From contig JBBCGQ010000001.1 in assembly GCA_037200845.1 (NCBI GenBank), forward strand, positions 2,678,237 to 2,742,236: DNA of 64,000 nt, in the 5' to 3' direction. The notes below the pieces were generated by a model. The model was not told the origin of the DNA and searched no databases. It was given only the letters and a program-made list of their open reading frames with translations. Source of the stretch: Bauldia sp. Its GTDB lineage: Bacteria; Pseudomonadota; Alphaproteobacteria; Rhizobiales; Kaistiaceae. Below are positions 1 to 64,000 of the stretch, piece by piece. The position numbers and the translations under genes are program-made. Each line of letters begins with the position of its first letter. Position 1 is the stretch's first letter.

Positions 1-2
1 GG

Positions 3-266
3 AAGGCGAAGGGCCGCCGCCTTGTACTTCTCACGACGCGGAGCGCCAAACCTTACGCCGATTTCATCTTCGCCAAGGACGATGTGATCCTGGTCGGGCG
101 GGAGAGCGCCGGAGTCCCGGACGCGGTGCATGAGGCCGCGGACGCCCGGCTGGTGATCCCGATGGCGCCGTGGTTGCGGTCGCTCAACGTATCTACCGCC
201 GCCGCGATAGTGTTGGGCGAGGCGCTGCGGCAGACGGGTGGATTTCCGGTCATGCCCAACAAATGA
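3..266 (+). CDS. trmL: tRNA (cytidine(34)-2'-O)-methyltransferase TrmL, 3' end only
   Basis: This is the C-terminal part of a SPOUT-fold tRNA/rRNA methyltransferase; the 5' end lies outside the window. The visible residues carry both C-terminal SPOUT motifs that form the S-adenosylmethionine-binding knot: LVGRESAGVPD, then MAPWLRSLNVSTAAAI. The short end of the protein after the knot fits TrmL, which 2'-O-methylates the wobble base of certain tRNA-Leu species in the cytoplasm. Other SpoU-family enzymes (TrmH, RlmB) share these motifs, but they usually carry extra domains not seen here. The gene ends about 30 bases before a palindromic repeat and has no functional link to the guanidine genes downstream. 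Confidence 0.8.
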   Translation, partial: KAKGRRLVLLTTRSAKPYADFIFAKDDVILVGRESAGVPDAVHEAADARLVIPMAPWLRSLNVSTAAAIVLGEALRQTGGFPVMPNK

Positions 267-299
267 GCGTGCGGCGCATCGTTTAGCCAAGCGGCTGCA

Positions 300-418
300 C
301 CGTGCCCCTCCACCGCCTTCGGCGGTCCCCCTCCCCCGTTGCACGGGGAGGACCAGCCCGGGCCTCCGGTGCTCCCCCGTTCAGGGGGGAGCTGTCGGCG
401 TAGCCGACTGAGGGGGCT
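300..418. repeat. Intergenic palindromic repeat, CCCCCGTTnACGGGGG family
   Basis: This is a composite of inverted repeats: a CCGCCTTCGGCGG hairpin, CCCCCGTT...CGGGG arms, and a GTCGGC...GCCGAC hairpin closed by GAGGGGG. The same modules recur at 1747-1872 and 17541-17652. It is a REP/BIME-like mobile palindrome, not a gene. Confidence 0.75.
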
Positions 419-448
419 TGGCATCCTTCTTGCGAATTCCATCCCGTG

Positions 449-557
449 CAGAGCGTCTAGGGTTCCGGTTGCCATGCTCGGCAATGCTGGTCCGAGAGAC
501 GCGGCTCGCGCGCTGCCCGCGCTGCGAGAACACGGCGGGCCAAAATCCCGGGAGGTC
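449..557 (+). promoter_or_regulatory. Guanidine-I riboswitch (ykkC class) aptamer
   Basis: Three conserved blocks of the ykkC / guanidine-I aptamer occur in the right order and spacing: CTAGGGTTCCG at 457-467, GCTGGTCCGAGAGA at 486-499, and ACACGGCGGG followed by AAA and CCCGGGAGG at 530-555. The flank GAGCGTC (451-457) can pair with GACGC...GGCTC after the second block, forming the P1 stem. The class is known to bind guanidinium and to turn on guanidine export, import or degradation genes. It lies about 100 bases upstream of a guanidine importer and hydrolase operon, so sequence and context agree. Confidence 0.93.
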
Positions 558-566
558 ACTGCACGG

Positions 567-609
567 GTTTGCTGAGCGCGAGCCCGCCTCCCGTCCGTGC
601 TCGGCAAAC
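567..609 (+). promoter_or_regulatory. Candidate expression platform of the guanidine riboswitch
   Basis: An 11-bp stem can form between 567-577 and 599-609 with one G-U pair. The loop of this hairpin contains CCTCCCG (587-593), an exact complement of CGGGAGG (549-555), the 3' strand of the aptamer. The two pairings would compete, as expected for a switch. There is no strong U-run after the hairpin, so I cannot tell transcriptional from translational control. The AAGGAG ribosome site at 645-650 is a further possible target. Confidence 0.45.
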
Positions 610-659
610 TTCGCTTGTGATGGGCCGTCCGGCCGCAACCGATCGAAGGAGCCTTCCCG

Positions 660-1727
660 ATGCAGTCCAAGTTTCTGAAATTCGCGCTCGCCGCGGCAGT
701 GATGACCGCCGGCATGGCGACGCATAGCGCCTTCGCCGAGGCCAAGAAGGAATTCAACATCGCCTGGTCGATCTACGTCGGCTGGATGCCGTGGCCCTAC
801 GCCGCCGACGCCGGCATCGTGAAGAAGTGGGCCGACAAGTACGGCATCACCATCAACATCACGCAGATCAACGACTATGTGGAGTCGCTCAACCAGTACA
901 CCGCCGGCAAGTTCGATGGCGTCACCGTCGCCTCGATGGACGCGCTGACCATACCCGCCGCCGGCGGTGTCGACACCAGCGCCATCATCATGGGCGACTA
1001 TTCCAACGGCAACGACGGCATCGTGCTGAAGGATGGCAAGACGCTCGCCGACATCAAGGGCCGCGACATCAACATCGTCGAGTTTTCCGTGTCGCACTAC
1101 CTGCTGGCGCGCGGCCTCGACACGGTCGGTTTGACCGAGAAGGACGTGAAGACGGTCAACACCTCCGACGTCGATATCGTCGCCGCCTTCAAGTCGCCGG
1201 ACTCCAAGGCCGTCGTCACCTGGAACCCGCAGCTTCAGGAAGTGAAAGCCGAACCGACCGCCACTGAGGTGTTCGACTCCAGCAAGATCCCCGGCGAGAT
1301 CGAGGACCTGCTCGTCGTGAATACGGAGACGCTGAAGGACAACCCCGACCTCGGCAAGGCGCTGGCCGGCGCCTGGTACGAGACGCTGGCGCTCGTCACC
1401 GCCGACACGCCGGAAGGCAAGGCGGCCCGCGAGGCCATGGGCAAGTTGTCCGGCACCGACCTCGCCGGCTACGAGTCGCAGTTGAAGACGACGTTCCTCT
1501 TCGACAAGCCGGCCGACGCGGTGAAGTTCACCACCAGCCCGGACCTCGTGAAGATCCAGGACCTCGTGCGGAAATTCTCGTTCGATCACCAGTTGCTCGG
1601 TACCGGCGCCACCTCGCCCGACGTCGTCGGCATCGAGATGCCCGCCGGCACGCTCGGCGACCCGAAGAATATCAAGCTGCGGTTTGATCCGACGTACATG
1701 CAGTTGGCGGCCGACGGGAAGCTCTAG
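660..1727 (+). CDS. Guanidine ABC transporter, periplasmic substrate-binding protein
   Basis: This is a 355-residue exported solute-binding protein with a Sec signal peptide (residues 1-26, ending AFA). It belongs to the NMT1/taurine-like fold and resembles the binding proteins annotated as urea carboxylase region, found next to urea/guanidine carboxylase or guanidine hydrolase genes. The start has a good AAGGAG ribosome site 9 bases upstream. It is the first gene after the guanidine-I riboswitch and is followed by permease, ATPase and guanidine hydrolase genes, so guanidinium is the likeliest ligand. Automatic pipelines may call it a urea or taurine binding protein; substrate identity here is inferred from context. 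Unlike the next three genes, it is uninterrupted. Confidence 0.88.
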   Translation: MQSKFLKFALAAAVMTAGMATHSAFAEAKKEFNIAWSIYVGWMPWPYAADAGIVKKWADKYGITINITQINDYVESLNQYTAGKFDGVTVASMDALTIPAAGGVDTSAIIMGDYSNGNDGIVLKDGKTLADIKGRDINIVEFSVSHYLLARGLDTVGLTEKDVKTVNTSDVDIVAAFKSPDSKAVVTWNPQLQEVKAEPTATEVFDSSKIPGEIEDLLVVNTETLKDNPDLGKALAGAWYETLALVTADTPEGKAAREAMGKLSGTDLAGYESQLKTTFLFDKPADAVKFTTSPDLVKIQDLVRKFSFDHQLLGTGATSPDVVGIEMPAGTLGDPKNIKLRFDPTYMQLAADGKL

Positions 1728-1746
1728 AAACGTGGCCACCGGTGAG

Positions 1747-1872
1747 GTTGCCCCCTCCACCATGCCGCGCATGGTCCCCCTCCCCCGCTTCGCAGGGGAG
1801 GATCGCCAAGCGGCGCCTCCGGTGCTCCCCCGTTTACGGGGGAGCTGTCGGCAAAGCCGACTGAGGGGGCAC
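1747..1872. repeat. Intergenic palindromic repeat, second copy of the 300-418 family
   Basis: The same modules as at 300-418 appear in the same order: CCCCCTCC arms, CCCCCGTTTACGGGGG, then GTCGGC...GCCGAC and GAGGGGG. It separates the binding-protein gene from the permease gene inside one operon. Confidence 0.75.
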
Positions 1873-1913
1873 GCCGCAGCAAGGACGCCGGAGGACCAGC
1901 CATCCACCGCCTG

Positions 1914-2724
1914 ATGAACATAGTCCCCACTCGCGGCACGCGGGTGGGCTGGCGCTGCTCCCGTTCCTGCTGATCGTGCTGGTCTACATGGTCGGCTCGG
2001 CCGAGCGGCGCGCGGCGAACCCGAACGACAAGATCCTGCCGCCGATTTCGGAAATGGCGGAGAGGCGTCAAGCGGCTGGCGTTCGAGCCTGACCAGCGCA
2101 CCGGCGACTACATCCTCTGGGCCGACACCGCCTCGAGCCTGCAGCGCCTGCTGATCGGCCTCGGCATCGCCACCGCGATCGGCCTCACCCTCGGCCTCGC
2201 GCTCGGCGTGCTGCCGATTGTCGATGCGACGTTCCGCCCGGTGGTGGCGGCGATCTGCCTGATCCCGCCGATGGCGATGCTGCCGATATTGTTCATCGTC
2301 TTCGGATTGGGCGACCTCTCCAAGGTCGTGCTGATCGTCTTCGGCGTGGCCCCGTTCCTGACCCGTGACATGGCGTTTGCCGTCGAGCGCCTGCCGCGCG
2401 AACAGTTGATCAAGGCGCAGACGCTTGGCGCCTCGACCTGGCAGGTCGCGATCCGCGTCGTGCTGCCGCAGATCATGCCGCGACTGATCGAGGGCGTGCG
2501 CCTGTCGCTCGGCCCGGCGTTCCTGTTTCTGATTTCGGCCGAAGCGATCGCCGCCGACACCGGCCTTGGCTACCGCATCTTCCTCGTCCGCCGCTACCCT
2601 CGCGATGGACGTGATCCTGCCTTACGTCGCGTGGATCACGCTGATTGCCTACCTCATGGACTTCGCGCTCTCGAAGCTGTCGCAGAAAGGCTTCGCCTGG
2701 GCGCACGTCGAGGAGCGGCGATGA
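1914..2724 (+). pseudogene. Guanidine ABC transporter permease (frameshifted as sequenced)
   Basis: This encodes a binding-protein-dependent inner-membrane permease of about 270 residues. Reading through breaks gives a continuous protein with an N-terminal membrane segment, an EAA-type loop (QTLGASTWQVAIRVVLPQ) and several hydrophobic helices, e.g. PMAMLPILFIVFGLG. Three single-base shifts interrupt it: a missing C near 1949, an extra A near 2062 and an extra C near 2598. The family match continues exactly across each, so these look like sequence errors. Its stop overlaps the next start (ATGA at 2721). It pairs with the ATPase at 2721 and the binding protein at 660. The start at 1914 is the first ATG giving the expected N-terminus; it is less certain. 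Confidence 0.8.
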
Positions 2725-3502
2725 GCGCCATCGCCATCCGCGACGTCTGGGTCGAGTACGGCGACCAGGTCGTACTGGAGCGGATCAATCTCGACATCGC
2801 CGAGGGCGCGTTCCTGTCGGTGGTCGGCCCCTCCGGCGCCGGCAAGAGCACGTTCCTGCGGCTGATTCTTGGCCAGGAACGGCCGACGCGCGGCACGATA
2901 AAACTCGACGGCAAGCCGCTGCCCGGCGAGCCGGGGCCGGATCGCGTCGTCTTCCAGCGCTACTCGGGTGTTCCCGCATCTGACGGTGCTGCGCAACGTG
3001 CTCATCGGATTCGAGTTCGAGCGCAGTCCCCTCCTCGCGCGCCTTCGCGGTCCCGACCGTAAGGACGCCATCGCCGAGTGCGACGCGCTGATCGAGGCGG
3101 TCGGCCTCATGCCCCATCGCGACAAGTATCCGCGGCGCTGTCGGGCGGCATGCAGCAGCGCCTCGCCATCGCGCAGGCGCTGGCCAAGCGGCCGAAGGTG
3201 CTGCTGCTCGACGAGCCGTTCGGCGCGCTTGATCCCGGTACGCGCGCGCAAATGCATGCCCTGATCAAGCCGCTGTGGGCCGAGCACAGGATCACCGTCA
3301 TCCTCGTGACCCACGACATCAAGGAAGCCTTCGCGCTCGGCACCCGGCTGGTGGCGCTGAACCATTACCGCGCCGATCCGCAGGCACCCGGCCGCTACGC
3401 GCCACCATCACCTACGACTTCGATCTCAACCCGAACTCGCCGGTGCCCGTGCTGTTCGGGCCGGCGAAGAACAACGACAAGAGCAGAGGAGCGATCCAAT
3501 GA
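2721..3502 (+). pseudogene. Guanidine ABC transporter ATP-binding protein (frameshifted as sequenced)
   Basis: This is the ATPase subunit of the importer, about 260 residues when frames are joined. Walker A is GPSGAGKST, the signature is LSGGMQQR, Walker B is VLLLDEPFGALD, and the switch His is in VTHDIKEA. It resembles taurine/nitrate-type (SsuB/TauB-like) ATPases of urea-carboxylase-region transporters. Three indels break it: an extra G near 2967, a missing G near 3133 (just before the signature) and a missing G near 3398. The stop overlaps the guanidine hydrolase start (ATGA at 3499), indicating translational coupling. The C-terminal tail beyond the ATPase core (SPVPVLFGP) is retained in the third frame. 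Confidence 0.82.
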
Positions 3503-4708
3503 TAGAGCGACAGCGGGAGCATGTATCGCGAAAGGCCGGCGCATTCGCCCCGCCGCAACGCGAGCGCCGCCACCACCCCGATTTCAACGCGCGCGAGACT
3601 CAAGGGTGGAAGGCGATCGAGGCGGAGGACAAGCTGTCCGGCAAGGGCTGGCGCCGCGAGCAGCAATGGGCGCTCGACATGGGGCCTGCCCGGCTCGGAT
3701 TCGCTCACCGACAAGATGATCCCGACGTTCGCGCGCGGCGAGCTCCCGCACTTCGCCGGCATCAACACGTTCCTCAAGGCGCCCTACGTCGAGAACGTCC
3801 GCGACGTCGCCAAGTACGACGCGGCGGTCATGGGCATCCCCTTCGATTCCGGCACCACCTACCGGCCGGGCACGCGCTTCGGGCCGCAGGGCATCCGCCG
3901 CATCTCCGCACTCTACACGCCCTACAACTACGAACTGGGCGTCGACCTCCGCGAGCAGATGACGCTGTGCGACGTCGGCGACGTGTTCACCATTCCCGCG
4001 AACCTCGAGAAGAGCTTCGACCAGATCTCGAAGGGCGTCAGCCACGTCTTCTCGTCGGGCGCCCTGCCCCTGATGCTCGGCGGCGATCATTCGATCGGCT
4101 TTCCGTGCGTACGCGGCATCGCCCAATGCACATCGAAGAAAATTGGCATCATCCATTTCGACCGCCACATCGACATCCAGGAGAAGGATCTCGACGAGCG
4201 CATGCACACGACGCCCTGGTACTGGGCGACGAATCTCCCGAACGTCTCGCCGACCAATCTCGTCCAGCTCGGCATCGGCGGCTGGCAGGTGCCGCGCCCG
4301 GGCGTCGCCGAAGCCGGCAAGCGCCAGACCAACGTGCTGACCATCGCTGACATCGAGCGCATCGGGCTGGAGAAGACGGCCGAGATCGCGCTGGAGCTGG
4401 CATGGAAGGACGCCGACGCGGTCTACATTTCTTTCGACGTCGACTCCCTCGACTGCGGCTTCGTTCCCGGCACCGGCTGGCCCGAGCCCGGCGGCTTCCT
4501 GCCGCGCGAGGCGCTGAAGATTCTGGGGCTCGTCGCCGCCGAGGGCCTCTGCGGCCTCGAGGTGGTCGAGGTCTCGCCGCCCTACGACACCTCCGACATC
4601 ACGGCGCTGGTCGGCGTCCGCGTCGTCGTGGAAGCCTTGGGCTCGCTCGTCGCCCATGGGAAGCTAGGGAGCCACAAGGGCATCATCGACAAGCCGGTGA
4701 GCTACTGA
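3499..4708 (+). pseudogene. gdmH: Ni-dependent guanidine hydrolase, GdmH type (one frameshift as sequenced)
   Basis: This ureohydrolase-family enzyme is predicted to hydrolyse guanidine to urea and ammonium in the cytoplasm. All metal-binding motifs are present: GGDHSIG, FDRHID and SFDVDSLD. The sequence FDRHIDIQ, the DKMIPTFARGELPH segment and an N-terminal extension of about 60 residues fit guanidine hydrolases (Synechocystis Sll1077 type) rather than true agmatinases. The extension (MIERQREHV to REQQWALDMG) is in one frame; the rest, from LPGSDSLTD, is in the next, because of one extra G in the GGGG at 3681-3684. Corrected length is about 402 residues. Neighbours are the riboswitch-controlled importer upstream and a His-rich protein one base downstream. 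Agmatinase is the likely automatic name, but context argues strongly for guanidine. Confidence 0.88.
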
Positions 4709-4709
4709 C

Positions 4710-5174
4710 ATGCACGAGGGACATCACCATCACGACCACGGCAACGGCGGCTTCGGCCACAACGGCACCGCCCCCGCCCGCCAGTGGCAGACGCCGCATC
4801 TCATCCCCGGCGTCACGGTGCAGGAAGCTGCGCCGCGCGAGCCTGACCTCGATCTGGTCGAGACCGCGTTCGTCGACGCCTTCCCGCGCGCGCCCGACCC
4901 GACCAGCTTCCTGCGGCTCGCCGGCGTGCCCTTCGTCGGCGAAGCGGCGGACGGCAAGCGCCTCAGCCTGCTCCGCGTCGAGGTCAGCCAGACCACCGAC
5001 ATCGGCGCGCTGACGCCGCACCTCGGCGGCGCCGGCCACCGCTACGATCCGCTGCCGGCGAAGATGACCTCGCAGCGGCAGAAGCTGGCGCTGGTCTATT
5101 TCGACGGCGCCGCCGTCGTGTCGCTGTCGCTGGCCGAGGCCAAGGCGCTGGTGAACCTGACGCCGCCGCGCTGA
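4710..5174 (+). CDS. His-rich protein linked to guanidine hydrolase, possible nickel accessory protein
   Basis: This 154-residue protein is of no family I recognise. Its first 17 residues are MHEGHHHHDHGNGGFGH, containing seven His. The remainder is soluble, with no signal peptide or membrane segment, and has only moderate hydrophobic strands (KLALVYFDGAAVVSLSL near the C-terminus). It starts one base after the hydrolase stop, so it is almost certainly co-translated. In other bacteria this position is taken by HypA/HypB-like factors (GhaA/GhaB) that load Ni into guanidine hydrolase; none is visible here. A role in Ni binding or delivery is inference from the His cluster and position. A minor alternative is a subunit-like partner of the hydrolase. 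Confidence 0.6.
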   Translation: MHEGHHHHDHGNGGFGHNGTAPARQWQTPHLIPGVTVQEAAPREPDLDLVETAFVDAFPRAPDPTSFLRLAGVPFVGEAADGKRLSLLRVEVSQTTDIGALTPHLGGAGHRYDPLPAKMTSQRQKLALVYFDGAAVVSLSLAEAKALVNLTPPR

Positions 5175-5187
5175 CGACTACCCACCG

Positions 5188-5310
5188 TTGTCGTCCCCGC
5201 GCAGGCGGGGACCCAGTAAACGCTGGTGGTAGTTGGCGGCCCCAGACCGGCATCGCGTTCTTCTTCGCCCGACGGTGTCTACTGGGTCCCCGCCTTCGCG
5301 GGGACGACAA
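5188..5310. repeat. Intergenic inverted repeat, TCGTCCCCGC...GCGGGGACGA family
   Basis: Two outward arms, TGTCGTCCCCGC...GGGACCCAGTA and TACTGGGTCCCCGC...GGGGACGACA, are inverted around a 45-base centre. The same element occurs at 15313-15409. It resembles a small palindromic mobile element (MITE/BIME) and separates the guanidine operon from formate dehydrogenase. Confidence 0.8.
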
Positions 5311-5363
5311 GGGAGTGCGGTTCGACATACACTCCCGGCAAAACAAGCCGCCGGGAGGGTGTG

Positions 5364-6563
5364 ATGGCGAAGATTGTGTGCGTGCTCTACGACGATCCGG
5401 TCACCGGGTATCCGAAGACGTATGCCCGCGACGGTCTGCCGAAGCTGGACAAATATCCCGGCGGCCAGACGCTGCCGACGCCGAAGGCCATCGACTTCAC
5501 GCCGGGCGAATTGCTGGGCTCCGTCTCCGGTGCGCTGGGCCTGCGCAAGTTTCTGGAAGGCGCCGGCCACACGCTGGTCGTCACCTCCGACAAGGACGGC
5601 CCGAACTCCGCCTTCGAGCGCGAGATCGTAGATGCCGACGTCGTCATCTCGCAGCCCTTCTGGCCGGCGTACCTGACGGCGGAGCGCATCGCCAAGGCAC
5701 CCAAGCTGAAGCTCGCCGTCACCGCCGGCATCGGCTCCGATCACGTCGACCTGTCCGCCGCCATGGCGCGCGCCATCACGGTCGCCGAGGTCACCTACTG
5801 CAACTCGATCAGCGTCGCCGAGCACGTCGTGATGATGATCCTCGGGCTCGTGCGCAACTACATCCCATCATACCAGGTGGTGGTGAACGGCGGCTGGAAC
5901 ATCGCCGACTGCGTCGCCCGCTCCTATGACGTCGAAGGCATGAGCGTCGGCACCGTCGCGGCGGGCCGCATCGGCCTCGCCGTGCTCCACCGGCTGAAGC
6001 CGTTCGACATGAAGCTGCACTACACCGACCGCCACCGCCTGCCGGAATCGGTCGAGAAGGAACTCGGCCTCACCTTCCACAAGTCGGCCGCCGACATGGT
6101 GCCGCACTGCGACGTGGTGACCATCAATGCGCCGCTCCATCCGGAGACCGAGAACCTGTTCAACGCCAAGCTGATCAACACGATGAAGCGCGGCGCCTAT
6201 CTCATCAACACGGCGCGCGGCAAGATCGCCAACCGCGACGACGTCGCCGCCGCGCTCCGCTCCGGGCAACTCGCGGGATACGCCGGCGACGTCTGGTTCC
6301 CGCAGCCGGCGCCGCAGGACCATCCGTGGCGGACGATGCCGCACCACGGCATGACGCCGCACATCTCCGGCTCCTCGCTGTCGGCGCAGGCGCGCTATGC
6401 CGCGGGCACGCGCGAGATACTGGAATGCTGGTTCGACAAGCGCCCGATCCGCGAGGAGTATCTGATCGTCGATGGCGGCAAGCTTGCCGGTACCGGCGCG
6501 CATTCCTATTCGTCGGGCAACGCTACCGGCGGCTCGGAGGAAGCGGCGAAGTTCAAGCGGTGA
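5364..6563 (+). CDS. fdh: NAD-dependent formate dehydrogenase
   Basis: This 399-residue cytoplasmic enzyme oxidises formate to CO2 with reduction of NAD. Length and sequence match the metal-free FDH of methylotrophs such as Pseudomonas sp. 101. The dinucleotide fold GTVAAGRIG (near residue 200) is followed by YTDRHR, whose Asp selects NAD over NADP. Active-site segments NTARGK and GMTPHISG (catalytic His) are present, as is the family C-terminus SYSSGNATGGSEEAAKFK. The start at 5364 has GGGAGG just upstream; an open frame extends further up, but through the palindromic repeat. It may give reducing power from C1 compounds; I see no direct link to guanidine breakdown. Confidence 0.95.
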   Translation: MAKIVCVLYDDPVTGYPKTYARDGLPKLDKYPGGQTLPTPKAIDFTPGELLGSVSGALGLRKFLEGAGHTLVVTSDKDGPNSAFEREIVDADVVISQPFWPAYLTAERIAKAPKLKLAVTAGIGSDHVDLSAAMARAITVAEVTYCNSISVAEHVVMMILGLVRNYIPSYQVVVNGGWNIADCVARSYDVEGMSVGTVAAGRIGLAVLHRLKPFDMKLHYTDRHRLPESVEKELGLTFHKSAADMVPHCDVVTINAPLHPETENLFNAKLINTMKRGAYLINTARGKIANRDDVAAALRSGQLAGYAGDVWFPQPAPQDHPWRTMPHHGMTPHISGSSLSAQARYAAGTREILECWFDKRPIREEYLIVDGGKLAGTGAHSYSSGNATGGSEEAAKFKR

Positions 6564-6580
6564 GCAGGAAGGAGAGTCCG

Positions 6581-6859
6581 ATGCGCCCGATCATCGTGGG
6601 GTTTATCGTCACGGCGGCATTGGCGTCGCTTGCCGGCCCGTCGTCAGTGTCCGCCGGCACGACGCAGCTTGCCGCCACATTCAACCACGCCAACAGCAAC
6701 CGCTATCAGCACCTGGTGTGCGTCTACGCGCAGGGCGGCGTCGTCCACCAATGCCCGCTGACGATCACCGGGCCACAGGCGAAGGCGGGCCTGCCCTGCT
6801 ATTGCGGCAATTCGCCGAAGGGCATCATCAAGAGCGTCCCGCTCCAGAACGCGCCCTAG
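6581..6859 (+). CDS. Small exported protein of unknown function
   Basis: This 92-residue protein has an N-terminal signal peptide (hydrophobic residues 4-20, likely cleavage after VSA). The mature part is about 65 residues with four Cys, two of them in CYCG, so it may be disulfide-bonded in the periplasm. The ribosome site AAGGAGAG lies 7-8 bases upstream, 17 bases after the formate dehydrogenase stop, suggesting co-transcription. I do not recognise the family. The short palindrome AAACCC-GTGA-GGGGTTT just after the stop (6870-6888) might help end the transcript. Confidence 0.65.
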
Positions 6860-6956
6860 CGCAGCCGTCAAAACCCGTGAGGGGTTTGCGCTGGGTCAAT
6901 CCGGCGCTATAGCCGCACGCGCCATAGTGGCCCGCACAAGCTCGGCGAGGCCCATC

Positions 6957-7871
6957 ATGAACGTCCACGTGAACCCGGTCATGCCCGACAACCTCGAAGA
7001 CAAGAAATCCCGCGCCGCGGCGTGGTTCGCGGAGCTTCGCGATAGCATCACGTCAGCCTTCGAGGGGCTGGAAGAATCGCTGCCCGCCAATGGCCCCCTC
7101 GCCGACCGGCCGACCGGCCGTTTCGTACGCACGCCGTGGAAGCGCACCGACCACACCGGCGCCGATGGCGGCGGCGGCGTCATGTCGGTGATGCACGGCC
7201 GCGTCTTCGAGAAGGTCGGTGTGCATATCTCGACAGTGCACGGCGAGTTCGCGCCGGATTTCCGCAAGGACATCCCCGGCGCCGAGGAGGACCCGCGCTT
7301 CTGGGCGGGCGGCATCTCGCTGATCGCGCACATGCAGAACCCGCATGTCCCCGCCGTGCACATGAACACGCGCATGGTGGCGACGTCGCGGAACTGGTTC
7401 GGCGGCGGCGCCGACCTCACGCCTGTGCTGGCGGAGCGCCGCACGCAGACCGACCCCGACACCATCGACTTCCACGCCGCCATGAAGGCGGCCTGCACGC
7501 GCCACAGTGCGGTTGCCGACTACGACCGCTACAAGAAATGGTGCGACGAATACTTCTTCCTGAAGCATCGCAACGAGATGCGCGGCGTCGGCGGCATCTT
7601 TTACGATTGGCTGAACTCGGGCGACTGGGAGGCCGACTTCGCCTTCACCCGCGATGTGGGACTGGCGTTCCTCGGCGTCTATCCGGAACTGGTGCGGCGC
7701 AATTTCGCCAAGCACTGGAGCGAAGCGGAGCGGGAGGAGCAGTTGGTACGCCGCGGGCGCTACGTCGAGTTTAATCTGATCTACGACCGCGGCACGATCT
7801 TCGGGCTGAAGACGGGCGGCAATATCGATTCGATATTGTCGTCGATGCCGCCGGTCGCGAAGTGGCCGTGA
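6957..7871 (+). CDS. hemF: Oxygen-dependent coproporphyrinogen-III oxidase
   Basis: This 304-residue enzyme of haem biosynthesis decarboxylates two propionate chains of coproporphyrinogen III using O2. Family blocks are clear: [17 protein letters not shown] near residues 75-90, [34 protein letters not shown], and the C-terminal [15 protein letters not shown]. Length is normal for the family. The start at 6957 follows GGCGAGG; an in-frame upstream ATG at 6927 has no better site. It is a single-gene unit, bounded downstream by palindromic repeats. It indicates an aerobic metabolism. Confidence 0.95.
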
Positions 7872-7885
7872 CGACCTTCCACCCC

Positions 7886-8010
7886 TGTCATCCTTCGGCG
7901 AGGCCGTAGGCCTCGACCGGAGGACCACTCTCCCCCGCACAGCGGTATTTGTTGAAACTGATCCTTCGGTCGGCGCTCCGGTCGGCGCTGCGCGCCGCCG
8001 AAGGATGACA
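7886..8010. repeat. Intergenic inverted repeat, TGTCATCCTTCGG...CCGAAGGATGACA
   Basis: The terminal arms TGTCATCCTTCGGCG and GCCGCCGAAGGATGACA are inverted around smaller hairpins (GAGGCCGTAGGCCTC and GGCGCTGCGCGCC). This is a separate family from the other repeats. It fills the hemF downstream region together with the element at 8047-8195. Confidence 0.75.
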
Positions 8011-8046
8011 GTAGAGGGGATGCCGACGCGGGAGTGGAAGGCGTTC

Positions 8047-8195
8047 CCCTACCCGCCTCGCATTCGCTCGGCACCCTCCCCGCAAGGGGGAGGGAGGATA
8101 GGCAACTCGCATTCGAAATATTCGAGCGCCGGAAGAGCAACGCGCGTCCCTCCCCCTTGCGGGGAGGGTGGCCGGCGAAGCCGGACGGGTGGGGG
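8047..8195. repeat. Intergenic palindromic repeat, CCACCCG...CTCCCC family
   Basis: A pair of CCCTCCCCGCAAGGGGGAGGG-type hairpins is flanked by arms CCTACCCGCCTCGC and GGACGGGTGGGGGCC. A related copy lies at 17661-17790. No gene is seen in 7872-8209. Confidence 0.7.
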
Positions 8196-8209
8196 CCTGC
8201 GTTGCAGTC

Positions 8210-9439
8210 CTATTGCTGCGCTGCGATCATCTGCTGCAGCCGCGCCCTGAGCGCCGCCTCGTCCGGCGCGAAATCCTGCTCGATCCACCACGCCTCCACG
8301 GCGCGGAGCAGCGTGCCGATCGCGGGGCCGCGCGGCACGTCGGTGACGTCGCGGCCGCCGAGCGGGAACACCGGCGCCTTCCACCGGTCGGGCAGATGAT
8401 AGAGCTGCTTCCACACCGAGCCTTCCGGCGTCACGCTCCAGGCGAAACCCTGGAACACGCCGTCCCGGAAGGCTTCCTCGCCGAGCCGGTAGAGCGCGCG
8501 GCGCTCCGCGCGCGCATCGGGAAACGGCGTGAACGAGCGGGCGGCGGCGAGCGTCGCCGTCATGCGGTCGCGCTCGAGGTTGGAAAGGCGCAGCCGCTCG
8601 GTCAGGCGCAGCGCGTCTTCCTCCACGCGGCAGCCGAGCGCCGTCAGCCGCGTTGCCGGCGCGACCTCAGCCTTCGCCGCGGTCGATGCCCGCACCATCT
8701 TGCCGAACGGCGCGAGATAGGCGACGCCGCCGAAGACGACGCCGAGAATGCCCGACTCCTGCATCAGCGTCGCGACCTCGACGGCGCGCGGCGCGATCAC
8801 GATCTTGCGCATCTCCTGCCCGATGCGCTCGGCCGAGAGATCGCGGATGTCGTTGCGCGCGCGGATCGCGGCCGACAGGGCAGCCGGGTCGATGGCGCCC
8901 TCGCCGTATTCGGCATGGAAACGGAACAGCCGCAGGATGCGCAGGCGATCCTCGGCGATGCGCTGCGCCGGATCGCCGATGAAGCGGATGCGCCGCGCGC
9001 CGATGTCGGCGAGGCCGCCGACCGGATCGTGGACAGTGCCGTCCCTGTCGACCGACAGCGCGTTGACCGTGAAATCGCGGCGCATCGCGTCGGCTGTCCA
9101 GTCGCGCCCGAAGCGGACGACGGCGTGGCGCCCGTCGGTGGCGATGTCCTCGCGCAGCGTCGTCACCTCGTACGGGTGTCCGTCCATCACCAGCGTGACG
9201 GTGCCGTGGTCGATGCCGGTCGGCACGACCTTGATGCCGGCCGCGGTTGCCTGCGCCGTCACCTTGTCGGGCGTCGCCGTCGTGCCGAAATCGATATCGC
9301 GGATCGGCACGCCGAGCAGCGCGTTGCGCACCGCGCCGCCGATGATGCGCGTCTCCTCGCCGTTCAACAGCGCGAAGATTTTCTGCACGTCCCCGCGCCG
9401 GAACCACGCCTCGCCGGAAAGATTGGGCAGCGCGTCCAT
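8210..9439 (-). CDS. CCA tRNA nucleotidyltransferase / poly(A) polymerase family
   Basis: This 409-residue class II nucleotidyltransferase is predicted to add CCA to tRNA 3' ends. The head domain has IIGGAVRNALLG, RDIDFGT (metal-binding DxD) and RRDFTVNAL, followed by the RNA-binding neck GGLADIGARRIRFIGDP and EDRLRILRLFRFHAEY. In Alphaproteobacteria this family is normally the CCA-adding enzyme, though some members are poly(A) polymerases. The start is the ATG overlapping by one base the stop of the DUF6111 gene upstream. It is the last gene of a tight three-gene set with DUF6111 and a Nudix hydrolase. Confidence 0.9.
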   Translation of the reverse strand: MDALPNLSGEAWFRRGDVQKIFALLNGEETRIIGGAVRNALLGVPIRDIDFGTTATPDKVTAQATAAGIKVVPTGIDHGTVTLVMDGHPYEVTTLREDIATDGRHAVVRFGRDWTADAMRRDFTVNALSVDRDGTVHDPVGGLADIGARRIRFIGDPAQRIAEDRLRILRLFRFHAEYGEGAIDPAALSAAIRARNDIRDLSAERIGQEMRKIVIAPRAVEVATLMQESGILGVVFGGVAYLAPFGKMVRASTAAKAEVAPATRLTALGCRVEEDALRLTERLRLSNLERDRMTATLAAARSFTPFPDARAERRALYRLGEEAFRDGVFQGFAWSVTPEGSVWKQLYHLPDRWKAPVFPLGGRDVTDVPRGPAIGTLLRAVEAWWIEQDFAPDEAALRARLQQMIAAQQ

Positions 9440-9720
9440 CACGGCGTCGCGGGCGGCGGCTCGAAATGGCCGGGGATGATCTTGCCGTTTTCCAGGTGCG
9501 CCGGGACGTAGACCCCGCCCGGCGGATCGGAATCGAGATGGACGAAGGCGACGAGGATCGCGATGACCAGCACGGCGCCGGCAAGCGCCAGGTAGCCGAT
9601 GGTGCGGATTTCCCAGTCCGCCGCCTGGGTCAGCGTGCGCTGCGTCACGATCAGCCACAGCGCATAGGCCGCGAACGGCAGCAGGAAGAAGACCGCGTCG
9701 AAGGCGACGAACCGCAGCAT
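9439..9720 (-). CDS. DUF6111 family small membrane protein
   Basis: This 93-residue protein has two membrane segments (about residues 7-22 and 40-60) and a short C-terminal tail rich in Pro and Gly. It matches the DUF6111 family, known from Hyphomicrobiales in this neighbourhood; no function is known. The start at 9720 shares bases with the stop of the Nudix gene upstream, and its stop overlaps the start of the CCA enzyme, so all three are translationally coupled. Confidence 0.8.
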   Translation of the reverse strand: MLRFVAFDAVFFLLPFAAYALWLIVTQRTLTQAADWEIRTIGYLALAGAVLVIAILVAFVHLDSDPPGGVYVPAHLENGKIIPGHFEPPPATP

Positions 9721-10337
9721 CAGCCGTAGACCTGCTCGTAGAGCCCGCGGATGATTCCCGCGGAAACGCCCCAAATATAGCGTTCCGCGAAGGGTATCTC
9801 ATAAAACCAGCGTTCCCGCCCGTAGAAGCTGCGGGAAGCGCGACGATGGTTAGCCGGGTTCATCAGGAAGGCCAGCGGCACCTCGAAGACATCGGCGACC
9901 TCGTCCGGGTTGGGCGCCAGCACATAGCCGACCTCGACCCGCGCCAGCACCGGCACGATGCGGAAGCCCGTGCGGCTGAGATACGGCGGCAGCGTGCCGA
10001 CCACCGAAATGAGGTCGCGACCAAGCCCGATCTCCTCCTCCGTCTCGCGCAGCGCCGCCGCGACCGGCGAGGCATCCTCGGCGTCGATCTTGCCGCCCGG
10101 AAACGCGATCTGCCCCGCGTGGTTCGGCAGATGCTCCGTCCGCAGCGTCATTATCACCGTCGCCTCCGGCTCCCGCGCCACCACCGGGATCAGCACCGCG
10201 GCATCGCGATAGGTCGCCGGGACGCCGGTGAGGTCCGGGTTCAGCACGTGGTCGCCGCCCGCTTCCCCCGTCCGCGCCAGCGCGCGCGATGCGGCGGCGA
10301 AGAACGTCGCGGGGGCGAAGGGAGTGGCCTCGGTCAC
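9720..10337 (-). CDS. Nudix hydrolase, CoA pyrophosphatase (NudL-like)
   Basis: This 205-residue Nudix enzyme carries the UPF0035 signature MTLRTEHLPNHAGQIAFPGG followed by the Nudix box (GKIDAEDASPVAAALRE then TEEEIGL). The first Glu position of the box is Asp, as is usual in this CoA pyrophosphatase subgroup. It is predicted to cleave CoA or its derivatives to 4'-phosphopantetheine and 3',5'-ADP. The gene leads the operon with DUF6111 and the CCA enzyme and is divergent from the MoxR operon. The physiological substrate is inferred from the family. Confidence 0.88.
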   Translation of the reverse strand: MTEATPFAPATFFAAASRALARTGEAGGDHVLNPDLTGVPATYRDAAVLIPVVAREPEATVIMTLRTEHLPNHAGQIAFPGGKIDAEDASPVAAALRETEEEIGLGRDLISVVGTLPPYLSRTGFRIVPVLARVEVGYVLAPNPDEVADVFEVPLAFLMNPANHRRASRSFYGRERWFYEIPFAERYIWGVSAGIIRGLYEQVYG

Positions 10338-10570
10338 GTCGCCGCTTTCACTTTGCGGTGAAGCCGGCGCGTACGATGTCGCAAACCATTGGCACGGCCA
10401 CGCTTTCGCCTCGCTTCCTGCTTGTTATCGATATCCTCGGGTCTAATGCCCAAGCGTCTGCAATCCCCTATTGCGCTGCAAACGCCCATGCAACAATCCC
10501 CAAGGTCGCCCGCGAGTCCGGAAGAGGCCGATGGCCTCGGCTGGCGGAGCCCGAAGACGAGGTCGGATAT

Positions 10571-11581
10571 ATGAGCGCCATCAATACCGCCACACCCCCG
10601 GACATGGACCGCATCATCGCCGAGACCGACGCCGCGGTCGGCAAGATCCGCGCCGCCCGCGCCGCCATCGGCAAGGTGATCTACGGCCAGGAGTCGGTGG
10701 TCGAGCGGACGATGGTGACCATCCTCGCCGGCGGCCACGGCCTGCTCATCGGCGTTCCCGGCCTTGCCAAGACCAAGCTGGTCGAGACGTTGGGCACGGT
10801 TTTCGGCCTGACCGCCCGCCGCATCCAGTTCACGCCCGACCTGATGCCTTCCGACATCATCGGCTCGGAGGTGATGGACCAGGCGAACGACGGCCACCGC
10901 GCCTTCCGCTTCCTGCCCGGCCCCGTGTTCGCGCAATTGCTGATGGCCGACGAAATCAACCGCGCCTCGCCACGCACGCAGTCCGCCCTGCTCCAGTCGA
11001 TGCAGGAGTATCATGTGACCGTCGCCGGCGCCCGCCACGACCTGCCGGCGCCGTTCCACGTGCTGGCGACCCAGAACCCGCTGGAGCAGGAGGGCACTTA
11101 CCCCCTGCCCGAAGCCCAGTTGGACCGCTTTTTGCTCCAGATCGACGTGCTCTATCCGGACCGGACCGCCGAGCGGCGGATGCTTTTCGAGACGACCGGC
11201 GCGACCGAGGCGCATGCCGAGGCGGTGCTCGATGCGGTCACACTGCGCGGCATCCAGCAGCTCGTCCGCCGCATGCCGGTTGGCGAAAGCGTCGTCGAGG
11301 CGATCCTCGATCTCGTCCGCTCCGCCCGCCCCGACGGCGCCCCCAACCCGAAGCTCGCCTCCGCCATCGCCTGGGGCCCCGGACCGCGCGCCAGTCAGGC
11401 GCTGATGCTCGCCGCCCGCGCCCGCGCGCTGATCGATGGACGCTACGCGCCGTCTCTGGACGATGTCGCGGCGCTGGCCGAACCGGTGCTCCAGCACCGC
11501 ATGGCGCTCTCCTTCTCCGCCCGCGCCGACGGCCTGACCGTCCGCGACGTGATCGCCGAGCTCAAGCAGAAGATCGGATAG
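10571..11581 (+). CDS. MoxR-family AAA+ ATPase
   Basis: This 336-residue cytoplasmic AAA+ ATPase has Walker A GVPGLAKTKL (MoxR-type), Walker B LLMADEINRA, sensor 1 LATQNPLEQEGTYPLPEAQ, and a C-terminal lid with the usual HRMALSFSARADG segment. MoxR proteins act as chaperones for the assembly or activation of partner complexes, generally with VWA/DUF58 proteins. It is followed 10 bases later by a DUF58 gene and then two large membrane proteins. Upstream in-frame codons exist, but 10571 fits the family N-terminus. Confidence 0.93.
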   Translation: MSAINTATPPDMDRIIAETDAAVGKIRAARAAIGKVIYGQESVVERTMVTILAGGHGLLIGVPGLAKTKLVETLGTVFGLTARRIQFTPDLMPSDIIGSEVMDQANDGHRAFRFLPGPVFAQLLMADEINRASPRTQSALLQSMQEYHVTVAGARHDLPAPFHVLATQNPLEQEGTYPLPEAQLDRFLLQIDVLYPDRTAERRMLFETTGATEAHAEAVLDAVTLRGIQQLVRRMPVGESVVEAILDLVRSARPDGAPNPKLASAIAWGPGPRASQALMLAARARALIDGRYAPSLDDVAALAEPVLQHRMALSFSARADGLTVRDVIAELKQKIG

Positions 11582-11591
11582 CGCCCCCACG

Positions 11592-12494
11592 ATGGACCGC
11601 GCCGCCCTCGCGCCACTGACGGAGGCCAAAGGCATCGCCGACGCGATGCCCGAGATGCTGATCGAGGCGCGGCGCGTGGCGAACGTGGTGCTGGCGGGAT
11701 GGCACGGCCGCCGCTCGCCAGGCCGCGGCGAGACGTTCTGGCAGTTCCGTCCCTTCGTCACCGGCGAGGCCGCAGCATCGATCGACTGGCGCCGCTCCGC
11801 CCGCGACGAGCACCTGTTCGTCCGCGAGATGGAATGGGAAGCAGTGCACACACTCTGGCTCTGGCCCGACCTGTCGCCGTCGATGGAGTTCCGCTCGCGC
11901 CTGGCGCCGGTGAGCAAGCGCCAGCGCGCCACGGTGCTGACGCTGGCGCTGGCCGAGCTGCTGGCCAATGCCGGCGAACGCATCGGCCTGCTCGGCGCCT
12001 CCGACCCGATCATGGCGCGGAACGCCGCCGAGCGCGTTGCGGCACTCCTGCCGCGCGCCGGCGACGCCGGCCTGAAGCCCAGCGCCAGCGCGCTCCGCCG
12101 CTTCTCCGACGTCGTGCTGTTCGGCGATTTTCTCGATCCGATCGCCGAGATCGACGCGATGCTGGACGCGATCCTGAGGACAGGCGCCCGCGCCCACATC
12201 GTGCAGATCACCGACCCGATCGAGGAAACCTTCCCTTACGCCGGCCGCACCGAGTTCGTCGATCCGGAAACCGGCGCCCGCCACGTCGTCTCGCGCGCCG
12301 AACAGTACCGCGAGGACTACCAGCGCCGTCTCGCCGCGCTCCGCGAGCATCTGCGCACGCTGACGCGCCGCCTCGACTGGACGTTCCTCGTCCACCGCAC
12401 CGACAAGCCGGCGACGGAGCCGCTGCTGGCGCTGCACGCGCGCCTCGCCGACCGCTCGCACAGCCTTGGCATGCATGTGGGACGCGCCGCATGA
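11592..12494 (+). CDS. DUF58 domain-containing protein
   Basis: This 300-residue protein has the DUF58 core near residues 40-90: GRGETFWQFRPF, then DWRRSARDEHLFVREMEWE. The second half resembles a von Willebrand A-like fold. DUF58 proteins are the usual partners of MoxR ATPases. No signal peptide or membrane segment is seen, so it is probably cytoplasmic. Its stop overlaps the start of the 930-residue membrane protein (ATGA at 12491). The function of the complex is unknown. Confidence 0.88.
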   Translation: MDRAALAPLTEAKGIADAMPEMLIEARRVANVVLAGWHGRRSPGRGETFWQFRPFVTGEAAASIDWRRSARDEHLFVREMEWEAVHTLWLWPDLSPSMEFRSRLAPVSKRQRATVLTLALAELLANAGERIGLLGASDPIMARNAAERVAALLPRAGDAGLKPSASALRRFSDVVLFGDFLDPIAEIDAMLDAILRTGARAHIVQITDPIEETFPYAGRTEFVDPETGARHVVSRAEQYREDYQRRLAALREHLRTLTRRLDWTFLVHRTDKPATEPLLALHARLADRSHSLGMHVGRAA

Positions 12495-15283
12495 TCGGCG
12501 CCTTTGCCTTCGCCAATGCCGGGATGCTGCTAGCGCTCGCCGTGCTGCCGGTCATCTGGTATTTCCTGCGCCTGATGCCGCCGAAGCCGCGGCTGGAGCA
12601 ATTCCCGCCGACGCGGCTGCTGCTCGAGATCGCGCAGAAGGAAGAGCAGCCGGCGCGGAGCCCCTGGTGGCTGACCGCGCTCCGTCTGCTGCTCGCCGCC
12701 GCCGTCATCTTCGCGCTCGCCGGCCCGGTGTTCAAACCGACCGGCGAGGTTGCGCCCGGCGCCGGCCCCTTGCTGCTCGTCGTCGATAACGGCTGGGCCT
12801 CGGCGCCGCAGTGGCCCTCGATGCTGGCGACGGCGCACCGCGTCGTCGATCTCGCCACCGAGCAGAACCGGCCGATCGCGCTTCTCGCCACCGCCGAACC
12901 CGCCAACCAGAATCTCGCGCCGAGCGACGGCGCCGAGATCGGCCGCCGCCTCGATGCGCTGGCACCGCGACCGTGGTCGCCGGACTACGCCGCGCTCACC
13001 CCCGCGCTTGGCGTGGCAACCAGGACGACCGCTTTCGGCGGCACCGCCTGGCTTTCCGACGGTCTCGGCGGCGACGCCGTCACCGCGTTCGGCGCGGCGC
13101 TCGGGGCCGACGTCAACGGCCCGCTGCTCGCCTACACCGACACCGCGACCGACCTGTTCGCGCTGAAGCCAGCCGTCGGCGATGCCGATGCGCTGACCGT
13201 GCCGGTCATCCGCCGCAACCCGGCCGAGGCGGCCGGCGGCCTGGTGCGCGCCACCGACATCCGCGGCCGCGTCATCGGCGAGCAGCCGTTCGCATTCGCC
13301 GCCGGCAAGGCATCCGCCGACGCGAAGTTCACGCTGCCGGTCGAACTGCGCAACGACATCGTGCGGCTTGAGGTGACCGGCACCAGCACCGCGGGCGCGG
13401 TGCAGCTCCTCGACGACCGCTGGCGCCGGCGCCAGGTCGGGCTGCTATCCGGCGCCTCGGTCGAGGCGGCGCAGCCGCTGCTCTCGCCGCTCTACTACAT
13501 CTCGCGCGCCGTGCAGCCCTTCGCCGACGTGCGCGAGCCGCGCGACGCCAACGCCGACGTCGCCATCCCCGAACTGATCAACGGCGGCGCGTCGGTCATC
13601 GTCATGGCCGACATCGGCAACCTCGCCACCGACGCCGAGGACGCGGTCGAGAAATGGGTGCAGAACGGCGGCACGCTGGTGCGCTTCGCCGGCCCGCGCC
13701 TCGCCGCCGCGACCGACAAGCTGATCCCGGTGACGCTGCGCCACGGCGACCGCGTTCTGGGCGGCACGCTCTCGTGGCAGACGCCGCAGCCGCTCGCCTC
13801 CTTCAGCGACAAGAGTCCGTTCGCCGGACTGGCGGTGCCCGACGACGTGCTGGTGCGCCGGCAGGTGCTGGCCGAGCCGGATGGCGCGCTCTCCGACCGC
13901 ACGTGGGCGGCTCTCGCCGACGGCACGCCGCTGGTGACGGCCGCGAAGACAGGCAAGGGCTGGCTGGTGCTTTTCCACGTCACCGCCGATACGAGCTGGT
14001 CGAACCTGCCGCTTTCCGGCACCTTCGTCGATATGTTGAGGCGAATCATCGCCTTCTCGGCCAACGCCGGCAACGGCGCCGACACCGCGTCCGCGCCGCT
14101 GCCTGCCTACCGGCTGCTCGACGGCGCCGGCCACTTCGCCGCGCCGACGGCCGACGCAGAGCCGCTCAGCGGCGACATCGCCAAGGTCACGGTCAACCTG
14201 CAGCATCCGCCCGGCCTCTACGGCTCCGAGGACGGCTTCCGCGCGCTGAACCTTCTCGGCGACGACGCGACGCTGGCGCCCTTCGCGCTGCCGTCGAGCG
14301 GCACGACGACGGTCCGCAACTATCCGACCGCGGCACCGACGATCCTGTCGCCGTGGCTGATTGCGCTCGCCGCCGGCCTGCTCGGCCTCGACGCGCTGGC
14401 GGTGCTGTGGCTGAACGGCGGCTTCCGCTGGCGCCCGCGCCGCGCCGCCGCCACGACCGCGGCAATCATGCTCGCCGCGCTGGCGCTGTTCGCCGGCAGC
14501 GGCCGCACCAACGCCGACGAGGCGAGCGACGCCTTCGCCCTGTCGGCGATGGACAAGACGCACCTCGCCTACATCATCACCGGCGACGCGCAGGTCGACG
14601 AGACCAGCCGCGCCGGCCTCCTCGGCCTCTCCGACGAGTTGGCGGCGCGCACCGCGCTCGAGCCGGGCGACCCGATCGGCATCGACCCGGCGAAGGACGA
14701 ACTGGCGTTCTTCCCGCTGATCTACTGGCCGGTCGTGCCGACCGTTGCCGCACCGCCGCCGGCGACGATGGCCAAGATCGATGCCTACATGCGCCAGGGC
14801 GGCTCGGTGCTGTTCGACACGCGCGACCAGCTCGAGCGCTCGATCTCGGTCAACAGCTTCGGCGGCACGCCCGCCGCCGATCGCCTGCGCGATATCCTGT
14901 CGAGCCTCGACGTGCCGCCGCTCGAGCCGGTGCCGGCGGACCACGTGCTGACCAAGGCGTTCTACCTGCTCAACGACTTTCCCGGCCGCTACGCCGGCGG
15001 CCCGCTCTGGGTGCAGACCACCGACACCTCCGACGAGCGCAGCGACCGCCCGGCGCAGGCTGGCGACGGCGTCTCGACCATCCTCATCACCGAGAACGAT
15101 TTCGCCGGCGCCTGGGCCGTCGATGCCGATCGCACCTTCCTCTACCCGACGGTGCCCTCCGACCCGATGCAGCGCGAGATGGCCTACCGCACCGGCATCA
15201 ACATCGTGATGTACACGCTGACCGGCAACTACAAGGCCGATCAGGTGCACGTGCCCGCGCTGCTCGAGCGGCTGGGGCAATGA
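12491..15283 (+). CDS. Large membrane protein with BatA-like N-terminus and DUF4159 C-terminus
   Basis: This 930-residue protein has two membrane helices at the N-terminus (about 4-24 and 57-78), with the PPKPRLEQFPPTRLL motif of the aerotolerance-regulator N-terminal domain between them. A long periplasmic region with VWA- and glutamine-amidotransferase-like segments follows. Two more helices (about 617-640 and 655-672) precede a DUF4159 domain (HLAYIITGD...GGSVLFDTRD). It is coupled to DUF58 upstream. In Bat-type systems such proteins sit in the inner membrane and are acted on by MoxR. Biochemical function is unknown. A palindromic repeat separates it from the next gene of the set. Confidence 0.85.
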   Translation: MIGAFAFANAGMLLALAVLPVIWYFLRLMPPKPRLEQFPPTRLLLEIAQKEEQPARSPWWLTALRLLLAAAVIFALAGPVFKPTGEVAPGAGPLLLVVDNGWASAPQWPSMLATAHRVVDLATEQNRPIALLATAEPANQNLAPSDGAEIGRRLDALAPRPWSPDYAALTPALGVATRTTAFGGTAWLSDGLGGDAVTAFGAALGADVNGPLLAYTDTATDLFALKPAVGDADALTVPVIRRNPAEAAGGLVRATDIRGRVIGEQPFAFAAGKASADAKFTLPVELRNDIVRLEVTGTSTAGAVQLLDDRWRRRQVGLLSGASVEAAQPLLSPLYYISRAVQPFADVREPRDANADVAIPELINGGASVIVMADIGNLATDAEDAVEKWVQNGGTLVRFAGPRLAAATDKLIPVTLRHGDRVLGGTLSWQTPQPLASFSDKSPFAGLAVPDDVLVRRQVLAEPDGALSDRTWAALADGTPLVTAAKTGKGWLVLFHVTADTSWSNLPLSGTFVDMLRRIIAFSANAGNGADTASAPLPAYRLLDGAGHFAAPTADAEPLSGDIAKVTVNLQHPPGLYGSEDGFRALNLLGDDATLAPFALPSSGTTTVRNYPTAAPTILSPWLIALAAGLLGLDALAVLWLNGGFRWRPRRAAATTAAIMLAALALFAGSGRTNADEASDAFALSAMDKTHLAYIITGDAQVDETSRAGLLGLSDELAARTALEPGDPIGIDPAKDELAFFPLIYWPVVPTVAAPPPATMAKIDAYMRQGGSVLFDTRDQLERSISVNSFGGTPAADRLRDILSSLDVPPLEPVPADHVLTKAFYLLNDFPGRYAGGPLWVQTTDTSDERSDRPAQAGDGVSTILITENDFAGAWAVDADRTFLYPTVPSDPMQREMAYRTGINIVMYTLTGNYKADQVHVPALLERLGQ

Positions 15284-15312
15284 CGCGCGCCGCGGCGGTC
15301 CATCCCCTCCCA

Positions 15313-15409
15313 TGTCGTTCCCGCGAAGGCGGGAACCCAGTACACGCCGGCAGCGCGTTTCAATCGTCGGTCCTGCGTTTACTGGATCCCCGCCTTCGCG
15401 GGGATGACA
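15313..15409. repeat. Inverted repeat, second copy of the 5188-5310 family, within an operon
   Basis: The arms TGTCGTTCCCGCG...GGGAACCCAGTA and TACTGGATCCCCGC...GGGGATGACA are inverted. It sits between the DUF4159 gene and the 701-residue gene, leaving the ribosome site of the latter (GAGAGGAGG) at its right edge. Confidence 0.8.
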
Positions 15410-15425
15410 ACGAGAGGAGGAGCGG

Positions 15426-17531
15426 ATGAACTGGTCCGTCTCCTTCGCCCCGCTCGTTCCGCTGCCCGTGCTGATCGCCATCGCGGTCGTCGCCGCGTTG
15501 CTGATCCTGCCCGGCATCTTCCGCCGCATGCGCGGCGCCTGGCTGCGGGTCGCGGCGGGCGTCGCGCTGCTGCTGGCGCTCGCCAATCCCGTGCTGCTCA
15601 ACGAGGACCGCGAGCCGCTGTCGACGGTCGTGGCGCTGGTGGTGGACAAGAGCGCCAGCCAGTCGCTCGACGGGCGCGACAAGGTCACGGCCGAGGCCGA
15701 GGCGCAGCTCAAGGATCGCCTGTCCCAGTTCCACGGCATCGAGGTGCGCACGGTCGAGGCCGGCGGCAACCAGGGCGGCCAGCCGGTGGACGGTACGACG
15801 CTGTTCGGCCCGCTCGCCACCGCGCTCGCCGACGTGCCGCCCGAGCGCGTCGGTGCCACCATCATGCTGACCGACGGCCAGGTGCACGACATCCCGGCGA
15901 ACGCCTCGGGCCTGCCGGCGGCGCCGCTCCACGTCCTGCTATCCGGCCACGAGGGCGAGCGCGACCGGCGCATCGTCATCGACCAGGCGCCGCGCTTCGG
16001 CATCGTCAACGAGAAGCAGACCGTCAAATTCCGCGTGCTCGACGATGGCGCCACCGGGCCCGAGGCGCCGGTGCGCGTGACGATCACCCGCGACGGCGAT
16101 CCGCTGTCGGTCGAGACCGTGACGCCCGGCGCGCCGTCGGAGCTGACCGTCGACATCCCGCACGGCGGCCAGAACATCCTCGAGTTCGAGGCCGAGCCGC
16201 TCACCGGCGAGCTGACGCCGGTCAACAACCGCGCCGCGGTCGAGATCGAAGGCATCCGCGAGAACCTGCGCGTGCTGCTCGTCTCCGGCGAGCCGCATGC
16301 CGGCGAGCGCACGTGGCGCAACCTCCTGAAGTCGGACGCCTCGGTCGACCTCGTCCACTTCACCATCCTGCGCCCGCCGGAGAAGCAGGACGGCACGCCG
16401 ATCAATCAGCTTTCGCTGATCGCCTTTCCGACGCGCGAATTGTTTTCCGAGAAGATCGACCAGTTCGACCTGATCATCTTCGACCGCTACCAGCACCAGG
16501 GCGTGCTGCCCCTGCTCTACTTCGACAACATCGCGCGCTACGTCCGCGACGGCGGTGCGCTGCTCGTCGCGGCCGGGCCGGACTACGCTTCGCAGGGCAG
16601 CCTCTACGACACGCCGCTGGCACCGGTGCTGCCCGTGGCGCCGACCGGCAACATCATCGAGCAGCCGTATTATCCGACGGTAACCAAGGTCGGCGAGCGC
16701 CATCCGGTGACGCGCGGCCTCGACGGCTCGGCGTTCAGCCCGCCGCACTGGGGCCGCTTCTTCCGCCTCATCGACGTCGATAAGCCGCAGGGCAACGTCG
16801 TCATGGACGGCGCCGAGGACAAGCCGCTGCTGATCCTCAATCGCGAAGAGAAGGGCCGCGTCGCGCTGCTGCTCTCCGACAACACCTGGCTGTGGGCGCG
16901 CGGCTACGAAGGCGGCGGCCCGCACGTCGACCTGCTCCGCCGCCTGGCGCACTGGCTGATGAAGGAACCCGACCTCGAGGAGGAGGCGCTGCGCGCTTCC
17001 GCCCGCGCCGGCGGCCTGACCATCGAGCAGCAGACCATGGCCGACACCAGTTCGCCGGTGACGGTGCGCAAGCCTTCCGGCGCGACCTCGACGGTGAACC
17101 TCGCCGCCGCCGAGCCCGGCCTTTGGCGGACGACGATCCCCGCCGACGAGATCGGCCTCTGGCGCGTCGAGCAGGGCGACAAGCGCGCCTTCGCCCACGT
17201 CGGCGCCGCCAACCCGAAGGAATTCATCGACGCGCGCTCGACGGCGGACAAACTGAAGCCGCTGGTCGATGCGACGCACGGGCTGATCACCCGCATGGCC
17301 GATGCATCCGGCAAAGTGACGCTGCCGCGCATCGTGCCGGTGCGCTCGGCGACCGCGACCGCCGGCTCGGACTGGATCGGGATTCGGATGACCGACGCGA
17401 GTGTGCTCAAGGGCATCACGCGCATCCCGCTGTTCACGGGCTTCCTCGGTCTGTTTGGGATTGCGGGATTGTTCGGGCTGCTGGCGCTGGTCGGCCTGCC
17501 GTTCGCGACGTGGATCCGCGAGGGGCGATAG
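15426..17531 (+). CDS. Large membrane protein with glutamine-amidotransferase-like domain (MoxR/DUF58 operon)
   Basis: This 701-residue protein has two N-terminal membrane helices (about 9-32 and 38-56), a long extracytoplasmic part and a C-terminal helix (about 665-695). The first third holds a VWA-like segment (VVALVVDKSASQS, TIMLTDGQ). The middle (VRDGGALLVAAGPDYAS) resembles the class I glutamine-amidotransferase-like fold of BatA/DUF4159 companions; I see no Cys-His catalytic pair. A strong GAGGAG ribosome site precedes it. It completes the MoxR-DUF58-DUF4159 set. Function is unknown; envelope quality control or stress is a family-based guess. Confidence 0.83.
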   Translation: MNWSVSFAPLVPLPVLIAIAVVAALLILPGIFRRMRGAWLRVAAGVALLLALANPVLLNEDREPLSTVVALVVDKSASQSLDGRDKVTAEAEAQLKDRLSQFHGIEVRTVEAGGNQGGQPVDGTTLFGPLATALADVPPERVGATIMLTDGQVHDIPANASGLPAAPLHVLLSGHEGERDRRIVIDQAPRFGIVNEKQTVKFRVLDDGATGPEAPVRVTITRDGDPLSVETVTPGAPSELTVDIPHGGQNILEFEAEPLTGELTPVNNRAAVEIEGIRENLRVLLVSGEPHAGERTWRNLLKSDASVDLVHFTILRPPEKQDGTPINQLSLIAFPTRELFSEKIDQFDLIIFDRYQHQGVLPLLYFDNIARYVRDGGALLVAAGPDYASQGSLYDTPLAPVLPVAPTGNIIEQPYYPTVTKVGERHPVTRGLDGSAFSPPHWGRFFRLIDVDKPQGNVVMDGAEDKPLLILNREEKGRVALLLSDNTWLWARGYEGGGPHVDLLRRLAHWLMKEPDLEEEALRASARAGGLTIEQQTMADTSSPVTVRKPSGATSTVNLAAAEPGLWRTTIPADEIGLWRVEQGDKRAFAHVGAANPKEFIDARSTADKLKPLVDATHGLITRMADASGKVTLPRIVPVRSATATAGSDWIGIRMTDASVLKGITRIPLFTGFLGLFGIAGLFGLLALVGLPFATWIREGR

Positions 17532-17540
17532 AGCGTAGCG

Positions 17541-17652
17541 GTCCTCCCCCGTTTACGGGGGAGGTGGCGGCGCACAGCGCCGACGGAGGGGGCCGCCCCC
17601 TCCACCACCTTCGGCGGTCCCCCTTCCCCGTAAACGGGGGAGGACCACAACA
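17541..17652. repeat. Intergenic palindromic repeat, third copy of the 300-418 family
   Basis: Two CCTCCCCCGTTTACGGGGGAGG modules lie in inverted order around CGGCGCACAGCGCCG and CCACCTTCGGCGG hairpins. It lies between convergent genes. Confidence 0.75.
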
Positions 17653-17660
17653 ACTAGCGC

Positions 17661-17790
17661 TTACCCCCAACCCACCGCCGCTGCGCGGCGGTCCCCCCTC
17701 CCCGCAACGGGGAGGGAAATCTCGCTGCAGCGGCCTACCTTCCCTCCCCCTTGCGGGGAGGGTGCCGAGCGTAGCGAGGCGGGTGGGGGA
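17661..17790. repeat. Intergenic palindromic repeat, CTCCCCGCAACGGGGAG family
   Basis: Two CCCTCCCC hairpins are flanked by arms TTACCCCCAACCCACC and GGCGGGTGGGGGA, related to 8047-8195. Together with 17541-17652 it fills the space between the convergent MoxR operon and the helicase gene. Confidence 0.7.
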
Positions 17791-17808
17791 CCGCCTCGAG
17801 ATTGAAAC

Positions 17809-19245
<1,437 letters not shown>

Positions 19246-19464
19246 TTCGAGTCTCTCGATTCAAGCGAAGAGGCCCGAACCTCGTTTCACGAGAATCGGC
19301 GCGACGTCGCGGTGGTTATCAACCAATCCCGCGATGCCTGGGCTGTCGATATTTCAGGGTGATGACGGGCGCTGAACTCCGCTTCGCGGAATCGTGCAAC
19401 GCGGCCCGTGGCCGACATATGGGCCGGAACAGGGTGCGAAGCAATGAATATTATCGTCGCGTGC

Positions 19465-19965
19465 CTAACGCTTCGCGCGTTCCGCCGCCCCGCCCAAACC
19501 CTCCAGCGCCCCCGGCGCCAATCCCGCGACCAGCACCCGATCCGGATCGACCCACGCCGGCAGCGTGATCGCGTCGCGCCCGAGAAACTCGAAACCGAGC
19601 GGCCCGTAGTACGGCAGATCGCCAACCAGCATGACGACCTTGTGGCCGGCGGCGCGTGCCGCATCGAGCGCCAGGCGCACCAGCGCGCGTCCGGCTCCCT
19701 GCCCTTCGTAAGCCGGCGAAACAATCAGCGGCCCGAGGATCAGCGCCGGTCTGCTGCCGATGGTGATCGCCGTCAGGCGCACCGAGGCAACCACCTTCCC
19801 ATCGACCGTCGCGACATGGGAAAGCGCGAGGTCCGGTGGCACGCCGTCGCGCAGCACGGCAGCAGCGCGCTTCGTCCAGCCCGGCGGAAAGACGGCGTTG
19901 TGCATGGCATCGATGACGGGAGCGTCGGACGGCTGCTCGAGCCGGTATACGAAAGGAGAGGTCAT
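19465..19965 (-). CDS. GNAT-family N-acetyltransferase
   Basis: This 166-residue GNAT acetyltransferase contains the acetyl-CoA loop within LGPLIVSPAYEGQGAGRAL (motif A, Q-x-x-G-x-A type), and the segment VMLVGDLPYYGPLGFEF is the hallmark of the YhbS-like subgroup. The substrate is unknown. The start at 19965 (MTSPFVYRLEQ) has AGGAG upstream; a longer open frame exists, but its extension lacks family similarity. It is transcribed away from the Nudix gene at 20139. Confidence 0.85.
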   Translation of the reverse strand: MTSPFVYRLEQPSDAPVIDAMHNAVFPPGWTKRAAAVLRDGVPPDLALSHVATVDGKVVASVRLTAITIGSRPALILGPLIVSPAYEGQGAGRALVRLALDAARAAGHKVVMLVGDLPYYGPLGFEFLGRDAITLPAWVDPDRVLVAGLAPGALEGLGGAAERAKR

Positions 19966-20138
19966 GGGAGGGGCCTGGAAAACGGGATCGGCGAGATCCG
20001 GCCCGCCCGCGCTAGAGGTGCGCGGCGGCAGGCCGAACGGCGGCGCGTGACCGGAGGTCACGGGCGGAAATTCGTCGTCGCGCGATGCGGCTTGCCATGG
20101 GCGATGCCCCTAACACGGCGCCGCCGGCCGGTCCAGAC

Positions 20139-20600
20139 TCACCAGTCGGCCGAGCGCGGCGCGCCTTCCACGATCTCGGCGATGCGTCGGCGCGTCGGTT
20201 TGGTGATGTCGGCCGGCAGCGCGTCGAGCGCGAAGAATTGCGCGTCGACGATCTCGATATTGGGATACTGCGGCCGCCGCGCCTGGCGCCAGTGGCGGCA
20301 GACGTAAACGGCGACATGGTCGCGCGCACCGTGCGCCCGCTGCAGATAGAGGCCGAAGAGCTCCGCCTCGCCGGTGAGCGCAATGCCGCTCTCCTCCTCC
20401 AGCTCGCGCGCCATCGCCTCGGCGATGGTTTCGCGCCGCTCGACGCCGCCGCCTGGGAAATGCCAGCCCGGCGTGTAGCTGTGCTTGATCAGCAGCACGC
20501 GGTTCTGCGCGTCGAAAACCACGGCCCGGACACCCAGCGTTAACCCTCGGCGATGGCGCTGGAAGAACAAGAAGGTCCGGATGGGAAGCCGAAAAAGCAA
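20139..20600 (-). CDS. Nudix hydrolase
   Basis: This 153-residue single-domain Nudix hydrolase has the core segment GGGVERRETIAEAMARELEE followed by ESG, a good Nudix box. The preceding LLIKHSYTPGWHFPGG is typical of small nucleotide-diphosphate hydrolases. The substrate cannot be deduced. No ATG gives the full domain; the most likely start is the TTG at 20600, and the true start could be slightly different. An N-terminal hydrophobic, Arg-rich stretch (LLFRLPIRTFLFF) is unusual for a Nudix enzyme. Confidence 0.8.
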   Translation of the reverse strand: MLFRLPIRTFLFFQRHRRGLTLGVRAVVFDAQNRVLLIKHSYTPGWHFPGGGVERRETIAEAMARELEEESGIALTGEAELFGLYLQRAHGARDHVAVYVCRHWRQARRPQYPNIEIVDAQFFALDALPADITKPTRRRIAEIVEGAPRSADW

Positions 20601-20723
20601 GGGATATTAAACCTTTAGCCGCCATGCCATTGGCGCAACCGAGACCCGCGTGCCGCCGTCTGGCGGTTCAGGGCGCCGATCGCTACCTCAAGCCTTAGCG
20701 AAATCACGACAAGCGAGATTATC

Positions 20724-20837
20724 ATGTTCACCCGCATCGCCCGCCGCATCGACAGCTACCGCCACCTGTGGAAGCAGGAAACCGCGTTCCGCGACCGCCG
20801 CGTCGCCGGCATCGTCATCGGGTTCCTCGGCCGCTAG
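20724..20837 (+). CDS. Possible small basic protein (37 aa)
   Basis: A short reading frame starts MFTRIARRIDSYRHLW and ends VIGFLGR. It is strongly basic and amphipathic, loosely like the small Arg-rich DUF1127-type proteins common in Hyphomicrobiales, but I cannot assign it to that family. A weak AAGCGAG lies upstream. It sits 43 bases before the phosphoesterase start and could be co-transcribed with it. Expression is unproven. Confidence 0.4.
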   Translation: MFTRIARRIDSYRHLWKQETAFRDRRVAGIVIGFLGR

Positions 20838-20880
20838 ACGCGCCTTTACGCTGTCGCGCCCGTCCGCTAATGCGGGCGGC

Positions 20881-21759
20881 ATGCTGCTGGCGCATATTTC
20901 CGACGTCCACCTCGGGCCCCTGCCCGCCGTGCGCTTCCGCGAGCTCGCGAACAAGCGCGTCTTTGGCTACGTCAACTGGCAGCGCAACCGCGCCGGCGTC
21001 TTCGACATCTCGGTGCTGACCGCGATCACCGACGACATCGCGGCGAAACATCCCGACCACATCGCCGTCACCGGCGATCTCGTCAACCTCGGCCTCGATG
21101 CCGAATACGACGCCGCGCTTGCCTGGCTGAAGACGCTGGGCACGCCGCACGACGTCACCGTCGTGCCCGGCAATCACGACGCGTATCTCCGCCGCTCGAT
21201 CGAACGCTACTCGACGACCTGGCTGCCCTATGCCAACGGCGATCATCCCAACCCGACGATGGCGTTCCCGTTCATCCGCCGGCGCGGATCGCTAGCGCTG
21301 ATCGGGCTGTCGACCGCGGTCGCCACAGGCCCGTTCATGGCGACCGGCCTGATGGACGAGCAGCAGGCGGAGGCGTTCGGCAAGGCGCTGGAGGAAACCG
21401 GGCGCGAGGGCCTCTGCCGCGTCGTGCTGATCCATCACCCGCCGCTGCATTCGCTGACCACCTGGCCGCGGCGGCTGATCGGCGCCAGCCGCGTGCGCGC
21501 GCAAGTCGCGAAGTATGGCGCCGAGTTGATCCTCCACGGCCATAACCATCGCACCTCCGTCGCCGAGATCGCGGGCCCCAACGGGCCCGTGCCCGTCGTC
21601 GGCGCCGCCGCGCCGTCGATCACGCCGAACCGCCGCCATCCCGGCGGCGCGTACAATCTGCTGACCATCGAAGGCAGTGCCGGCAAATACGCGATCGCGA
21701 TGGCGGAACGCGGATTCCGCGGCAGCGCCATCACCACGGTGCTGGAAAAGAAACTCTAG
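20881..21759 (+). CDS. Metallophosphoesterase (calcineurin-like)
   Basis: This 292-residue phosphoesterase of the calcineurin superfamily shows metal-binding motifs in order: HISDVHLG at the N-terminus, VTGDLVNLG, VPGNHDAY, LIHHPPLH and LHGHNHRTS. It resembles the Icc/CpdA-like group, though the substrate (cyclic nucleotide, lipid or other) is not resolved. There is no signal peptide. Its TAG stop overlaps the TAG stop of the convergent gene at 21756; the two genes share the four bases CTAG. Confidence 0.9.
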   Translation: MLLAHISDVHLGPLPAVRFRELANKRVFGYVNWQRNRAGVFDISVLTAITDDIAAKHPDHIAVTGDLVNLGLDAEYDAALAWLKTLGTPHDVTVVPGNHDAYLRRSIERYSTTWLPYANGDHPNPTMAFPFIRRRGSLALIGLSTAVATGPFMATGLMDEQQAEAFGKALEETGREGLCRVVLIHHPPLHSLTTWPRRLIGASRVRAQVAKYGAELILHGHNHRTSVAEIAGPNGPVPVVGAAAPSITPNRRHPGGAYNLLTIEGSAGKYAIAMAERGFRGSAITTVLEKKL

Positions 21760-22415
21760 CCGACCGCGATCCAGGCGTAGGCGAAGAGCGCGGTCCCCCC
21801 GATCAGGATGCCGCCGAGGAAGGCGGCGACCAGCCAGCCGACGTTGCGCGGATCGATCGCCGGCACGGCTGCCCGGCGCGGGCGTGCCGCGGCAGCCGTT
21901 GCCAGCGCCTCGCGCGCCAGCGCCCGCCGGTCTTCGTCGCGGCGCGTCTCTTCCGACAGGCGCGTGCCGAGATCGTCCTGCCGTGCCCGCTTGATCAGCC
22001 AGTCGCCCTCCATCGCGCGCTCGCGCTCGATGATGCGCTCGGCGACGTAGTGCGTGATCGTGTCGGCGATGTCCTCGATCTTCGCCGTCTCGAGAATGAC
22101 GGTGCGGCCGAGGCGGGTGTCCTTGAGAAAGCGATACGAGCGCCGGTCGCGCGCCATCACCACGAACGACGTCATGTCGATCCACAGCCGCGGCGGCGTT
22201 CCCGACGCGACGGTGAAGATGAACTGCTCGTCGTCGGCCGGCACTTCGTTGAAGACCGAGCGCAGTTCCTCGGCCAGAATCTCCAGCCGCGCCCGCTCCG
22301 CGTCGCGCAGTTCCACGACGACGTCCGAGCGCTCGGCCTCGGCCGTGCGCACGCTGCGCAAGGTATCGCGCAGGCTGCGCACCTTTTCGCCGCGGTTATC
22401 GGTCGTGTCACTCAA
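21756..22415 (-). CDS. Conserved membrane-anchored protein of unknown function
   Basis: This protein of about 219 residues has a long charged N-terminal half with coiled-coil character (RSLRDTLRSVRTAEAERSD and following), a middle domain (DDEQFIFTVASGTPPRLWI) and one C-terminal membrane helix (about 195-215, WLVAAFLGGILIGGTALFA). It appears conserved in Hyphomicrobiales, but I know of no function. I chose the TTG at 22415 because GGAG lies 9 bases upstream; an alternative start is 22454. The upstream region holds a CtrA-like box at 22447-22461, shared with the divergent gene. Confidence 0.75.
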   Translation of the reverse strand: MSDTTDNRGEKVRSLRDTLRSVRTAEAERSDVVVELRDAERARLEILAEELRSVFNEVPADDEQFIFTVASGTPPRLWIDMTSFVVMARDRRSYRFLKDTRLGRTVILETAKIEDIADTITHYVAERIIERERAMEGDWLIKRARQDDLGTRLSEETRRDEDRRALAREALATAAAARPRRAAVPAIDPRNVGWLVAAFLGGILIGGTALFAYAWIAVG

Positions 22416-22446
22416 TGCTTGAAACTCCGGAAGCGGCGCGCGACGG

Positions 22447-22461
22447 TTAACCAAAGGTTAG
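22447..22461. promoter_or_regulatory. CtrA-like box (TTAA-N7-TTAG) in a divergent promoter
   Basis: TTAACCAAAGGTTAG matches the CtrA consensus TTAA-N7-TTAA with one mismatch. It lies between the divergent genes at 22415 and 22500, close enough to either start to affect both. Assignment rests only on the motif. Confidence 0.4.
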
Positions 22462-22499
22462 CAAAGTCGGCTCGCTTGCGAGAGGGGAAAGTGCACGGA

Positions 22500-22991
22500 A
22501 TGGACCATGAAGTGGTGAACGCCCTGCCGGCCGCCGCGGAACGCGTCCGCAAGGCCGCCGAAGCGCTCGGACTGGCCATCGCCGTTAAGGTGATGCCGGC
22601 CGCCACCCGCACCGCCGAGGAGGCCGCCGCGGCCTGCGGCTGCGCCGTCGGCCAGATCATCAAGTCTCTGATATTCAAGGGGAAAGAGACGGAGCGCGCC
22701 TATCTCTTCCTGGTCTCGGGTTCCAACCGGGTGAACGAAAAATCGGTCGGCGCCAGGCTCGGCGAGGCGATCGTGCGACCCGACGCCGACTTTGTCCGCG
22801 CCACCACCGGCTTCGCCATCGGCGGCATCCCGCCGCTCGGCCACGCCACCCCGCTCGTCCCGTATCTCGACGCCGACCTGTTGCAATACGGGACGGTGTG
22901 GGCCGCGGCCGGCACGCCGAACGCGGTGTTCGAGGTCGATCCGGCGAGGCTGAGGGATGCGACGCGGGCGGTGGTGATTGGGGTGACTTGA
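22500..22991 (+). CDS. YbaK/EbsC-family aminoacyl-tRNA deacylase
   Basis: This 163-residue single-domain protein of the YbaK/ProX family is predicted to hydrolyse mischarged tRNA such as Cys-tRNA-Pro. Family elements are EEAAAACGCAVGQIIKSLIF, then LFLVSGSNRVNEKSV, GFAIGGIPPLGH and AAAGTPNAVFEVDP. Members without a synthetase domain act as free-standing editing factors in the cytoplasm. The start has GAGGGGAAA upstream. It is divergent from the membrane-anchored gene and followed by a palindromic repeat. Confidence 0.9.
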   Translation: MDHEVVNALPAAAERVRKAAEALGLAIAVKVMPAATRTAEEAAAACGCAVGQIIKSLIFKGKETERAYLFLVSGSNRVNEKSVGARLGEAIVRPDADFVRATTGFAIGGIPPLGHATPLVPYLDADLLQYGTVWAAAGTPNAVFEVDPARLRDATRAVVIGVT

Positions 22992-23002
22992 GTTGCGGAG
23001 AG

Positions 23003-23148
23003 ACACCCCTCCCCAAAACGCCTTCGGCGTTTTGACCCTCCCGCAAGGGGAGGGTTCGTCGTGTTGAAAGATCGCGCTTCAACAAACTCCACTTGAGCCC
23101 TCCCCTTGCGGGAGGGCCAAAACCGCGCAGCGGTTTTGGGGAGGGTGT
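23003..23148. repeat. Intergenic inverted repeat, ACACCCCTCCCCAAAACCG family
   Basis: Long outward arms, ACACCCCTCCCCAAAACGCC and its inverse ending GGTTTTGGGGAGGGTGT, surround CCCTCCC-GCAA-GGGGAGGG hairpins and a central unique stretch. The whole can fold as one long cruciform between convergent genes. Confidence 0.8.
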
Positions 23149-23168
23149 GCCTCCGCAGACTCTCAAGC

Positions 23169-24116
23169 CTAGTGCCGACCCCGTGACACATGCGTAGCGC
23201 CGGCCATCATCGCAGCCTCCACCGCGGCGCGCTTGGGCATCGGCGCCACCGCCCCGTATCCCTCCGTCGACAGCGCCGCCGCCACGTTGGCATAGCGGCC
23301 GGCAGCGAACGCATCGCCGGTGCGCAGATATTCCGCGAGGAACGCGCCGGTGAACGTGTCCCCCGCCCCGGTCGCGTCGACCAGCTTCGCCGCGCGCGGC
23401 GCAATCCGCTCGCGCTTCTCCTTCGTCGCGATCAGCGCGCCTTCGGAGCCGAGCGTCATGGCCACGACCTTCGGCCCGACGCTCAGATAAAAATCCGCGA
23501 TCTTGTCGGGATCGTCGAGGCCGGTGAGCTGGCGCGCATCGTCGATCGAGGGACGCAGGATATCGCTGAGCCCTGCGGCGGCGTGGATAACCGCACGCGC
23601 CCGGTCGAGCGGCCAGAGGCGCAGGCGCAGGTTCGTGTCATAGGAGACGGCGACGCCCGCCGCCCGCGCCGTCCGCATCGCGTGGAAGACGGCGTCAGCG
23701 GCCGACGACGATATCGCCTGGCTGATGCCCGAGGCGTGCACGACCTTCGCCGCATGAATCGCCTCGACCGGCATGTCCTCCGGCGTGATCCGCGAGGCGG
23801 CCGAGCCGGCACGCATGTAGGAGAAGACGTGGCCCGAGGGACCGTGGTTGACGAAATAAAGCCCGGTGTGGGCAACCGGACTGCGCTTCACGGCGCTGAC
23901 GTCGATCCCCTCGCCCTGCCACAGCGCCAGGAAAGAGTCACCGAACTGGTCGGCGCCGACCGCGGTGACGTAGCCGACCTTGGCGCCCTGCCGCGCCGCG
24001 GCGATCGCTGCGTTGGAGGTGTCGCCGCCATGGCCGGAGCGGAACACGGTCTCGCCCGGCGCTTGGTTTAGCTCGAACAGCGGCTCGCCGATCGCAATAA
24101 TGTCGAAGCCGGCCAT
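23169..24116 (-). CDS. PfkB-family sugar kinase (2-keto-3-deoxygluconate kinase-like)
   Basis: This 315-residue carbohydrate kinase has the PfkB N-terminal Gly motif (FRSGHGGDTSNAAIAAARQG) and C-terminal catalytic motif (LVDATGAGDTFTGAFLAEYL, catalytic Asp in GAGD). The sequence is closest by eye to 2-keto-3-deoxygluconate kinases, which feed Entner-Doudoroff-type metabolism; other sugar acids are possible. It starts 5 bases after the iron alcohol dehydrogenase stop on the same strand, so they are likely one transcript. Confidence 0.85.
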   Translation of the reverse strand: MAGFDIIAIGEPLFELNQAPGETVFRSGHGGDTSNAAIAAARQGAKVGYVTAVGADQFGDSFLALWQGEGIDVSAVKRSPVAHTGLYFVNHGPSGHVFSYMRAGSAASRITPEDMPVEAIHAAKVVHASGISQAISSSAADAVFHAMRTARAAGVAVSYDTNLRLRLWPLDRARAVIHAAAGLSDILRPSIDDARQLTGLDDPDKIADFYLSVGPKVVAMTLGSEGALIATKEKRERIAPRAAKLVDATGAGDTFTGAFLAEYLRTGDAFAAGRYANVAAALSTEGYGAVAPMPKRAAVEAAMMAGATHVSRGRH

Positions 24117-24120
24117 TCGT

Positions 24121-25296
24121 TCAGAGCGCGCCGGCGATTGCTGCGGCGTAGAGCTTCTCGTAATCCGCGGCCTTGAGCGGGCGCGGATTACCGCCCGTCG
24201 ACGGATCGATCTCGGCCATCGGCGCGGCCTGCGCCACGGCGTCAATGTCGAAGCCGATCTCCTTCAGCGTATGCGGGATGCCGATGCGCTTGCGCAACTG
24301 CAGCACCCAGTCGACGACCGCCTCGGGCGTATACTTGGGCAGATCGAGATAGCGCGCCAGCGCCGCCAGCCGCTCCTTGATCGCCGGCGCGTTGTGCAAC
24401 AGCACGTACGGCATCACCACCGCGTTGGTGAGGCCGTGGTGCGTACCGCGCAAACTCGACGCCGGATGGCTCATCGAATGCATGCCGCCGAGGCCCTTCT
24501 GAAACGCCACGGCCCCCATCGACGATGCCGCCAGCATGAAGGCGCGCGCGTTGATGTTCTTGCCATCTTCCACCGCGACCGGCAGCCACTCCTTGCAGAG
24601 GCGCAGGCCTTCGAGCGCGATGCCCTCGCCAAGCGGGTGGAAGAACGGGCTGCAGTACGATTCCAGGCAATGCGACAGCGCGTCCATGCCGGTCCACGCT
24701 GTGATCTTGGCCGGCAGGTCGAGCGTCAGCTCCGGATCGGCGATGACGACGCGCGGCAGAAGCTTAGGATGGAATATGATCTTCTTGGTGTGGTCGCTCG
24801 GATCGGTGACCACGGCGGCACGCCCGACCTCGGAGCCCGTGCCCGCCGTCGTCGGCACCGCAACGATCGGCGCGATCGCGTCGCTGTTGGCGCGTGTCCA
24901 CCAGTCCTCGCGGTCCTCGAAATCGAACACCGGCCGCGTCTGCCCCGCCTGGAAGGCGACCAGCTTGCCGATGTCCATGCCCGAGCCGCCGCCGAAGGCG
25001 ATGACGCCGTCGTGTCCGCCCGCCTTAAAGGCGGCGATGCCGTCGTCGAGATTCTTCAGCGTCGGATTGCCGTCGACCTTCGAGAAGACCGCGACCGGAA
25101 TCTTCGCCGTCTTAAGAATTTCCAGCGCCTTCGCGACAATGGGCAGGTTGACCAGCCCGGGATCGGTGACGAAGAGCGGCCGCTTGATGCCGGCGGCCTC
25201 CAGCGCCTGCGGCAGTTCGCTGATCCGCCCGGCGCCGAAGCGGACGGCGGTCGGGTACGACCAGTTGGCGCGCAGCGACGGATATTGGTCGATCAT
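24121..25296 (-). CDS. Iron-containing alcohol dehydrogenase
   Basis: This 391-residue group III (iron-dependent) alcohol dehydrogenase binds NAD through GGGSGMDIGK and PTTAGTGSE. Metal ligands are in AWTGMDALSHCLES and GGMHSMSHP...GTHHG. It would interconvert an aldehyde and alcohol in the cytoplasm. It lies between an aldehyde dehydrogenase (23 bases upstream) and the sugar kinase, and probably belongs to the same catabolic operon as the glutamine-synthetase-like gene. The specific substrate is unknown. Confidence 0.92.
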   Translation of the reverse strand: MIDQYPSLRANWSYPTAVRFGAGRISELPQALEAAGIKRPLFVTDPGLVNLPIVAKALEILKTAKIPVAVFSKVDGNPTLKNLDDGIAAFKAGGHDGVIAFGGGSGMDIGKLVAFQAGQTRPVFDFEDREDWWTRANSDAIAPIVAVPTTAGTGSEVGRAAVVTDPSDHTKKIIFHPKLLPRVVIADPELTLDLPAKITAWTGMDALSHCLESYCSPFFHPLGEGIALEGLRLCKEWLPVAVEDGKNINARAFMLAASSMGAVAFQKGLGGMHSMSHPASSLRGTHHGLTNAVVMPYVLLHNAPAIKERLAALARYLDLPKYTPEAVVDWVLQLRKRIGIPHTLKEIGFDIDAVAQAAPMAEIDPSTGGNPRPLKAADYEKLYAAAIAGAL

Positions 25297-25319
25297 GATT
25301 TTTCTTCTTGCTTAGGCGG

Positions 25320-26720
25320 CTAGGCGATCTTGGTCCTGAGATGGAAACTCTTCGGCCGCGTCAGGTGCTCGTAGCCGACGCGCGACAGCGTCGCGCCGCG
25401 GCCGGATTCCTTCACACCCACCCAGGCAAGGCCGGGCTCGAGGTAGTCGGCGCGGTTCATGTAGACGGTGCCGGTCTGCACATGATCGCCGATCGACTTC
25501 GCTGCGTCCTCGTCCGCCGTCCAGATCGAGGCGGTGAGGCCGTAAGGTGAATCGTTCATCAGCCGGATCGCCTCGGCATCGTTGGCGACCTTCATGATGC
25601 CGTGCGCCGGGCCGAAGGTTTCCTCCATCATGATGTCCATGGAGTGATCGACGTTGGCGAGAAGCTGCGGCGCCATGTACGGCGTGCCGACCTTTGAGGC
25701 GGCGAAGTTTTTCTCGTCGATCAGCGGCCGCGCGCCCTGGCGGATGGCCTTGGCCACCTGCTCACGCACGTAGTCGGCCGCCTTGGTGCGCACCAGCGGC
25801 CCGAGCGTCGTCGACTCGTCGGTCGGCGAGCCAAGCTTGTAGCTGTTGATCAGCGCCACCGACGCCTCGAGGAAGCGGTCGTAGACGGCCTCGTGGACAT
25901 AGATGCGCTCGGCCGCGCAGCACGACTGGCCGGAGTTGAAGTAGCCGGCGTCGATCACGTTCTCGACCGCGAAGGCGATGTCGGCATCGGCGCGCACGTA
26001 AGCCGGATCCTTGCCGCCAAGCTCCAGCGTCGTCGCCGGAAAATTCGGCGCCGCGGCGACGGATGCCATCACCGCGCGCCCGCCGGCGGTCGAGCCGGTG
26101 AAGCCGACCTGATCGACCAGGCCGGACGAAATCGCGGTGTGCGTCGCTTCATGCGACATGTTCAGAATCTGGAATACGTCCTTGGGAAGACTCGCCTTCT
26201 TGAACATCGCGTCGATGTGCTCGGCGACCAGCGCGGTCTGCGACGAATGCTTCATCACCACCGTGTTGCCGGCGATGAGCGCGGGCAGCACGGCGTTCAG
26301 CGCCGTCATGTAGGGGTAGTTCCACGCCGGCAGATTGAGCACGACGCCGAGCGGCTCGCGGCGCAGGAACAGCGTGAAGTTCGGCTTCGGTCCGACGTCG
26401 ATATCGGCGAGCGCCTCGGGCGCGATCTTGATCATGTAGCGCGCGCGCTCTTCGAAGCCGCGCATCTCGCCCGGCCCGTAGCGCACCGGCCGGCCCATCT
26501 GCCACGCCAGCAGCTCGGTCACCTTCGCCTTGTCGGCGACCATCGCATCGGTGAACGCGGCCGCGAACTTCAGCCGCTCGGCCAGCGGCACCTCGCGCCA
26601 ATGCAGTTGAGCCGCCCTGGCACGCTGCAGCGTTTCGTGGACGCTCTTATCGTCGGCCAGCGGGCGTTCGGCATAGACGCTGCCATCGACGGGGGAGATG
26701 ATTTTCAGGGTCTGGTTCAT
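25320..26720 (-). CDS. NAD(P)-dependent aldehyde dehydrogenase
   Basis: This 466-residue aldehyde dehydrogenase has the oxyanion Asn in LNLPAWNYPY, cofactor-binding GFTGSTAGGRAV, catalytic Glu in TLELGGKDP and catalytic Cys in FNSGQSCCAAERIYV. The C-terminal NRADYLEPGLAWVGVKESG is typical of the gabD/puuC-like branch. It oxidises an aldehyde, perhaps an amine-derived one given the glutamine-synthetase-like and APC permease genes upstream. The start is at 26720 (MNQTLKI). The PIN toxin gene ends 14 bases upstream, so transcription may run through the toxin-antitoxin pair. Confidence 0.92.
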   Translation of the reverse strand: MNQTLKIISPVDGSVYAERPLADDKSVHETLQRARAAQLHWREVPLAERLKFAAAFTDAMVADKAKVTELLAWQMGRPVRYGPGEMRGFEERARYMIKIAPEALADIDVGPKPNFTLFLRREPLGVVLNLPAWNYPYMTALNAVLPALIAGNTVVMKHSSQTALVAEHIDAMFKKASLPKDVFQILNMSHEATHTAISSGLVDQVGFTGSTAGGRAVMASVAAAPNFPATTLELGGKDPAYVRADADIAFAVENVIDAGYFNSGQSCCAAERIYVHEAVYDRFLEASVALINSYKLGSPTDESTTLGPLVRTKAADYVREQVAKAIRQGARPLIDEKNFAASKVGTPYMAPQLLANVDHSMDIMMEETFGPAHGIMKVANDAEAIRLMNDSPYGLTASIWTADEDAAKSIGDHVQTGTVYMNRADYLEPGLAWVGVKESGRGATLSRVGYEHLTRPKSFHLRTKIA

Positions 26721-26733
26721 GAAGAACACACAA

Positions 26734-27144
26734 CTAGCATTGGATGGCGAGCACTTGCCCGGCGTCGCGGTATTCCAGGATAAGGCGGTCGCGCGTCACG
26801 ATGGTGTAGCCGTGTTCCCGGGCGGTAGCGACGATAATTCTGTCGCTCGGGTCCCGAGGCGGCTTGCCAGGAAGGAAACAGGAATCGATGAAGATCGAAG
26901 GGCTCACATCAGCGGGCTCGAAAAACTGTATCGCCATCAGCTTGTCGAACCAAATCTTCGGCGAATAGGGCGAGGCAAACCGCCCCCTCACTGCCAAAAG
27001 TCCGACCTCCCAAGCCGTTATAGCCGACACGAACACAGGTTCCGCGAGATCACGCGCCCGGTCCATTGCGTCTTCCGCGACGGGATGAAGCTCAGCGCCT
27101 GCAACGATCCATAAGGCAGCGCAAGTATCGAGGAGTAGCGGCAT
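26734..27144 (-). CDS. PIN-domain toxin (VapC-like)
   Basis: This 136-residue PIN-domain RNase is the toxin of a type II pair. The acidic active-site residues are visible: Asp6 in LLLDTCAALW, Glu in SAITAWEVG, Asp in DPSDRIIVATA and Asp in IVTRDRLI. It starts one base after the antitoxin stop. Family members cut tRNA or rRNA in the cytoplasm when freed from antitoxin. The pair has visibly lower GC than its neighbours and splits an otherwise uniform catabolic gene row, suggesting acquisition by transfer. Confidence 0.9.
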   Translation of the reverse strand: MPLLLDTCAALWIVAGAELHPVAEDAMDRARDLAEPVFVSAITAWEVGLLAVRGRFASPYSPKIWFDKLMAIQFFEPADVSPSIFIDSCFLPGKPPRDPSDRIIVATAREHGYTIVTRDRLILEYRDAGQVLAIQC

Positions 27145-27145
27145 A

Positions 27146-27568
27146 TCAGGAATGCCAATGATTCCAGTTTGGGTCCTCGATCAAATCGGCCCATTCGGGA
27201 TCGGCAGGTTCTGTCAGATCAACGCCGGGAGCGATCCACGTGACGTCTTTTAGCGCTCCAAACGCCGGATGGCGGCGACGCTGTTTGTCAGCTCCGGCTG
27301 CCTTCTCGATCACCGGAGCGACATTGTCCGCCGACTTGCGAAACACCAATCGCCCTTTCTCAATATCTACCTGCTCCGTCTTGTAACCAGCTGCCAACCA
27401 CTCGCTCGTCATGACGTTGTTGGTGGGATTGTTGCTCCACCAAGCCGGATAGTTCTTCGAATTCGGCAGGCGGAAGCCGAGCACTCGCTCGATCTCGGCA
27501 AATGTCATCGGCACCACGTCAGTGCCTCGTTTCTGGAGGAAGGAACGGATTGGCGCGTACTTTCCCAT
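27146..27568 (-). CDS. Antitoxin with DUF7662-like N-terminus and VapB-like C-terminus
   Basis: This 140-residue protein has two parts. Residues 1-80 (KYAPIRSFLQKRG, MTFAEIERVLGFRLPNS, YPAWWSNN, WLAAGYKTEQVD) match the domain annotated as DUF7662, a winged-helix-like fold. Residues 105-140 (FGALKDVTWIAPGVDLTEPA then DPEWADLI) look like the toxin-neutralising tail of VapB-type antitoxins. The gene is just upstream of the PIN toxin, as expected for an antitoxin. The start at 27568 (MGKYAP) fits the domain; an upstream TTG at 27616 is in frame. The DNA-binding role of the N-terminus is inferred. Confidence 0.75.
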   Translation of the reverse strand: MGKYAPIRSFLQKRGTDVVPMTFAEIERVLGFRLPNSKNYPAWWSNNPTNNVMTSEWLAAGYKTEQVDIEKGRLVFRKSADNVAPVIEKAAGADKQRRRHPAFGALKDVTWIAPGVDLTEPADPEWADLIEDPNWNHWHS

Positions 27569-27623
27569 GGCATTTCCTTTGCCACGAACACTACTAAACA
27601 CAACTAAGTGTGTCAACTAACAC

Positions 27624-28994
27624 TTAATACCGCTCAAACCCACGCTTCAGTTCCCAGTCCGTGATCCGCCGGTCGTATTCGAACTGCTCCCATTCCGCCG
27701 TATGGACGTAATGGTCGATGACTGCGTCGCCGAACGCCGTCCGCAGCATCTTCGACTTGTCCATCAGCGCCGAAGCTTCGCGCAGCGTCTTCGGCACTTC
27801 GCGCAGCCGCTTGCCCTGGTAGGCGTCGCCGACGTAGGGCGCCTCGAGCTCCAGCTTCTGCTCGATGCCGGCGAGCCCGGCCGCCAGCAGCGCCGCATAG
27901 GCGAGGTACGGGTTGAGGTCGGCGCCGCCGACGCGGCATTCGATGCGGATGGCCTTGGAGTGCGCGCCGCAGAGGCGGAAGCCGGCCGTGCGGTTGTCTT
28001 CCGACCAGATCGCCTTGGTCGGCGCGAAGGTGCCGGCCTGGAAGCGTTTGTACGAGTTGATGTAGGGCGCCAGGAACCACGTGATCTCGCGCGCATACGC
28101 GAGCTGGCCCGCGACGTACTGCTGCATCAGCTTCGACATGCCGTGCTCGGCCTTGTCGTCCTGAAACAGCGCCTTCCTGCCGGCGGCGTCCCACAGGGAA
28201 TTGTGGATATGGCTGGACGAGCCGGCGAGATCGAAGCGCCACTTCGCCATGAAGGTCACCGACTTGCCCTGGAGCAGCGCGATTTCCTTCACCGCGTTTT
28301 TCAGAATGACGTGGTTGTCGGCCATGGTCAGCGCGTCGGCGTAGCGGACGTTGATCTCCTCCTGCCCCGGCCCCCACTCGCCCTTGGAATTCTCGACGGG
28401 GATGCCCGCGCCCTGGAGGCCGAGGCGGATCGCCCGCATCACGCCCTCCTCCTTGGTCGTCTGCAGGATGTGGTAGTCCTCGATGTAGCGGCCGGCGGTC
28501 TTCAGGCTGTCGTATTTCTTGTCGGCCGCCGTCTCGTAAGTCTCGTCGAAGAGATAGAACTCGAGTTCCGAGGCGAAAAACGAGCTCATCTTCTGCGCCG
28601 ACAGGCGCGCGATCTGCTTCTTCAGCATGCCGCGCGGCGCGTGCGGCACGTCTTCGTGGTCGTGGTGGTCGAGGATGTCGCAGAGCACCAGCGCCGAACC
28701 CGGCAGCCACGGGATGCGCCGCAGCGTCGCCATGTCCGGCTTCATGACAAAGTCGCCGTAGCCCTTTTCCCAGTTGGCGGCGGCGTAGCCGGGCACCGGC
28801 TCCATGTCGATGTCGTTGGCGAGCAGATAGTCGCAGCCGTGCGTCTCCTCGTGGGCGCTGTCGAGGAAGTATTCCGCCTGCATGCGCTTGCCGACCAGCC
28901 GGCCCTGCATGTCGGGGAACGCGACGATGACCGTGTCGATCTCCCCCTTGCCCACCGCCGTCTGCAGATCCTTGAACGTCAGCATTCCCGGCAT
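27624..28994 (-). CDS. Glutamine-synthetase-family gamma-glutamyl ligase (PuuA-like)
   Basis: This 456-residue enzyme has the glutamine synthetase fold. The N-terminal domain holds FPDMQGRLVGKRM; catalytic and metal motifs are SELEFYLFD, GPGQEEINVRY, AGSSSHIHNSLWD and ECRVGGADLNPYLAYAALLA. It lacks the adenylylation loop of classical GlnA and resembles PuuA-type ligases that join glutamate to amines such as putrescine, ethanolamine or alkylamines. With the APC permease upstream and dehydrogenases downstream, amine uptake and use is a reasonable inference. The oxidase and amidase of a complete Puu pathway are not in the window. Confidence 0.9.
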   Translation of the reverse strand: MPGMLTFKDLQTAVGKGEIDTVIVAFPDMQGRLVGKRMQAEYFLDSAHEETHGCDYLLANDIDMEPVPGYAAANWEKGYGDFVMKPDMATLRRIPWLPGSALVLCDILDHHDHEDVPHAPRGMLKKQIARLSAQKMSSFFASELEFYLFDETYETAADKKYDSLKTAGRYIEDYHILQTTKEEGVMRAIRLGLQGAGIPVENSKGEWGPGQEEINVRYADALTMADNHVILKNAVKEIALLQGKSVTFMAKWRFDLAGSSSHIHNSLWDAAGRKALFQDDKAEHGMSKLMQQYVAGQLAYAREITWFLAPYINSYKRFQAGTFAPTKAIWSEDNRTAGFRLCGAHSKAIRIECRVGGADLNPYLAYAALLAAGLAGIEQKLELEAPYVGDAYQGKRLREVPKTLREASALMDKSKMLRTAFGDAVIDHYVHTAEWEQFEYDRRITDWELKRGFERY

Positions 28995-29024
28995 GACACG
29001 CTCCGCGCCATCTATTGGAACAAA

Positions 29025-29049
29025 CCCGCGCGGCAGTCTGCCGCGCGGG
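29025..29049 (-). terminator. Intrinsic terminator after the APC permease
   Basis: A perfect 11-bp stem, CCCGCGCGGCA with its complement, closes a 3-base loop. On the minus strand it is followed by TTTGTT. It lies between the permease stop and the glutamine-synthetase-like start, so it would end or reduce the permease transcript before the next gene. Confidence 0.6.
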
Positions 29050-29079
29050 CGCGCTATTGTCGAACCTGTAGCCGGCTAA

Positions 29080-30636
29080 CTAGCGCTCGCCGACCGCCTT
29101 TTCCGCCTCCGCGATCGCCGCCTGGCGCGCCGCGATGATCTCGCCCATCGGCGGGCCCTTGAACCGGCGCTGCTCGAAGCCGAACCACACCAGCGCCGTG
29201 AGCACGAAGAAGCCGATCACGATGTACGCGGCCTTGTCGTTAGGCGGCTGGATGCCGAGGACGATGATCAGGATCATCGACAGCACCGACAGCACGGCGA
29301 ACAGCATGAAGACGCCGCGCCCGAGGTTCCACGGTCCCATCTTGTCCCACTTCGGCGTGCCCCACGCGATCGCGCCAAGCACGATCGGGAAGGTGAACGA
29401 CAGGAACAGGAAGATGACCGTGCACGACACGACGATGGTGTAGGCCGACGTCCCCGCCACCGAGATCAGCGACGAGCCCCAGACGAAGAGCACCGACAGC
29501 GTCGCCCCCGTCCAGATCGCCGCCACCGGCGTGCGATATTTCGGGCTGACCTTCGACAGCGCGCCGGAGGCCGGCAGGCCGCCGTCACGCGAGAAGGCGA
29601 AGATCATGCGCGAGGCCGATGTCACCGTCGCCAGCCCGCAGAGAAGCTGCGCAACGAAGACGACGATGTAGACGATCTCCTTGACCACCGGATTGACCAT
29701 CTGGTCGAAGGCCCAGAACCAGACATTCCAGCCCTGCGCCGCCGCCTGATCCATATCCGGGAGCATGAGGACGAAGGGCACCAGGAACACGAGGCCGAAG
29801 ATCGCCGACCAGACCACCGACATCACCATCGCGCGCGGCACCGAGTGCGCCGCCTTGATGGTTTCCTCGGAAGTGTGCGCCGAGGCGTCGTAGCCGGTGA
29901 TCGTGTAGATCGGCATCAGCAGGCCGAGGGCGAACACCCACCAGTTGGAGACGGGCGGCCAGACACCGCCGCCGGCATCGCCCGAATAATTCTTGAACGT
30001 GAACAGGCGGCCGATGTCCCAGGTCGACGCCGCCCACAGGCAGACGATGCCGATCAGGATCGATCCGCCGAAGATGAGCCAGCCCGAGAAATCGGTGAGC
30101 CGCGCGGTCAACTTGATGCCGAGGTGGTTGATGAGCGCCTGCGCCCCGGTGATGATGATCAGGAAGATCGTCTGGGTGACGAGATTGTTCTCGATCCCGA
30201 GCTGGGCGCCGAAGGCGCCGATGAAGAACGTCCATGTTCCGACGTTGATGGCGCCGAGCACGGTGATCAGGCCCAGCAGGTTGAGCCACGCCGTCACCCA
30301 GCCGGTGCCGCGGTTGCCGAGGATCGAGCCCCAGTGGTAGAGGCCGCCGGCCGTCGGATAGGCCGACGAGATCTGCGACATCGCCACGGCAAACGTCAGC
30401 GACACGAAGCAGCCGACCAGCCAGCCGATGCCGATCGCGATGCCGCCCGCGCCCGACGTCGCCTGCGGCAGCGAGTTGATGCCGCCCGACAGGATGCAGA
30501 TGATCGAGAAGGAGACGGCGAAGTTCGAGAAGCGCGATAGCCGCCGCTCGAGTTCCTGGGCGTAGCCCATGCTGTGGAGGATTTTGACGTCCTCCTTCTT
30601 GTGGTCGTCGGTATAGGTCCCGTCCATGTTGCTCAT
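29080..30636 (-). CDS. APC-family amino acid/amine permease
   Basis: This 518-residue inner-membrane transporter of the APC superfamily has about 12 hydrophobic helices. The first helix region FAVSFSIICILSGGINSLP and YPTAGGLYHWGSIL are family signatures of the GABA/choline-type permeases (BAT/ACT-like). There is a soluble N-terminal tail of about 40 residues and a C-terminal tail of about 40. It probably imports the amine or amino acid handled by the ligase downstream; the substrate itself cannot be read from sequence. Confidence 0.92.
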   Translation of the reverse strand: MSNMDGTYTDDHKKEDVKILHSMGYAQELERRLSRFSNFAVSFSIICILSGGINSLPQATSGAGGIAIGIGWLVGCFVSLTFAVAMSQISSAYPTAGGLYHWGSILGNRGTGWVTAWLNLLGLITVLGAINVGTWTFFIGAFGAQLGIENNLVTQTIFLIIITGAQALINHLGIKLTARLTDFSGWLIFGGSILIGIVCLWAASTWDIGRLFTFKNYSGDAGGGVWPPVSNWWVFALGLLMPIYTITGYDASAHTSEETIKAAHSVPRAMVMSVVWSAIFGLVFLVPFVLMLPDMDQAAAQGWNVWFWAFDQMVNPVVKEIVYIVVFVAQLLCGLATVTSASRMIFAFSRDGGLPASGALSKVSPKYRTPVAAIWTGATLSVLFVWGSSLISVAGTSAYTIVVSCTVIFLFLSFTFPIVLGAIAWGTPKWDKMGPWNLGRGVFMLFAVLSVLSMILIIVLGIQPPNDKAAYIVIGFFVLTALVWFGFEQRRFKGPPMGEIIAARQAAIAEAEKAVGER

Positions 30637-30944
30637 GCGTCGCTCCTTAGAGCCGGCGTAGCGGTTACGCGGCTGCCCCTGGTTGCTTGACCCTCGCCGC
30701 GCGACAAAGCCCGCGCGGAACGCCCCTCATACGCACGCAAATTTCCTGGCTTGGTGGGCGGCGGCGTGTGGCTTTCAGGGGCCCGTCTGATCGACGAACC
30801 GCGCCACCCGGCACTTTTGCGGACGCAATGAGCGCGTCCATAGCCACCCCCGATAGGGCGGGCGACTCGGATGTGCCCGTCCCAATGTCATCCTAGTGTT
30901 ACAGGGAATCCGGCGAACGGCAATTGGCCCGCGAAATCGGTGGC
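30637..30944. other. Intergenic region without a recognised gene
   Basis: This 308-base stretch between two minus-strand genes should hold the promoter of the APC permease and the 3' end of the MFS transcript. I see no conserved RNA, no strong sigma-70 match and no convincing reading frame. Confidence 0.4.
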
Positions 30945-32117
30945 TTACACCACCACCGCGGCGGCCGGCTGCGGCCGGTCGGCAAGATTGCGGGCCAGGA
31001 ATACAGCCAGGAGCGGCAACGGCAGGATGAGCGCGAAAGACGCGCGAATCCCCCATTGTGACGCCGATAAGCCCATGATCGGCGGCGTCAGGAACAACAC
31101 CACAGCGTTCATGAACGAGATCGACGCGACATTGATCGACGCCGGCCGGTCGCCGAGACGCGCGGCCGCCGACATCGCCTGCGGGAACGACGTCGCGACG
31201 CCGAATCCGATCAGCGCGAAGCCCAGCAGCGACAGCGGCACCGACGCACCGATGACCACCAGCACCAGCCCGACGAACGAGATCGCCGACAGCACCATCG
31301 CGACCCGCACCGGTCTGTAGCGTTCGATCCAGCCGTCGCCGAGCATCCGCCCGACGACCTGCGCGCCGATCGCGACCGACAGTGTCGTCGTCGCGATCCA
31401 CTCGGCGGTGTGGAACACGTCGCGGAGATAGATCACCGACCACGTCCGAATTCCGGCCTCCAGCCAGATGCTGCCGAGCGCGAACGCGATCAGCATGAAC
31501 GTCGCCCACGTCGGCGTCGCAAAGCGCGGCGCCTCGACCTCGCCGCTGTGTGGGCGGGGCGCCAGCGGCACCATCGGCGCCACCAGCACCAGCGAGGCAA
31601 CGAGCACGACCGGCACCGTCGAGAAGAGATGCACCGCCGGCGGCACGTGCAGCGCCACCATGGCAATGCCGATCAGCGATGCGGCAAAGAAACCGAGACT
31701 CCACATGCCGTGGCAGCGGTTGAGGATGCGCCGGCCGGTGGCGTACTCGATGCGGTCGGCCTCGACGTTCATGGAGATCGCCGTGGCGGTGAACCCCATC
31801 GCCACCAGGATCGAGCAGAAGAAGAAAACGACCGGCGTCGGCGCCAGCGTATCCAGCGCGATCGCTAGCGCAAACAGCGGCAGGCCGAAGGTCAGCGTCA
31901 GACGCGTGCCGAAACGCTCGATCAGGCGACCGGCAAAGGGGAAGGTCGAGAAGGCGCCGAGGTCGAAACCGAGCAGCGCGAGACCGAGCTGCGCCGGCGT
32001 CGCGTGCATGGCCTGCTGCATCTCGGCCAGGCGCGAGAAGAAGCCGCCGATGGCCAGCGCCTGGATGAAGAACACGGCCATGATCGTGGCGGCCGGCGAA
32101 AGCTTCCATCGCAACAT
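30945..32117 (-). CDS. MFS transporter
   Basis: This 390-residue transporter of the major facilitator superfamily has about 12 hydrophobic segments and the inter-helix motif AGRLIERFGTRLTL between helices 2 and 3. The type resembles YbjJ-like MFS members of unknown substrate. It stands alone: 308 bases from the APC permease and divergent from the aldo/keto reductase. No regulator is adjacent to suggest a substrate. Confidence 0.88.
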   Translation of the reverse strand: MLRWKLSPAATIMAVFFIQALAIGGFFSRLAEMQQAMHATPAQLGLALLGFDLGAFSTFPFAGRLIERFGTRLTLTFGLPLFALAIALDTLAPTPVVFFFCSILVAMGFTATAISMNVEADRIEYATGRRILNRCHGMWSLGFFAASLIGIAMVALHVPPAVHLFSTVPVVLVASLVLVAPMVPLAPRPHSGEVEAPRFATPTWATFMLIAFALGSIWLEAGIRTWSVIYLRDVFHTAEWIATTTLSVAIGAQVVGRMLGDGWIERYRPVRVAMVLSAISFVGLVLVVIGASVPLSLLGFALIGFGVATSFPQAMSAAARLGDRPASINVASISFMNAVVLFLTPPIMGLSASQWGIRASFALILPLPLLAVFLARNLADRPQPAAAVVV

Positions 32118-32301
32118 CGGTCGAGTGCCCCCGCACGTACCGCCGCATTCTCGCTATGCTGGTGGCCACGCCGCGCCGCGTCAATAGACGCGGCAGCGGC
32201 ATATGACAGTGCCGACAGCGCTACTCAACGCCGGGTGCGTCATGTATCAACACGGCGCGGAACCGGCGGGCAGATCGCCGGCCGTGGGGGAGATGATCCA
32301 A

Positions 32302-33300
32302 ATGAAGCTCGCGTCGCGCCGTCTCGGACGGACCAAGGTTCAGGTCACCACGCTGGGGCTGGGCACCGCCTCGCTCGGCGGCAACATGCTGGCGGTCAGC
32401 GATCCGATGGCGCGCGAGATCGTCGATCTCGCGCTGGACAGCGGCATCCGCTACGTCGATACCGCCCCCTACTACGGCTACGGCAAGTCGGAGCGCTCCG
32501 TCGGCGATGGCATCCGCGATCGCAAGAACTGGGTGCTGTCCACCAAGGTCGGACGACTGCTCGCCCCGCGCTTCGGGCCGATCCCCGCCGGCGAGAACTG
32601 GAAGAGCCCGCTGCCTTTCGTTCCCGTCTACGACTACTCGTACGACGCGGTAATGCGCTCCTTCGGCGACAGCCTGCAGCGCCTCGGCCTCAACCACATC
32701 GACATCCTCTACATCCACGACATCGACGTGCCGCTGCAGAACGACGCCAGCCCCAGGGCGACGTACCGCAAGTGGGTGAAGAGCGCTTACAAGGCGCTCG
32801 ACGAGCTGCGCCGCAACGGCGACATCAAGGCCATCGGCTTCGGCGTCAACGTCACCTGGCCGATCGCCGACGCCCTCGACCTCGGCCAGTGGGACGCCTT
32901 CCTGCTCGCCGGCCGCTACACGCTGCTCGAGCAGGCGCCGCTCGCCGCGCTTTTCCCGGCGGTGAAGAAGCACGGCGCCTCGATTGTGGTCGGCGGCCCG
33001 TTCAACTCAGGCATCCTTGCCGGCGGCGCCACCTTCAACTACGCCAAGGCGCCGAAGGAGATCGTCGCCCGGGTCAAGAAGATCGCCGCGGTCTGCGCGT
33101 CGCACAATGTCCCCCTCCCCGCGGCCGCCCTGCAGTTCCCGGTCGCCAACCCGATCGTGTCGAGCATCATTCCCGGCCCGCGTTCGCCCGATGAGCTGAA
33201 GCAGATCCTGGGCTGGTGGGAGACCGCCATCCCTGCGTCGTTGTGGAGCGACCTGAAGAACGAAGGCGTGTTGGATCAGGCGGCGCCGACGCCTAAGTAA
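32302..33300 (+). CDS. Aldo/keto reductase (D-threo-aldose 1-dehydrogenase-like)
   Basis: This 332-residue aldo/keto reductase has all four catalytic residues: Asp and Tyr in VDTAPYYGYGKSERSVG, Lys in LSTKVGRLL and His in DILYIHDID. The cofactor segment NPIVSSIIPGPRSPDE is present. The VGRLL and SVGDGI features fit the D-threo-aldose / L-fucose / pyridoxal dehydrogenase branch. The start at 32302 has GGGGGAG 9 bases upstream; an ATG at 32293 is too close to it. It is a single gene; substrate unproven. Confidence 0.88.
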   Translation: MKLASRRLGRTKVQVTTLGLGTASLGGNMLAVSDPMAREIVDLALDSGIRYVDTAPYYGYGKSERSVGDGIRDRKNWVLSTKVGRLLAPRFGPIPAGENWKSPLPFVPVYDYSYDAVMRSFGDSLQRLGLNHIDILYIHDIDVPLQNDASPRATYRKWVKSAYKALDELRRNGDIKAIGFGVNVTWPIADALDLGQWDAFLLAGRYTLLEQAPLAALFPAVKKHGASIVVGGPFNSGILAGGATFNYAKAPKEIVARVKKIAAVCASHNVPLPAAALQFPVANPIVSSIIPGPRSPDELKQILGWWETAIPASLWSDLKNEGVLDQAAPTPK

Positions 33301-33344
33301 GGACGCGCGAAAGCGCCAATCCGTCTGGAGGAAATCCCGAGGTT

Positions 33345-33956
33345 ATGCTTTCAGAGCTCACGGCGCTCGCTACCGTCGTCGTCATCGATCTCGTGCTCGC
33401 CGGCGACAACGCCGTCGTCGTCGGTATGGCCGCCGCCGGGCTGCCGACCGAGCTGCGCCGCAAGGCGATCGTGCTCGGCATCGGCGCCGCCGCCATCCTG
33501 CGCATCTTCTTCGCCGTCTTCACCACCCAGCTTCTTGCGATCATCGGCCTGACGCTCGCCGGCGGCATCCTGCTGCTCTGGGTGGTGTGGAAGCTGGCGC
33601 GCGAAATCATCGCGCAGCGCAAGCAGCACGAGCTGATCGACGCCGGCGCCGAGCCGGTCGCCCCGCCGGCGAAGGACCTCCGCCACGCCCTCGTGCAGAT
33701 CGTCGTCGCCGATGTCTCGATGTCGCTCGACAACGTGCTCGCCGTCGCCGGCGCCGCGCGCCAGCACATCTGGGTGCTGATCATCGGCCTCGCCCTGTCG
33801 GTCGCGCTGATGGGTGCCGCGGCCAGCCTCATCGCCCGCGTGCTGCACCGCTACTTCTGGATCTCGTACGTCGGCCTCGCCCTGATCGCGTTCGTGGCGG
33901 CGCGCATGATCTGGGAAGGCGTCTGGGAAGTCAGCCACGTCGTCGCTGGAATTTAG
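33345..33956 (+). CDS. TerC/YjbE-family integral membrane protein
   Basis: This 203-residue inner-membrane protein has about six or seven helices. The paired acidic motifs LVLAGDNAVVVGMA (first half) and VVADVSMSLDNVLAVAG (second half) are the internal repeat of the TerC/YjbE family, members of which export manganese or move other metals. No riboswitch (yybP-ykoY type) is visible in the short upstream gap. It is a single gene, with substrate inferred only from the family. Confidence 0.9.
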   Translation: MLSELTALATVVVIDLVLAGDNAVVVGMAAAGLPTELRRKAIVLGIGAAAILRIFFAVFTTQLLAIIGLTLAGGILLLWVVWKLAREIIAQRKQHELIDAGAEPVAPPAKDLRHALVQIVVADVSMSLDNVLAVAGAARQHIWVLIIGLALSVALMGAAASLIARVLHRYFWISYVGLALIAFVAARMIWEGVWEVSHVVAGI

Positions 33957-34055
33957 ATCGCGCTAGCGCTGGTTGTGTTGCCGCGGGCCGGCCCTTGCGC
34001 GGCGCGATTCCTGGCGCCATGATCCTCGACCTTAGGTTGACCTCGGAGGGCGACG

Positions 34056-35528
34056 GTGGCCATCGACAGCGACCTCTTTTTTGCGCGGCGCCTGGGCCTT
34101 GGGCTGCGGCCCGATGAGACACTCCCCGCGCCGCCGCGCGAGTGGGCGATGGATCAGCTCCGCTCGATCCCGCCGCTCGATTTCTTCGACAAGAAGGGCC
34201 AGAGCATCGTCGGCACGCTGCCGCCCTACGCCAAGGTCATCGACAATTTCGAAGCAGCCGCCAAGACCTATGACGTCTTCTGGAACACCAAGAACAAGCT
34301 CGAACGCGGCAGCGGAAAGCTATCGAACGACGAATACAATCGGCGGGTGACGCAGGAAGTCTACCTTCCCTATCTCGCCGCGCCGGTCTGGCGTGACACG
34401 AGCGTCAATACGCTCACCGCAGTGAATGGGAAAAGCGGCGTCTTCGAGCGCTTCTGGATGTTCTGGTCCAACCACTTCACGGTTGCGACCGTGGGAGTGG
34501 AGAATCACCTCTACTGGGGCCCGCACCTGCGCGCGATCCGCAACCGCATGACCGGCAAGTTCGCCGACATGCTGTTCGACGCCGTCTCCAGCCCGGCGAT
34601 GCTCATGTACCTGAATAATACCCAATCCGTCGGGCCCCATTCGCGCGACGCGCGCGATCCCAACCGGGACCAGCGCGATCTGAACGAGAACCTCGGCCGC
34701 GAGTTGCTTGAGCTGTACACCGTCAGTCCGGCCGCCGGCTACACGCAGGCCGACGTAACCGAGACGGCGTTGCTCCTCACCGGCTGGCGTGTGTACGGCG
34801 GTCCCGAAGGTTACCGCAGACCGAAGCCCGAGCCGAAGTTCGGCACCCATTTCGAGCCCAATGGCCATGAGCCGGGTCCGCGCACGGTGATGGGCAAGGG
34901 CTACGCGCCGAAGGGCAACGGCCAGAACATGCTGCGCGACCTCATCGACGATCTCGCCGCCAATCCGGCGACGGCCCGGCACCTCGCGGCGAAGCTTGCC
35001 CGCGCGTTTGTCGCCGACGATCCGCCGCAGGATTGCGTCGATCGCATCGCCAAGGCCTACAGCGACAGCGGCGGCGACATGATCGCGCTGCACTCGGCCG
35101 TGGTCGAGGAGGTGCTCGCCTACGCGACGCAATACTCCAAGATGACGACGCCGCAGAACTGGCTGGTTCAGGCGTATCGCGCGACGGGTGTTCGGGTGCC
35201 GATTGGGAAGATCGAGCGCGGCGGCGACGTCGAGTCGCTGCCGCTGATCTACAAGGAGATCGGCCAACCCCTCAATGAATCGGCCCAGCCAAACGGCTTC
35301 TCGGATCTCAAGGCCGACTGGCTGTCGAAGGAGATGCTCGACCGCCGCACGCGCCAGGCCTACCGCATCGGCTCCGTCGCCTTCGACCTGACCGTCGAGG
35401 CCCTCGGCGCCTACGCCGAGCGCCTCGCCGGTACCGACTCATCCCTCGCGCGAATGGTCAAACGAGCGGAGTCACGACCGATCGCGGTCGCCGTTCTTCT
35501 CGCCAGTCCCCAGTTCCTGAAGATATGA
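34056..35528 (+). CDS. DUF1800 domain-containing protein (first copy)
   Basis: This 490-residue protein of the DUF1800 family has recognisable blocks: FWMFWSNHFTV, RNRMTGKFADMLFD, LNENLGRELLELYTV, QADVTETALLLTGW, and a C-terminal SPQFLK. There is no signal peptide or membrane segment. The start is a GTG with CGGAGGG upstream; the paralogue at 36817 begins with ATG at the same position. A DUF1501 gene follows after 10 bases. DUF1800/DUF1501 pairs are common, and no biochemical function has been established. The partner has a Tat signal, so this protein may be exported bound to it. Confidence 0.92.
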   Translation: MAIDSDLFFARRLGLGLRPDETLPAPPREWAMDQLRSIPPLDFFDKKGQSIVGTLPPYAKVIDNFEAAAKTYDVFWNTKNKLERGSGKLSNDEYNRRVTQEVYLPYLAAPVWRDTSVNTLTAVNGKSGVFERFWMFWSNHFTVATVGVENHLYWGPHLRAIRNRMTGKFADMLFDAVSSPAMLMYLNNTQSVGPHSRDARDPNRDQRDLNENLGRELLELYTVSPAAGYTQADVTETALLLTGWRVYGGPEGYRRPKPEPKFGTHFEPNGHEPGPRTVMGKGYAPKGNGQNMLRDLIDDLAANPATARHLAAKLARAFVADDPPQDCVDRIAKAYSDSGGDMIALHSAVVEEVLAYATQYSKMTTPQNWLVQAYRATGVRVPIGKIERGGDVESLPLIYKEIGQPLNESAQPNGFSDLKADWLSKEMLDRRTRQAYRIGSVAFDLTVEALGAYAERLAGTDSSLARMVKRAESRPIAVAVLLASPQFLKI

Positions 35529-35538
35529 GGGCGCGCAC

Positions 35539-36705
35539 ATGACTCCGTCTTTCGAGTGCAGCGAGTCGATCAGCCGGCGCTCCTTCCTCAAGGCCACCGC
35601 AGTTCTCACCTTCGCCGGCCTGCCCAACCTGTCGTTCGCCGCCGAGGTGAACAACCGTCGGCTTCTGGTCATTCTTCTGCGCGGCGGGCTGGATGGCCTC
35701 GCCGCCATGCCGGCGATCGGGGATCCGGGGCTGAAGGGCCGTCGGCGTCATCTGATGCCTGACGGCCTCCTGAAGCTTGACGGATTTTTTGCCCTCCATC
35801 CCGCACTGAGCAACATCCACGACGCCTATGACAACGAGCAGGCACTGCTCGTTCATGGCGCGTCCTTCCCCTACACCGGCCGCTCGCATTTCGAGGGGCA
35901 GGACATCATGGAAAGCGGCATGCTGAAGCCGTACACGTCGCAGACCGGCTGGCTCGGTCGCGCCCTCGACGCGTCGGGCTATCGCGCCGTCGCCATGGCG
36001 CTGCCGGTACCGCTCATTTTGCGCGGCCGCGCCACCGCCGAAAGCCGCTACCCGACCTGGATCAGCAGCCCGCCGCGCGCCGTGTACGACAAGCTCGGCG
36101 CGCTGTGGTCGGAGGATGCGGACACGGCGGCCTACGGCTCGCAACTTGCGAGCAACGCACCAGAGGGCGTCGGCATGACCGCCACCGTCGACGTCGGCTC
36201 GCAGGTCGACATGAAGGTCCTGGCGCTCCAGGCGGCGCTGCAGTTGCGTCTGCCGGACGGCCCGCGCGTTGCGCTGCTCGACGACGTCGGCTTCGACTCG
36301 CACGCGAGCGAGCCCGGCGAATACAGCCGGCTGCTCACCGAGGTCGACCAGGCTATCGGTGTCTTCAAGCATTCGCTCGGCGAGGAAGCGTGGAAGAACA
36401 CGCTCGTCGTAACGGTCACCGAATTCGGCCGCACCGTCGCCGAGAACGGATCGTGGGGCACCGATCACGGCTGGGGCAGCAGCGTGTTCGTCGTCGGCGG
36501 GGCCCTGAAGAAGTCGGGCATCGTCACCGACTGGCCGGGGCTGAAGCCGGCAGACCTGTTCGAAGGCCGCGACCTCAAGGCAACCATCGACGTGCGCTCG
36601 CTCTACGCGTCGATCGTGACGGCGCAACTTGGCATTGATCCCGAGATCGTCCGCCGCGACGTGATCGACAATCCGAAGGACGATCGCTTCGAGGCCTACC
36701 TCTAG
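35539..36705 (+). CDS. DUF1501 domain protein with Tat signal (first copy)
   Basis: This 388-residue exported protein has the twin-arginine signal SRRSFLKATAVLTFAG at residues 12-27. The DUF1501 domain belongs to the alkaline-phosphatase/sulfatase-like fold; conserved blocks include LLRGGLDGL, FALHPALSNI, GYTGRSHF-like YTGRSHFEGQDIME, GFDSHASE and TVTEFGRTVAENGSWGTDHG, which carry likely metal-binding His and Asp residues. It is paired with the DUF1800 gene immediately upstream. Folding in the cytoplasm with a cofactor or partner before Tat export is expected. Substrate unknown. Confidence 0.92.
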   Translation: MTPSFECSESISRRSFLKATAVLTFAGLPNLSFAAEVNNRRLLVILLRGGLDGLAAMPAIGDPGLKGRRRHLMPDGLLKLDGFFALHPALSNIHDAYDNEQALLVHGASFPYTGRSHFEGQDIMESGMLKPYTSQTGWLGRALDASGYRAVAMALPVPLILRGRATAESRYPTWISSPPRAVYDKLGALWSEDADTAAYGSQLASNAPEGVGMTATVDVGSQVDMKVLALQAALQLRLPDGPRVALLDDVGFDSHASEPGEYSRLLTEVDQAIGVFKHSLGEEAWKNTLVVTVTEFGRTVAENGSWGTDHGWGSSVFVVGGALKKSGIVTDWPGLKPADLFEGRDLKATIDVRSLYASIVTAQLGIDPEIVRRDVIDNPKDDRFEAYL

Positions 36706-36816
36706 CCGGCCGTGTCCCCCGCACTGTCCGGCAGGGCTTTACGCCTCGACACGTTGCACGCCAGGGTTTGACGAGGCAGTATCGGTGCGGTTGCGGTCAG
36801 GCGTGGGCAGCGGGCC

Positions 36817-38280
36817 ATGGCGGTAGATAGCGATCTTTTTTTTGCACGCCGGCTCGGACTGGGACTGCGGCCCGGTGAGACCCTGAAGGGACCGCCCCGC
36901 GATTGGGCGATGGAGCAGGTTCGTTCCGCACCGGCGCTGGATTTTTACGGACCCGACGGCACCAATCTTTTCGACAAACTGCCGCCGTTCGCGAAGCCCG
37001 ACGAGAGTTTCGAAACCGCCAGCCGCGAGTGGGAGGTCTACCGCACCAAGCTCGACGCGCTCGAAGCTGCCAGCCGAAAAATGTCGAACCAGGAATTCCA
37101 GGATCGCAACTGGAAGGAAATCGTCTTTCCGTACATGAGGGCTCCGGTATGGCGCGACGTGCTGGTCAAGACGCTGACTGCCGTGAACGGCCCCAGCCCG
37201 GTGTTCGAACGGTTCTGGATGTTCTGGTGCAACCACTTCGTGATTGCCGTCCAGGATACCGAGATCAAGCTGTTCTGGGGGCCGCATGGCCGCGCCATCC
37301 GCAACCGGATGACCGGGAAGTTCGCCGATCTGCTTTACGACGCGATCGCCAATCCCGGCATGCTGATGTACCTCAACAACGATATCTCGACCGGCCCGCA
37401 TTCGGATGCCGCGCGGCGCGAGACCGAGAATAACGATCTCAACGAAAACCTTGGCCGCGAGCTGCTCGAACTGCACACCATCAGCCCAGCCGCCAACTAC
37501 ACGCAGGACGACGTTCGCGAAGTCGCGCTGATCCTGACCGGCTGGCAGATGTATGCCGGCGCCATCACCAACGGCGGCCGCAAGGCGAAGATTCCGTACG
37601 GTGTGCGTTTCAATCCGTATCGCCACGAGCCCGGCGATCGCACGGTCATGGGGAAGGTCTACAAGGCCAAGGGCAAGGGCGAGAACCTGTTGCGCGAGCT
37701 GATCGACGATCTCGCCGTCCATCCGGCGACCGCGAAGTTCCTCGCGCTCAAGCTCGCCCGCGCCTTCATCGCCGACGATCCGCCGCAAGATTCGGTGGAC
37801 GCGATTGCTACCGCCTTCAGCCAATCCGGCGGCGACATGATCGCCGTCCATTCGGTGGTCATCGAGGAGGTGATCGCAAAGGCGCCGCAATATCCGAAGT
37901 TCACGACACCCGACCAGTGGCTGCTCGAATCGTACCGCACGACCGGCGCTCCGGTTCCGCTGAACGAGCCTAACGGCAGCCTGGAGTCCCTTCCCTGGAC
38001 GCTGAAGGAACTTGGCCAGGCGCTCGAGGGCTGCCCGCAACCGGACGGATACTCGGCTCTCAAGTCGGACTGGCTGTCGAAGGAACTGCTCGACCGGCGC
38101 GTACGGCAGGCCTATCGCATCGGCAGCACGGTTCGCAATCTCACGGTCGAGGCGCTTACCGAATACACCGGCCGGCTTGCGGGCACAGACTCGCCGCTGA
38201 CCCGGCTCGTGCAGCGGGCGGAATCCGAAGCGGTCGCCGTCGCGTATCTTCTCGCAAGTCCCCAGTTCCTGAAGACGTGA
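36817..38280 (+). CDS. DUF1800 domain-containing protein (second copy)
   Basis: This 487-residue paralogue of the protein at 34056 shares the opening DSDLFFARRLGLGLRP and all DUF1800 blocks (FWMFWCNHFVI, RNRMTGKFADLLYD, LNENLGRELLELHTI, SPQFLKT). Differences are spread evenly, so the duplication is old rather than a recent tandem copy. The start is ATG at 36817. It is followed 9 bases later by a second DUF1501 gene. Which features divide the two copies' roles cannot be read from the sequence. Confidence 0.92.
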   Translation: MAVDSDLFFARRLGLGLRPGETLKGPPRDWAMEQVRSAPALDFYGPDGTNLFDKLPPFAKPDESFETASREWEVYRTKLDALEAASRKMSNQEFQDRNWKEIVFPYMRAPVWRDVLVKTLTAVNGPSPVFERFWMFWCNHFVIAVQDTEIKLFWGPHGRAIRNRMTGKFADLLYDAIANPGMLMYLNNDISTGPHSDAARRETENNDLNENLGRELLELHTISPAANYTQDDVREVALILTGWQMYAGAITNGGRKAKIPYGVRFNPYRHEPGDRTVMGKVYKAKGKGENLLRELIDDLAVHPATAKFLALKLARAFIADDPPQDSVDAIATAFSQSGGDMIAVHSVVIEEVIAKAPQYPKFTTPDQWLLESYRTTGAPVPLNEPNGSLESLPWTLKELGQALEGCPQPDGYSALKSDWLSKELLDRRVRQAYRIGSTVRNLTVEALTEYTGRLAGTDSPLTRLVQRAESEAVAVAYLLASPQFLKT

Positions 38281-38289
38281 GGCGCCGGC

Positions 38290-39449
38290 ATGACCTCCAG
38301 CTTTGAATGCGCCGAGTCGATCAGCCGACGGTCCTTCCTCAGGGCCTCGGCAATTCTCACCTTCGCGGCCCTGCCGGAAATGTCCTTTGCCGCCACCCCC
38401 GGCGACGGTCGGCTTGTCGTCATCCTGCTTCGCGGGGGCATGGATGGACTGTTCGCGGTGCCTCCCATCGGCGACCCGAGCCTCAAGGGCAAGCGGCGAC
38501 ATCTCGTGCCGGACGGCACGACCAAGCTCGACGGCCTTTTCGCGCTCCATCCTTCGTTGTCCAACATCAGCCAGTTCTATCGCGCCGGACAAGCCGTGAT
38601 CGTGCACGCGACATCGAACGGCTACACCGGCCGATCGCATTTCCAGGGCCAGAACCTGATGGAGACGGGCGCCGATCAGCCCTACGCGCTACAAACGGGC
38701 TGGCTTGGCCGCGCCCTCGACATCAGCGGCTACACGTCCGTCGCGATATCGCTTCCCGTTCCGCTCATCCTGCGCGGCAGGCAGGTCGTCGAAAGCCGCT
38801 TCCCCACCTGGATCAGCACGCCGCCCCCCGTGGTGTACGAGGGACTCGGCCGCATCTGGTCGGCTGACGCCGACACGGCGGAATACGGCGCACAACTCGC
38901 CGCCGCCGCCGGCCAGCCGCGGATGACCGGCTATATCGGCATGGGCCAGGACGCCCAGTTGAGCGGCCTTGCCCAGGTCGCCGCGAAGCAATTGGCGCGA
39001 TCCAACGGACCGCGCGTCGCCGTGCTCGATCACGTCGGCTTCGACACGCACGCCAGCGAGCCCGGCGAGCACTCCGACAAATTGCGGGACGTCGATCAGG
39101 CGATAGCCGAACTCCGCAAGGGCTTGCCTGACGACATCTGGCGGAAGACGCTGATCGTCACGGTCACGGAGTTTGGCCGCACCGTTGCCGAGAACGGGTC
39201 GTGGGGCAGCGATCACGGCTGGGCGAGCTGCGCCTTCGTGGTCGGCGGGGCGCTGAGGAAATCTGGCGTCGTCACCGACTGGCCGGGGTTAAAGGCAGCC
39301 GATCTGTTCGAGGGCCGCGACCTCAAGGCGACCATCGACATGCGCTCGCTCTATTCGGCCGTGCTTACGGCGACTCTCGGGATAGACCCCGATGTCGTAC
39401 GCCGTGACGTGCTCAACGCCCCGAGAGACGATCGCTTCGAGGCCTACCT

Positions 39450-39453
<4 letters not shown>
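38290..39453 (+). CDS. DUF1501 domain protein with Tat signal (second copy)
   Basis: This 387-residue paralogue of the protein at 35539 has Tat motif SRRSFLRASAILTFAAL. It retains LLRGGMDGL, NGYTGRSHFQGQNLME, GFDTHASEPGE and TVTEFGRTVAENGSWGSDHG, so the candidate metal site is intact. It ends with the same FEAYL tail. Four genes (two DUF1800-DUF1501 pairs) face the same way and are likely one or two transcripts; 111 bases separate the pairs. Confidence 0.92.
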
Positions 39454-40481
<1,028 letters not shown>

Positions 40482-40587
40482 GCGTTGCCGCTCCCCGATT
40501 ATCGTGTAATCCGGGCGGCAACCTAAACCGATCGGCGCGCGCGGCAAGCCCGGCGCCCGTTCCAAATGCGAACGATGGAGACGCGCG

Positions 40588-41355
40588 ATGCCTGTCAATC
40601 CCTTCGACCTCACCGGACGCCTGGCGCTGGTCACCGGCTCGAGCAAGGGCATCGGCTACGCCATTGCCGAGGGCCTCGCCGAGGCTGGCGCCGCGGTCGT
40701 GCTCAACGCGCGAAACGGCAAGGAGCTGGAGGAGGCGCGCGCCCGCCTCGCCGCCGCCGGCCACGCGGCGCACGCCCTGTCGTTCGACGTGACCGATCCC
40801 CGCGCCGTCGAGCAGGCGATCGACAAGATCGAAACCGACATCGGCCCGCTCGACGCGGTCTTCAGCAACGCCGGCATCCAGCGCCGCGGCCCCCTGGTCG
40901 ACTTCAAGCCCGAGACATGGCGCGAGATCATGACGACCAACCTCGACGCGGTGCACTACGTCGGCCAGGCGGCGGCGCGCAAGATGATCGCGCGCGGCCG
41001 CGGACGCATCGTCAACACGTGCTCGGCGACCAGCGAGATCGCCCGCACGTCGATTGGCCCCTACACCGCCGCCAAGGGCGCGGTGAAGATGCTGACCAAG
41101 GCGATGGCGACCGAATGGGCGCCGCTCGGCCTGAACGTCAACGGCATCGGCCCCGGCTACTTCAGGACCGAGCTCAACCGCGCCCTGTTCGAGGACCCGA
41201 AGTTCACCGACTGGCTGAAGCAGCGCACGCCGGCACGCCGCTGGGGCGACATCAACGAGCTGAAGGGCGTGGCGGTCTTCCTGGCGTCGGACGCGTCGAG
41301 CTTCGTCAACGGGCAGGTGATCTACGTCGATGGCGGATTGCTGGCGTCGATGTAG
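40588..41355 (+). CDS. SDR-family oxidoreductase (gluconate 5-dehydrogenase-like)
   Basis: This 255-residue classical short-chain dehydrogenase has cofactor motif TGSSKGIG near residue 16, then NAGIQRRGPLVDF, catalytic Ser in NTCSATSE and the YxxxK pair in GPYTAAKGAV. The NAGIQ(R/H)R segment is a mark of gluconate 5-dehydrogenases (Gno/IdnO). Asn instead of Asp after the second strand (NARN) suggests NADP use. It is divergent from the aldo/keto reductase, so both may share a regulator outside the window. Confidence 0.88.
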   Translation: MPVNPFDLTGRLALVTGSSKGIGYAIAEGLAEAGAAVVLNARNGKELEEARARLAAAGHAAHALSFDVTDPRAVEQAIDKIETDIGPLDAVFSNAGIQRRGPLVDFKPETWREIMTTNLDAVHYVGQAAARKMIARGRGRIVNTCSATSEIARTSIGPYTAAKGAVKMLTKAMATEWAPLGLNVNGIGPGYFRTELNRALFEDPKFTDWLKQRTPARRWGDINELKGVAVFLASDASSFVNGQVIYVDGGLLASM

Positions 41356-41381
41356 CCTCCACTCCGCTTTGCCCGCGCAGG

Positions 41382-42596
41382 TCAGGCTCCGGAAACAATC
41401 CCCGCCGCCACCAGCCGCTCGACATCTCCCGCCGCATATCCCAACTGCGCCAGCACCTCGGCCGTGTGCTCCCCCAGCCGCGGCGAGGCGCGATCGTAGG
41501 CGAGCGGTGAGGCCGGCATCAGGATCGGGCTGCGGATCGAGGGCACCGTGCTGCCGTCGCCGGCGTGCACGTCGATCCGCATCTTGCGGTGCACGACCTG
41601 CGGCTCGGCCATCACCTGCGCGACGTTGTTGATCGGGCCGGCCGGAACCTTCACCGCCTCGAGAGCCGCCAGGAGGTCGTCGCGGCGGAAGCGCCGCACG
41701 CCCTCGGCGAGCTGCGGCACCAGCACCGCGCGGTTGACCACGCGCGCCTCGTTGGTCGCGAAGCGCGGATCGTCGGCGAGCGCCGGCACGCCGATCACGG
41801 CGGTGAAGTGCCGGAACTGGCTGTCGTTGCCGACCGCAACGATCAGATGGCCGTCGCTGGTCGCGAACTCCTGATAGGGCACGATGTTCGGGTGCGCGTT
41901 GCCCATGCGCGTCGGCGCCGTGCCGGAGACGAGGTAGTTCATCGCCTGGTACGACAGGACGCTGGTCATCGTATCGAGCAGCGCGAGGTCGATGCGCTGC
42001 CCCTCGCCCGTCTTGTCGCGATGCGCCAGCGCCGCCTGGATCGCGACCACGGCATAGACGCCGGTGAAGATGTCGACGAAGGCCAGTCCGACCTTCTGCG
42101 GCGGGTAGCTCGCCTCGCCGGTGAGATCCATGATGCCGCCCATCGCCTGGATCATGAAGTCGTAGCCCGGGCGCGGCGCGTCGGGCCCGTCCTGCCCGAA
42201 GCCGGTGATCGAGCAGTAGACGAGGCGCGGATTGGCGGCGTGCAGGCTGTCGTAGTCGAGCCGGTATTTCGCCAGCCCGCCGACCTTGAAATTCTCCAGC
42301 ACCACGTCGCTTTCCGCCACCAGCCTGGCGACGACCTCACGCCCTTCCGGCTTCGCGAAATCGACCGCGATCGAGCGCTTGCCGCGGTTGCAGGCGTGGT
42401 AGTAGGCCGCGGCGTGCGTGCCGTCGGCATTCTCGACGAAGGGCGGGCCCCAGTGGCGCGTGTCGTCGCCGGCGAGACTCTCGACCTTGACGACGTCGGC
42501 GCCGAGATCGGCGAGAAGCTGGCCGGCCCAGGGACCGGCAAGCACGCGGGCAAGTTCAACGACCTTGAGGCCGGCAAGCGGAGCTGTTTTCGACAT
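41382..42596 (-). CDS. gcdG: Family III CoA-transferase (CaiB/BaiF), probable glutarate CoA-transferase
   Basis: This 404-residue CoA-transferase of family III has ARVLAGPWAGQLLADLGADV at the N-terminus and the catalytic Asp in PRPGYDFMIQAMGG. Because a glutaryl-CoA dehydrogenase gene lies on the same strand just upstream, the likely job is transfer of CoA from succinyl-CoA to glutarate, making glutaryl-CoA in lysine/tryptophan breakdown. That assignment is inference; formyl- or other acyl-CoA transferases share the motifs. A small DUF4383 gene and a terminator lie between it and the dehydrogenase. Confidence 0.85.
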   Translation of the reverse strand: MSKTAPLAGLKVVELARVLAGPWAGQLLADLGADVVKVESLAGDDTRHWGPPFVENADGTHAAAYYHACNRGKRSIAVDFAKPEGREVVARLVAESDVVLENFKVGGLAKYRLDYDSLHAANPRLVYCSITGFGQDGPDAPRPGYDFMIQAMGGIMDLTGEASYPPQKVGLAFVDIFTGVYAVVAIQAALAHRDKTGEGQRIDLALLDTMTSVLSYQAMNYLVSGTAPTRMGNAHPNIVPYQEFATSDGHLIVAVGNDSQFRHFTAVIGVPALADDPRFATNEARVVNRAVLVPQLAEGVRRFRRDDLLAALEAVKVPAGPINNVAQVMAEPQVVHRKMRIDVHAGDGSTVPSIRSPILMPASPLAYDRASPRLGEHTAEVLAQLGYAAGDVERLVAAGIVSGA

Positions 42597-42650
42597 GCCG
42601 CGAGGGAGTGCACGAGAGGCCGGCATCCGCAAGCGGCTGCCTCAATGCAA

Positions 42651-42684
42651 AATGCCGCGAGCGCTTCTCAGCGCCCGCGGCATT
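42651..42684 (-). terminator. Intrinsic terminator after the DUF4383 gene
   Basis: A 15-bp stem with one mismatch (AATGCCGCGAGCGCT with AGCGCCCGCGGCATT) and a 4-base loop is followed on the minus strand by TTTTG. It separates the DUF4383 gene from the CoA-transferase gene, implying the latter has its own promoter. Confidence 0.6.
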
Positions 42685-42705
42685 CGTCGAACGAACAGTT
42701 GGCGG

Positions 42706-43077
42706 CTACATCGCCATCTTGGCGTCGTCGTCCGGCAGGCCGAAGCCGGCCACGAGGATGACGACGGCGAGCACGACGTGCAGCCACTTGTCGGCATCGT
42801 TCATCGCGATGAAGCCGAGCAGCATTCCGTCGGAAGTGACGAGGAAGAATCCGAGAATCGCGACCAGCGCGTAGACCACGCCGATGATCTTCAGTGCCAT
42901 GCCGCTGCCGAGGCTGGAGTAAGCACCGGCAAGAAGAACCAGACCGCTGATCAGGTGGATCAGGTTATGCCAGATGTTGACCTGAAACAGGCCGAGCACC
43001 GGGTTATTGACGAAGCCAAGCAACCCAATCACTACGAACACTATTCCAAGTACGATCGCAGCCATTTTTGCTGACAT
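42706..43077 (-). CDS. DUF4383-family small membrane protein
   Basis: This 123-residue membrane protein has four helices, with the conserved polar motifs NIWHNLIHLISG after helix 1 and NDADKWLHVVLA before helix 4, which define DUF4383. Function unknown. It starts at MSAKMAAIVLG (43077). It sits between glutaryl-CoA dehydrogenase and the CoA-transferase but has its own terminator, so the position may be incidental. Confidence 0.8.
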   Translation of the reverse strand: MSAKMAAIVLGIVFVVIGLLGFVNNPVLGLFQVNIWHNLIHLISGLVLLAGAYSSLGSGMALKIIGVVYALVAILGFFLVTSDGMLLGFIAMNDADKWLHVVLAVVILVAGFGLPDDDAKMAM

Positions 43078-43171
43078 GCCAGTCCTCCGTGGCGAATCAC
43101 CGCAGAGAAACATTGCGCCGTTATGACAATCCGCTCAAGAGATGGGCAGGTTTGCGGCTTTCTTGGGCAGA

Positions 43172-44353
43172 TCAGAACGCGGCAATACCTGTCTGCGCCC
43201 GACCGAGAATGAGCGCGTGAATGTCGTGCGTACCCTCGTAGGTATTCACAGCCTCAAGATTGACCATGTGCCGGATGACATTAAAGGAATCCGCGACGCC
43301 GTTGCCGCCGTGCATATCGCGCGCCGCCCGCGCGATATCGAGCGCCTTGCCGGCGTTGTTGCGCTTCACCAGGCTGACCATTTCGGGCGTCGCGAGGTGT
43401 TCGTCGAACAGGCGGCCGACGCGGAGCACCGCCTGAAGACCGAGCGCAATCTCGGTCTGCATGTCGGCGAGCTTCTTCTGGATCAGTTGCGTCGCTGCCA
43501 GCGGCTTACCGAACTGCTTGCGCGCCAGCGTGTAGTCGCGCGTCCGGTGCCAGCAGTCTTCCGCCGCGCCCATCGCGCCCCACGCGATACCGTAGCGCGC
43601 CCGGTTGAGGCAGCCGAACGGCCCGCCGAGCCCCGACGCATTCGGCAAGATCGCGTCGTCGCCGACCTCGACGCCATCGAGCACGATCTCGCCGGTGATC
43701 GACGCGCGGAGCGCCACCTTGCCCTCGATGACCGGCGTCGACAGGCCCTTGGCGCCGCGCTCGACGATGAAGCCGCGGATCGCGTCGCCGTCCGCCGCCG
43801 ACTTCGCCCACACGACCAGCACATCGGCGATCGGCGCGTTGGTGATCCACGTCTTGGCGCCGTTAAGGCGATAGCCGCCGTCGATCTTCACCGCGCGAGT
43901 CACCATGCCGCCGGGGTCGGAGCCGTGGTCAGGCTCGGTCAAACCGAAGCAGCCGACCTTCTCGCCGCTGATCAGGCCCGGCAGATACTTCTGCCTCTGC
44001 GCGTCACTGCCATAGGCATGAATCGGATAGATGACGAGCGACGATTGCACGCTCATCGCCGAGCGGTAGCCGGAATCGACACGCTCGATCTCGCGGTTGA
44101 TCAGGCCGTACGCGACGTACGAGGCCCCTGCCCCGCCGTCGGCCTCCGGCACGGTCGCGCCGAGCATCCCCTGCGCCCCGAACTCGGTCAGTATCTCGCG
44201 GTCAAACCGTTCCTCGCGGAAGGCGGAGAGGACGCGCGGCGCGAGTTTTCCCTGCGCGTAGTCGCGCGCGGCGTCGCGGATGAGCCGTTCTTCCTCTGAG
44301 AGCAGGTCGTCGAGGCGGAGCGGATCGGACCAGTCGAAGGGAGGGCGTGCCAT
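43172..44353 (-). CDS. gcdH: Glutaryl-CoA dehydrogenase
   Basis: This 393-residue acyl-CoA dehydrogenase of the glutaryl-CoA branch oxidises and decarboxylates glutaryl-CoA to crotonyl-CoA with FAD, passing electrons to ETF. Branch-specific segments are [55 protein letters not shown] and the C-terminal [20 protein letters not shown], containing the catalytic Glu. The length is standard. The methyltransferase-like gene lies 10 bases upstream on the same strand, but its function is unrelated. Confidence 0.95.
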
Positions 44354-44363
44354 GCGCGCGACC

Positions 44364-44864
44364 CTAGTCGATCCCGCGCCGCGCTGCATCCTCCGCCCGC
44401 ACCCGCCAGGCGAGCACCGCCAGATTGAGGATACCGAAAACCAGCGCCGTCATCGGCATGCCGAGGCCGAGCGGCAGCGCCGGTATCTCGATCGCGACGA
44501 TCAGATAGTTCGGATGGCGGACGTAGCGGTAGAGCCCGGTCCGGACCGCCGGCGCGCCGTCCATGACGATGATCCGCGTCGTCCAGTAGGGACCGAGGTT
44601 GGCGAGCACCCAAAGCCGCAGCGCCTGGCACACGGCAAATATCGCGAGCCACGCCCACTGCGGCGCCGGGTTGGGCGCAGTCAGCACGAACAGCGCGACG
44701 ATCCAGCCGGCGTGCAGCAACACCATCGCCGGATAGTGGCCGGCGCCGACCTCGTGCGCGCCGCGGGCGAGCAACGCGGCCGTGTTCCGGCGGGCATACA
44801 GCAACTCGCCCAGACGTTGCAGGGCGACGAGGACAACGAGAACGTGCGCCCAGCCGAGAATCAT
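44364..44864 (-). CDS. Isoprenylcysteine carboxyl methyltransferase-like membrane protein
   Basis: This 166-residue protein has four or five membrane helices and the ICMT/phospholipid-methyltransferase signature [15 protein letters not shown] with a following Glu. Such proteins adjoin type III polyketide synthases, where they O-methylate alkylresorcinols or alkylpyrones (SrsB/BpsB-like). Here the polyketide synthase is 229 bases away on the opposite strand, supporting that role. N-terminal [13 protein letters not shown] is also typical of the polyketide-linked branch. Confidence 0.82.
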
Positions 44865-45092
44865 GGCGCGACACTAGACGGCCCGTGCGACGGCCAAAAG
44901 GGACAGGCATCGCTGCGGCGCGAATAGATACCGGCCACCGGGTGTTTTTACCGATGCCGGGTGGCAAGCGCAGGTCCTTTGCCATGCAGCCATCGTCGCT
45001 CATCCGTGACCGTCATCACATTCCAAGGATGACGCGGCCGCCGATCGCGGCCATAGTCGGCCGGGGTAAAGTGAGCAGTCCGGGGGTATGCG

Positions 45093-46187
45093 ATGCTCGA
45101 TAAGGTCGAAACCGCCGCGCGCGACAAGCGGCGGAGCGCTACTTTTGACGTCGAAATCGCGGCCGTCGCGACCGCCGTCCCGCATCAGGCGATCAGCCAG
45201 GAGGAGATGCGCCAGCGCGCCCGGGTCTCCTACCCGCAATTCGCCAGCATCGATTCCATCTACGCCAACACCGGCATCGAGCAGCGCTACGTCTGCGAGC
45301 CGGCGGAATGGTACCTCCAGCCGCGCACCTGGGAGGAACGCACCGCGGTCTTCCAGCGCAACGCGCTGGCGTTGCTTGAGCAGGCGACTGTCGAGGCAGT
45401 CGCGAAAGCCGGAATGGAGATCGGCGAGATCGACGCGATCGTCGTCAACACCATCACCGGCCTCGCTGTGCCGAGCCTCGACGCCAAGCTGATGAACCGG
45501 CTTCCCTTCCGGCCCGACACCGAGCGCCTGCCGATCTTCGGCATCGGTTGCGGCGGCGGCGTCGCCGGCCTCGCCCGCGCCTCGCGCATCGCGCAATCGA
45601 TGCCGGGCGGCAACGTGCTGTTCCTCACCGTCGATCTCTGCACGCTGTGCCTGCGCATCAACGATCCGTCGATCACGATGTTCGTCGCGACCGCATTGTT
45701 CGGCGACGGCGCCGCCGCGATCGTGCTGCGCAACACCGGCGGCACCGACGGCGGTGGCGGACAGGCGAAGGTCGCCGCCATGGGCGAGCACTTCTGGGGC
45801 GGCACCGAAGGCATCATGGGCTGGGACATCAAGAACGACGGCTTCGGCATTGTCCTGTCGCCGACCTTGCCCTCGCTGGTGCAGGAGCGCTTTGCCCCTG
45901 CCCTCGACCAGTTCCTCGCCAAGCACGAACTGACGCGTGATGACATCGACGGCTACCTGCTCCATCCCGGCGGCGGCAAGATTCTCGACGTCGCCGAGAA
46001 GGTGCTGGCGCTGCCGCCCGAGGGCCTGAAGCCGTCGCGCGAGATTCTCCGCACATACGGCAACATGTCGTCGGCGACCGCGATGTTCATCTTGAAATAC
46101 GCCTTCGACCACGGCCTCCACGGCCGCTACGTGCTGGCGGCGTTCGGCCCCGGATTCTCGGCATATTTCATGGTGCTCGACCTGTAG
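45093..46187 (+). CDS. Type III polyketide synthase
   Basis: This 364-residue chalcone/stilbene-synthase-fold enzyme has the catalytic triad: Cys in FGIGCGGGVAGLA, His in YLLHPGGGKILD and Asn in RTYGNMSSATAMF. The C-terminal GFGPG-like loop is AAFGPGFSAYFM. Bacterial members usually extend fatty acyl-CoA with malonyl-CoA to give alkylresorcinols or alkylpyrones, lipids placed in the membrane. The methyltransferase upstream (opposite strand) and the flavoprotein downstream (convergent) fit a phenolic-lipid cluster. Starter unit and product are not determinable from sequence. Confidence 0.93.
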   Translation: MLDKVETAARDKRRSATFDVEIAAVATAVPHQAISQEEMRQRARVSYPQFASIDSIYANTGIEQRYVCEPAEWYLQPRTWEERTAVFQRNALALLEQATVEAVAKAGMEIGEIDAIVVNTITGLAVPSLDAKLMNRLPFRPDTERLPIFGIGCGGGVAGLARASRIAQSMPGGNVLFLTVDLCTLCLRINDPSITMFVATALFGDGAAAIVLRNTGGTDGGGGQAKVAAMGEHFWGGTEGIMGWDIKNDGFGIVLSPTLPSLVQERFAPALDQFLAKHELTRDDIDGYLLHPGGGKILDVAEKVLALPPEGLKPSREILRTYGNMSSATAMFILKYAFDHGLHGRYVLAAFGPGFSAYFMVLDL

Positions 46188-47287
46188 ACGGCGAGCGCCG
46201 ACAGCCGCGTCGCGCGCGCCAGCAGCGTCGCGAGCTGCGGCAGCGCGCCGACCGCCGCCACCGTCAGCCCGCGCGTCAGGCGCGCCCGCAGCGTCGCGTT
46301 GACCGCGCGGGCGAGCGCAAACTGCCGGCTGAGCGCACCGGCAAACCGCTGCTGGAACGCGAGCGCCGATTCCCCGGCAAGCACCGCCCGCGCCGCGCCG
46401 ATCCCCGAAGCGAGCGCAATCGAGGTGCCGTCGCCGGTGAACGCCGGGATGACCGCCATCTGGTCGCCGACTGGGAAGACGCCCGCCCGCAATGCCCGCG
46501 CGACGAACGTAGCCGAAGGGAAGATTGGAGATCGTTGCCGGCTTCTCGCTAGCGGGCCTGGCGCCGGCAAGCAGATCGCCGAGTGGCGGCGACTGGCGCG
46601 AGAACGCATCGAGGTGCGCCCGCCAGTCCGGCCCCACCCGCTTCAGCGCCTCGGTGTCGATCTGCCAGCAGAGCGTGGCGAGATCGCCCTCGACCAGACA
46701 AGCGCCGATATAGCCGCCGTCGAACAGCGTGAGATGCACGCGGCCGGCGAGATCGGCACGCGCTGCCGCGCCTAGGCCAAGCTGGATCTTGTAGCCGGTC
46801 ACCCGCGCCCGGCGTCCGCGGCCAACCGCGAAGATTGTGCTTGCCGGTGGCGAGCGCCAGATGCGGCGCGCGTGATCGGCACCGTCCGTCGTCACTGCCG
46901 CGCCGTCGCCGTCGACCCGCATCGCCGTCACCGACACGCCCCGCACGACCTCGGCCCCGGCCTCGCCGGCAGCGCGGATAAGCGCCTCATCCAGCGCCAG
47001 GCGCGACAAGCCGCCGGCGCCGAACGGCAACGGCGCGCCCCGCAGCCTTGCCGCCGGTCGCAAGCGTCAGCCGCCCTACGCGGGTGGCGCCAAGCGCCGC
47101 GGTATCGATGCCGAGATAGTCCAGCAGGTCGAGCGCCTCGGCGCTGAGGAAATCGCCGCACACCTTGAGATGGGCCGCGCGCGAACGCTCGAGCACGACG
47201 ACGCGAGCGCCGTTCCGTGCCAGGTTCCAGCGCGAAGGCAGCCCCGGCCACCCCCCCGCCGACAGCAATTGCGTCGGCCTTCCCCAT
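46127..47287 (-). pseudogene. FAD-dependent oxidoreductase, geranylgeranyl-reductase/UbiH-like (frameshifted as sequenced)
   Basis: Joined frames give a flavoprotein of about 385 residues: FAD-binding IAVGGGVAGAAFA at the N-terminus, then RVVVLE, LKVCGDFLSAEALDLL, LPFGAGGLSRLALDEALI, VTGYKIQLG and FPVGDQMAVIPAFTGDGTSI (second FAD motif). At least five indels lie between about 46497 and 47226, mostly extra G or C. This type accompanies type III polyketide synthases as hydroxylase or reductase of the phenolic lipid (SrsC-like). The C-terminus overlaps the 3' end of the convergent polyketide synthase gene by about 60 bases. I treat the breaks as probable sequence errors. Confidence 0.72.
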
Positions 47288-47342
47288 CGATAAAGAGTGC
47301 GCAGGTTTTGGTGCCGCGCTCAAGCGGAGGCCAAAGGCTCGC

Positions 47343-47371
47343 TTGACACCCTTTCCACCCCTTCCTTATAT
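47343..47371 (+). promoter_or_regulatory. Sigma-70-type promoter of tRNA-Met
   Basis: TTGACA (47343-47348) and TTATAT (47366-47371) are spaced 17 bases apart, near the ideal. The second element ends 18 bases before the mature tRNA, so the transcript would begin just ahead of it. Confidence 0.7.
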
Positions 47372-47389
47372 CCGGCTCACGCCTCTTGG

Positions 47390-47466
47390 GGCGGAGTAGC
47401 TCAGCTGGTTAGAGCAGCGGAATCATAATCCGGAGGTCCCCGGTTCAAATCCGGGCTCCGCTACCA
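47390..47466 (+). tRNA. tRNA-Met (anticodon CAU), elongator type
   Basis: The full cloverleaf is present: acceptor GGCGGAG with CTCCGCT, D-arm GCTC...GAGC, anticodon loop ATCATAA (CAU), T-arm CCCCGG-TTCAAAT-CCGGG and an encoded CCA end. The 1-72 pair is G-U rather than the C-A mismatch of initiator tRNA, so this is the elongator form. The last pair of the anticodon stem appears to be G-G, a small oddity. The sequence is not broken although flanking genes carry many indels. Confidence 0.92.
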
Positions 47467-47624
47467 ATCTTCGCCTGCAATGATGGTCGGCTCTTTCGGT
47501 CGCGAGGTTGCGGCCGCCGTTAACCTCCATCACGCCGCCTTGCCGCTGGTCGTCATTTTTCACCTCCTCTGCCGTCCGCTTCGCGGTATGAAAAGCCTTG
47601 GCGATTCGAGGGGATAGGGCCGGC

Positions 47625-48984
47625 TTGGGCACGGAAGCGCAAATACTTCGGGCACCGACCGGCATCCGCGGGCAGGCGAATACCTTTCCGATGACGGCCG
47701 ACATCGCCCTGAAGGTCGGCATGGCGGCGCGGGCTGGTCTTCCAGCGCGGCGCCCACCGCCATCGCGTCGTCGTCGGCAAGGACACGCGCCTGTCGAGCT
47801 ACATGATCGAGAACGCGCTGACCGCCGGCTTCCCTTTCGGTCGGCATGGACGTGCTGCTCACCGGCCGATACCGACGCCCGGCATCGCCATGCTGACGCG
47901 CTCCATGCGCTGCGACATCGGGCGTCATGATCTCCGCCTCGCACAATCTCTACGCCGACAACGGCATCAAGCTGTTCGGCCCGGACGGCTTCAAGCTGTC
48001 CGACAACGTCGAGGCCGGCATCGAGGACCTGATCGACGTCGATCTGGGCTCCCGCCTGTCGAAGCCCACTGAGCTTGGGCGCGCCCAGCGCATCGACGGC
48101 GTGCAGGACCGTTACGTCGAGTTCGCCAAGCGCACGCTCGCCCGCGACCTGTCGCTCGCCGGCCTGCGCGTCGTCATCGATTGCGCCAACGGCGCCGCCT
48201 ACAAGGTCGCCCCCGCGGCGCTGTGGGAACTCGGCGCCGAGGTCATCGCCATCGGCGTCGACCCGGACGGCTTCAACATCAACGCCGGCGTCGGCTCGAC
48301 CGCGCCGCAGGCGCTCGCCGCCAAGGTGCTGGAGACCGGCGCCGACATCGGCATCGCGCTCGACGGCGATGCCGACCGCGTCGTCGTCATCGACGAGAAG
48401 GGCGAGCTGGTCGACGGCGACCAGCTCATCGCCGCGATCGCCGAATCGTGGTCGGCCGACGGGCGCCCTCGCCCGCGCCGGCGTGGCGGTGACCGTGATG
48501 TCCAATCTCGGGCTGGAGAGATTCCTCAACGAGATCGGCCTCCGCGTCGTGCGCACCCCGGTCGGCGACCGCTATGTCTCCGAGGCCATGGTCGAGCACG
48601 GCTTCAATCTCGGCGGCGAGCAGTCCGGCCACATCATCATGACCGACTTCACCACCACCGGCGACGGCCTCGTCGCCGCGCTGCAGTTGCTGGCGCTGGT
48701 GAAGACGCATGGCCGGCCGGTGAGCGAGGTCTGCCATCGCTTCGAGCCGGTGCCGCAGGTGCTGAAGAGCGTGCGCACGCCGAGCCGCAAGGCGCTGGAA
48801 GACGGCCGCGTGCGCGAGATCATCGACGACGCCAACCTGCGCCTCGCCCACTCGGGCCGCCTGGTCATCCGCGCCTCGGGCACCGAGCCGGTGATCCGCG
48901 TCATGGCCGAGGGCGACGACGCGGGCGGTCATCGCCCGCATCGTCGACGAGCTGGTCGAGGCCATTTCGGCCGTCGCCGCCTAG
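47625..48984 (+). pseudogene. glmM: Phosphoglucosamine mutase (frameshifted as sequenced)
   Basis: GlmM converts glucosamine-6-phosphate to glucosamine-1-phosphate for UDP-GlcNAc, and thus peptidoglycan and LPS. Joined frames give the whole enzyme of about 450 residues: RKYFGTDGIRGQAN-like start, catalytic Ser loop [13 protein letters not shown], metal loop [23 protein letters not shown] and the phosphate-binding [18 protein letters not shown]. About eight single-base indels occur (near 47651, 47658, 47730, 47833, 47866, 47921, 48467, 48924), nearly all extra G or C. GlmM is generally essential, so these are probably sequence errors. The likely start is the TTG near 47625. It is not next to its common neighbour ftsH. 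Confidence 0.82.
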
Positions 48985-49076
48985 AAAAGCCTCAAGGCTG
49001 AGGCCGATTTTTGGGAGGCGGAGCGGTCCGGACTTCGGCTATGGTCCGCCGCCGCGGCGCCTATCTGGGGGAAGGA

Positions 49077-49942
49077 ATGATCAACAGCAACCCGAACGAT
49101 CCGCGCGGCCTTGTCTGGCTCGCCTCGTATCCGAAATCGGGCAATACGTGGCTGCGCGCCTTCCTCTACCAGCTCGTGCGTATCCAGAACGGATTCCCGC
49201 GGGAGGAGGACGAGCTGAACAGCTCGACCGCGCCTCGGGCTACGAGGCGAAGCTGTTCGGCCTGTTCCAGCAGTATCTCGGCAAGCCGCTCGACCAGGCC
49301 TCGCGCGCCGAGGTCATGGGCGTCCGCGCCCAGGTGCAGATGACCGTTGCCGAGCGCATGCCCAACGTCGCCATGCTCAAGACGCACAATCTGCCTTGGC
49401 GATCTGGGCGGCCTGTCGACCGTCAATGCGCGCGCCTCGATCGGCGCTATCTACATCGTCCGCGACCCGCGCGACGTCGCCCCCTCGCTGGCGAAACACA
49501 TCGGCCGCAGCATCGACGATGCGATCGAGGTGATGGCGACGCCGGGCTTCGCCACCGAAAACTCGCAGGAGACGGCCTTCGAGATCTGGGGAAGCTGGAG
49601 CGAGCACGTCGCGGCTGGACGACCGTCAAGAGCCCGACCATTCTCGTCGTCCGCTACGAGGACATGCTGGCGAAGCCGACCGAGACGTTCGGCGCGATCG
49701 CCGCGCACCTTCGCCAGGAGCCGACGCCCGAGCAACTCAGCGAGGCGATCGAGCTGTCGTCGTTCGACAAGCTCAAGCGCCAGGAAGAAGAGAGCGCCTT
49801 CCGCGAACGCTCGGTGCACGCCGATCGCTTCTTCGTCTCCGGCAAGGCCGGAGCGTGGCGCGAGCGGCTGAGCGAGGCGCAGGCGCTGCGCATCCTGCAA
49901 GCCCACCGCTACGAGATGGAGCACTTCCGCTACCTCGACTAG
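49077..49942 (+). pseudogene. Sulfotransferase-domain protein (frameshifted as sequenced)
   Basis: Joined frames give about 285 residues with the sulfotransferase fold: the PAPS 5'-phosphosulfate loop [18 protein letters not shown] at residues 14-31, and the 3'-phosphate motif [16 protein letters not shown] in the middle. The C-terminal [13 protein letters not shown] matches the usual GxxGxWK region. Three breaks occur near 49221, 49396 and 49617. The start at 49077 follows GAAGGA. It would transfer sulfate to an unknown acceptor; a carbohydrate is possible given the amino-sugar genes around it. Confidence 0.78.
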
Positions 49943-51064
49943 CCGGCGCCGTCGATCCAGGTTTCGCGCACGGCGAGATCGTCGTCGAGCAGCACCAGCG
50001 ACGCGGCGTAGCCCGGCGCGACGCGGCCGTAGCGATGGCCGAGGCCGAGGAACTCGGCCGGCGCCCGCGACGCCATGTGCCAGCGCCGCCTCGAGCGGCA
50101 GGCCGAGGCCAGCGACGGCGTTCCGCACCGCCATGTCCATCGCGAGATGCGCGCCGGCAAGCCCACCGTCCTCGGTGGTCAGCTTGCCGCCGGCGAGGCG
50201 AACCGTGCGGCCGTGCAGCGTGAACTCGGCGAGGTCGGCGCCGACGGTCGGCATGGCGTCGCTGACCAGCATCGTCCGCTGCCATCCGCGCGCTGCGATC
50301 GCGACCCGCAACGCCTGCGCCGAGACATGGTGCAGGTCGGCGATGATGCTCGCCCACGCCTCGGCGTCGTCAAGCGCGGCGCCGACGGGACCCGGCGCCC
50401 TGCCCGCCAGCGGCGGCATGGCGTTGTAGAGATGGGTGAAACCGGTGAGCCCGGCCGCCCGCGCCGCCGCGACCTGCTCGGACGACGCGGCGGTGTGGCC
50501 GGCGGCGACGATGACGCCCGCCGCAGCGAGCTGCCGGATCGTCGCGGGCGGCACGACCTCAGGCGCCAGCGTCACCAGAGTCTTGCCGCCGGTCGGCTGG
50601 CAAAGGATCGCGATATCCTCCGCCTCCATCGCGCGAATGAAACGCGCCGCATGCACGCCCTTGCGTTCGAGGCTGATGAACGGCCCCTCGACATGGATGC
50701 CGAGAGCGCCCGGCACCTTGGCCGAAATCGCGGAGCGCGCAGCCGCGATCGCCGCACTCATCTGCTCGCGCGTATCGGTGATCAGCGTCGGCAGGAAGCC
50801 GGTGACGCCGTGTGCGCGATGCGCCGCGCCGATCGCGGCGATGCCCGCAACGGTCGGCGCGTCGTTGAAAAGAATGCCGCCCCCGCCATTGATCTGCACG
50901 TCAATGAACCCCGGCGCGATCAGGCCCGCGACCTTGCGCGCCCCCGCCGGCGCCTCGCGCTCCGGCACGACCGCCGCGATACGCTCGCCGTCGATGATCA
51001 CGGCGTAGCCATCGACGATGCGCGTGCCGTCGAAGATGCGCGCGCCGGTGAGTGCGGTGGTCAC
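49939..51064 (-). pseudogene. nagA: N-acetylglucosamine-6-phosphate deacetylase (one frameshift as sequenced)
   Basis: NagA removes acetate from GlcNAc-6-phosphate. The amidohydrolase core is clear: PGFIDVQINGGGG, catalytic-region HVEGPFIS, AAGHTAASSEQ, THLYNAMPPLAGR, HHVSAQALRVA and the catalytic Asp in LVSDAMPTVG. One indel near 50077 moves the last 45 residues (SRAPAEFLGLGHRYG to the end) into another frame; the corrected length is about 375. It begins with GTG at 51064, overlapping the kinase stop (GTGA). With the kinase upstream it forms a GlcNAc salvage unit. Confidence 0.88.
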
Positions 51065-51948
51065 GGCCGGCCGGTCCCGACGCCGCGCAGCCAGCGTTCC
51101 GCCATCTGGATCGCGCCATCCATCGCATCGCCCGCCGGCCAGATCAGCCGCGCCTGCACCTCGGGCGCCAGCCACGGATGGAGCACCGGAAAGATGCCGC
51201 CGATCATCGCCACCTTCGGCGCGCCGAGCTCGATGAGCCGGTTGATCAGCATCGTCGCGCCGCGCGCCGCTTCGTCGATGATGTCGATCGCGAGCACGTC
51301 GCCCCGCTTGGCGTAGTCGAACACGCGCGGCGCAAATTTGGCGAAGTCGCCGGGGATCGCCTTGCCCGCCCAGATCACCGCCTTCGGCGGGCTGCGGTCG
51401 AATTCATTCAAGATGGAGTCCGCCAGCGGCGTCAGCGGTGCCATGCCCTCCAGCGCCCACAGCGACTTACGGATCGCGAGGCGCCCGATCGACAGGCCGC
51501 TGCCCTCGTCGGCGATGTCGGCGCCCCAGCCGCCGACGTTGAGGCGTTTGCCGCCAATCGTCGCCAGCCCGCCCGAGCCGGTGCCGAGGATCAGGATGGC
51601 GCCGTCCTCGCCGCGGAACGCGCCCATGTACGCGGTGTAGGCGTCCGTATCGATGATCAGCGAGGCGAAGGGATAGGGCCGGTTGCGTATCTGGTCGCGG
51701 TCCTCGTCCTGCTGCACGCCGGCGAGCCCGAAGCCGGCATGGATGCGCTCGAAGTCGCGCTCCGCGAACCCGGCCGCGGCGAGCGCCGCGCGGCATGCCT
51801 TCATGATTTCGGCATAGGCGAGATCGCCGAGGCGCGCGTTGCCGGGGCCGGCCTTGCCCTCGCCGAGCAGGTTTCCGTCGTCGTCGCGAATGCGCGCCCG
51901 CGTCGTGCTGCCGCCGCCGTCGATGCCCAGAAACAGACGCCCCGCCAT
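51061..51948 (-). CDS. N-acetylglucosamine kinase, BadF/BadG/BcrA/BcrD ATPase family
   Basis: This 295-residue ASKHA-fold kinase starts with the phosphate motif FLGIDGGGSTTRARI and has ILGTGSGGLATIGG (second phosphate-binding loop), DEGSGLSIGRLAI and the C-terminal adenosine motif KVAMIGGIF. It is predicted to phosphorylate GlcNAc (or a related amino sugar) using ATP, giving the substrate of the overlapping nagA. The combination is typical of peptidoglycan or chitin amino-sugar recycling. No transporter or regulator for the sugar is in the window. Confidence 0.9.
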   Translation of the reverse strand: MAGRLFLGIDGGGSTTRARIRDDDGNLLGEGKAGPGNARLGDLAYAEIMKACRAALAAAGFAERDFERIHAGFGLAGVQQDEDRDQIRNRPYPFASLIIDTDAYTAYMGAFRGEDGAILILGTGSGGLATIGGKRLNVGGWGADIADEGSGLSIGRLAIRKSLWALEGMAPLTPLADSILNEFDRSPPKAVIWAGKAIPGDFAKFAPRVFDYAKRGDVLAIDIIDEAARGATMLINRLIELGAPKVAMIGGIFPVLHPWLAPEVQARLIWPAGDAMDGAIQMAERWLRGVGTGRP

Positions 51949-52012
51949 GAACCCCTCCCGAGATCGAGGCAGCTATAGCATTGCTGCGGCGGAGGGGAGC
52001 AAGACGGCAGCA

Positions 52013-52172
52013 TTCCCTCACCCTCTTTCTCTAGGCTCGCTGCGCTCGCCAAGAGAAAAAGCCCTCTCCCCTTTGGGGAGAGGGGACGAATAACCGCCTC
52101 AGCCCCCTCGCCCCGAAGGGGAGAGGGCTTCGCCTCTTGTGAGCGAAGCGAATTAGAGGCGAAGGGCGAGGA
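52013..52172. repeat. Intergenic palindromic repeat, CCCTCTCCCC / GCGAGCGAAGC family
   Basis: The outer arms TTCCCTCACCCTC and GAAGGGCGAGG flank hairpins CTCTCCCCTTTGGGGAGAGG and GCCTCT...AGAGGC. A related copy is at 58545-58711. It lies between two minus-strand genes. Confidence 0.75.
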
Positions 52173-52179
52173 AACCCGT

Positions 52180-53373
52180 CTAAGCCAGCGCCGCCACGAC
52201 GGGCTGCGCGATGATCCGCCGCAACGCAGTTTCCGCCTCGCGCGCATGCTCGGCCTTCTCGATGAAACCGCCGCCGAGCACCCGGGCGCCGGGGCCGTCG
52301 CCTTCGTAAAGCACGCAGGCCTGGCCGGGCGCGACGCCCGCTTCGCCGTCGCTGAGATCGACCGCGATGGCGCCGTTATTGTTGACGAGACGCGCCGGCG
52401 ATGGCGCCCGGGTCGAGCGCACGCGCGCGAAGACGTCCATGCCCTCGGCCGGAATTTCCGCAAGGCTCCCCTGCCCGAGCCAGTTGACCTGGCGCAGATG
52501 CAACTGGCGCGTCGCCAGCGCCTCGCGCGGGCCGACGATGACGCGCCGCCCGGCCGGATCGAGATGCACGACGTAGAGCGGCTCGCCGGTGGCGACGCCG
52601 ATGCCGCGCCGCTGGCCGATCGTATAGTGGATGATGCCGGCGTGGCGGCCGAGAATGCGCCCGTCGATGTGCACGATGTCGCCGCCGGCCGCCGCATCGG
52701 GGCGCAGCCGCTCGATCACGTCGGTGTACTTGCCGTTCGGCACGAAGCAGATGTCCTGGCTGTCGTGCTTGTCGGCGACCGACAGGCCGAACTCGCGCGC
52801 CGCCGCTCGCACCTCGGGCTTGGTCATGGTGCCGAGCGGGAAGCGGACGAAATCGAGCTGCTCCTGCGTCGTCGCGAACAGGAAGTAGCTCTGGTCGCGG
52901 TCGATGTCGGCCGGGCGGAACAGGGCGCGGTGGTTGCCCTCCGCCTTCGACATGACGTAGTGGCCGGTGGCGAGCGCGGCGGCGCCGAGCTGCTTCGCCG
53001 TGCCGAGAAGATCGGCAAACTTGACCGTCTGGTTGCAGGCGACGCAGGGCACCGGCGTCTCGCCGGCGATGTAGCTCGCCGCGAAGCTGTCGATCACCTG
53101 GTCGCGGAAGCGGCTTTCATAATCGAGGACGTAGTGCGGAATGCCGAGCGTCTCGGCGACGCGGCGGGCGTCCTGCACGTCCTGCCCGGCGCAGCACGCG
53201 CCCTTCCGGTGGGTCGCCTCGCCGTGGTCGTAAAGCTGCAGGGTGACGCCAACGACGTCATAGCCGGCGCGGGTCAGAAGCCCGGCGACGACCGAGGAAT
53301 CGACCCCGCCCGACATGGCGACGACGACGCGCGTGGACTTGCGGTCGCCGGAGAGATCGAGGTCTGGAAGCAT
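52180..53373 (-). CDS. mnmA: tRNA-specific 2-thiouridylase
   Basis: This 397-residue enzyme makes the 2-thio group at U34 of tRNA-Lys, -Glu and -Gln. The PP-loop is [15 protein letters not shown]; catalytic Cys residues are in [12 protein letters not shown] and [22 protein letters not shown] and the C-terminal [11 protein letters not shown] are family marks. [13 protein letters not shown]-type N-terminal Cys pair is also present. I chose MLPDLDL (53373); an ATG 27 bases upstream is in frame and neither has a good ribosome site. The upstream region is shared divergently with sciP. Confidence 0.95.
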
Positions 53374-53515
53374 TCGTAACGGCGGAGACCGCCCCTTCAT
53401 GGATTGGCGGTGACTATAGAGGCGGCGGCGCCGTCTTCAAGGTTAATCGCCCCTTGGAAAAGCTAGCAAAAGCAGCGAAATCGCCCGGAAATCTTAGGGT
53501 TTTGTTTGGCTTCGC

Positions 53516-53530
53516 TTAGCCGAATTTTAA
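53516..53530 (+). promoter_or_regulatory. CtrA-like box upstream of sciP
   Basis: TTAG-N7-TTAA (TTAGCCGAATTTTAA) matches the CtrA consensus TTAA-N7-TTAA with one mismatch, 54 bases before the sciP start. Further TTAA and TTAG half-sites lie 25-80 bases upstream of it. In Caulobacter sciP is activated by CtrA, which fits. Confidence 0.6.
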
Positions 53531-53584
53531 GGCGTGGCGGGTACGGTGGCGCTTCGTCAGGTCAGGTTTTTGTACGAGAGTCGA

Positions 53585-53860
53585 ATGACCGAACAGATCC
53601 GTGCGCGCGTGAAGTATGTCATCGGACCCGATGGCAGCCCGCTAACTATTGCGGATCTTCCGCCGCGCAACACCAAGCGCTGGGTCATCCGGCGCAAGGC
53701 CGAAGTGGTCGCCGCGGTGCGCGGCGGCCTCTTGAGCCTCGAGGAAGCTTGCGCCCGTTACACGCTGACGGTGGAGGAATTCCTCTCCTGGCAGCAGTCG
53801 ATCGACGCGCACGGCCTCGCGGGCCTGCGCACGACGCGCATCCAGCAGTATCGGCCGTAG
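53585..53860 (+). CDS. sciP: CtrA inhibitor SciP (DUF1153)
   Basis: This 91-residue regulator has the highly conserved DUF1153 core: VKYVIGPDGSPLTIADLPP, RWVIRRKAEVVAAVRGGLLS, EEFLSWQ and GLAGLRTTRIQQYR. SciP binds the master cell-cycle regulator CtrA and blocks its recruitment of RNA polymerase during S phase. The helix-turn-helix-like middle is complete. The start at 53585 is the first Met before the conserved core; an in-frame ATG lies 51 bases upstream. Strong conservation places the organism in Alphaproteobacteria with the CtrA circuit. Confidence 0.95.
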   Translation: MTEQIRARVKYVIGPDGSPLTIADLPPRNTKRWVIRRKAEVVAAVRGGLLSLEEACARYTLTVEEFLSWQQSIDAHGLAGLRTTRIQQYRP

Positions 53861-53864
53861 CAAG

Positions 53865-53940
53865 CCGGCAGTCGGCAACAGGCGGCCGGCAATCGCCAAC
53901 GCCTGCACTGCCGATTGCCCACTGCCGATTGCCCGCTGCC
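53865..53940. repeat. Short direct repeats between sciP and the UPF0173 gene
   Basis: The 14-base unit ACTGCCGATTGCCC occurs twice in tandem (53907-53920 and 53921-53934), with degenerate versions (GGCAGTCGGCAAC, GGCAATCGCC) just before. Only two exact copies exist, with no spacers, so this is not a CRISPR array. Confidence 0.6.
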
Positions 53941-54626
53941 TACAGCGTCACCGCCGTCCCACGCTCCGGCACCACCACCTTCGCCTTGCCGCCCTTCATC
54001 TCGCCGATGAATTTATCGGGCGTCGCGTCGAGCAGGCCGAACGTCCCGTAGTGGCAGGGCACCACCGTCTCGAAATCGAAAAACCGTTTGCAGGCGAGCG
54101 CCGCCAGCCGCGCGCCCATCGTGAAGCGATCGCCAATCGGCACCAGCCCGACTTTCGGCTGGTAGATCTCGCCGATCAGCTTCATGCCGTCGAAGATGCC
54201 GGTGTCGCCCATCGCCAGCACCGTCTTCTCACCAGGCGCCATCAGTACGAAGCCGCCGGGGTTGCCGAGATACGTCCCGTCGTCGGCCGACGACGAATGC
54301 CATGCCGGGACGTAGCCCGCGGTGAACGATCCAAGGTTCAGTTCGCCGCCGTGGTTGATCGGCGATATGTTGCTGACGCCTTGCTTGGCGAGGTAGCCGG
54401 ACACCTCGGGATTGGCGACGACCACCGCGCCGGTCGCCTTGGCGATCTCGACCGTGAGCCCGACGTGGTCGCCATGCCCGTGGGTCAGCAGCACGTGCGT
54501 CGCGCCCTGGTAGGCGGCCTTCACGTCGCCCTTGAAGGTCGGGTTGGCGATGAACGGATCGAGCAGGATCACCGCGCCGGCGTATTCGATGCGGAAGGCC
54601 GAGTGGCCGTACCAGGTCAGCTTCAT
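53940..54626 (-). CDS. UPF0173 metal-dependent hydrolase
   Basis: This 228-residue protein has the metallo-beta-lactamase fold of the UPF0173 (YtkL) family. The metal motif is LLTHGHGDHVG, and other ligands are in PAWHSSS, LAMGDTGIFDG and VVPCHYGTF. It is cytoplasmic with no signal peptide; substrate unknown. It is convergent to sciP across the short repeat and divergent from ruvX. Confidence 0.9.
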   Translation of the reverse strand: MKLTWYGHSAFRIEYAGAVILLDPFIANPTFKGDVKAAYQGATHVLLTHGHGDHVGLTVEIAKATGAVVVANPEVSGYLAKQGVSNISPINHGGELNLGSFTAGYVPAWHSSSADDGTYLGNPGGFVLMAPGEKTVLAMGDTGIFDGMKLIGEIYQPKVGLVPIGDRFTMGARLAALACKRFFDFETVVPCHYGTFGLLDATPDKFIGEMKGGKAKVVVPERGTAVTL

Positions 54627-54801
54627 GCGTATCCCCTTGGCGTTTGGTTTGCCGTGCGGCTTGTGCCGCGATGAGGGGATAGTAGAGCGGGACCTCCGCC
54701 GAGGAAGGTGGCTCCGCTGTTATGCCGCTGCTAGGAACGGGTGCGGGCCGCGACCGTGGCCATGAGCGATCTCCGCTCGTCGAATGTGCGATACTGCCGC
54801 C

Positions 54802-55278
54802 ATGAATAAGCCGCTGGCGGATTTCTCCGCCGAAGATTTCGCCCGCGCCCTGCCGCCGAAGGCGCCGCTGATGGGGCTCGATCTCGGCACGAAAACCATC
54901 GGCCTCGCGATCTCCGACATCGGCCGCCAGATCGCATCGCCGCTGCGCACCATCGCGCGGACGAAATTCACCGCCGACGCCAAGGACCTGCTCGCCGAGG
55001 CGGCGAAGCATCAGGTCGCCGGACTGGTCCTCGGCCTGCCGCTCAACATGGACGGCAGCGAGGGCCCGCGCGTCCAGGCGACCCGCGCCTTCGCCCGCAG
55101 CCTCGCCGGGCTGACCGAACTGCCGCTGCTGTTCTGGGACGAGCGGCTCTCCACCGCCGCCGTGACACGCACGCTGCTCGACGCCGACGCCAGCCGGAAA
55201 CGGCGGGGCGAACTGGTCGACAAGATGGCGGCAGCATTCATTTTGCAGGGCGTGCTGGATCGGCTGAAGAAGTTGTAA
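54802..55278 (+). CDS. ruvX: Putative pre-16S rRNA nuclease / Holliday junction resolvase RuvX (YqgF)
   Basis: This 158-residue RNase H-fold nuclease of the YqgF family has [17 protein letters not shown] (first metal Asp), [17 protein letters not shown] and [10 protein letters not shown] (second acidic site), with Asp in [12 protein letters not shown]. In E. coli it matures the 5' end of 16S rRNA. The start at 54802 (MNKPLADFS) is preferred; an ATG 18 bases earlier is in frame. It is followed by a palindromic repeat. Confidence 0.9.
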
Positions 55279-55292
55279 CGGAGGCGGAGGTC

Positions 55293-55376
55293 GACCCCCT
55301 CCCGCCCCCTTTCAGGGGGAGGAGGCGCACCACTCGTGATCCCCTCCCCCTGAAAGGGGGAGGATGGGAGGGGGTC
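55293..55376. repeat. Intergenic inverted repeat, GACCCCCTCCC...GGGAGGGGGTC
   Basis: The arms GACCCCCTCCCGCCCCCTTT and the inverse ending GGGAGGGGGTC enclose paired CCCTTTCAGGGGGAGG modules, which can fold into one long hairpin. It separates the convergent ruvX and acyl-CoA dehydrogenase genes and could stop both transcripts. Confidence 0.75.
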
Positions 55377-55386
55377 CGCCCCCGCG

Positions 55387-57027
55387 CTAATCCACCGGGC
55401 AAAGATAATTGACGAACGCCCGCGCATCGAAGCGCGAGTCGAGCATGCCGTAGGTCGAGCGCCACGGCTTGCCGAGCCGCGTTTCGAGGAACGCGTCGGC
55501 GACCACCGACGGGAAGCGCCGCCGGAGCGCCGCAGCGGCGACCGTCATCGCCAGTTGCTCGGTCAGGATGCGCGCAGAACCTTCGTCGGCGAGCGCCACC
55601 GCAGTGGCGGCACGCAGCACGTTCAGCGTCGACTTCGCCGTGTTGCCGAGCGCGTCCTCGACGTTGGCCAGCACCGACTCCAGCGGCTCGGACGATTTGC
55701 GCAACACGCGCATGACTTCTAGCGCCATGATGTTGCCGGTGCCCTCGCCCATCGAGTTCGCCGGCGCGTCGCGGTAGAGCCGCGGCAGCCGGCTTTCCTC
55801 GACGTAGGCGTTGCCGCCGAGCGCCTCCATCGCCTCGCCGATCATCGAAGGCGCGACCTTCGACGTCCAGTATTTCACCGCCGGCGTCATCAGCCGCGCG
55901 AACGCGGCCTCCGCCGGATCGTCGGCGGCGCGGTCGTAGGATTCGGCCAACCGGAACGCCAGCGCCGCCGACGCGACGGCGTCGAGCGCCATGTCGGCGA
56001 GCACGCGCGTCATCAGCGGCTGCTCGATCAGCACCTGCCCGCCCGCCTTGCGGTAGCGGCAATGATGCACCGCCTCGGCAAGCGCCAGCCGCATCATGCC
56101 GGCGGCGGCGACCGACGCGTCGAGCCGCATCAGCGTCATCATGTCGACGATCGCCGCCTGCCCGCCGCCGGACTCGCCGACCAGCCAGGCGGCGGCATGA
56201 TCGAGCTCGATCTCGCCGATCGCATTGGAGCGGTGGCCGAGCGTGTCCTTGAGGCGCATCAGGCGGATGCCGTTCAGCGCGCCGTCCTGCAGGTAGCGCG
56301 GAATGAGGAAGCAGGTGAGCCCATCGACGGTCTGCGCCAGCACCAGGAACGCATCGCTCGCGGCGCCGGAGACGAACCACTTGTGGCCGGTGATCCGCCA
56401 CATGCCGTCGGAAGATTCCACCGCCGCGCTCGTATTCGAGCCGAGATCGGTGCCGCCCTGCTTCTCGGTGAAGCCGACGCCGATGAGCGCACCGGCCTTC
56501 GCCGTCAGCGAGCGCTGCCCGCTGTCGTAGCGCCGCGTGCGGATGCGCGGCAGCCAGACGTCGGCGAGGTTAGGCGCGTGCGCCAGCGCCGCCACCGTGG
56601 CGTTGGTCATGGTCATCGCGGCGAGATGCCCGCTTTCCACCTCGGCGCTCATGTAGAGGCGCGCGGCGCGGGCGACGGCGCGCACGTTCGCCTCCTCGCC
56701 CGACGCGTCCCAGATCGAGCACTGGAGCCCGACGGCAACGCTCCGCCGCATCAGCGCGTGGTAGGCCGGATGAAACTCGAGCGAATCGATGCGCGTGCCG
56801 TTCGCATCGAAATTGCGCAGCACCGGCGTCGCGACGTTGGCGATCCGCCCGAGCTCGAACGTCTCCGGCGTCCCCCACTGCTGCCCGTGCTCGACGAGCT
56901 GATCGACGACCACCTGCGGCGCCCCCTCGACCAGCGCCCCCAGCGCCGGGTCGGAGGTGAAGAGGTTCAGGCCAGCGAAGGGCGGCGTTTGGTTGAAGAC
57001 TTCGTGCGTATCGGCAGCCGAAACCAA
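55387..57027 (-). CDS. AidB-like acyl-CoA dehydrogenase
   Basis: This 546-residue flavoprotein belongs to the AidB branch of acyl-CoA dehydrogenases. Markers are THEVFNQTPPF at the N-terminus, FTEKQGGTDLGSNTS, ITGHKWFVSGAASDAFLVLA, the C-terminal domain EALGGNAYVEESRLPRLYRD and NSMGEGTGNIMALEVMR. AidB protects DNA during alkylation stress, although many homologues are simply acyl-CoA dehydrogenases. The best start is the TTG at 57027, with GGGAGGAG directly upstream; the longer open frame lacks similarity. It is divergent from pyrB. Confidence 0.88.
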   Translation of the reverse strand: MVSAADTHEVFNQTPPFAGLNLFTSDPALGALVEGAPQVVVDQLVEHGQQWGTPETFELGRIANVATPVLRNFDANGTRIDSLEFHPAYHALMRRSVAVGLQCSIWDASGEEANVRAVARAARLYMSAEVESGHLAAMTMTNATVAALAHAPNLADVWLPRIRTRRYDSGQRSLTAKAGALIGVGFTEKQGGTDLGSNTSAAVESSDGMWRITGHKWFVSGAASDAFLVLAQTVDGLTCFLIPRYLQDGALNGIRLMRLKDTLGHRSNAIGEIELDHAAAWLVGESGGGQAAIVDMMTLMRLDASVAAAGMMRLALAEAVHHCRYRKAGGQVLIEQPLMTRVLADMALDAVASAALAFRLAESYDRAADDPAEAAFARLMTPAVKYWTSKVAPSMIGEAMEALGGNAYVEESRLPRLYRDAPANSMGEGTGNIMALEVMRVLRKSSEPLESVLANVEDALGNTAKSTLNVLRAATAVALADEGSARILTEQLAMTVAAAALRRRFPSVVADAFLETRLGKPWRSTYGMLDSRFDARAFVNYLCPVD

Positions 57028-57142
57028 ATTGCTCCTCCCAATCGCGGGCCATGGGCCGGCGATTCGCCTGTGGGCGAGCGTACCATGCCGGGTTCCGCGC
57101 CGCTTGCCGCGGCCCCCGACTCCGCCTATAGGCGTGCCTTTA

Positions 57143-58528
57143 ATGGCATCGTCCGGCGTACGGCACGTAACCTCGATCAACGACCTCACCAACCGCGAGA
57201 TTGAGCGGGTCTTCGAGGTCGCCGATGGCTATCTCGATTCGCTGGGCGATCCCGCCCACAAGCACCGTATCGGCGAGAGCACGGACAAGGCCAAAGGCCG
57301 CATCCTTGCCAGCCTTTTCTACGAGCCCTCGACCCGCACCCGCCTGTCGTTCGAAAGCGCCATGCTGCGCCTCGGCGGCCAGATCGTAACCAGCGCCGAT
57401 CCCGCGACCAGCAGCGTCGCCAAGGGCGAAAGCCTCGCCGACACCGTCCGCGTCGTCTCGAACTACGCCGATATCATCGTGCTCCGCCATCCGCGCGACG
57501 GCGCCGCCCGCCTTGCCGCCGAATACGCCACCGTGCCGATCATCAACGGCGGCGACGGCGCCCACGAGCACCCGACCCAGACGCTCTGCGACATCTTCAC
57601 GCTCCGCCGCGAGAACAAGAAACTGCGCGACCTCAACGTCGCGGTCTCCGGCGACCTCCGCGGCAGCCGCACCATCCATTCGTTCGTCTATGCGCTGGCC
57701 CGCTTCGGCGCCAACATCATGATGATGCCGGCGAAGGGCATGGAGCTGCCCGCCCACGTCGATGCGCGGCTCCGCGAGGAATTCAACTGCCGCACCGTAC
57801 CGCGCGAGCAGTACGAGCACGACAACGCCGCCATCGACGCGCTTTACGTCACGCCGCAGGAGCCGCACCAGCTTTCGCTGATCCCGAACGTCGACCCGGA
57901 AGTCGTGAAGCTGCGCAAGAAGGTCGATGTCTTCTACGTCACGCGCTTCCAGAAGGAACGCTGGGCGGAAGCGAAGGGCGACTACCCCAAGATCGATTCC
58001 AAATTCCTCAAGGAAGCGAAGTACGCCGACACCAGTGTGCTGCACCCCCTGCCGCGCGTCGGCGAGCTCGATACCGCGCTGGATAGCGACGCCCGCGCCG
58101 TATACTTCCGCCAGGCATCGTATGGCGTGCCGGTCCGCATGGCGCTGATCGATCTGCTCACCAGCCGCGGCGATGGCCTGGAGCAATACGCCGAAGGCTT
58201 CGGCGAAGCGGTGCGCCCGCTCTACGACCGGCCGAACAACGTCGGTATGCGCTGCTCGAACGACAACTGCATCGTCCACGATCCGCTCGAGAAGCACTAC
58301 ACGCGCAACAAATTCTGGCTGCTGCCGAACGCCGACGGCCATCCGCGCCTGCGCTGCATCTACTGCGAGGCGGACACCGAACCCGCCGTGGTCGGCAACA
58401 GCCGCAAACACGAATTCCACGCTGCCGGCGCCGACGAAGTCACCGCCGACACCGTCTTCTTCCGCACGGAGGAAGATGCCGTGGCCGCCGGCTACCGCGA
58501 CAAGGGCGGCGGCAAGAAACGCGCGTGA
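57143..58528 (+). CDS. pyrB: Aspartate carbamoyltransferase with a C-terminal PyrI-like zinc domain
   Basis: The first 310 or so residues are the catalytic chain of the first committed pyrimidine step (carbamoyl phosphate + aspartate). Active-site motifs are STRTRLSFE, HEHPTQTLCDI, DLRGSRTIHS and VLHPLPRVGE. The protein is 461 residues, about 150 longer than usual. The extension carries CSNDNCIVHD and, about 30 residues later, RCIYCEADTE, the same four-Cys layout and surrounding residues as the zinc domain of PyrI (CPNSNCISH...CKYCEKE). The PyrI nucleotide-binding domain is absent. The start at 57143 (MASSGVRHV) is chosen by family alignment. Confidence 0.93.
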   Translation: MASSGVRHVTSINDLTNREIERVFEVADGYLDSLGDPAHKHRIGESTDKAKGRILASLFYEPSTRTRLSFESAMLRLGGQIVTSADPATSSVAKGESLADTVRVVSNYADIIVLRHPRDGAARLAAEYATVPIINGGDGAHEHPTQTLCDIFTLRRENKKLRDLNVAVSGDLRGSRTIHSFVYALARFGANIMMMPAKGMELPAHVDARLREEFNCRTVPREQYEHDNAAIDALYVTPQEPHQLSLIPNVDPEVVKLRKKVDVFYVTRFQKERWAEAKGDYPKIDSKFLKEAKYADTSVLHPLPRVGELDTALDSDARAVYFRQASYGVPVRMALIDLLTSRGDGLEQYAEGFGEAVRPLYDRPNNVGMRCSNDNCIVHDPLEKHYTRNKFWLLPNADGHPRLRCIYCEADTEPAVVGNSRKHEFHAAGADEVTADTVFFRTEEDAVAAGYRDKGGGKKRA

Positions 58529-58544
58529 TGCGCGAGGGGGAAAG

Positions 58545-58711
58545 TCCCCCTCACCCTCCGCCTCTTATTCGCTTCGCTCATAAGAGGCGCAGCCCTCTCC
58601 CACTAGGGGAGAGGGAATATGCTGCATTGTCCGTGTGTCCCCTCTCCCCCCGTGGGAGAGGGCTTCCGAACTTGGCGAGCGAAGCGAGCCTAGGGAGGAA
58701 GGGCGAGGGGG
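58545..58711. repeat. Intergenic palindromic repeat, second copy of the 52013-52172 family
   Basis: The outer arms TCCCCCTCACCCTCCGCCTC and GAAGGGCGAGGGGG are present, with internal CTCTTATTCGC...GCGAATAAGAG-like and CCCTCTCCC...GGGAGAGGG hairpins. It fills most of the gap between pyrB and plsY. Confidence 0.75.
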
Positions 58712-58791
58712 CGCCGCCACCGCATCAACGCACAGTTGCCCCCTGCCCAACGTCCGCATAGCCTGCGCGAAACAACCGGGGCGAACGAGCG

Positions 58792-59391
58792 ATGACGTGG
58801 GGCAATCCTTGGGCGGATCTCGCCGCGCTTGTCCTCGGCTACCTCCTCGGCACGATTCCCTTCGGCCTGATCCTGACGCGCCTCGCCGGCCTCGGCGACA
58901 TCCGCGCCATCGGCTCCGGCAACATCGGCGCCACCAACGTGCTGCGCACCGGCAACAAGGCGATCGCCGCCGGCACGCTGATCGGCGACGGCGCCAAGGG
59001 TACCGTTGCGGTGCTGCTCGGCGGCCTCGTCGGCGGACCGGCCGCCGCGATCGCCGCCGGCCTCGGCGCCTTCGCCGGGCATCTTTTTCCGGTCTGGCTC
59101 AACTTCAAGGGCGGCAAGGGCGTCGCCACCTACATCGGCATCCTCGTCGGCCTGTGGTGGCCCGGCGCGATCTTCTTCTGCCTCGCGTGGCTGGCGACGG
59201 CGGTCGTCACGCGCATCTCCTCGGCCAGCGCACTGACCGCGAGTTTGCTGACGCCGTTCGTCGTCGCATGGTTCGCCGGCTGGCCGATGGCGCTGCTGTT
59301 CGCCGTGCTCACCGTCGTGCTGTGGTGGCGCCACAGCGAAAACCTGAGCCGCCTGATGGCCGGCACCGAGAAGCGCATCGGCGCCAAATGA
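58792..59391 (+). CDS. plsY: Acyl-phosphate:glycerol-3-phosphate acyltransferase
   Basis: This 199-residue inner-membrane enzyme has five or six helices and starts phospholipid synthesis by acylating glycerol-3-phosphate with acyl-phosphate. The three PlsY motifs are present: [29 protein letters not shown] and a later Ser/Ala-rich segment before the last helix ([13 protein letters not shown]). Its stop overlaps the dprA start (ATGA at 59388), so the two are translationally coupled. This order is common in Alphaproteobacteria. Confidence 0.94.
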
Positions 59392-60500
59392 CGGCCACCG
59401 CTGCCGCCCTCACCGACGAGCAGCGCATCGCCTGGCTTCGGCTGATCCGCACCGAAGGCATCGGCCCGGTCACTTTCCGCGCCCTGGTCAATCATTTCGG
59501 CAGCGCCACGGCGGCGCTGGAAGGCGCGCCCGATCTCTCGCGCCGCGGAGGCCGTCCGCTGCGTCTCGCCACCGTCGAGGAGGCCGAGCGCGAGATCGCA
59601 GCCGCGACAGCGATGGGCGCCCGCATTGTCGCCATCGGCGAGGCCGACTACCCGCCGTGGCTCCGCGCCATCGACGGCGCCCCGCCGCTGATAACCGTGC
59701 GCGGCCCCGGCTCGATCCTGACGCGGCCGGCAATCGCGGTCGTCGGCTCGCGCAACTGCTCCATCGTCGGGCGGAAATTCGCGATGCAGGTCGCCGCCGG
59801 CATCGCCGACGCCGGCTTCGCCGTGGTGTCGGGCCTGGCGCGCGGTATCGATGCCGCCGCGCATGCCGCGTCGGAGGCAAGCGGCACGATCGCGGTCTTC
59901 GCTGGCGGGCTCGACCGGCCCTACCCCGTCGACAACATCGACCTCGCGGAGAGCATCGTCGCCAAGGGCGGCGCCCACGTCAGCGAGATGCCGATGGGCC
60001 ACACGCCGCGCGGCAAGGATTTCCCGCGCCGCAATCGCATCATCTCGGGCATGTCGCTGGCCGTCGTCGTGGTCGAGGCGGCGCTGCGCTCGGGCTCGCT
60101 GATCACCGCGCGGCTGGCCGCCGAGCAGGGCCGCCTCGTCTTCGCCGTGCCCGGCTCACCGCTCGACCCGCGCGCCGGCGGCACCAATCAGTTGATCAAG
60201 GATGGCGCCAGCATCGTCACCGCCATCGACGACATCATCGCCGAGGTCCGACCCATGCTCGGGCAGGATCCACCGCCGCCCGCCGCGCGCGAGAGCGAGC
60301 GCGAGGAGGTCGCGACGGACGCCGGCGATGGCGACCGCGCGCGGATCGTCGGCGCGATGGGCACCACGCCGGTCGAGATCGACGAGATCATCCGCTTCAC
60401 CGGCCTGTCGCCCGCGGTCGTGCGCCTGGTGCTGATCGAGCTCGACCTGGCCGGGCGGCTGGAGCGCCACCCGGGCGGGCGCGTCTCGTTGATCGGGTGA
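59388..60500 (+). CDS. dprA: DNA-processing protein DprA
   Basis: This 370-residue protein binds incoming single-stranded DNA and loads RecA during transformation. An N-terminal helical domain (ERIAWLRLI-type) is followed by the Rossmann-like core: [70 protein letters not shown] and [16 protein letters not shown]. The last 60 residues form a winged-helix domain ([17 protein letters not shown]) typical of longer DprA proteins. It is coupled to plsY. No other competence gene is in the window. Confidence 0.94.
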
Positions 60501-60502
60501 AG

Positions 60503-60697
60503 TCAGCCGCTGCCCATCTTCTTCCCGGCATCGGACGGTTTGTCCCTGCCCTCGAGGTCGGCTTCCTGCTCGACCATCGAAAGAAGGTAGGCGAGAAATC
60601 CGAGATCCGATTTGGCCGCCAGCGCACGCAGCTCGCGCGCCATGCCGCCGATGTACTGGGCGGTTTCTACCGCCGTCGATTTTGTGGGTTTCAACAT
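60503..60697 (-). CDS. Small conserved protein of unknown function
   Basis: This soluble protein of about 64 residues is mainly helical (ETAQYIGGMARELRALAAKS then LGFLAYLLSMVEQEADLE), ending in a charged, flexible tail. Similar short proteins beside dprA/topA in Hyphomicrobiales suggest it is real; no function is known. I chose the Met at 60697; an upstream Met at 60754 would add 19 residues of little character. It is convergent with dprA with only two bases between. Confidence 0.6.
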   Translation of the reverse strand: MLKPTKSTAVETAQYIGGMARELRALAAKSDLGFLAYLLSMVEQEADLEGRDKPSDAGKKMGSG

Positions 60698-61083
60698 GCC
60701 ATCCGCACCAACCGGCAGTCGCGGGATCGCCCCGCCGGCCGGTTTCGAGTACAACCTACAATTGGTACTATGGATTCATGCTAACCTTGGCGGGCAGCAT
60801 AAGCAAGCGTCCCGCGGCCATTGCAAAGCCGCTTTCGCCGTCCCATCTACTGTGAAATCAATGGCATCCGCGAAATTGCCAATGCTCGAAGGGGCGCATT
60901 GACCGCCGGCGGGACAGGCTGCGATTTGACAGCCATGGGCGATTTCTGGAATGTCCCCACCCCGTTCGGACCGGCGGTCAGAGGCGCGATAACGGCGTCG
61001 ACCCCGGCGGAATTAGCGGATTTTCAATGCGGTCTGGCCCTCTCTCCGAGGGGAAAACCAGTCTTGCGAACGCGCGGCACGGA
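60698..61083. other. Intergenic region upstream of topA, no gene recognised
   Basis: This 386-base region between divergent genes must contain the topA promoter. A TTGACA near 60928 has only a weak partner (GAATGT) 17 bases on. The local GC is lower around 60740-60900. I see no conserved RNA and no convincing reading frame. Confidence 0.4.
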
Positions 61084-63738
61084 ATGAATCTCGTAATCGT
61101 CGAATCCCCGGCCAAGGCCAAAACGATCAACAAGTACCTGGGGCCCAGCTACCAGGTGCTTGCGTCGTATGGCCACGTCCGCGACCTGCCGTCGAAGAAC
61201 GGCTCGGTCGATCCGGAGCATGATTTCACCATGCTCTGGGAGGTCGATGACAAGGCCAAGAAGCGCCTCGCCGACATCGCCGACGCCATGAAGGGCGCCG
61301 ACCGCCTGATTCTAGCGACCGACCCGGATCGCGAGGGCGAGGCCATCTCGTGGCATGTGCTCGAGGTCCTGCGCAACCGCAAGGTGATCGGCGACAAGCC
61401 GGTCGAGCGCGTCGTCTTCAACGCCATCACGCGCGACTCCATTCTCGAGGCGATGAAGCACCCGCGCATGATCGATGCGCCGCTGGTCGATGCCTACCTC
61501 GCCCGCCGCGCCCTCGATTATCTGGTCGGGTTCACCCTCTCGCCGGTGCTGTGGCGGAAGTTGCCCGGCGCCCGCTCCGCCGGCCGCGTGCAGTCCGTCG
61601 CGCTCCGTCTCGTCTGCGAACGCGAGAACGAGATCGAGATTTTCAAGCCGCGCGAATACTGGTCGGTCGCGGTGACGCTGGAGCCGCCGAACGGCGGCCG
61701 TTTCGTCGCCCGCGCCGTCGGCTTCAACGGCGACAAGCTCGGCCGTCTTGATATTCCGGATGAGGCCACCGCCCGCCGCATCGAGGCCGCGCTGAAATCC
61801 GGCGCCCACAAGGTCACCTCGGTCGAGGCGAAGCCGGTCCGGCGCAATCCGCCGCCGCCGTTCACGACCTCCACGCTGCAGCAGGAAGCCTCGCGCAAGC
61901 TGGGCTTCGCCGCCAACCGCACGATGCAGGTCGCCCAGCGCCTCTACGAGGACGGCATCATTACCTATATGCGCACCGACGGCGTGCAGTCCGCGCCCGA
62001 GGCGATCGCCGCTGCCCGCGATGCCATCGCCAAGCGTTACGGCCAGCAGTACGTGCCGGAGACGGCGCGCATGTACCAGACCAAGGCCAAGAACGCGCAG
62101 GAGGCCCACGAGGCCATCCGCCCGACCGACCTCCACAACCATCCGGACGATGCAGGCCGTTCGCTGGAAGCCGACCAGGCGCGGCTCTACGACCTGATCT
62201 GGAAGCGCATGACCGCGAGCCAGATGGCATCGGCGGAACTGGAGCGCACCACGGTCGAGATCGCCGCCGGCGTCGCCCAGCCGGTCAACCTCCGCGCCAC
62301 CGGTCAGGTCGTCCGCTTCGACGGCTTCCTGACGCTCTACCAGGAAGGCCGCGACGAGGAAGCCCCAGCCCAGTCGCGCCCCGAGGAAGGCGACGACGAC
62401 GGCCGCCTGCCGCCGATGGCCGTCGGCGACAAGCTGACCGAGCACGGCATAGAGACCGAGCAGCATTTCACCGAGCCGCCGCCGCGCTACACGGAGGCGA
62501 CGCTGATCAAGAAGATGGAAGAGCTGGGCATCGGCCGCCCGTCGACCTATGCCGCCACCCTCTCCGTGCTCCGCGACCGCGGCTACGTGAAGCTCGAGAA
62601 GCGGCAACTCATCCCCGAGGACAAGGGCCGCCTCGTAACGGCGTTCCTGCAGTCGTTCTTCGACCGCTACGTCGAGTACGACTTCACCGCCGATCTCGAA
62701 GGCAAGCTCGACCGCATCTCGAACGGCGAGCTGAAGTGGAAGGACGTGCTCCGCGACTTCTGGGCGCAATTCTCCTCCGACGTCGACAAGACGAAGGAGC
62801 TGCGCGTCTCCGAGGTGCTGGACGTCCTGAATGAGCTACTCGGTCCGCACGTTTTCCCGGCCCGCGCCGACGGCGGCGACCCGCGCCAGTGCCCGAACTG
62901 CGGCACCGGCCGCCTGTCCCTGAAGCTCGGCAAGTTCGGCGCCTTCATCGGCTGCTCGAACTATCCCGAGTGCCGCTACACCCGCCAGCTCGCGGTCAGC
63001 GAAGGCGGCGCGGACTTCGGCGCCGACGGCAAGCTGCTTGGCACCGATCCGGATACCGGCGTCAACGTCACGCTGCGCTCGGGCCGTTTCGGTCCGTACC
63101 TGCAGCTCGGCGAGCAGGGCGAGGACAAGGAAGTAAAGCCGAAGCGCGCGTCCATCCCCAAGGGCTGGGACCTCAACGACATCGACCTCGACAAGGCGCT
63201 GTCGCTGCTCCGCCTGCCGCGCGAGGTCGGCGTCCATCCCGAGACCGGCCGGCCGATCACCGCCGGCATCGGCCGCTACGGCCCGTTCGTGAAGCACGAG
63301 AACACGTTCGCCAACCTCGAATCGGTCGACGATGTTTTCACCGTCGGCCTGAATCATGCGGTGACGCTGATCGCCGAGAAGGCTGCCGGCGGCGGACGGC
63401 GCGGCGGACGGGGCACGCCCAAGGCGCTGAAGGATCTCGGCGAGCATCCCGATGGCGGCGGCAAGATCACTGTCCGCGACGGCAAGTACGGTCCCTACGT
63501 CAACCACGGCAAGGTCAATGCGACGCTGCCGAAGGACATGGTGCCGACCGAAGTTACCGTGGCGCAGGCGCTGGAACTCATCGCCGCCCGCGCCGGCAAG
63601 AAACCGACACGTGGGCGCGCCAAGAAGGCGGCGCCCGCAAGATCCGACGCCGAGGCCAAACCGAAGGCCCAGACCAAGGCCAAGGCGAAACCCAAATCAA
63701 AGAAGAAACCGGCCGTACCCGAACCCGTGGACGGCTGA
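61084..63738 (+). CDS. topA: DNA topoisomerase I
   Basis: This 884-residue type IA topoisomerase removes negative supercoils. The Toprim domain has NLVIVESPAKAKTINKYLG and ATDPDREGEAISWH; the active-site Tyr is in YEDGIITYMRTDGVQ; domain IV contains RPSTYAATLSVLRDRGYV. The C-terminal part has one four-Cys zinc finger (CPNCGTGRLSLKLGKFGAFI then CSNYPECRY), followed by several repeated GRYGPFVKH-like modules and a Lys/Ala-rich basic tail. The start at 61084 is the family N-terminus. rnr follows after 21 bases. Confidence 0.96.
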   Translation: MNLVIVESPAKAKTINKYLGPSYQVLASYGHVRDLPSKNGSVDPEHDFTMLWEVDDKAKKRLADIADAMKGADRLILATDPDREGEAISWHVLEVLRNRKVIGDKPVERVVFNAITRDSILEAMKHPRMIDAPLVDAYLARRALDYLVGFTLSPVLWRKLPGARSAGRVQSVALRLVCERENEIEIFKPREYWSVAVTLEPPNGGRFVARAVGFNGDKLGRLDIPDEATARRIEAALKSGAHKVTSVEAKPVRRNPPPPFTTSTLQQEASRKLGFAANRTMQVAQRLYEDGIITYMRTDGVQSAPEAIAAARDAIAKRYGQQYVPETARMYQTKAKNAQEAHEAIRPTDLHNHPDDAGRSLEADQARLYDLIWKRMTASQMASAELERTTVEIAAGVAQPVNLRATGQVVRFDGFLTLYQEGRDEEAPAQSRPEEGDDDGRLPPMAVGDKLTEHGIETEQHFTEPPPRYTEATLIKKMEELGIGRPSTYAATLSVLRDRGYVKLEKRQLIPEDKGRLVTAFLQSFFDRYVEYDFTADLEGKLDRISNGELKWKDVLRDFWAQFSSDVDKTKELRVSEVLDVLNELLGPHVFPARADGGDPRQCPNCGTGRLSLKLGKFGAFIGCSNYPECRYTRQLAVSEGGADFGADGKLLGTDPDTGVNVTLRSGRFGPYLQLGEQGEDKEVKPKRASIPKGWDLNDIDLDKALSLLRLPREVGVHPETGRPITAGIGRYGPFVKHENTFANLESVDDVFTVGLNHAVTLIAEKAAGGGRRGGRGTPKALKDLGEHPDGGGKITVRDGKYGPYVNHGKVNATLPKDMVPTEVTVAQALELIAARAGKKPTRGRAKKAAPARSDAEAKPKAQTKAKAKPKSKKKPAVPEPVDG

Positions 63739-63759
63739 GGAACCAGAATCGAAACGAAA

Positions 63760-64000
63760 TTGACTGAACAGAAGAAACCGAAACAGAAGAGCAAGAAGCC
63801 GCAAGGCCAGGAACTCCCCACTCGCGAGCAGATACTCGCCTTTATCGCCGAACATCCCGGAGAGACCGGCAAGCGCGAGATCGCGCGCCACTTCGGCATC
63901 ACCGGCGCAAAACGCATCCCCCTCAAGGCACTGCTCAAGGACCTCGCCCAGGAAGGCGCGGTCGAAAGCCGCCACCGCAAGCTCAAGCGGCCGAACGACA
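63760..64000 (+). CDS. rnr: Ribonuclease R, N-terminal fragment
   Basis: Eighty codons are visible before the window ends. A Lys-rich start (TEQKKPKQKSKKPQ) is followed by a winged-helix segment, REQILAFIAEHPGETGKREI then ARHFGITGAKRIPLKALLKD, which matches the N-terminal helix-turn-helix of alphaproteobacterial RNase R, a 3'-5' exonuclease of structured RNA. topA-rnr is a common order in this group. The likely start is TTG at 63760; no ATG is available. The catalytic RNB domain lies beyond the window. Confidence 0.75.
   Translation, partial: MTEQKKPKQKSKKPQGQELPTREQILAFIAEHPGETGKREIARHFGITGAKRIPLKALLKDLAQEGAVESRHRKLKRPND

Follow-up and report, generated by a model that had tools for sequence, protein, structure and literature searches.

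A histidine-rich protein encoded directly behind alphaproteobacterial guanidine hydrolase genes: a candidate nickel accessory factor

The window analysed here is a 64,000-nucleotide stretch of the genome of a Bauldia species, and all coordinates without a locus label refer to it. It contains a plus-strand operon headed by a guanidine-I riboswitch aptamer (RF00442, 446-556; cmscan score of 72.8 bits against a gathering threshold of 63). The riboswitch is followed, in order, by genes for an ABC substrate-binding protein, presumably for guanidine uptake (660-1727; TIGR03427, 553.6 bits with a cut-off of 333.9), an ABC permease (2073-2712; PF00528), an ABC ATPase (2722 to approximately 3502; PF00005), a guanidine hydrolase of the nickel-dependent type (gdmH, 3500-4708) and a histidine-rich protein (4710-5174), with which the conserved operon ends. 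The frames of the permease, ATPase and gdmH genes (2073-3684) each shift in the assembly, and that of the histidine-rich gene is intact. The permease is recovered in two frames by tblastn with the permease of a related locus (L055), the ATPase domain is split between two separate open reading frames, and gdmH has a frameshift near 3684, with two frames relative to L055. The gene for coproporphyrinogen oxidase farther downstream (HemF, 6927-7871) also ends short, at position 270 of the 295 in its profile, and for this reason assembly indels (long-read errors) are a likelier cause of the breaks than gene decay. An NAD-dependent formate dehydrogenase gene (5364-6563; NF005750, 705.7 bits) was considered as part of the system and rejected, as it is not conserved in relatives; because relatives do not have it directly after the histidine-rich gene, it is probably an unrelated neighbour.

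The hydrolase gene upstream is, by sequence, a GdmH orthologue. Its product matches Synechocystis GdmH (7ESR/7OI1) with a phmmer E-value of 2e-155 and the Nitrospira inopinata guanidinase (9FEK) with 9e-153, and the next PDB match has an E-value of 2e-49; the corresponding bit scores are 520.8 and 512.2 for the characterised GdmH proteins versus 172 for the next group. The motifs GGDHS, HFDRH, SFDVD and PGTGWPEPGG are conserved. The GdmH match and the riboswitch together make guanidine the likely substrate, and expression of the enzyme is predicted to respond to guanidine through the aptamer at 446-556, a riboswitch that was also found in 19 of the 21 related loci tested (9 of 9 and 10 of 12 in two sets). 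The same genome encodes a urease with UreG (L156), which would consume the urea formed from guanidine.

The histidine-rich gene starts at an ATG separated by a single base from the stop codon of the hydrolase (TGA, 4706-4708), as the preliminary description had it, and encodes 154 amino acids with MHEGHHHHDHGNGGFGH at the N-terminus, also as given there. Six of the first ten residues are histidine (binomial P of about 5e-8 at 2.5% histidine). The histidine-rich tract covers residues 1-12 (4710-4745), varies in length among relatives and is modelled with low confidence. A GHN motif, conserved within the tail, follows at residues 16-18 (4755-4763), with the H and N invariant and the G present in at least 90% of a 58-row family alignment, and a core domain occupies residues 46-154 (4845-5171), marked by the motif D-[PK]-x-S-[FY]-L-R-L-A-G. 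Because relatives with 26-69% identity keep both the reading frame and the core, sequence comparison identifies this as a genuine coding gene.

A scan of 84,980 genomes for relatives yielded 65 loci, and all that carry a class name belong to the Alphaproteobacteria (Bauldia, Ensifer/Sinorhizobium, Jiella, Aurantimonas, Fulvimarina, Roseibium, Jannaschia and others). When the open reading frames of these loci were clustered, five genes proved to be conserved; any other real gene occurs in at most 11 loci, and the remaining large clusters stem from alternative frames of those five genes. GdmH is encoded upstream on the same strand in 64 of the 65, and 58 of 66 start codons (the window counted) overlap the end of gdmH or are at most 25 bases from it. 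The single rearranged case is Jiella endophytica (L078 5851-6315; L155), with the gdmH operon about 7 kb away on the opposite strand. The concern that homologues might turn up mostly away from gdmH is thereby answered.

Co-occurrence was followed by searching for both proteins in three genome samples, comprising 61 relatives, 385 members of the class and 398 members of the phylum Pseudomonadota. Every GdmH gene with roughly 70% identity or higher, 25 in total, is adjoined by the histidine-rich gene, and among the 398 genomes of the phylum sample those carrying one gene are exactly those carrying the other (7 and 7). The histidine-rich protein appears without GdmH in these samples only in three remnant-like cases: one copy has an internal stop (G185), one is a weak match of 41 residues (G009), and one belongs to an assembly without gdmH (G425). 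The last of these, in which part of the substrate-binding gene directly borders a copy of the core of the histidine-rich gene (L142 8272-8900), looks like a deletion remnant. Three weaker hydrolases of 52-61% identity were candidates for the converse case, GdmH without the histidine-rich protein (G067, G124, G139). In the sole readable one, that of G139, PGTGTPEPGG replaces PGTGWPEPGG and there is a histidine-containing insertion; for both reasons this enzyme is probably not a guanidine hydrolase. The G139 gene (L140 7028-8425; see also L139) encodes a ureohydrolase with the insertion TTHHDHSHMHD, lies beside glutamine-amidotransferase and glutamate-synthase-like genes, and may act on a different substrate.

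Taken on sequence evidence, the idea of an accessory protein is well supported as an association with GdmH. Coevolution was rejected as an additional argument. Over all loci the distances of the histidine-rich protein correlate with those of GdmH (r of 0.81) better than with those of the transporter proteins (0.53 and 0.46), but this excess is due to one deep split into two subfamilies; there is no excess within either subfamily, where tracking of GdmH is not above tracking of the transporter.

The preliminary description recognised no described family in this protein, and the searches bear it out. The window protein has no sequence match in Pfam, NCBIfam, PHROGs or the PDB, and 58 family members gave no Pfam family. 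The lone NCBIfam match, to DmeF, came from one of the 58 (E of 0.005) and was taken as a chance match between histidine-rich sequences. Plasmid records label relatives "hypothetical protein", and a literature search, which covered sources other than the original GdmH paper and its supplements, found no paper on the histidine-rich protein.

The two subfamilies carry QWQxPH or HLHSH after the GHN motif, and an AlphaFold model was made for one member of each. In both, the tail has low confidence, and is probably disordered, and the core, mostly with pLDDT above 90, is predicted to form two short helices plus a small beta sheet. Because the core combines conservation with a confidently predicted fold, the protein appears to be more than a bare histidine tract. 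Foldseek searches with both models gave no PDB match at E below 0.001, and the best VIA-align Z-scores (5.5 and 2.9) were both to unrelated chains. The fold matches, none of them above background, are weak and unrelated (Tudor/SH3-like and COMM-like), and do not establish the core fold as either known or new. Cysteine is rare in the family, and therefore any metal ligands would be mostly histidine or carboxylate.

Enzymes that contain nickel usually receive it with the help of a HypB or UreG GTPase system. No HypA or HypB gene is found near the window's gdmH, as first described, and none is above the profile cut-off anywhere in its 3.15-Mb genome. HypA is absent at that cut-off, and the one HypB-like match, below the cut-off, is UreG, since the urease adjoins it. 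Among 26 carrier genomes, HypB is above the cut-off in six (G037, G050, G519, G747, G208, G387) and not above it in the other 20, the window's own included, and so the suggestion that the histidine-rich protein stands in place of HypA/HypB holds at the genome level in those 20. The flanks examined contain no HypA or HypB apart from a 30% HypB-like match in L162, probably UreG. Six genomes (G005, G009, G012, G015, G017, G184) encode proteins of about 90 residues that match only positions 1-64/67 of the HypA model; these short proteins occur with or without gdmH in the genome. A nickel link beyond the basis of the preliminary description is added by a HupE/UreJ permease gene (PF04955, each Pfam-confirmed), which directly follows the histidine-rich gene in seven loci (L060, L062, L063, L065, L070, L144, L166).

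GdmH is nickel-dependent and requires nickel chaperones in Synechocystis (PMC11271267, PMC12186494), and the cyanobacterial enzyme uses GhaA/GhaB (PMC11271267; see also PMC10119275). Metformin hydrolase uses HypA/HypB, and a HupE gene lies downstream of its genes (PMC11399263). The genes for these factors, like that for the histidine-rich protein, accompany a nickel-dependent ureohydrolase gene, which for GdmH lies within a guanidine-I riboswitch operon, and their supply of nickel to the ureohydrolase is the role proposed here for the histidine-rich protein. HypB often has a histidine-rich N-terminus, to which the family's tail of 5-28 histidines bears a resemblance only. The histidine-rich protein differs from these pairs in being one protein, with no GTPase domain or zinc ribbon and almost no cysteine. 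Neither the window protein nor any of the 58 members matches the HypA model (PF01155), there is no Pfam or NCBIfam match to HypB (TIGR00073, PF02492), and no P-loop is seen in the alignment.

UreE, SlyD, CooJ and Hpn also have a flexible histidine-rich tail attached or close to a folded domain, and serve nickel enzymes. The histidine-rich family shares this arrangement (see also PMC7055735) but has no sequence match to these proteins, including the UreE and SlyD models of Pfam and NCBIfam; its tail is N-terminal, its core has no convincing fold match, and it is restricted to GdmH operons. The premise that HypA/HypB homologues usually adjoin GdmH stands only in part, since it fails for comammox guanidinases (PMC11410670) and for the copies on Rubrobacter plasmids. 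The comammox guanidinase is described as having an unclear nickel-loading mechanism, with no dedicated loader found (PMC11410670). This enzyme, from N. inopinata, is of the GdmH type without adjoining HypA/B-type loader genes; a dedicated loader is not known there (PMC11410670), whereas the window's operon has an adjoining candidate. GdmH relatives of 56-64% identity on Rubrobacter plasmids (L158, L159) and in Nonomuraea (L160) have neither HypA/HypB nor the histidine-rich protein nearby, and one of these actinobacterial relatives adjoins a urease operon and a formamidase gene.

Based on these data, we propose that the histidine-rich protein belongs to an undescribed family of nickel accessory factors dedicated to alphaproteobacterial GdmH, a reading to which we assign a probability of roughly 0.6. 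In this model, guanidine would bind the riboswitch and so turn on the uptake genes along with those for the hydrolase and the accessory protein. The flexible histidine tail would capture and buffer Ni(II), and the conserved core would dock on newly made GdmH and help it take nickel into its two-metal site. The job performed by HypA/HypB (GhaA/GhaB) in cyanobacteria would thus be done without a GTPase. Nickel binding, docking and metal transfer are all inferred steps.

The division of labour between tail and core bears directly on this model. The tail has a median of 16 histidines across the family and is 29% histidine versus 1.7% in the core, and in the 58-row alignment conservation is much stronger in the core than in the tail. 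The histidine cluster that was first remarked on is retained, with 5-28 tail histidines, in all 66 named members including the window's, but it is reduced to 1-4 histidines in three of 25 members from the whole-genome samples (L050, L051, L052), which keep the core and the operon position. By this comparison the tail cannot be strictly required, and, since the near-tailless members retain the core, the essential function must reside there. Because it is the core and not the tail that is constant, the chief rival is that the protein stabilises or regulates GdmH as one of its subunits, with the core permanently bound and the tail secondary. The fixed gene order would suit such a subunit, and two-protein ureohydrolases do exist; metformin hydrolase requires both of its subunits (PMC11399263). 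However, the core has no detectable relation to ureohydrolases, unlike the second metformin hydrolase subunit, and no such partner is reported in either of the species from which GdmH structures have been deposited, Synechocystis and N. inopinata. A subunit would also leave the histidine-rich tails and the adjoining HupE genes unexplained, and we regard this explanation as unlikely.

The HupE genes would also fit a general cellular nickel store or buffer, of the Hpn type or histidine-tailed, that merely shares the operon and makes no contact with GdmH, as would the storage role suggested for the histidine-rich tails with which some HypB proteins bind many Ni(II) ions (PMC7055735). A store should also be found in genomes without GdmH, but in the sampled genomes the protein occurs only with GdmH, save for the remnant-like cases, and the conserved core would have no explanation; this makes a general store quite improbable. 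A role elsewhere, for instance in transporting guanidine or in protection against it, with the tail incidental, would agree with an operon common to the transporter and riboswitch, but is very improbable, because the histidine tract and HupE neighbours indicate metal rather than guanidine itself and nearly all loci place the gene after gdmH rather than within the group of transporter genes.

Besides the equal tracking of GdmH and transporter within the subfamilies, two further points count against the nickel-factor reading. Nickel may enter GdmH without help or by way of urease factors, since some enzymes outside the clade have neither HypA/B nor the histidine-rich protein nearby (PMC11410670; the Rubrobacter plasmids). 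In addition, the number of tail histidines is independent of genomic HypA/HypB. A link between tail loss and these factors was rejected (Mann-Whitney P of 0.52 on tail histidine number), and the near-tailless members include two in HypAB genomes (G208, G387) and one that is not (G186).

The proposal of a nickel accessory factor can be carried further, to a new single-protein, GTPase-independent family of nickel-insertion factors that is specific for GdmH, recognises the apo-enzyme through a new core fold, arose in the Alphaproteobacteria and replaces HypA/HypB. This fuller version is tentative, and we rate its chances at somewhat less than even. The histidine-rich gene is a one-gene candidate and a near-constant companion of GdmH, which makes the question of nickel loading testable by co-expression. 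In biotechnology the protein could serve as a small activator of enzymes that degrade guanidine and, if the proposal is true, a protein annotated only as hypothetical would gain a function.
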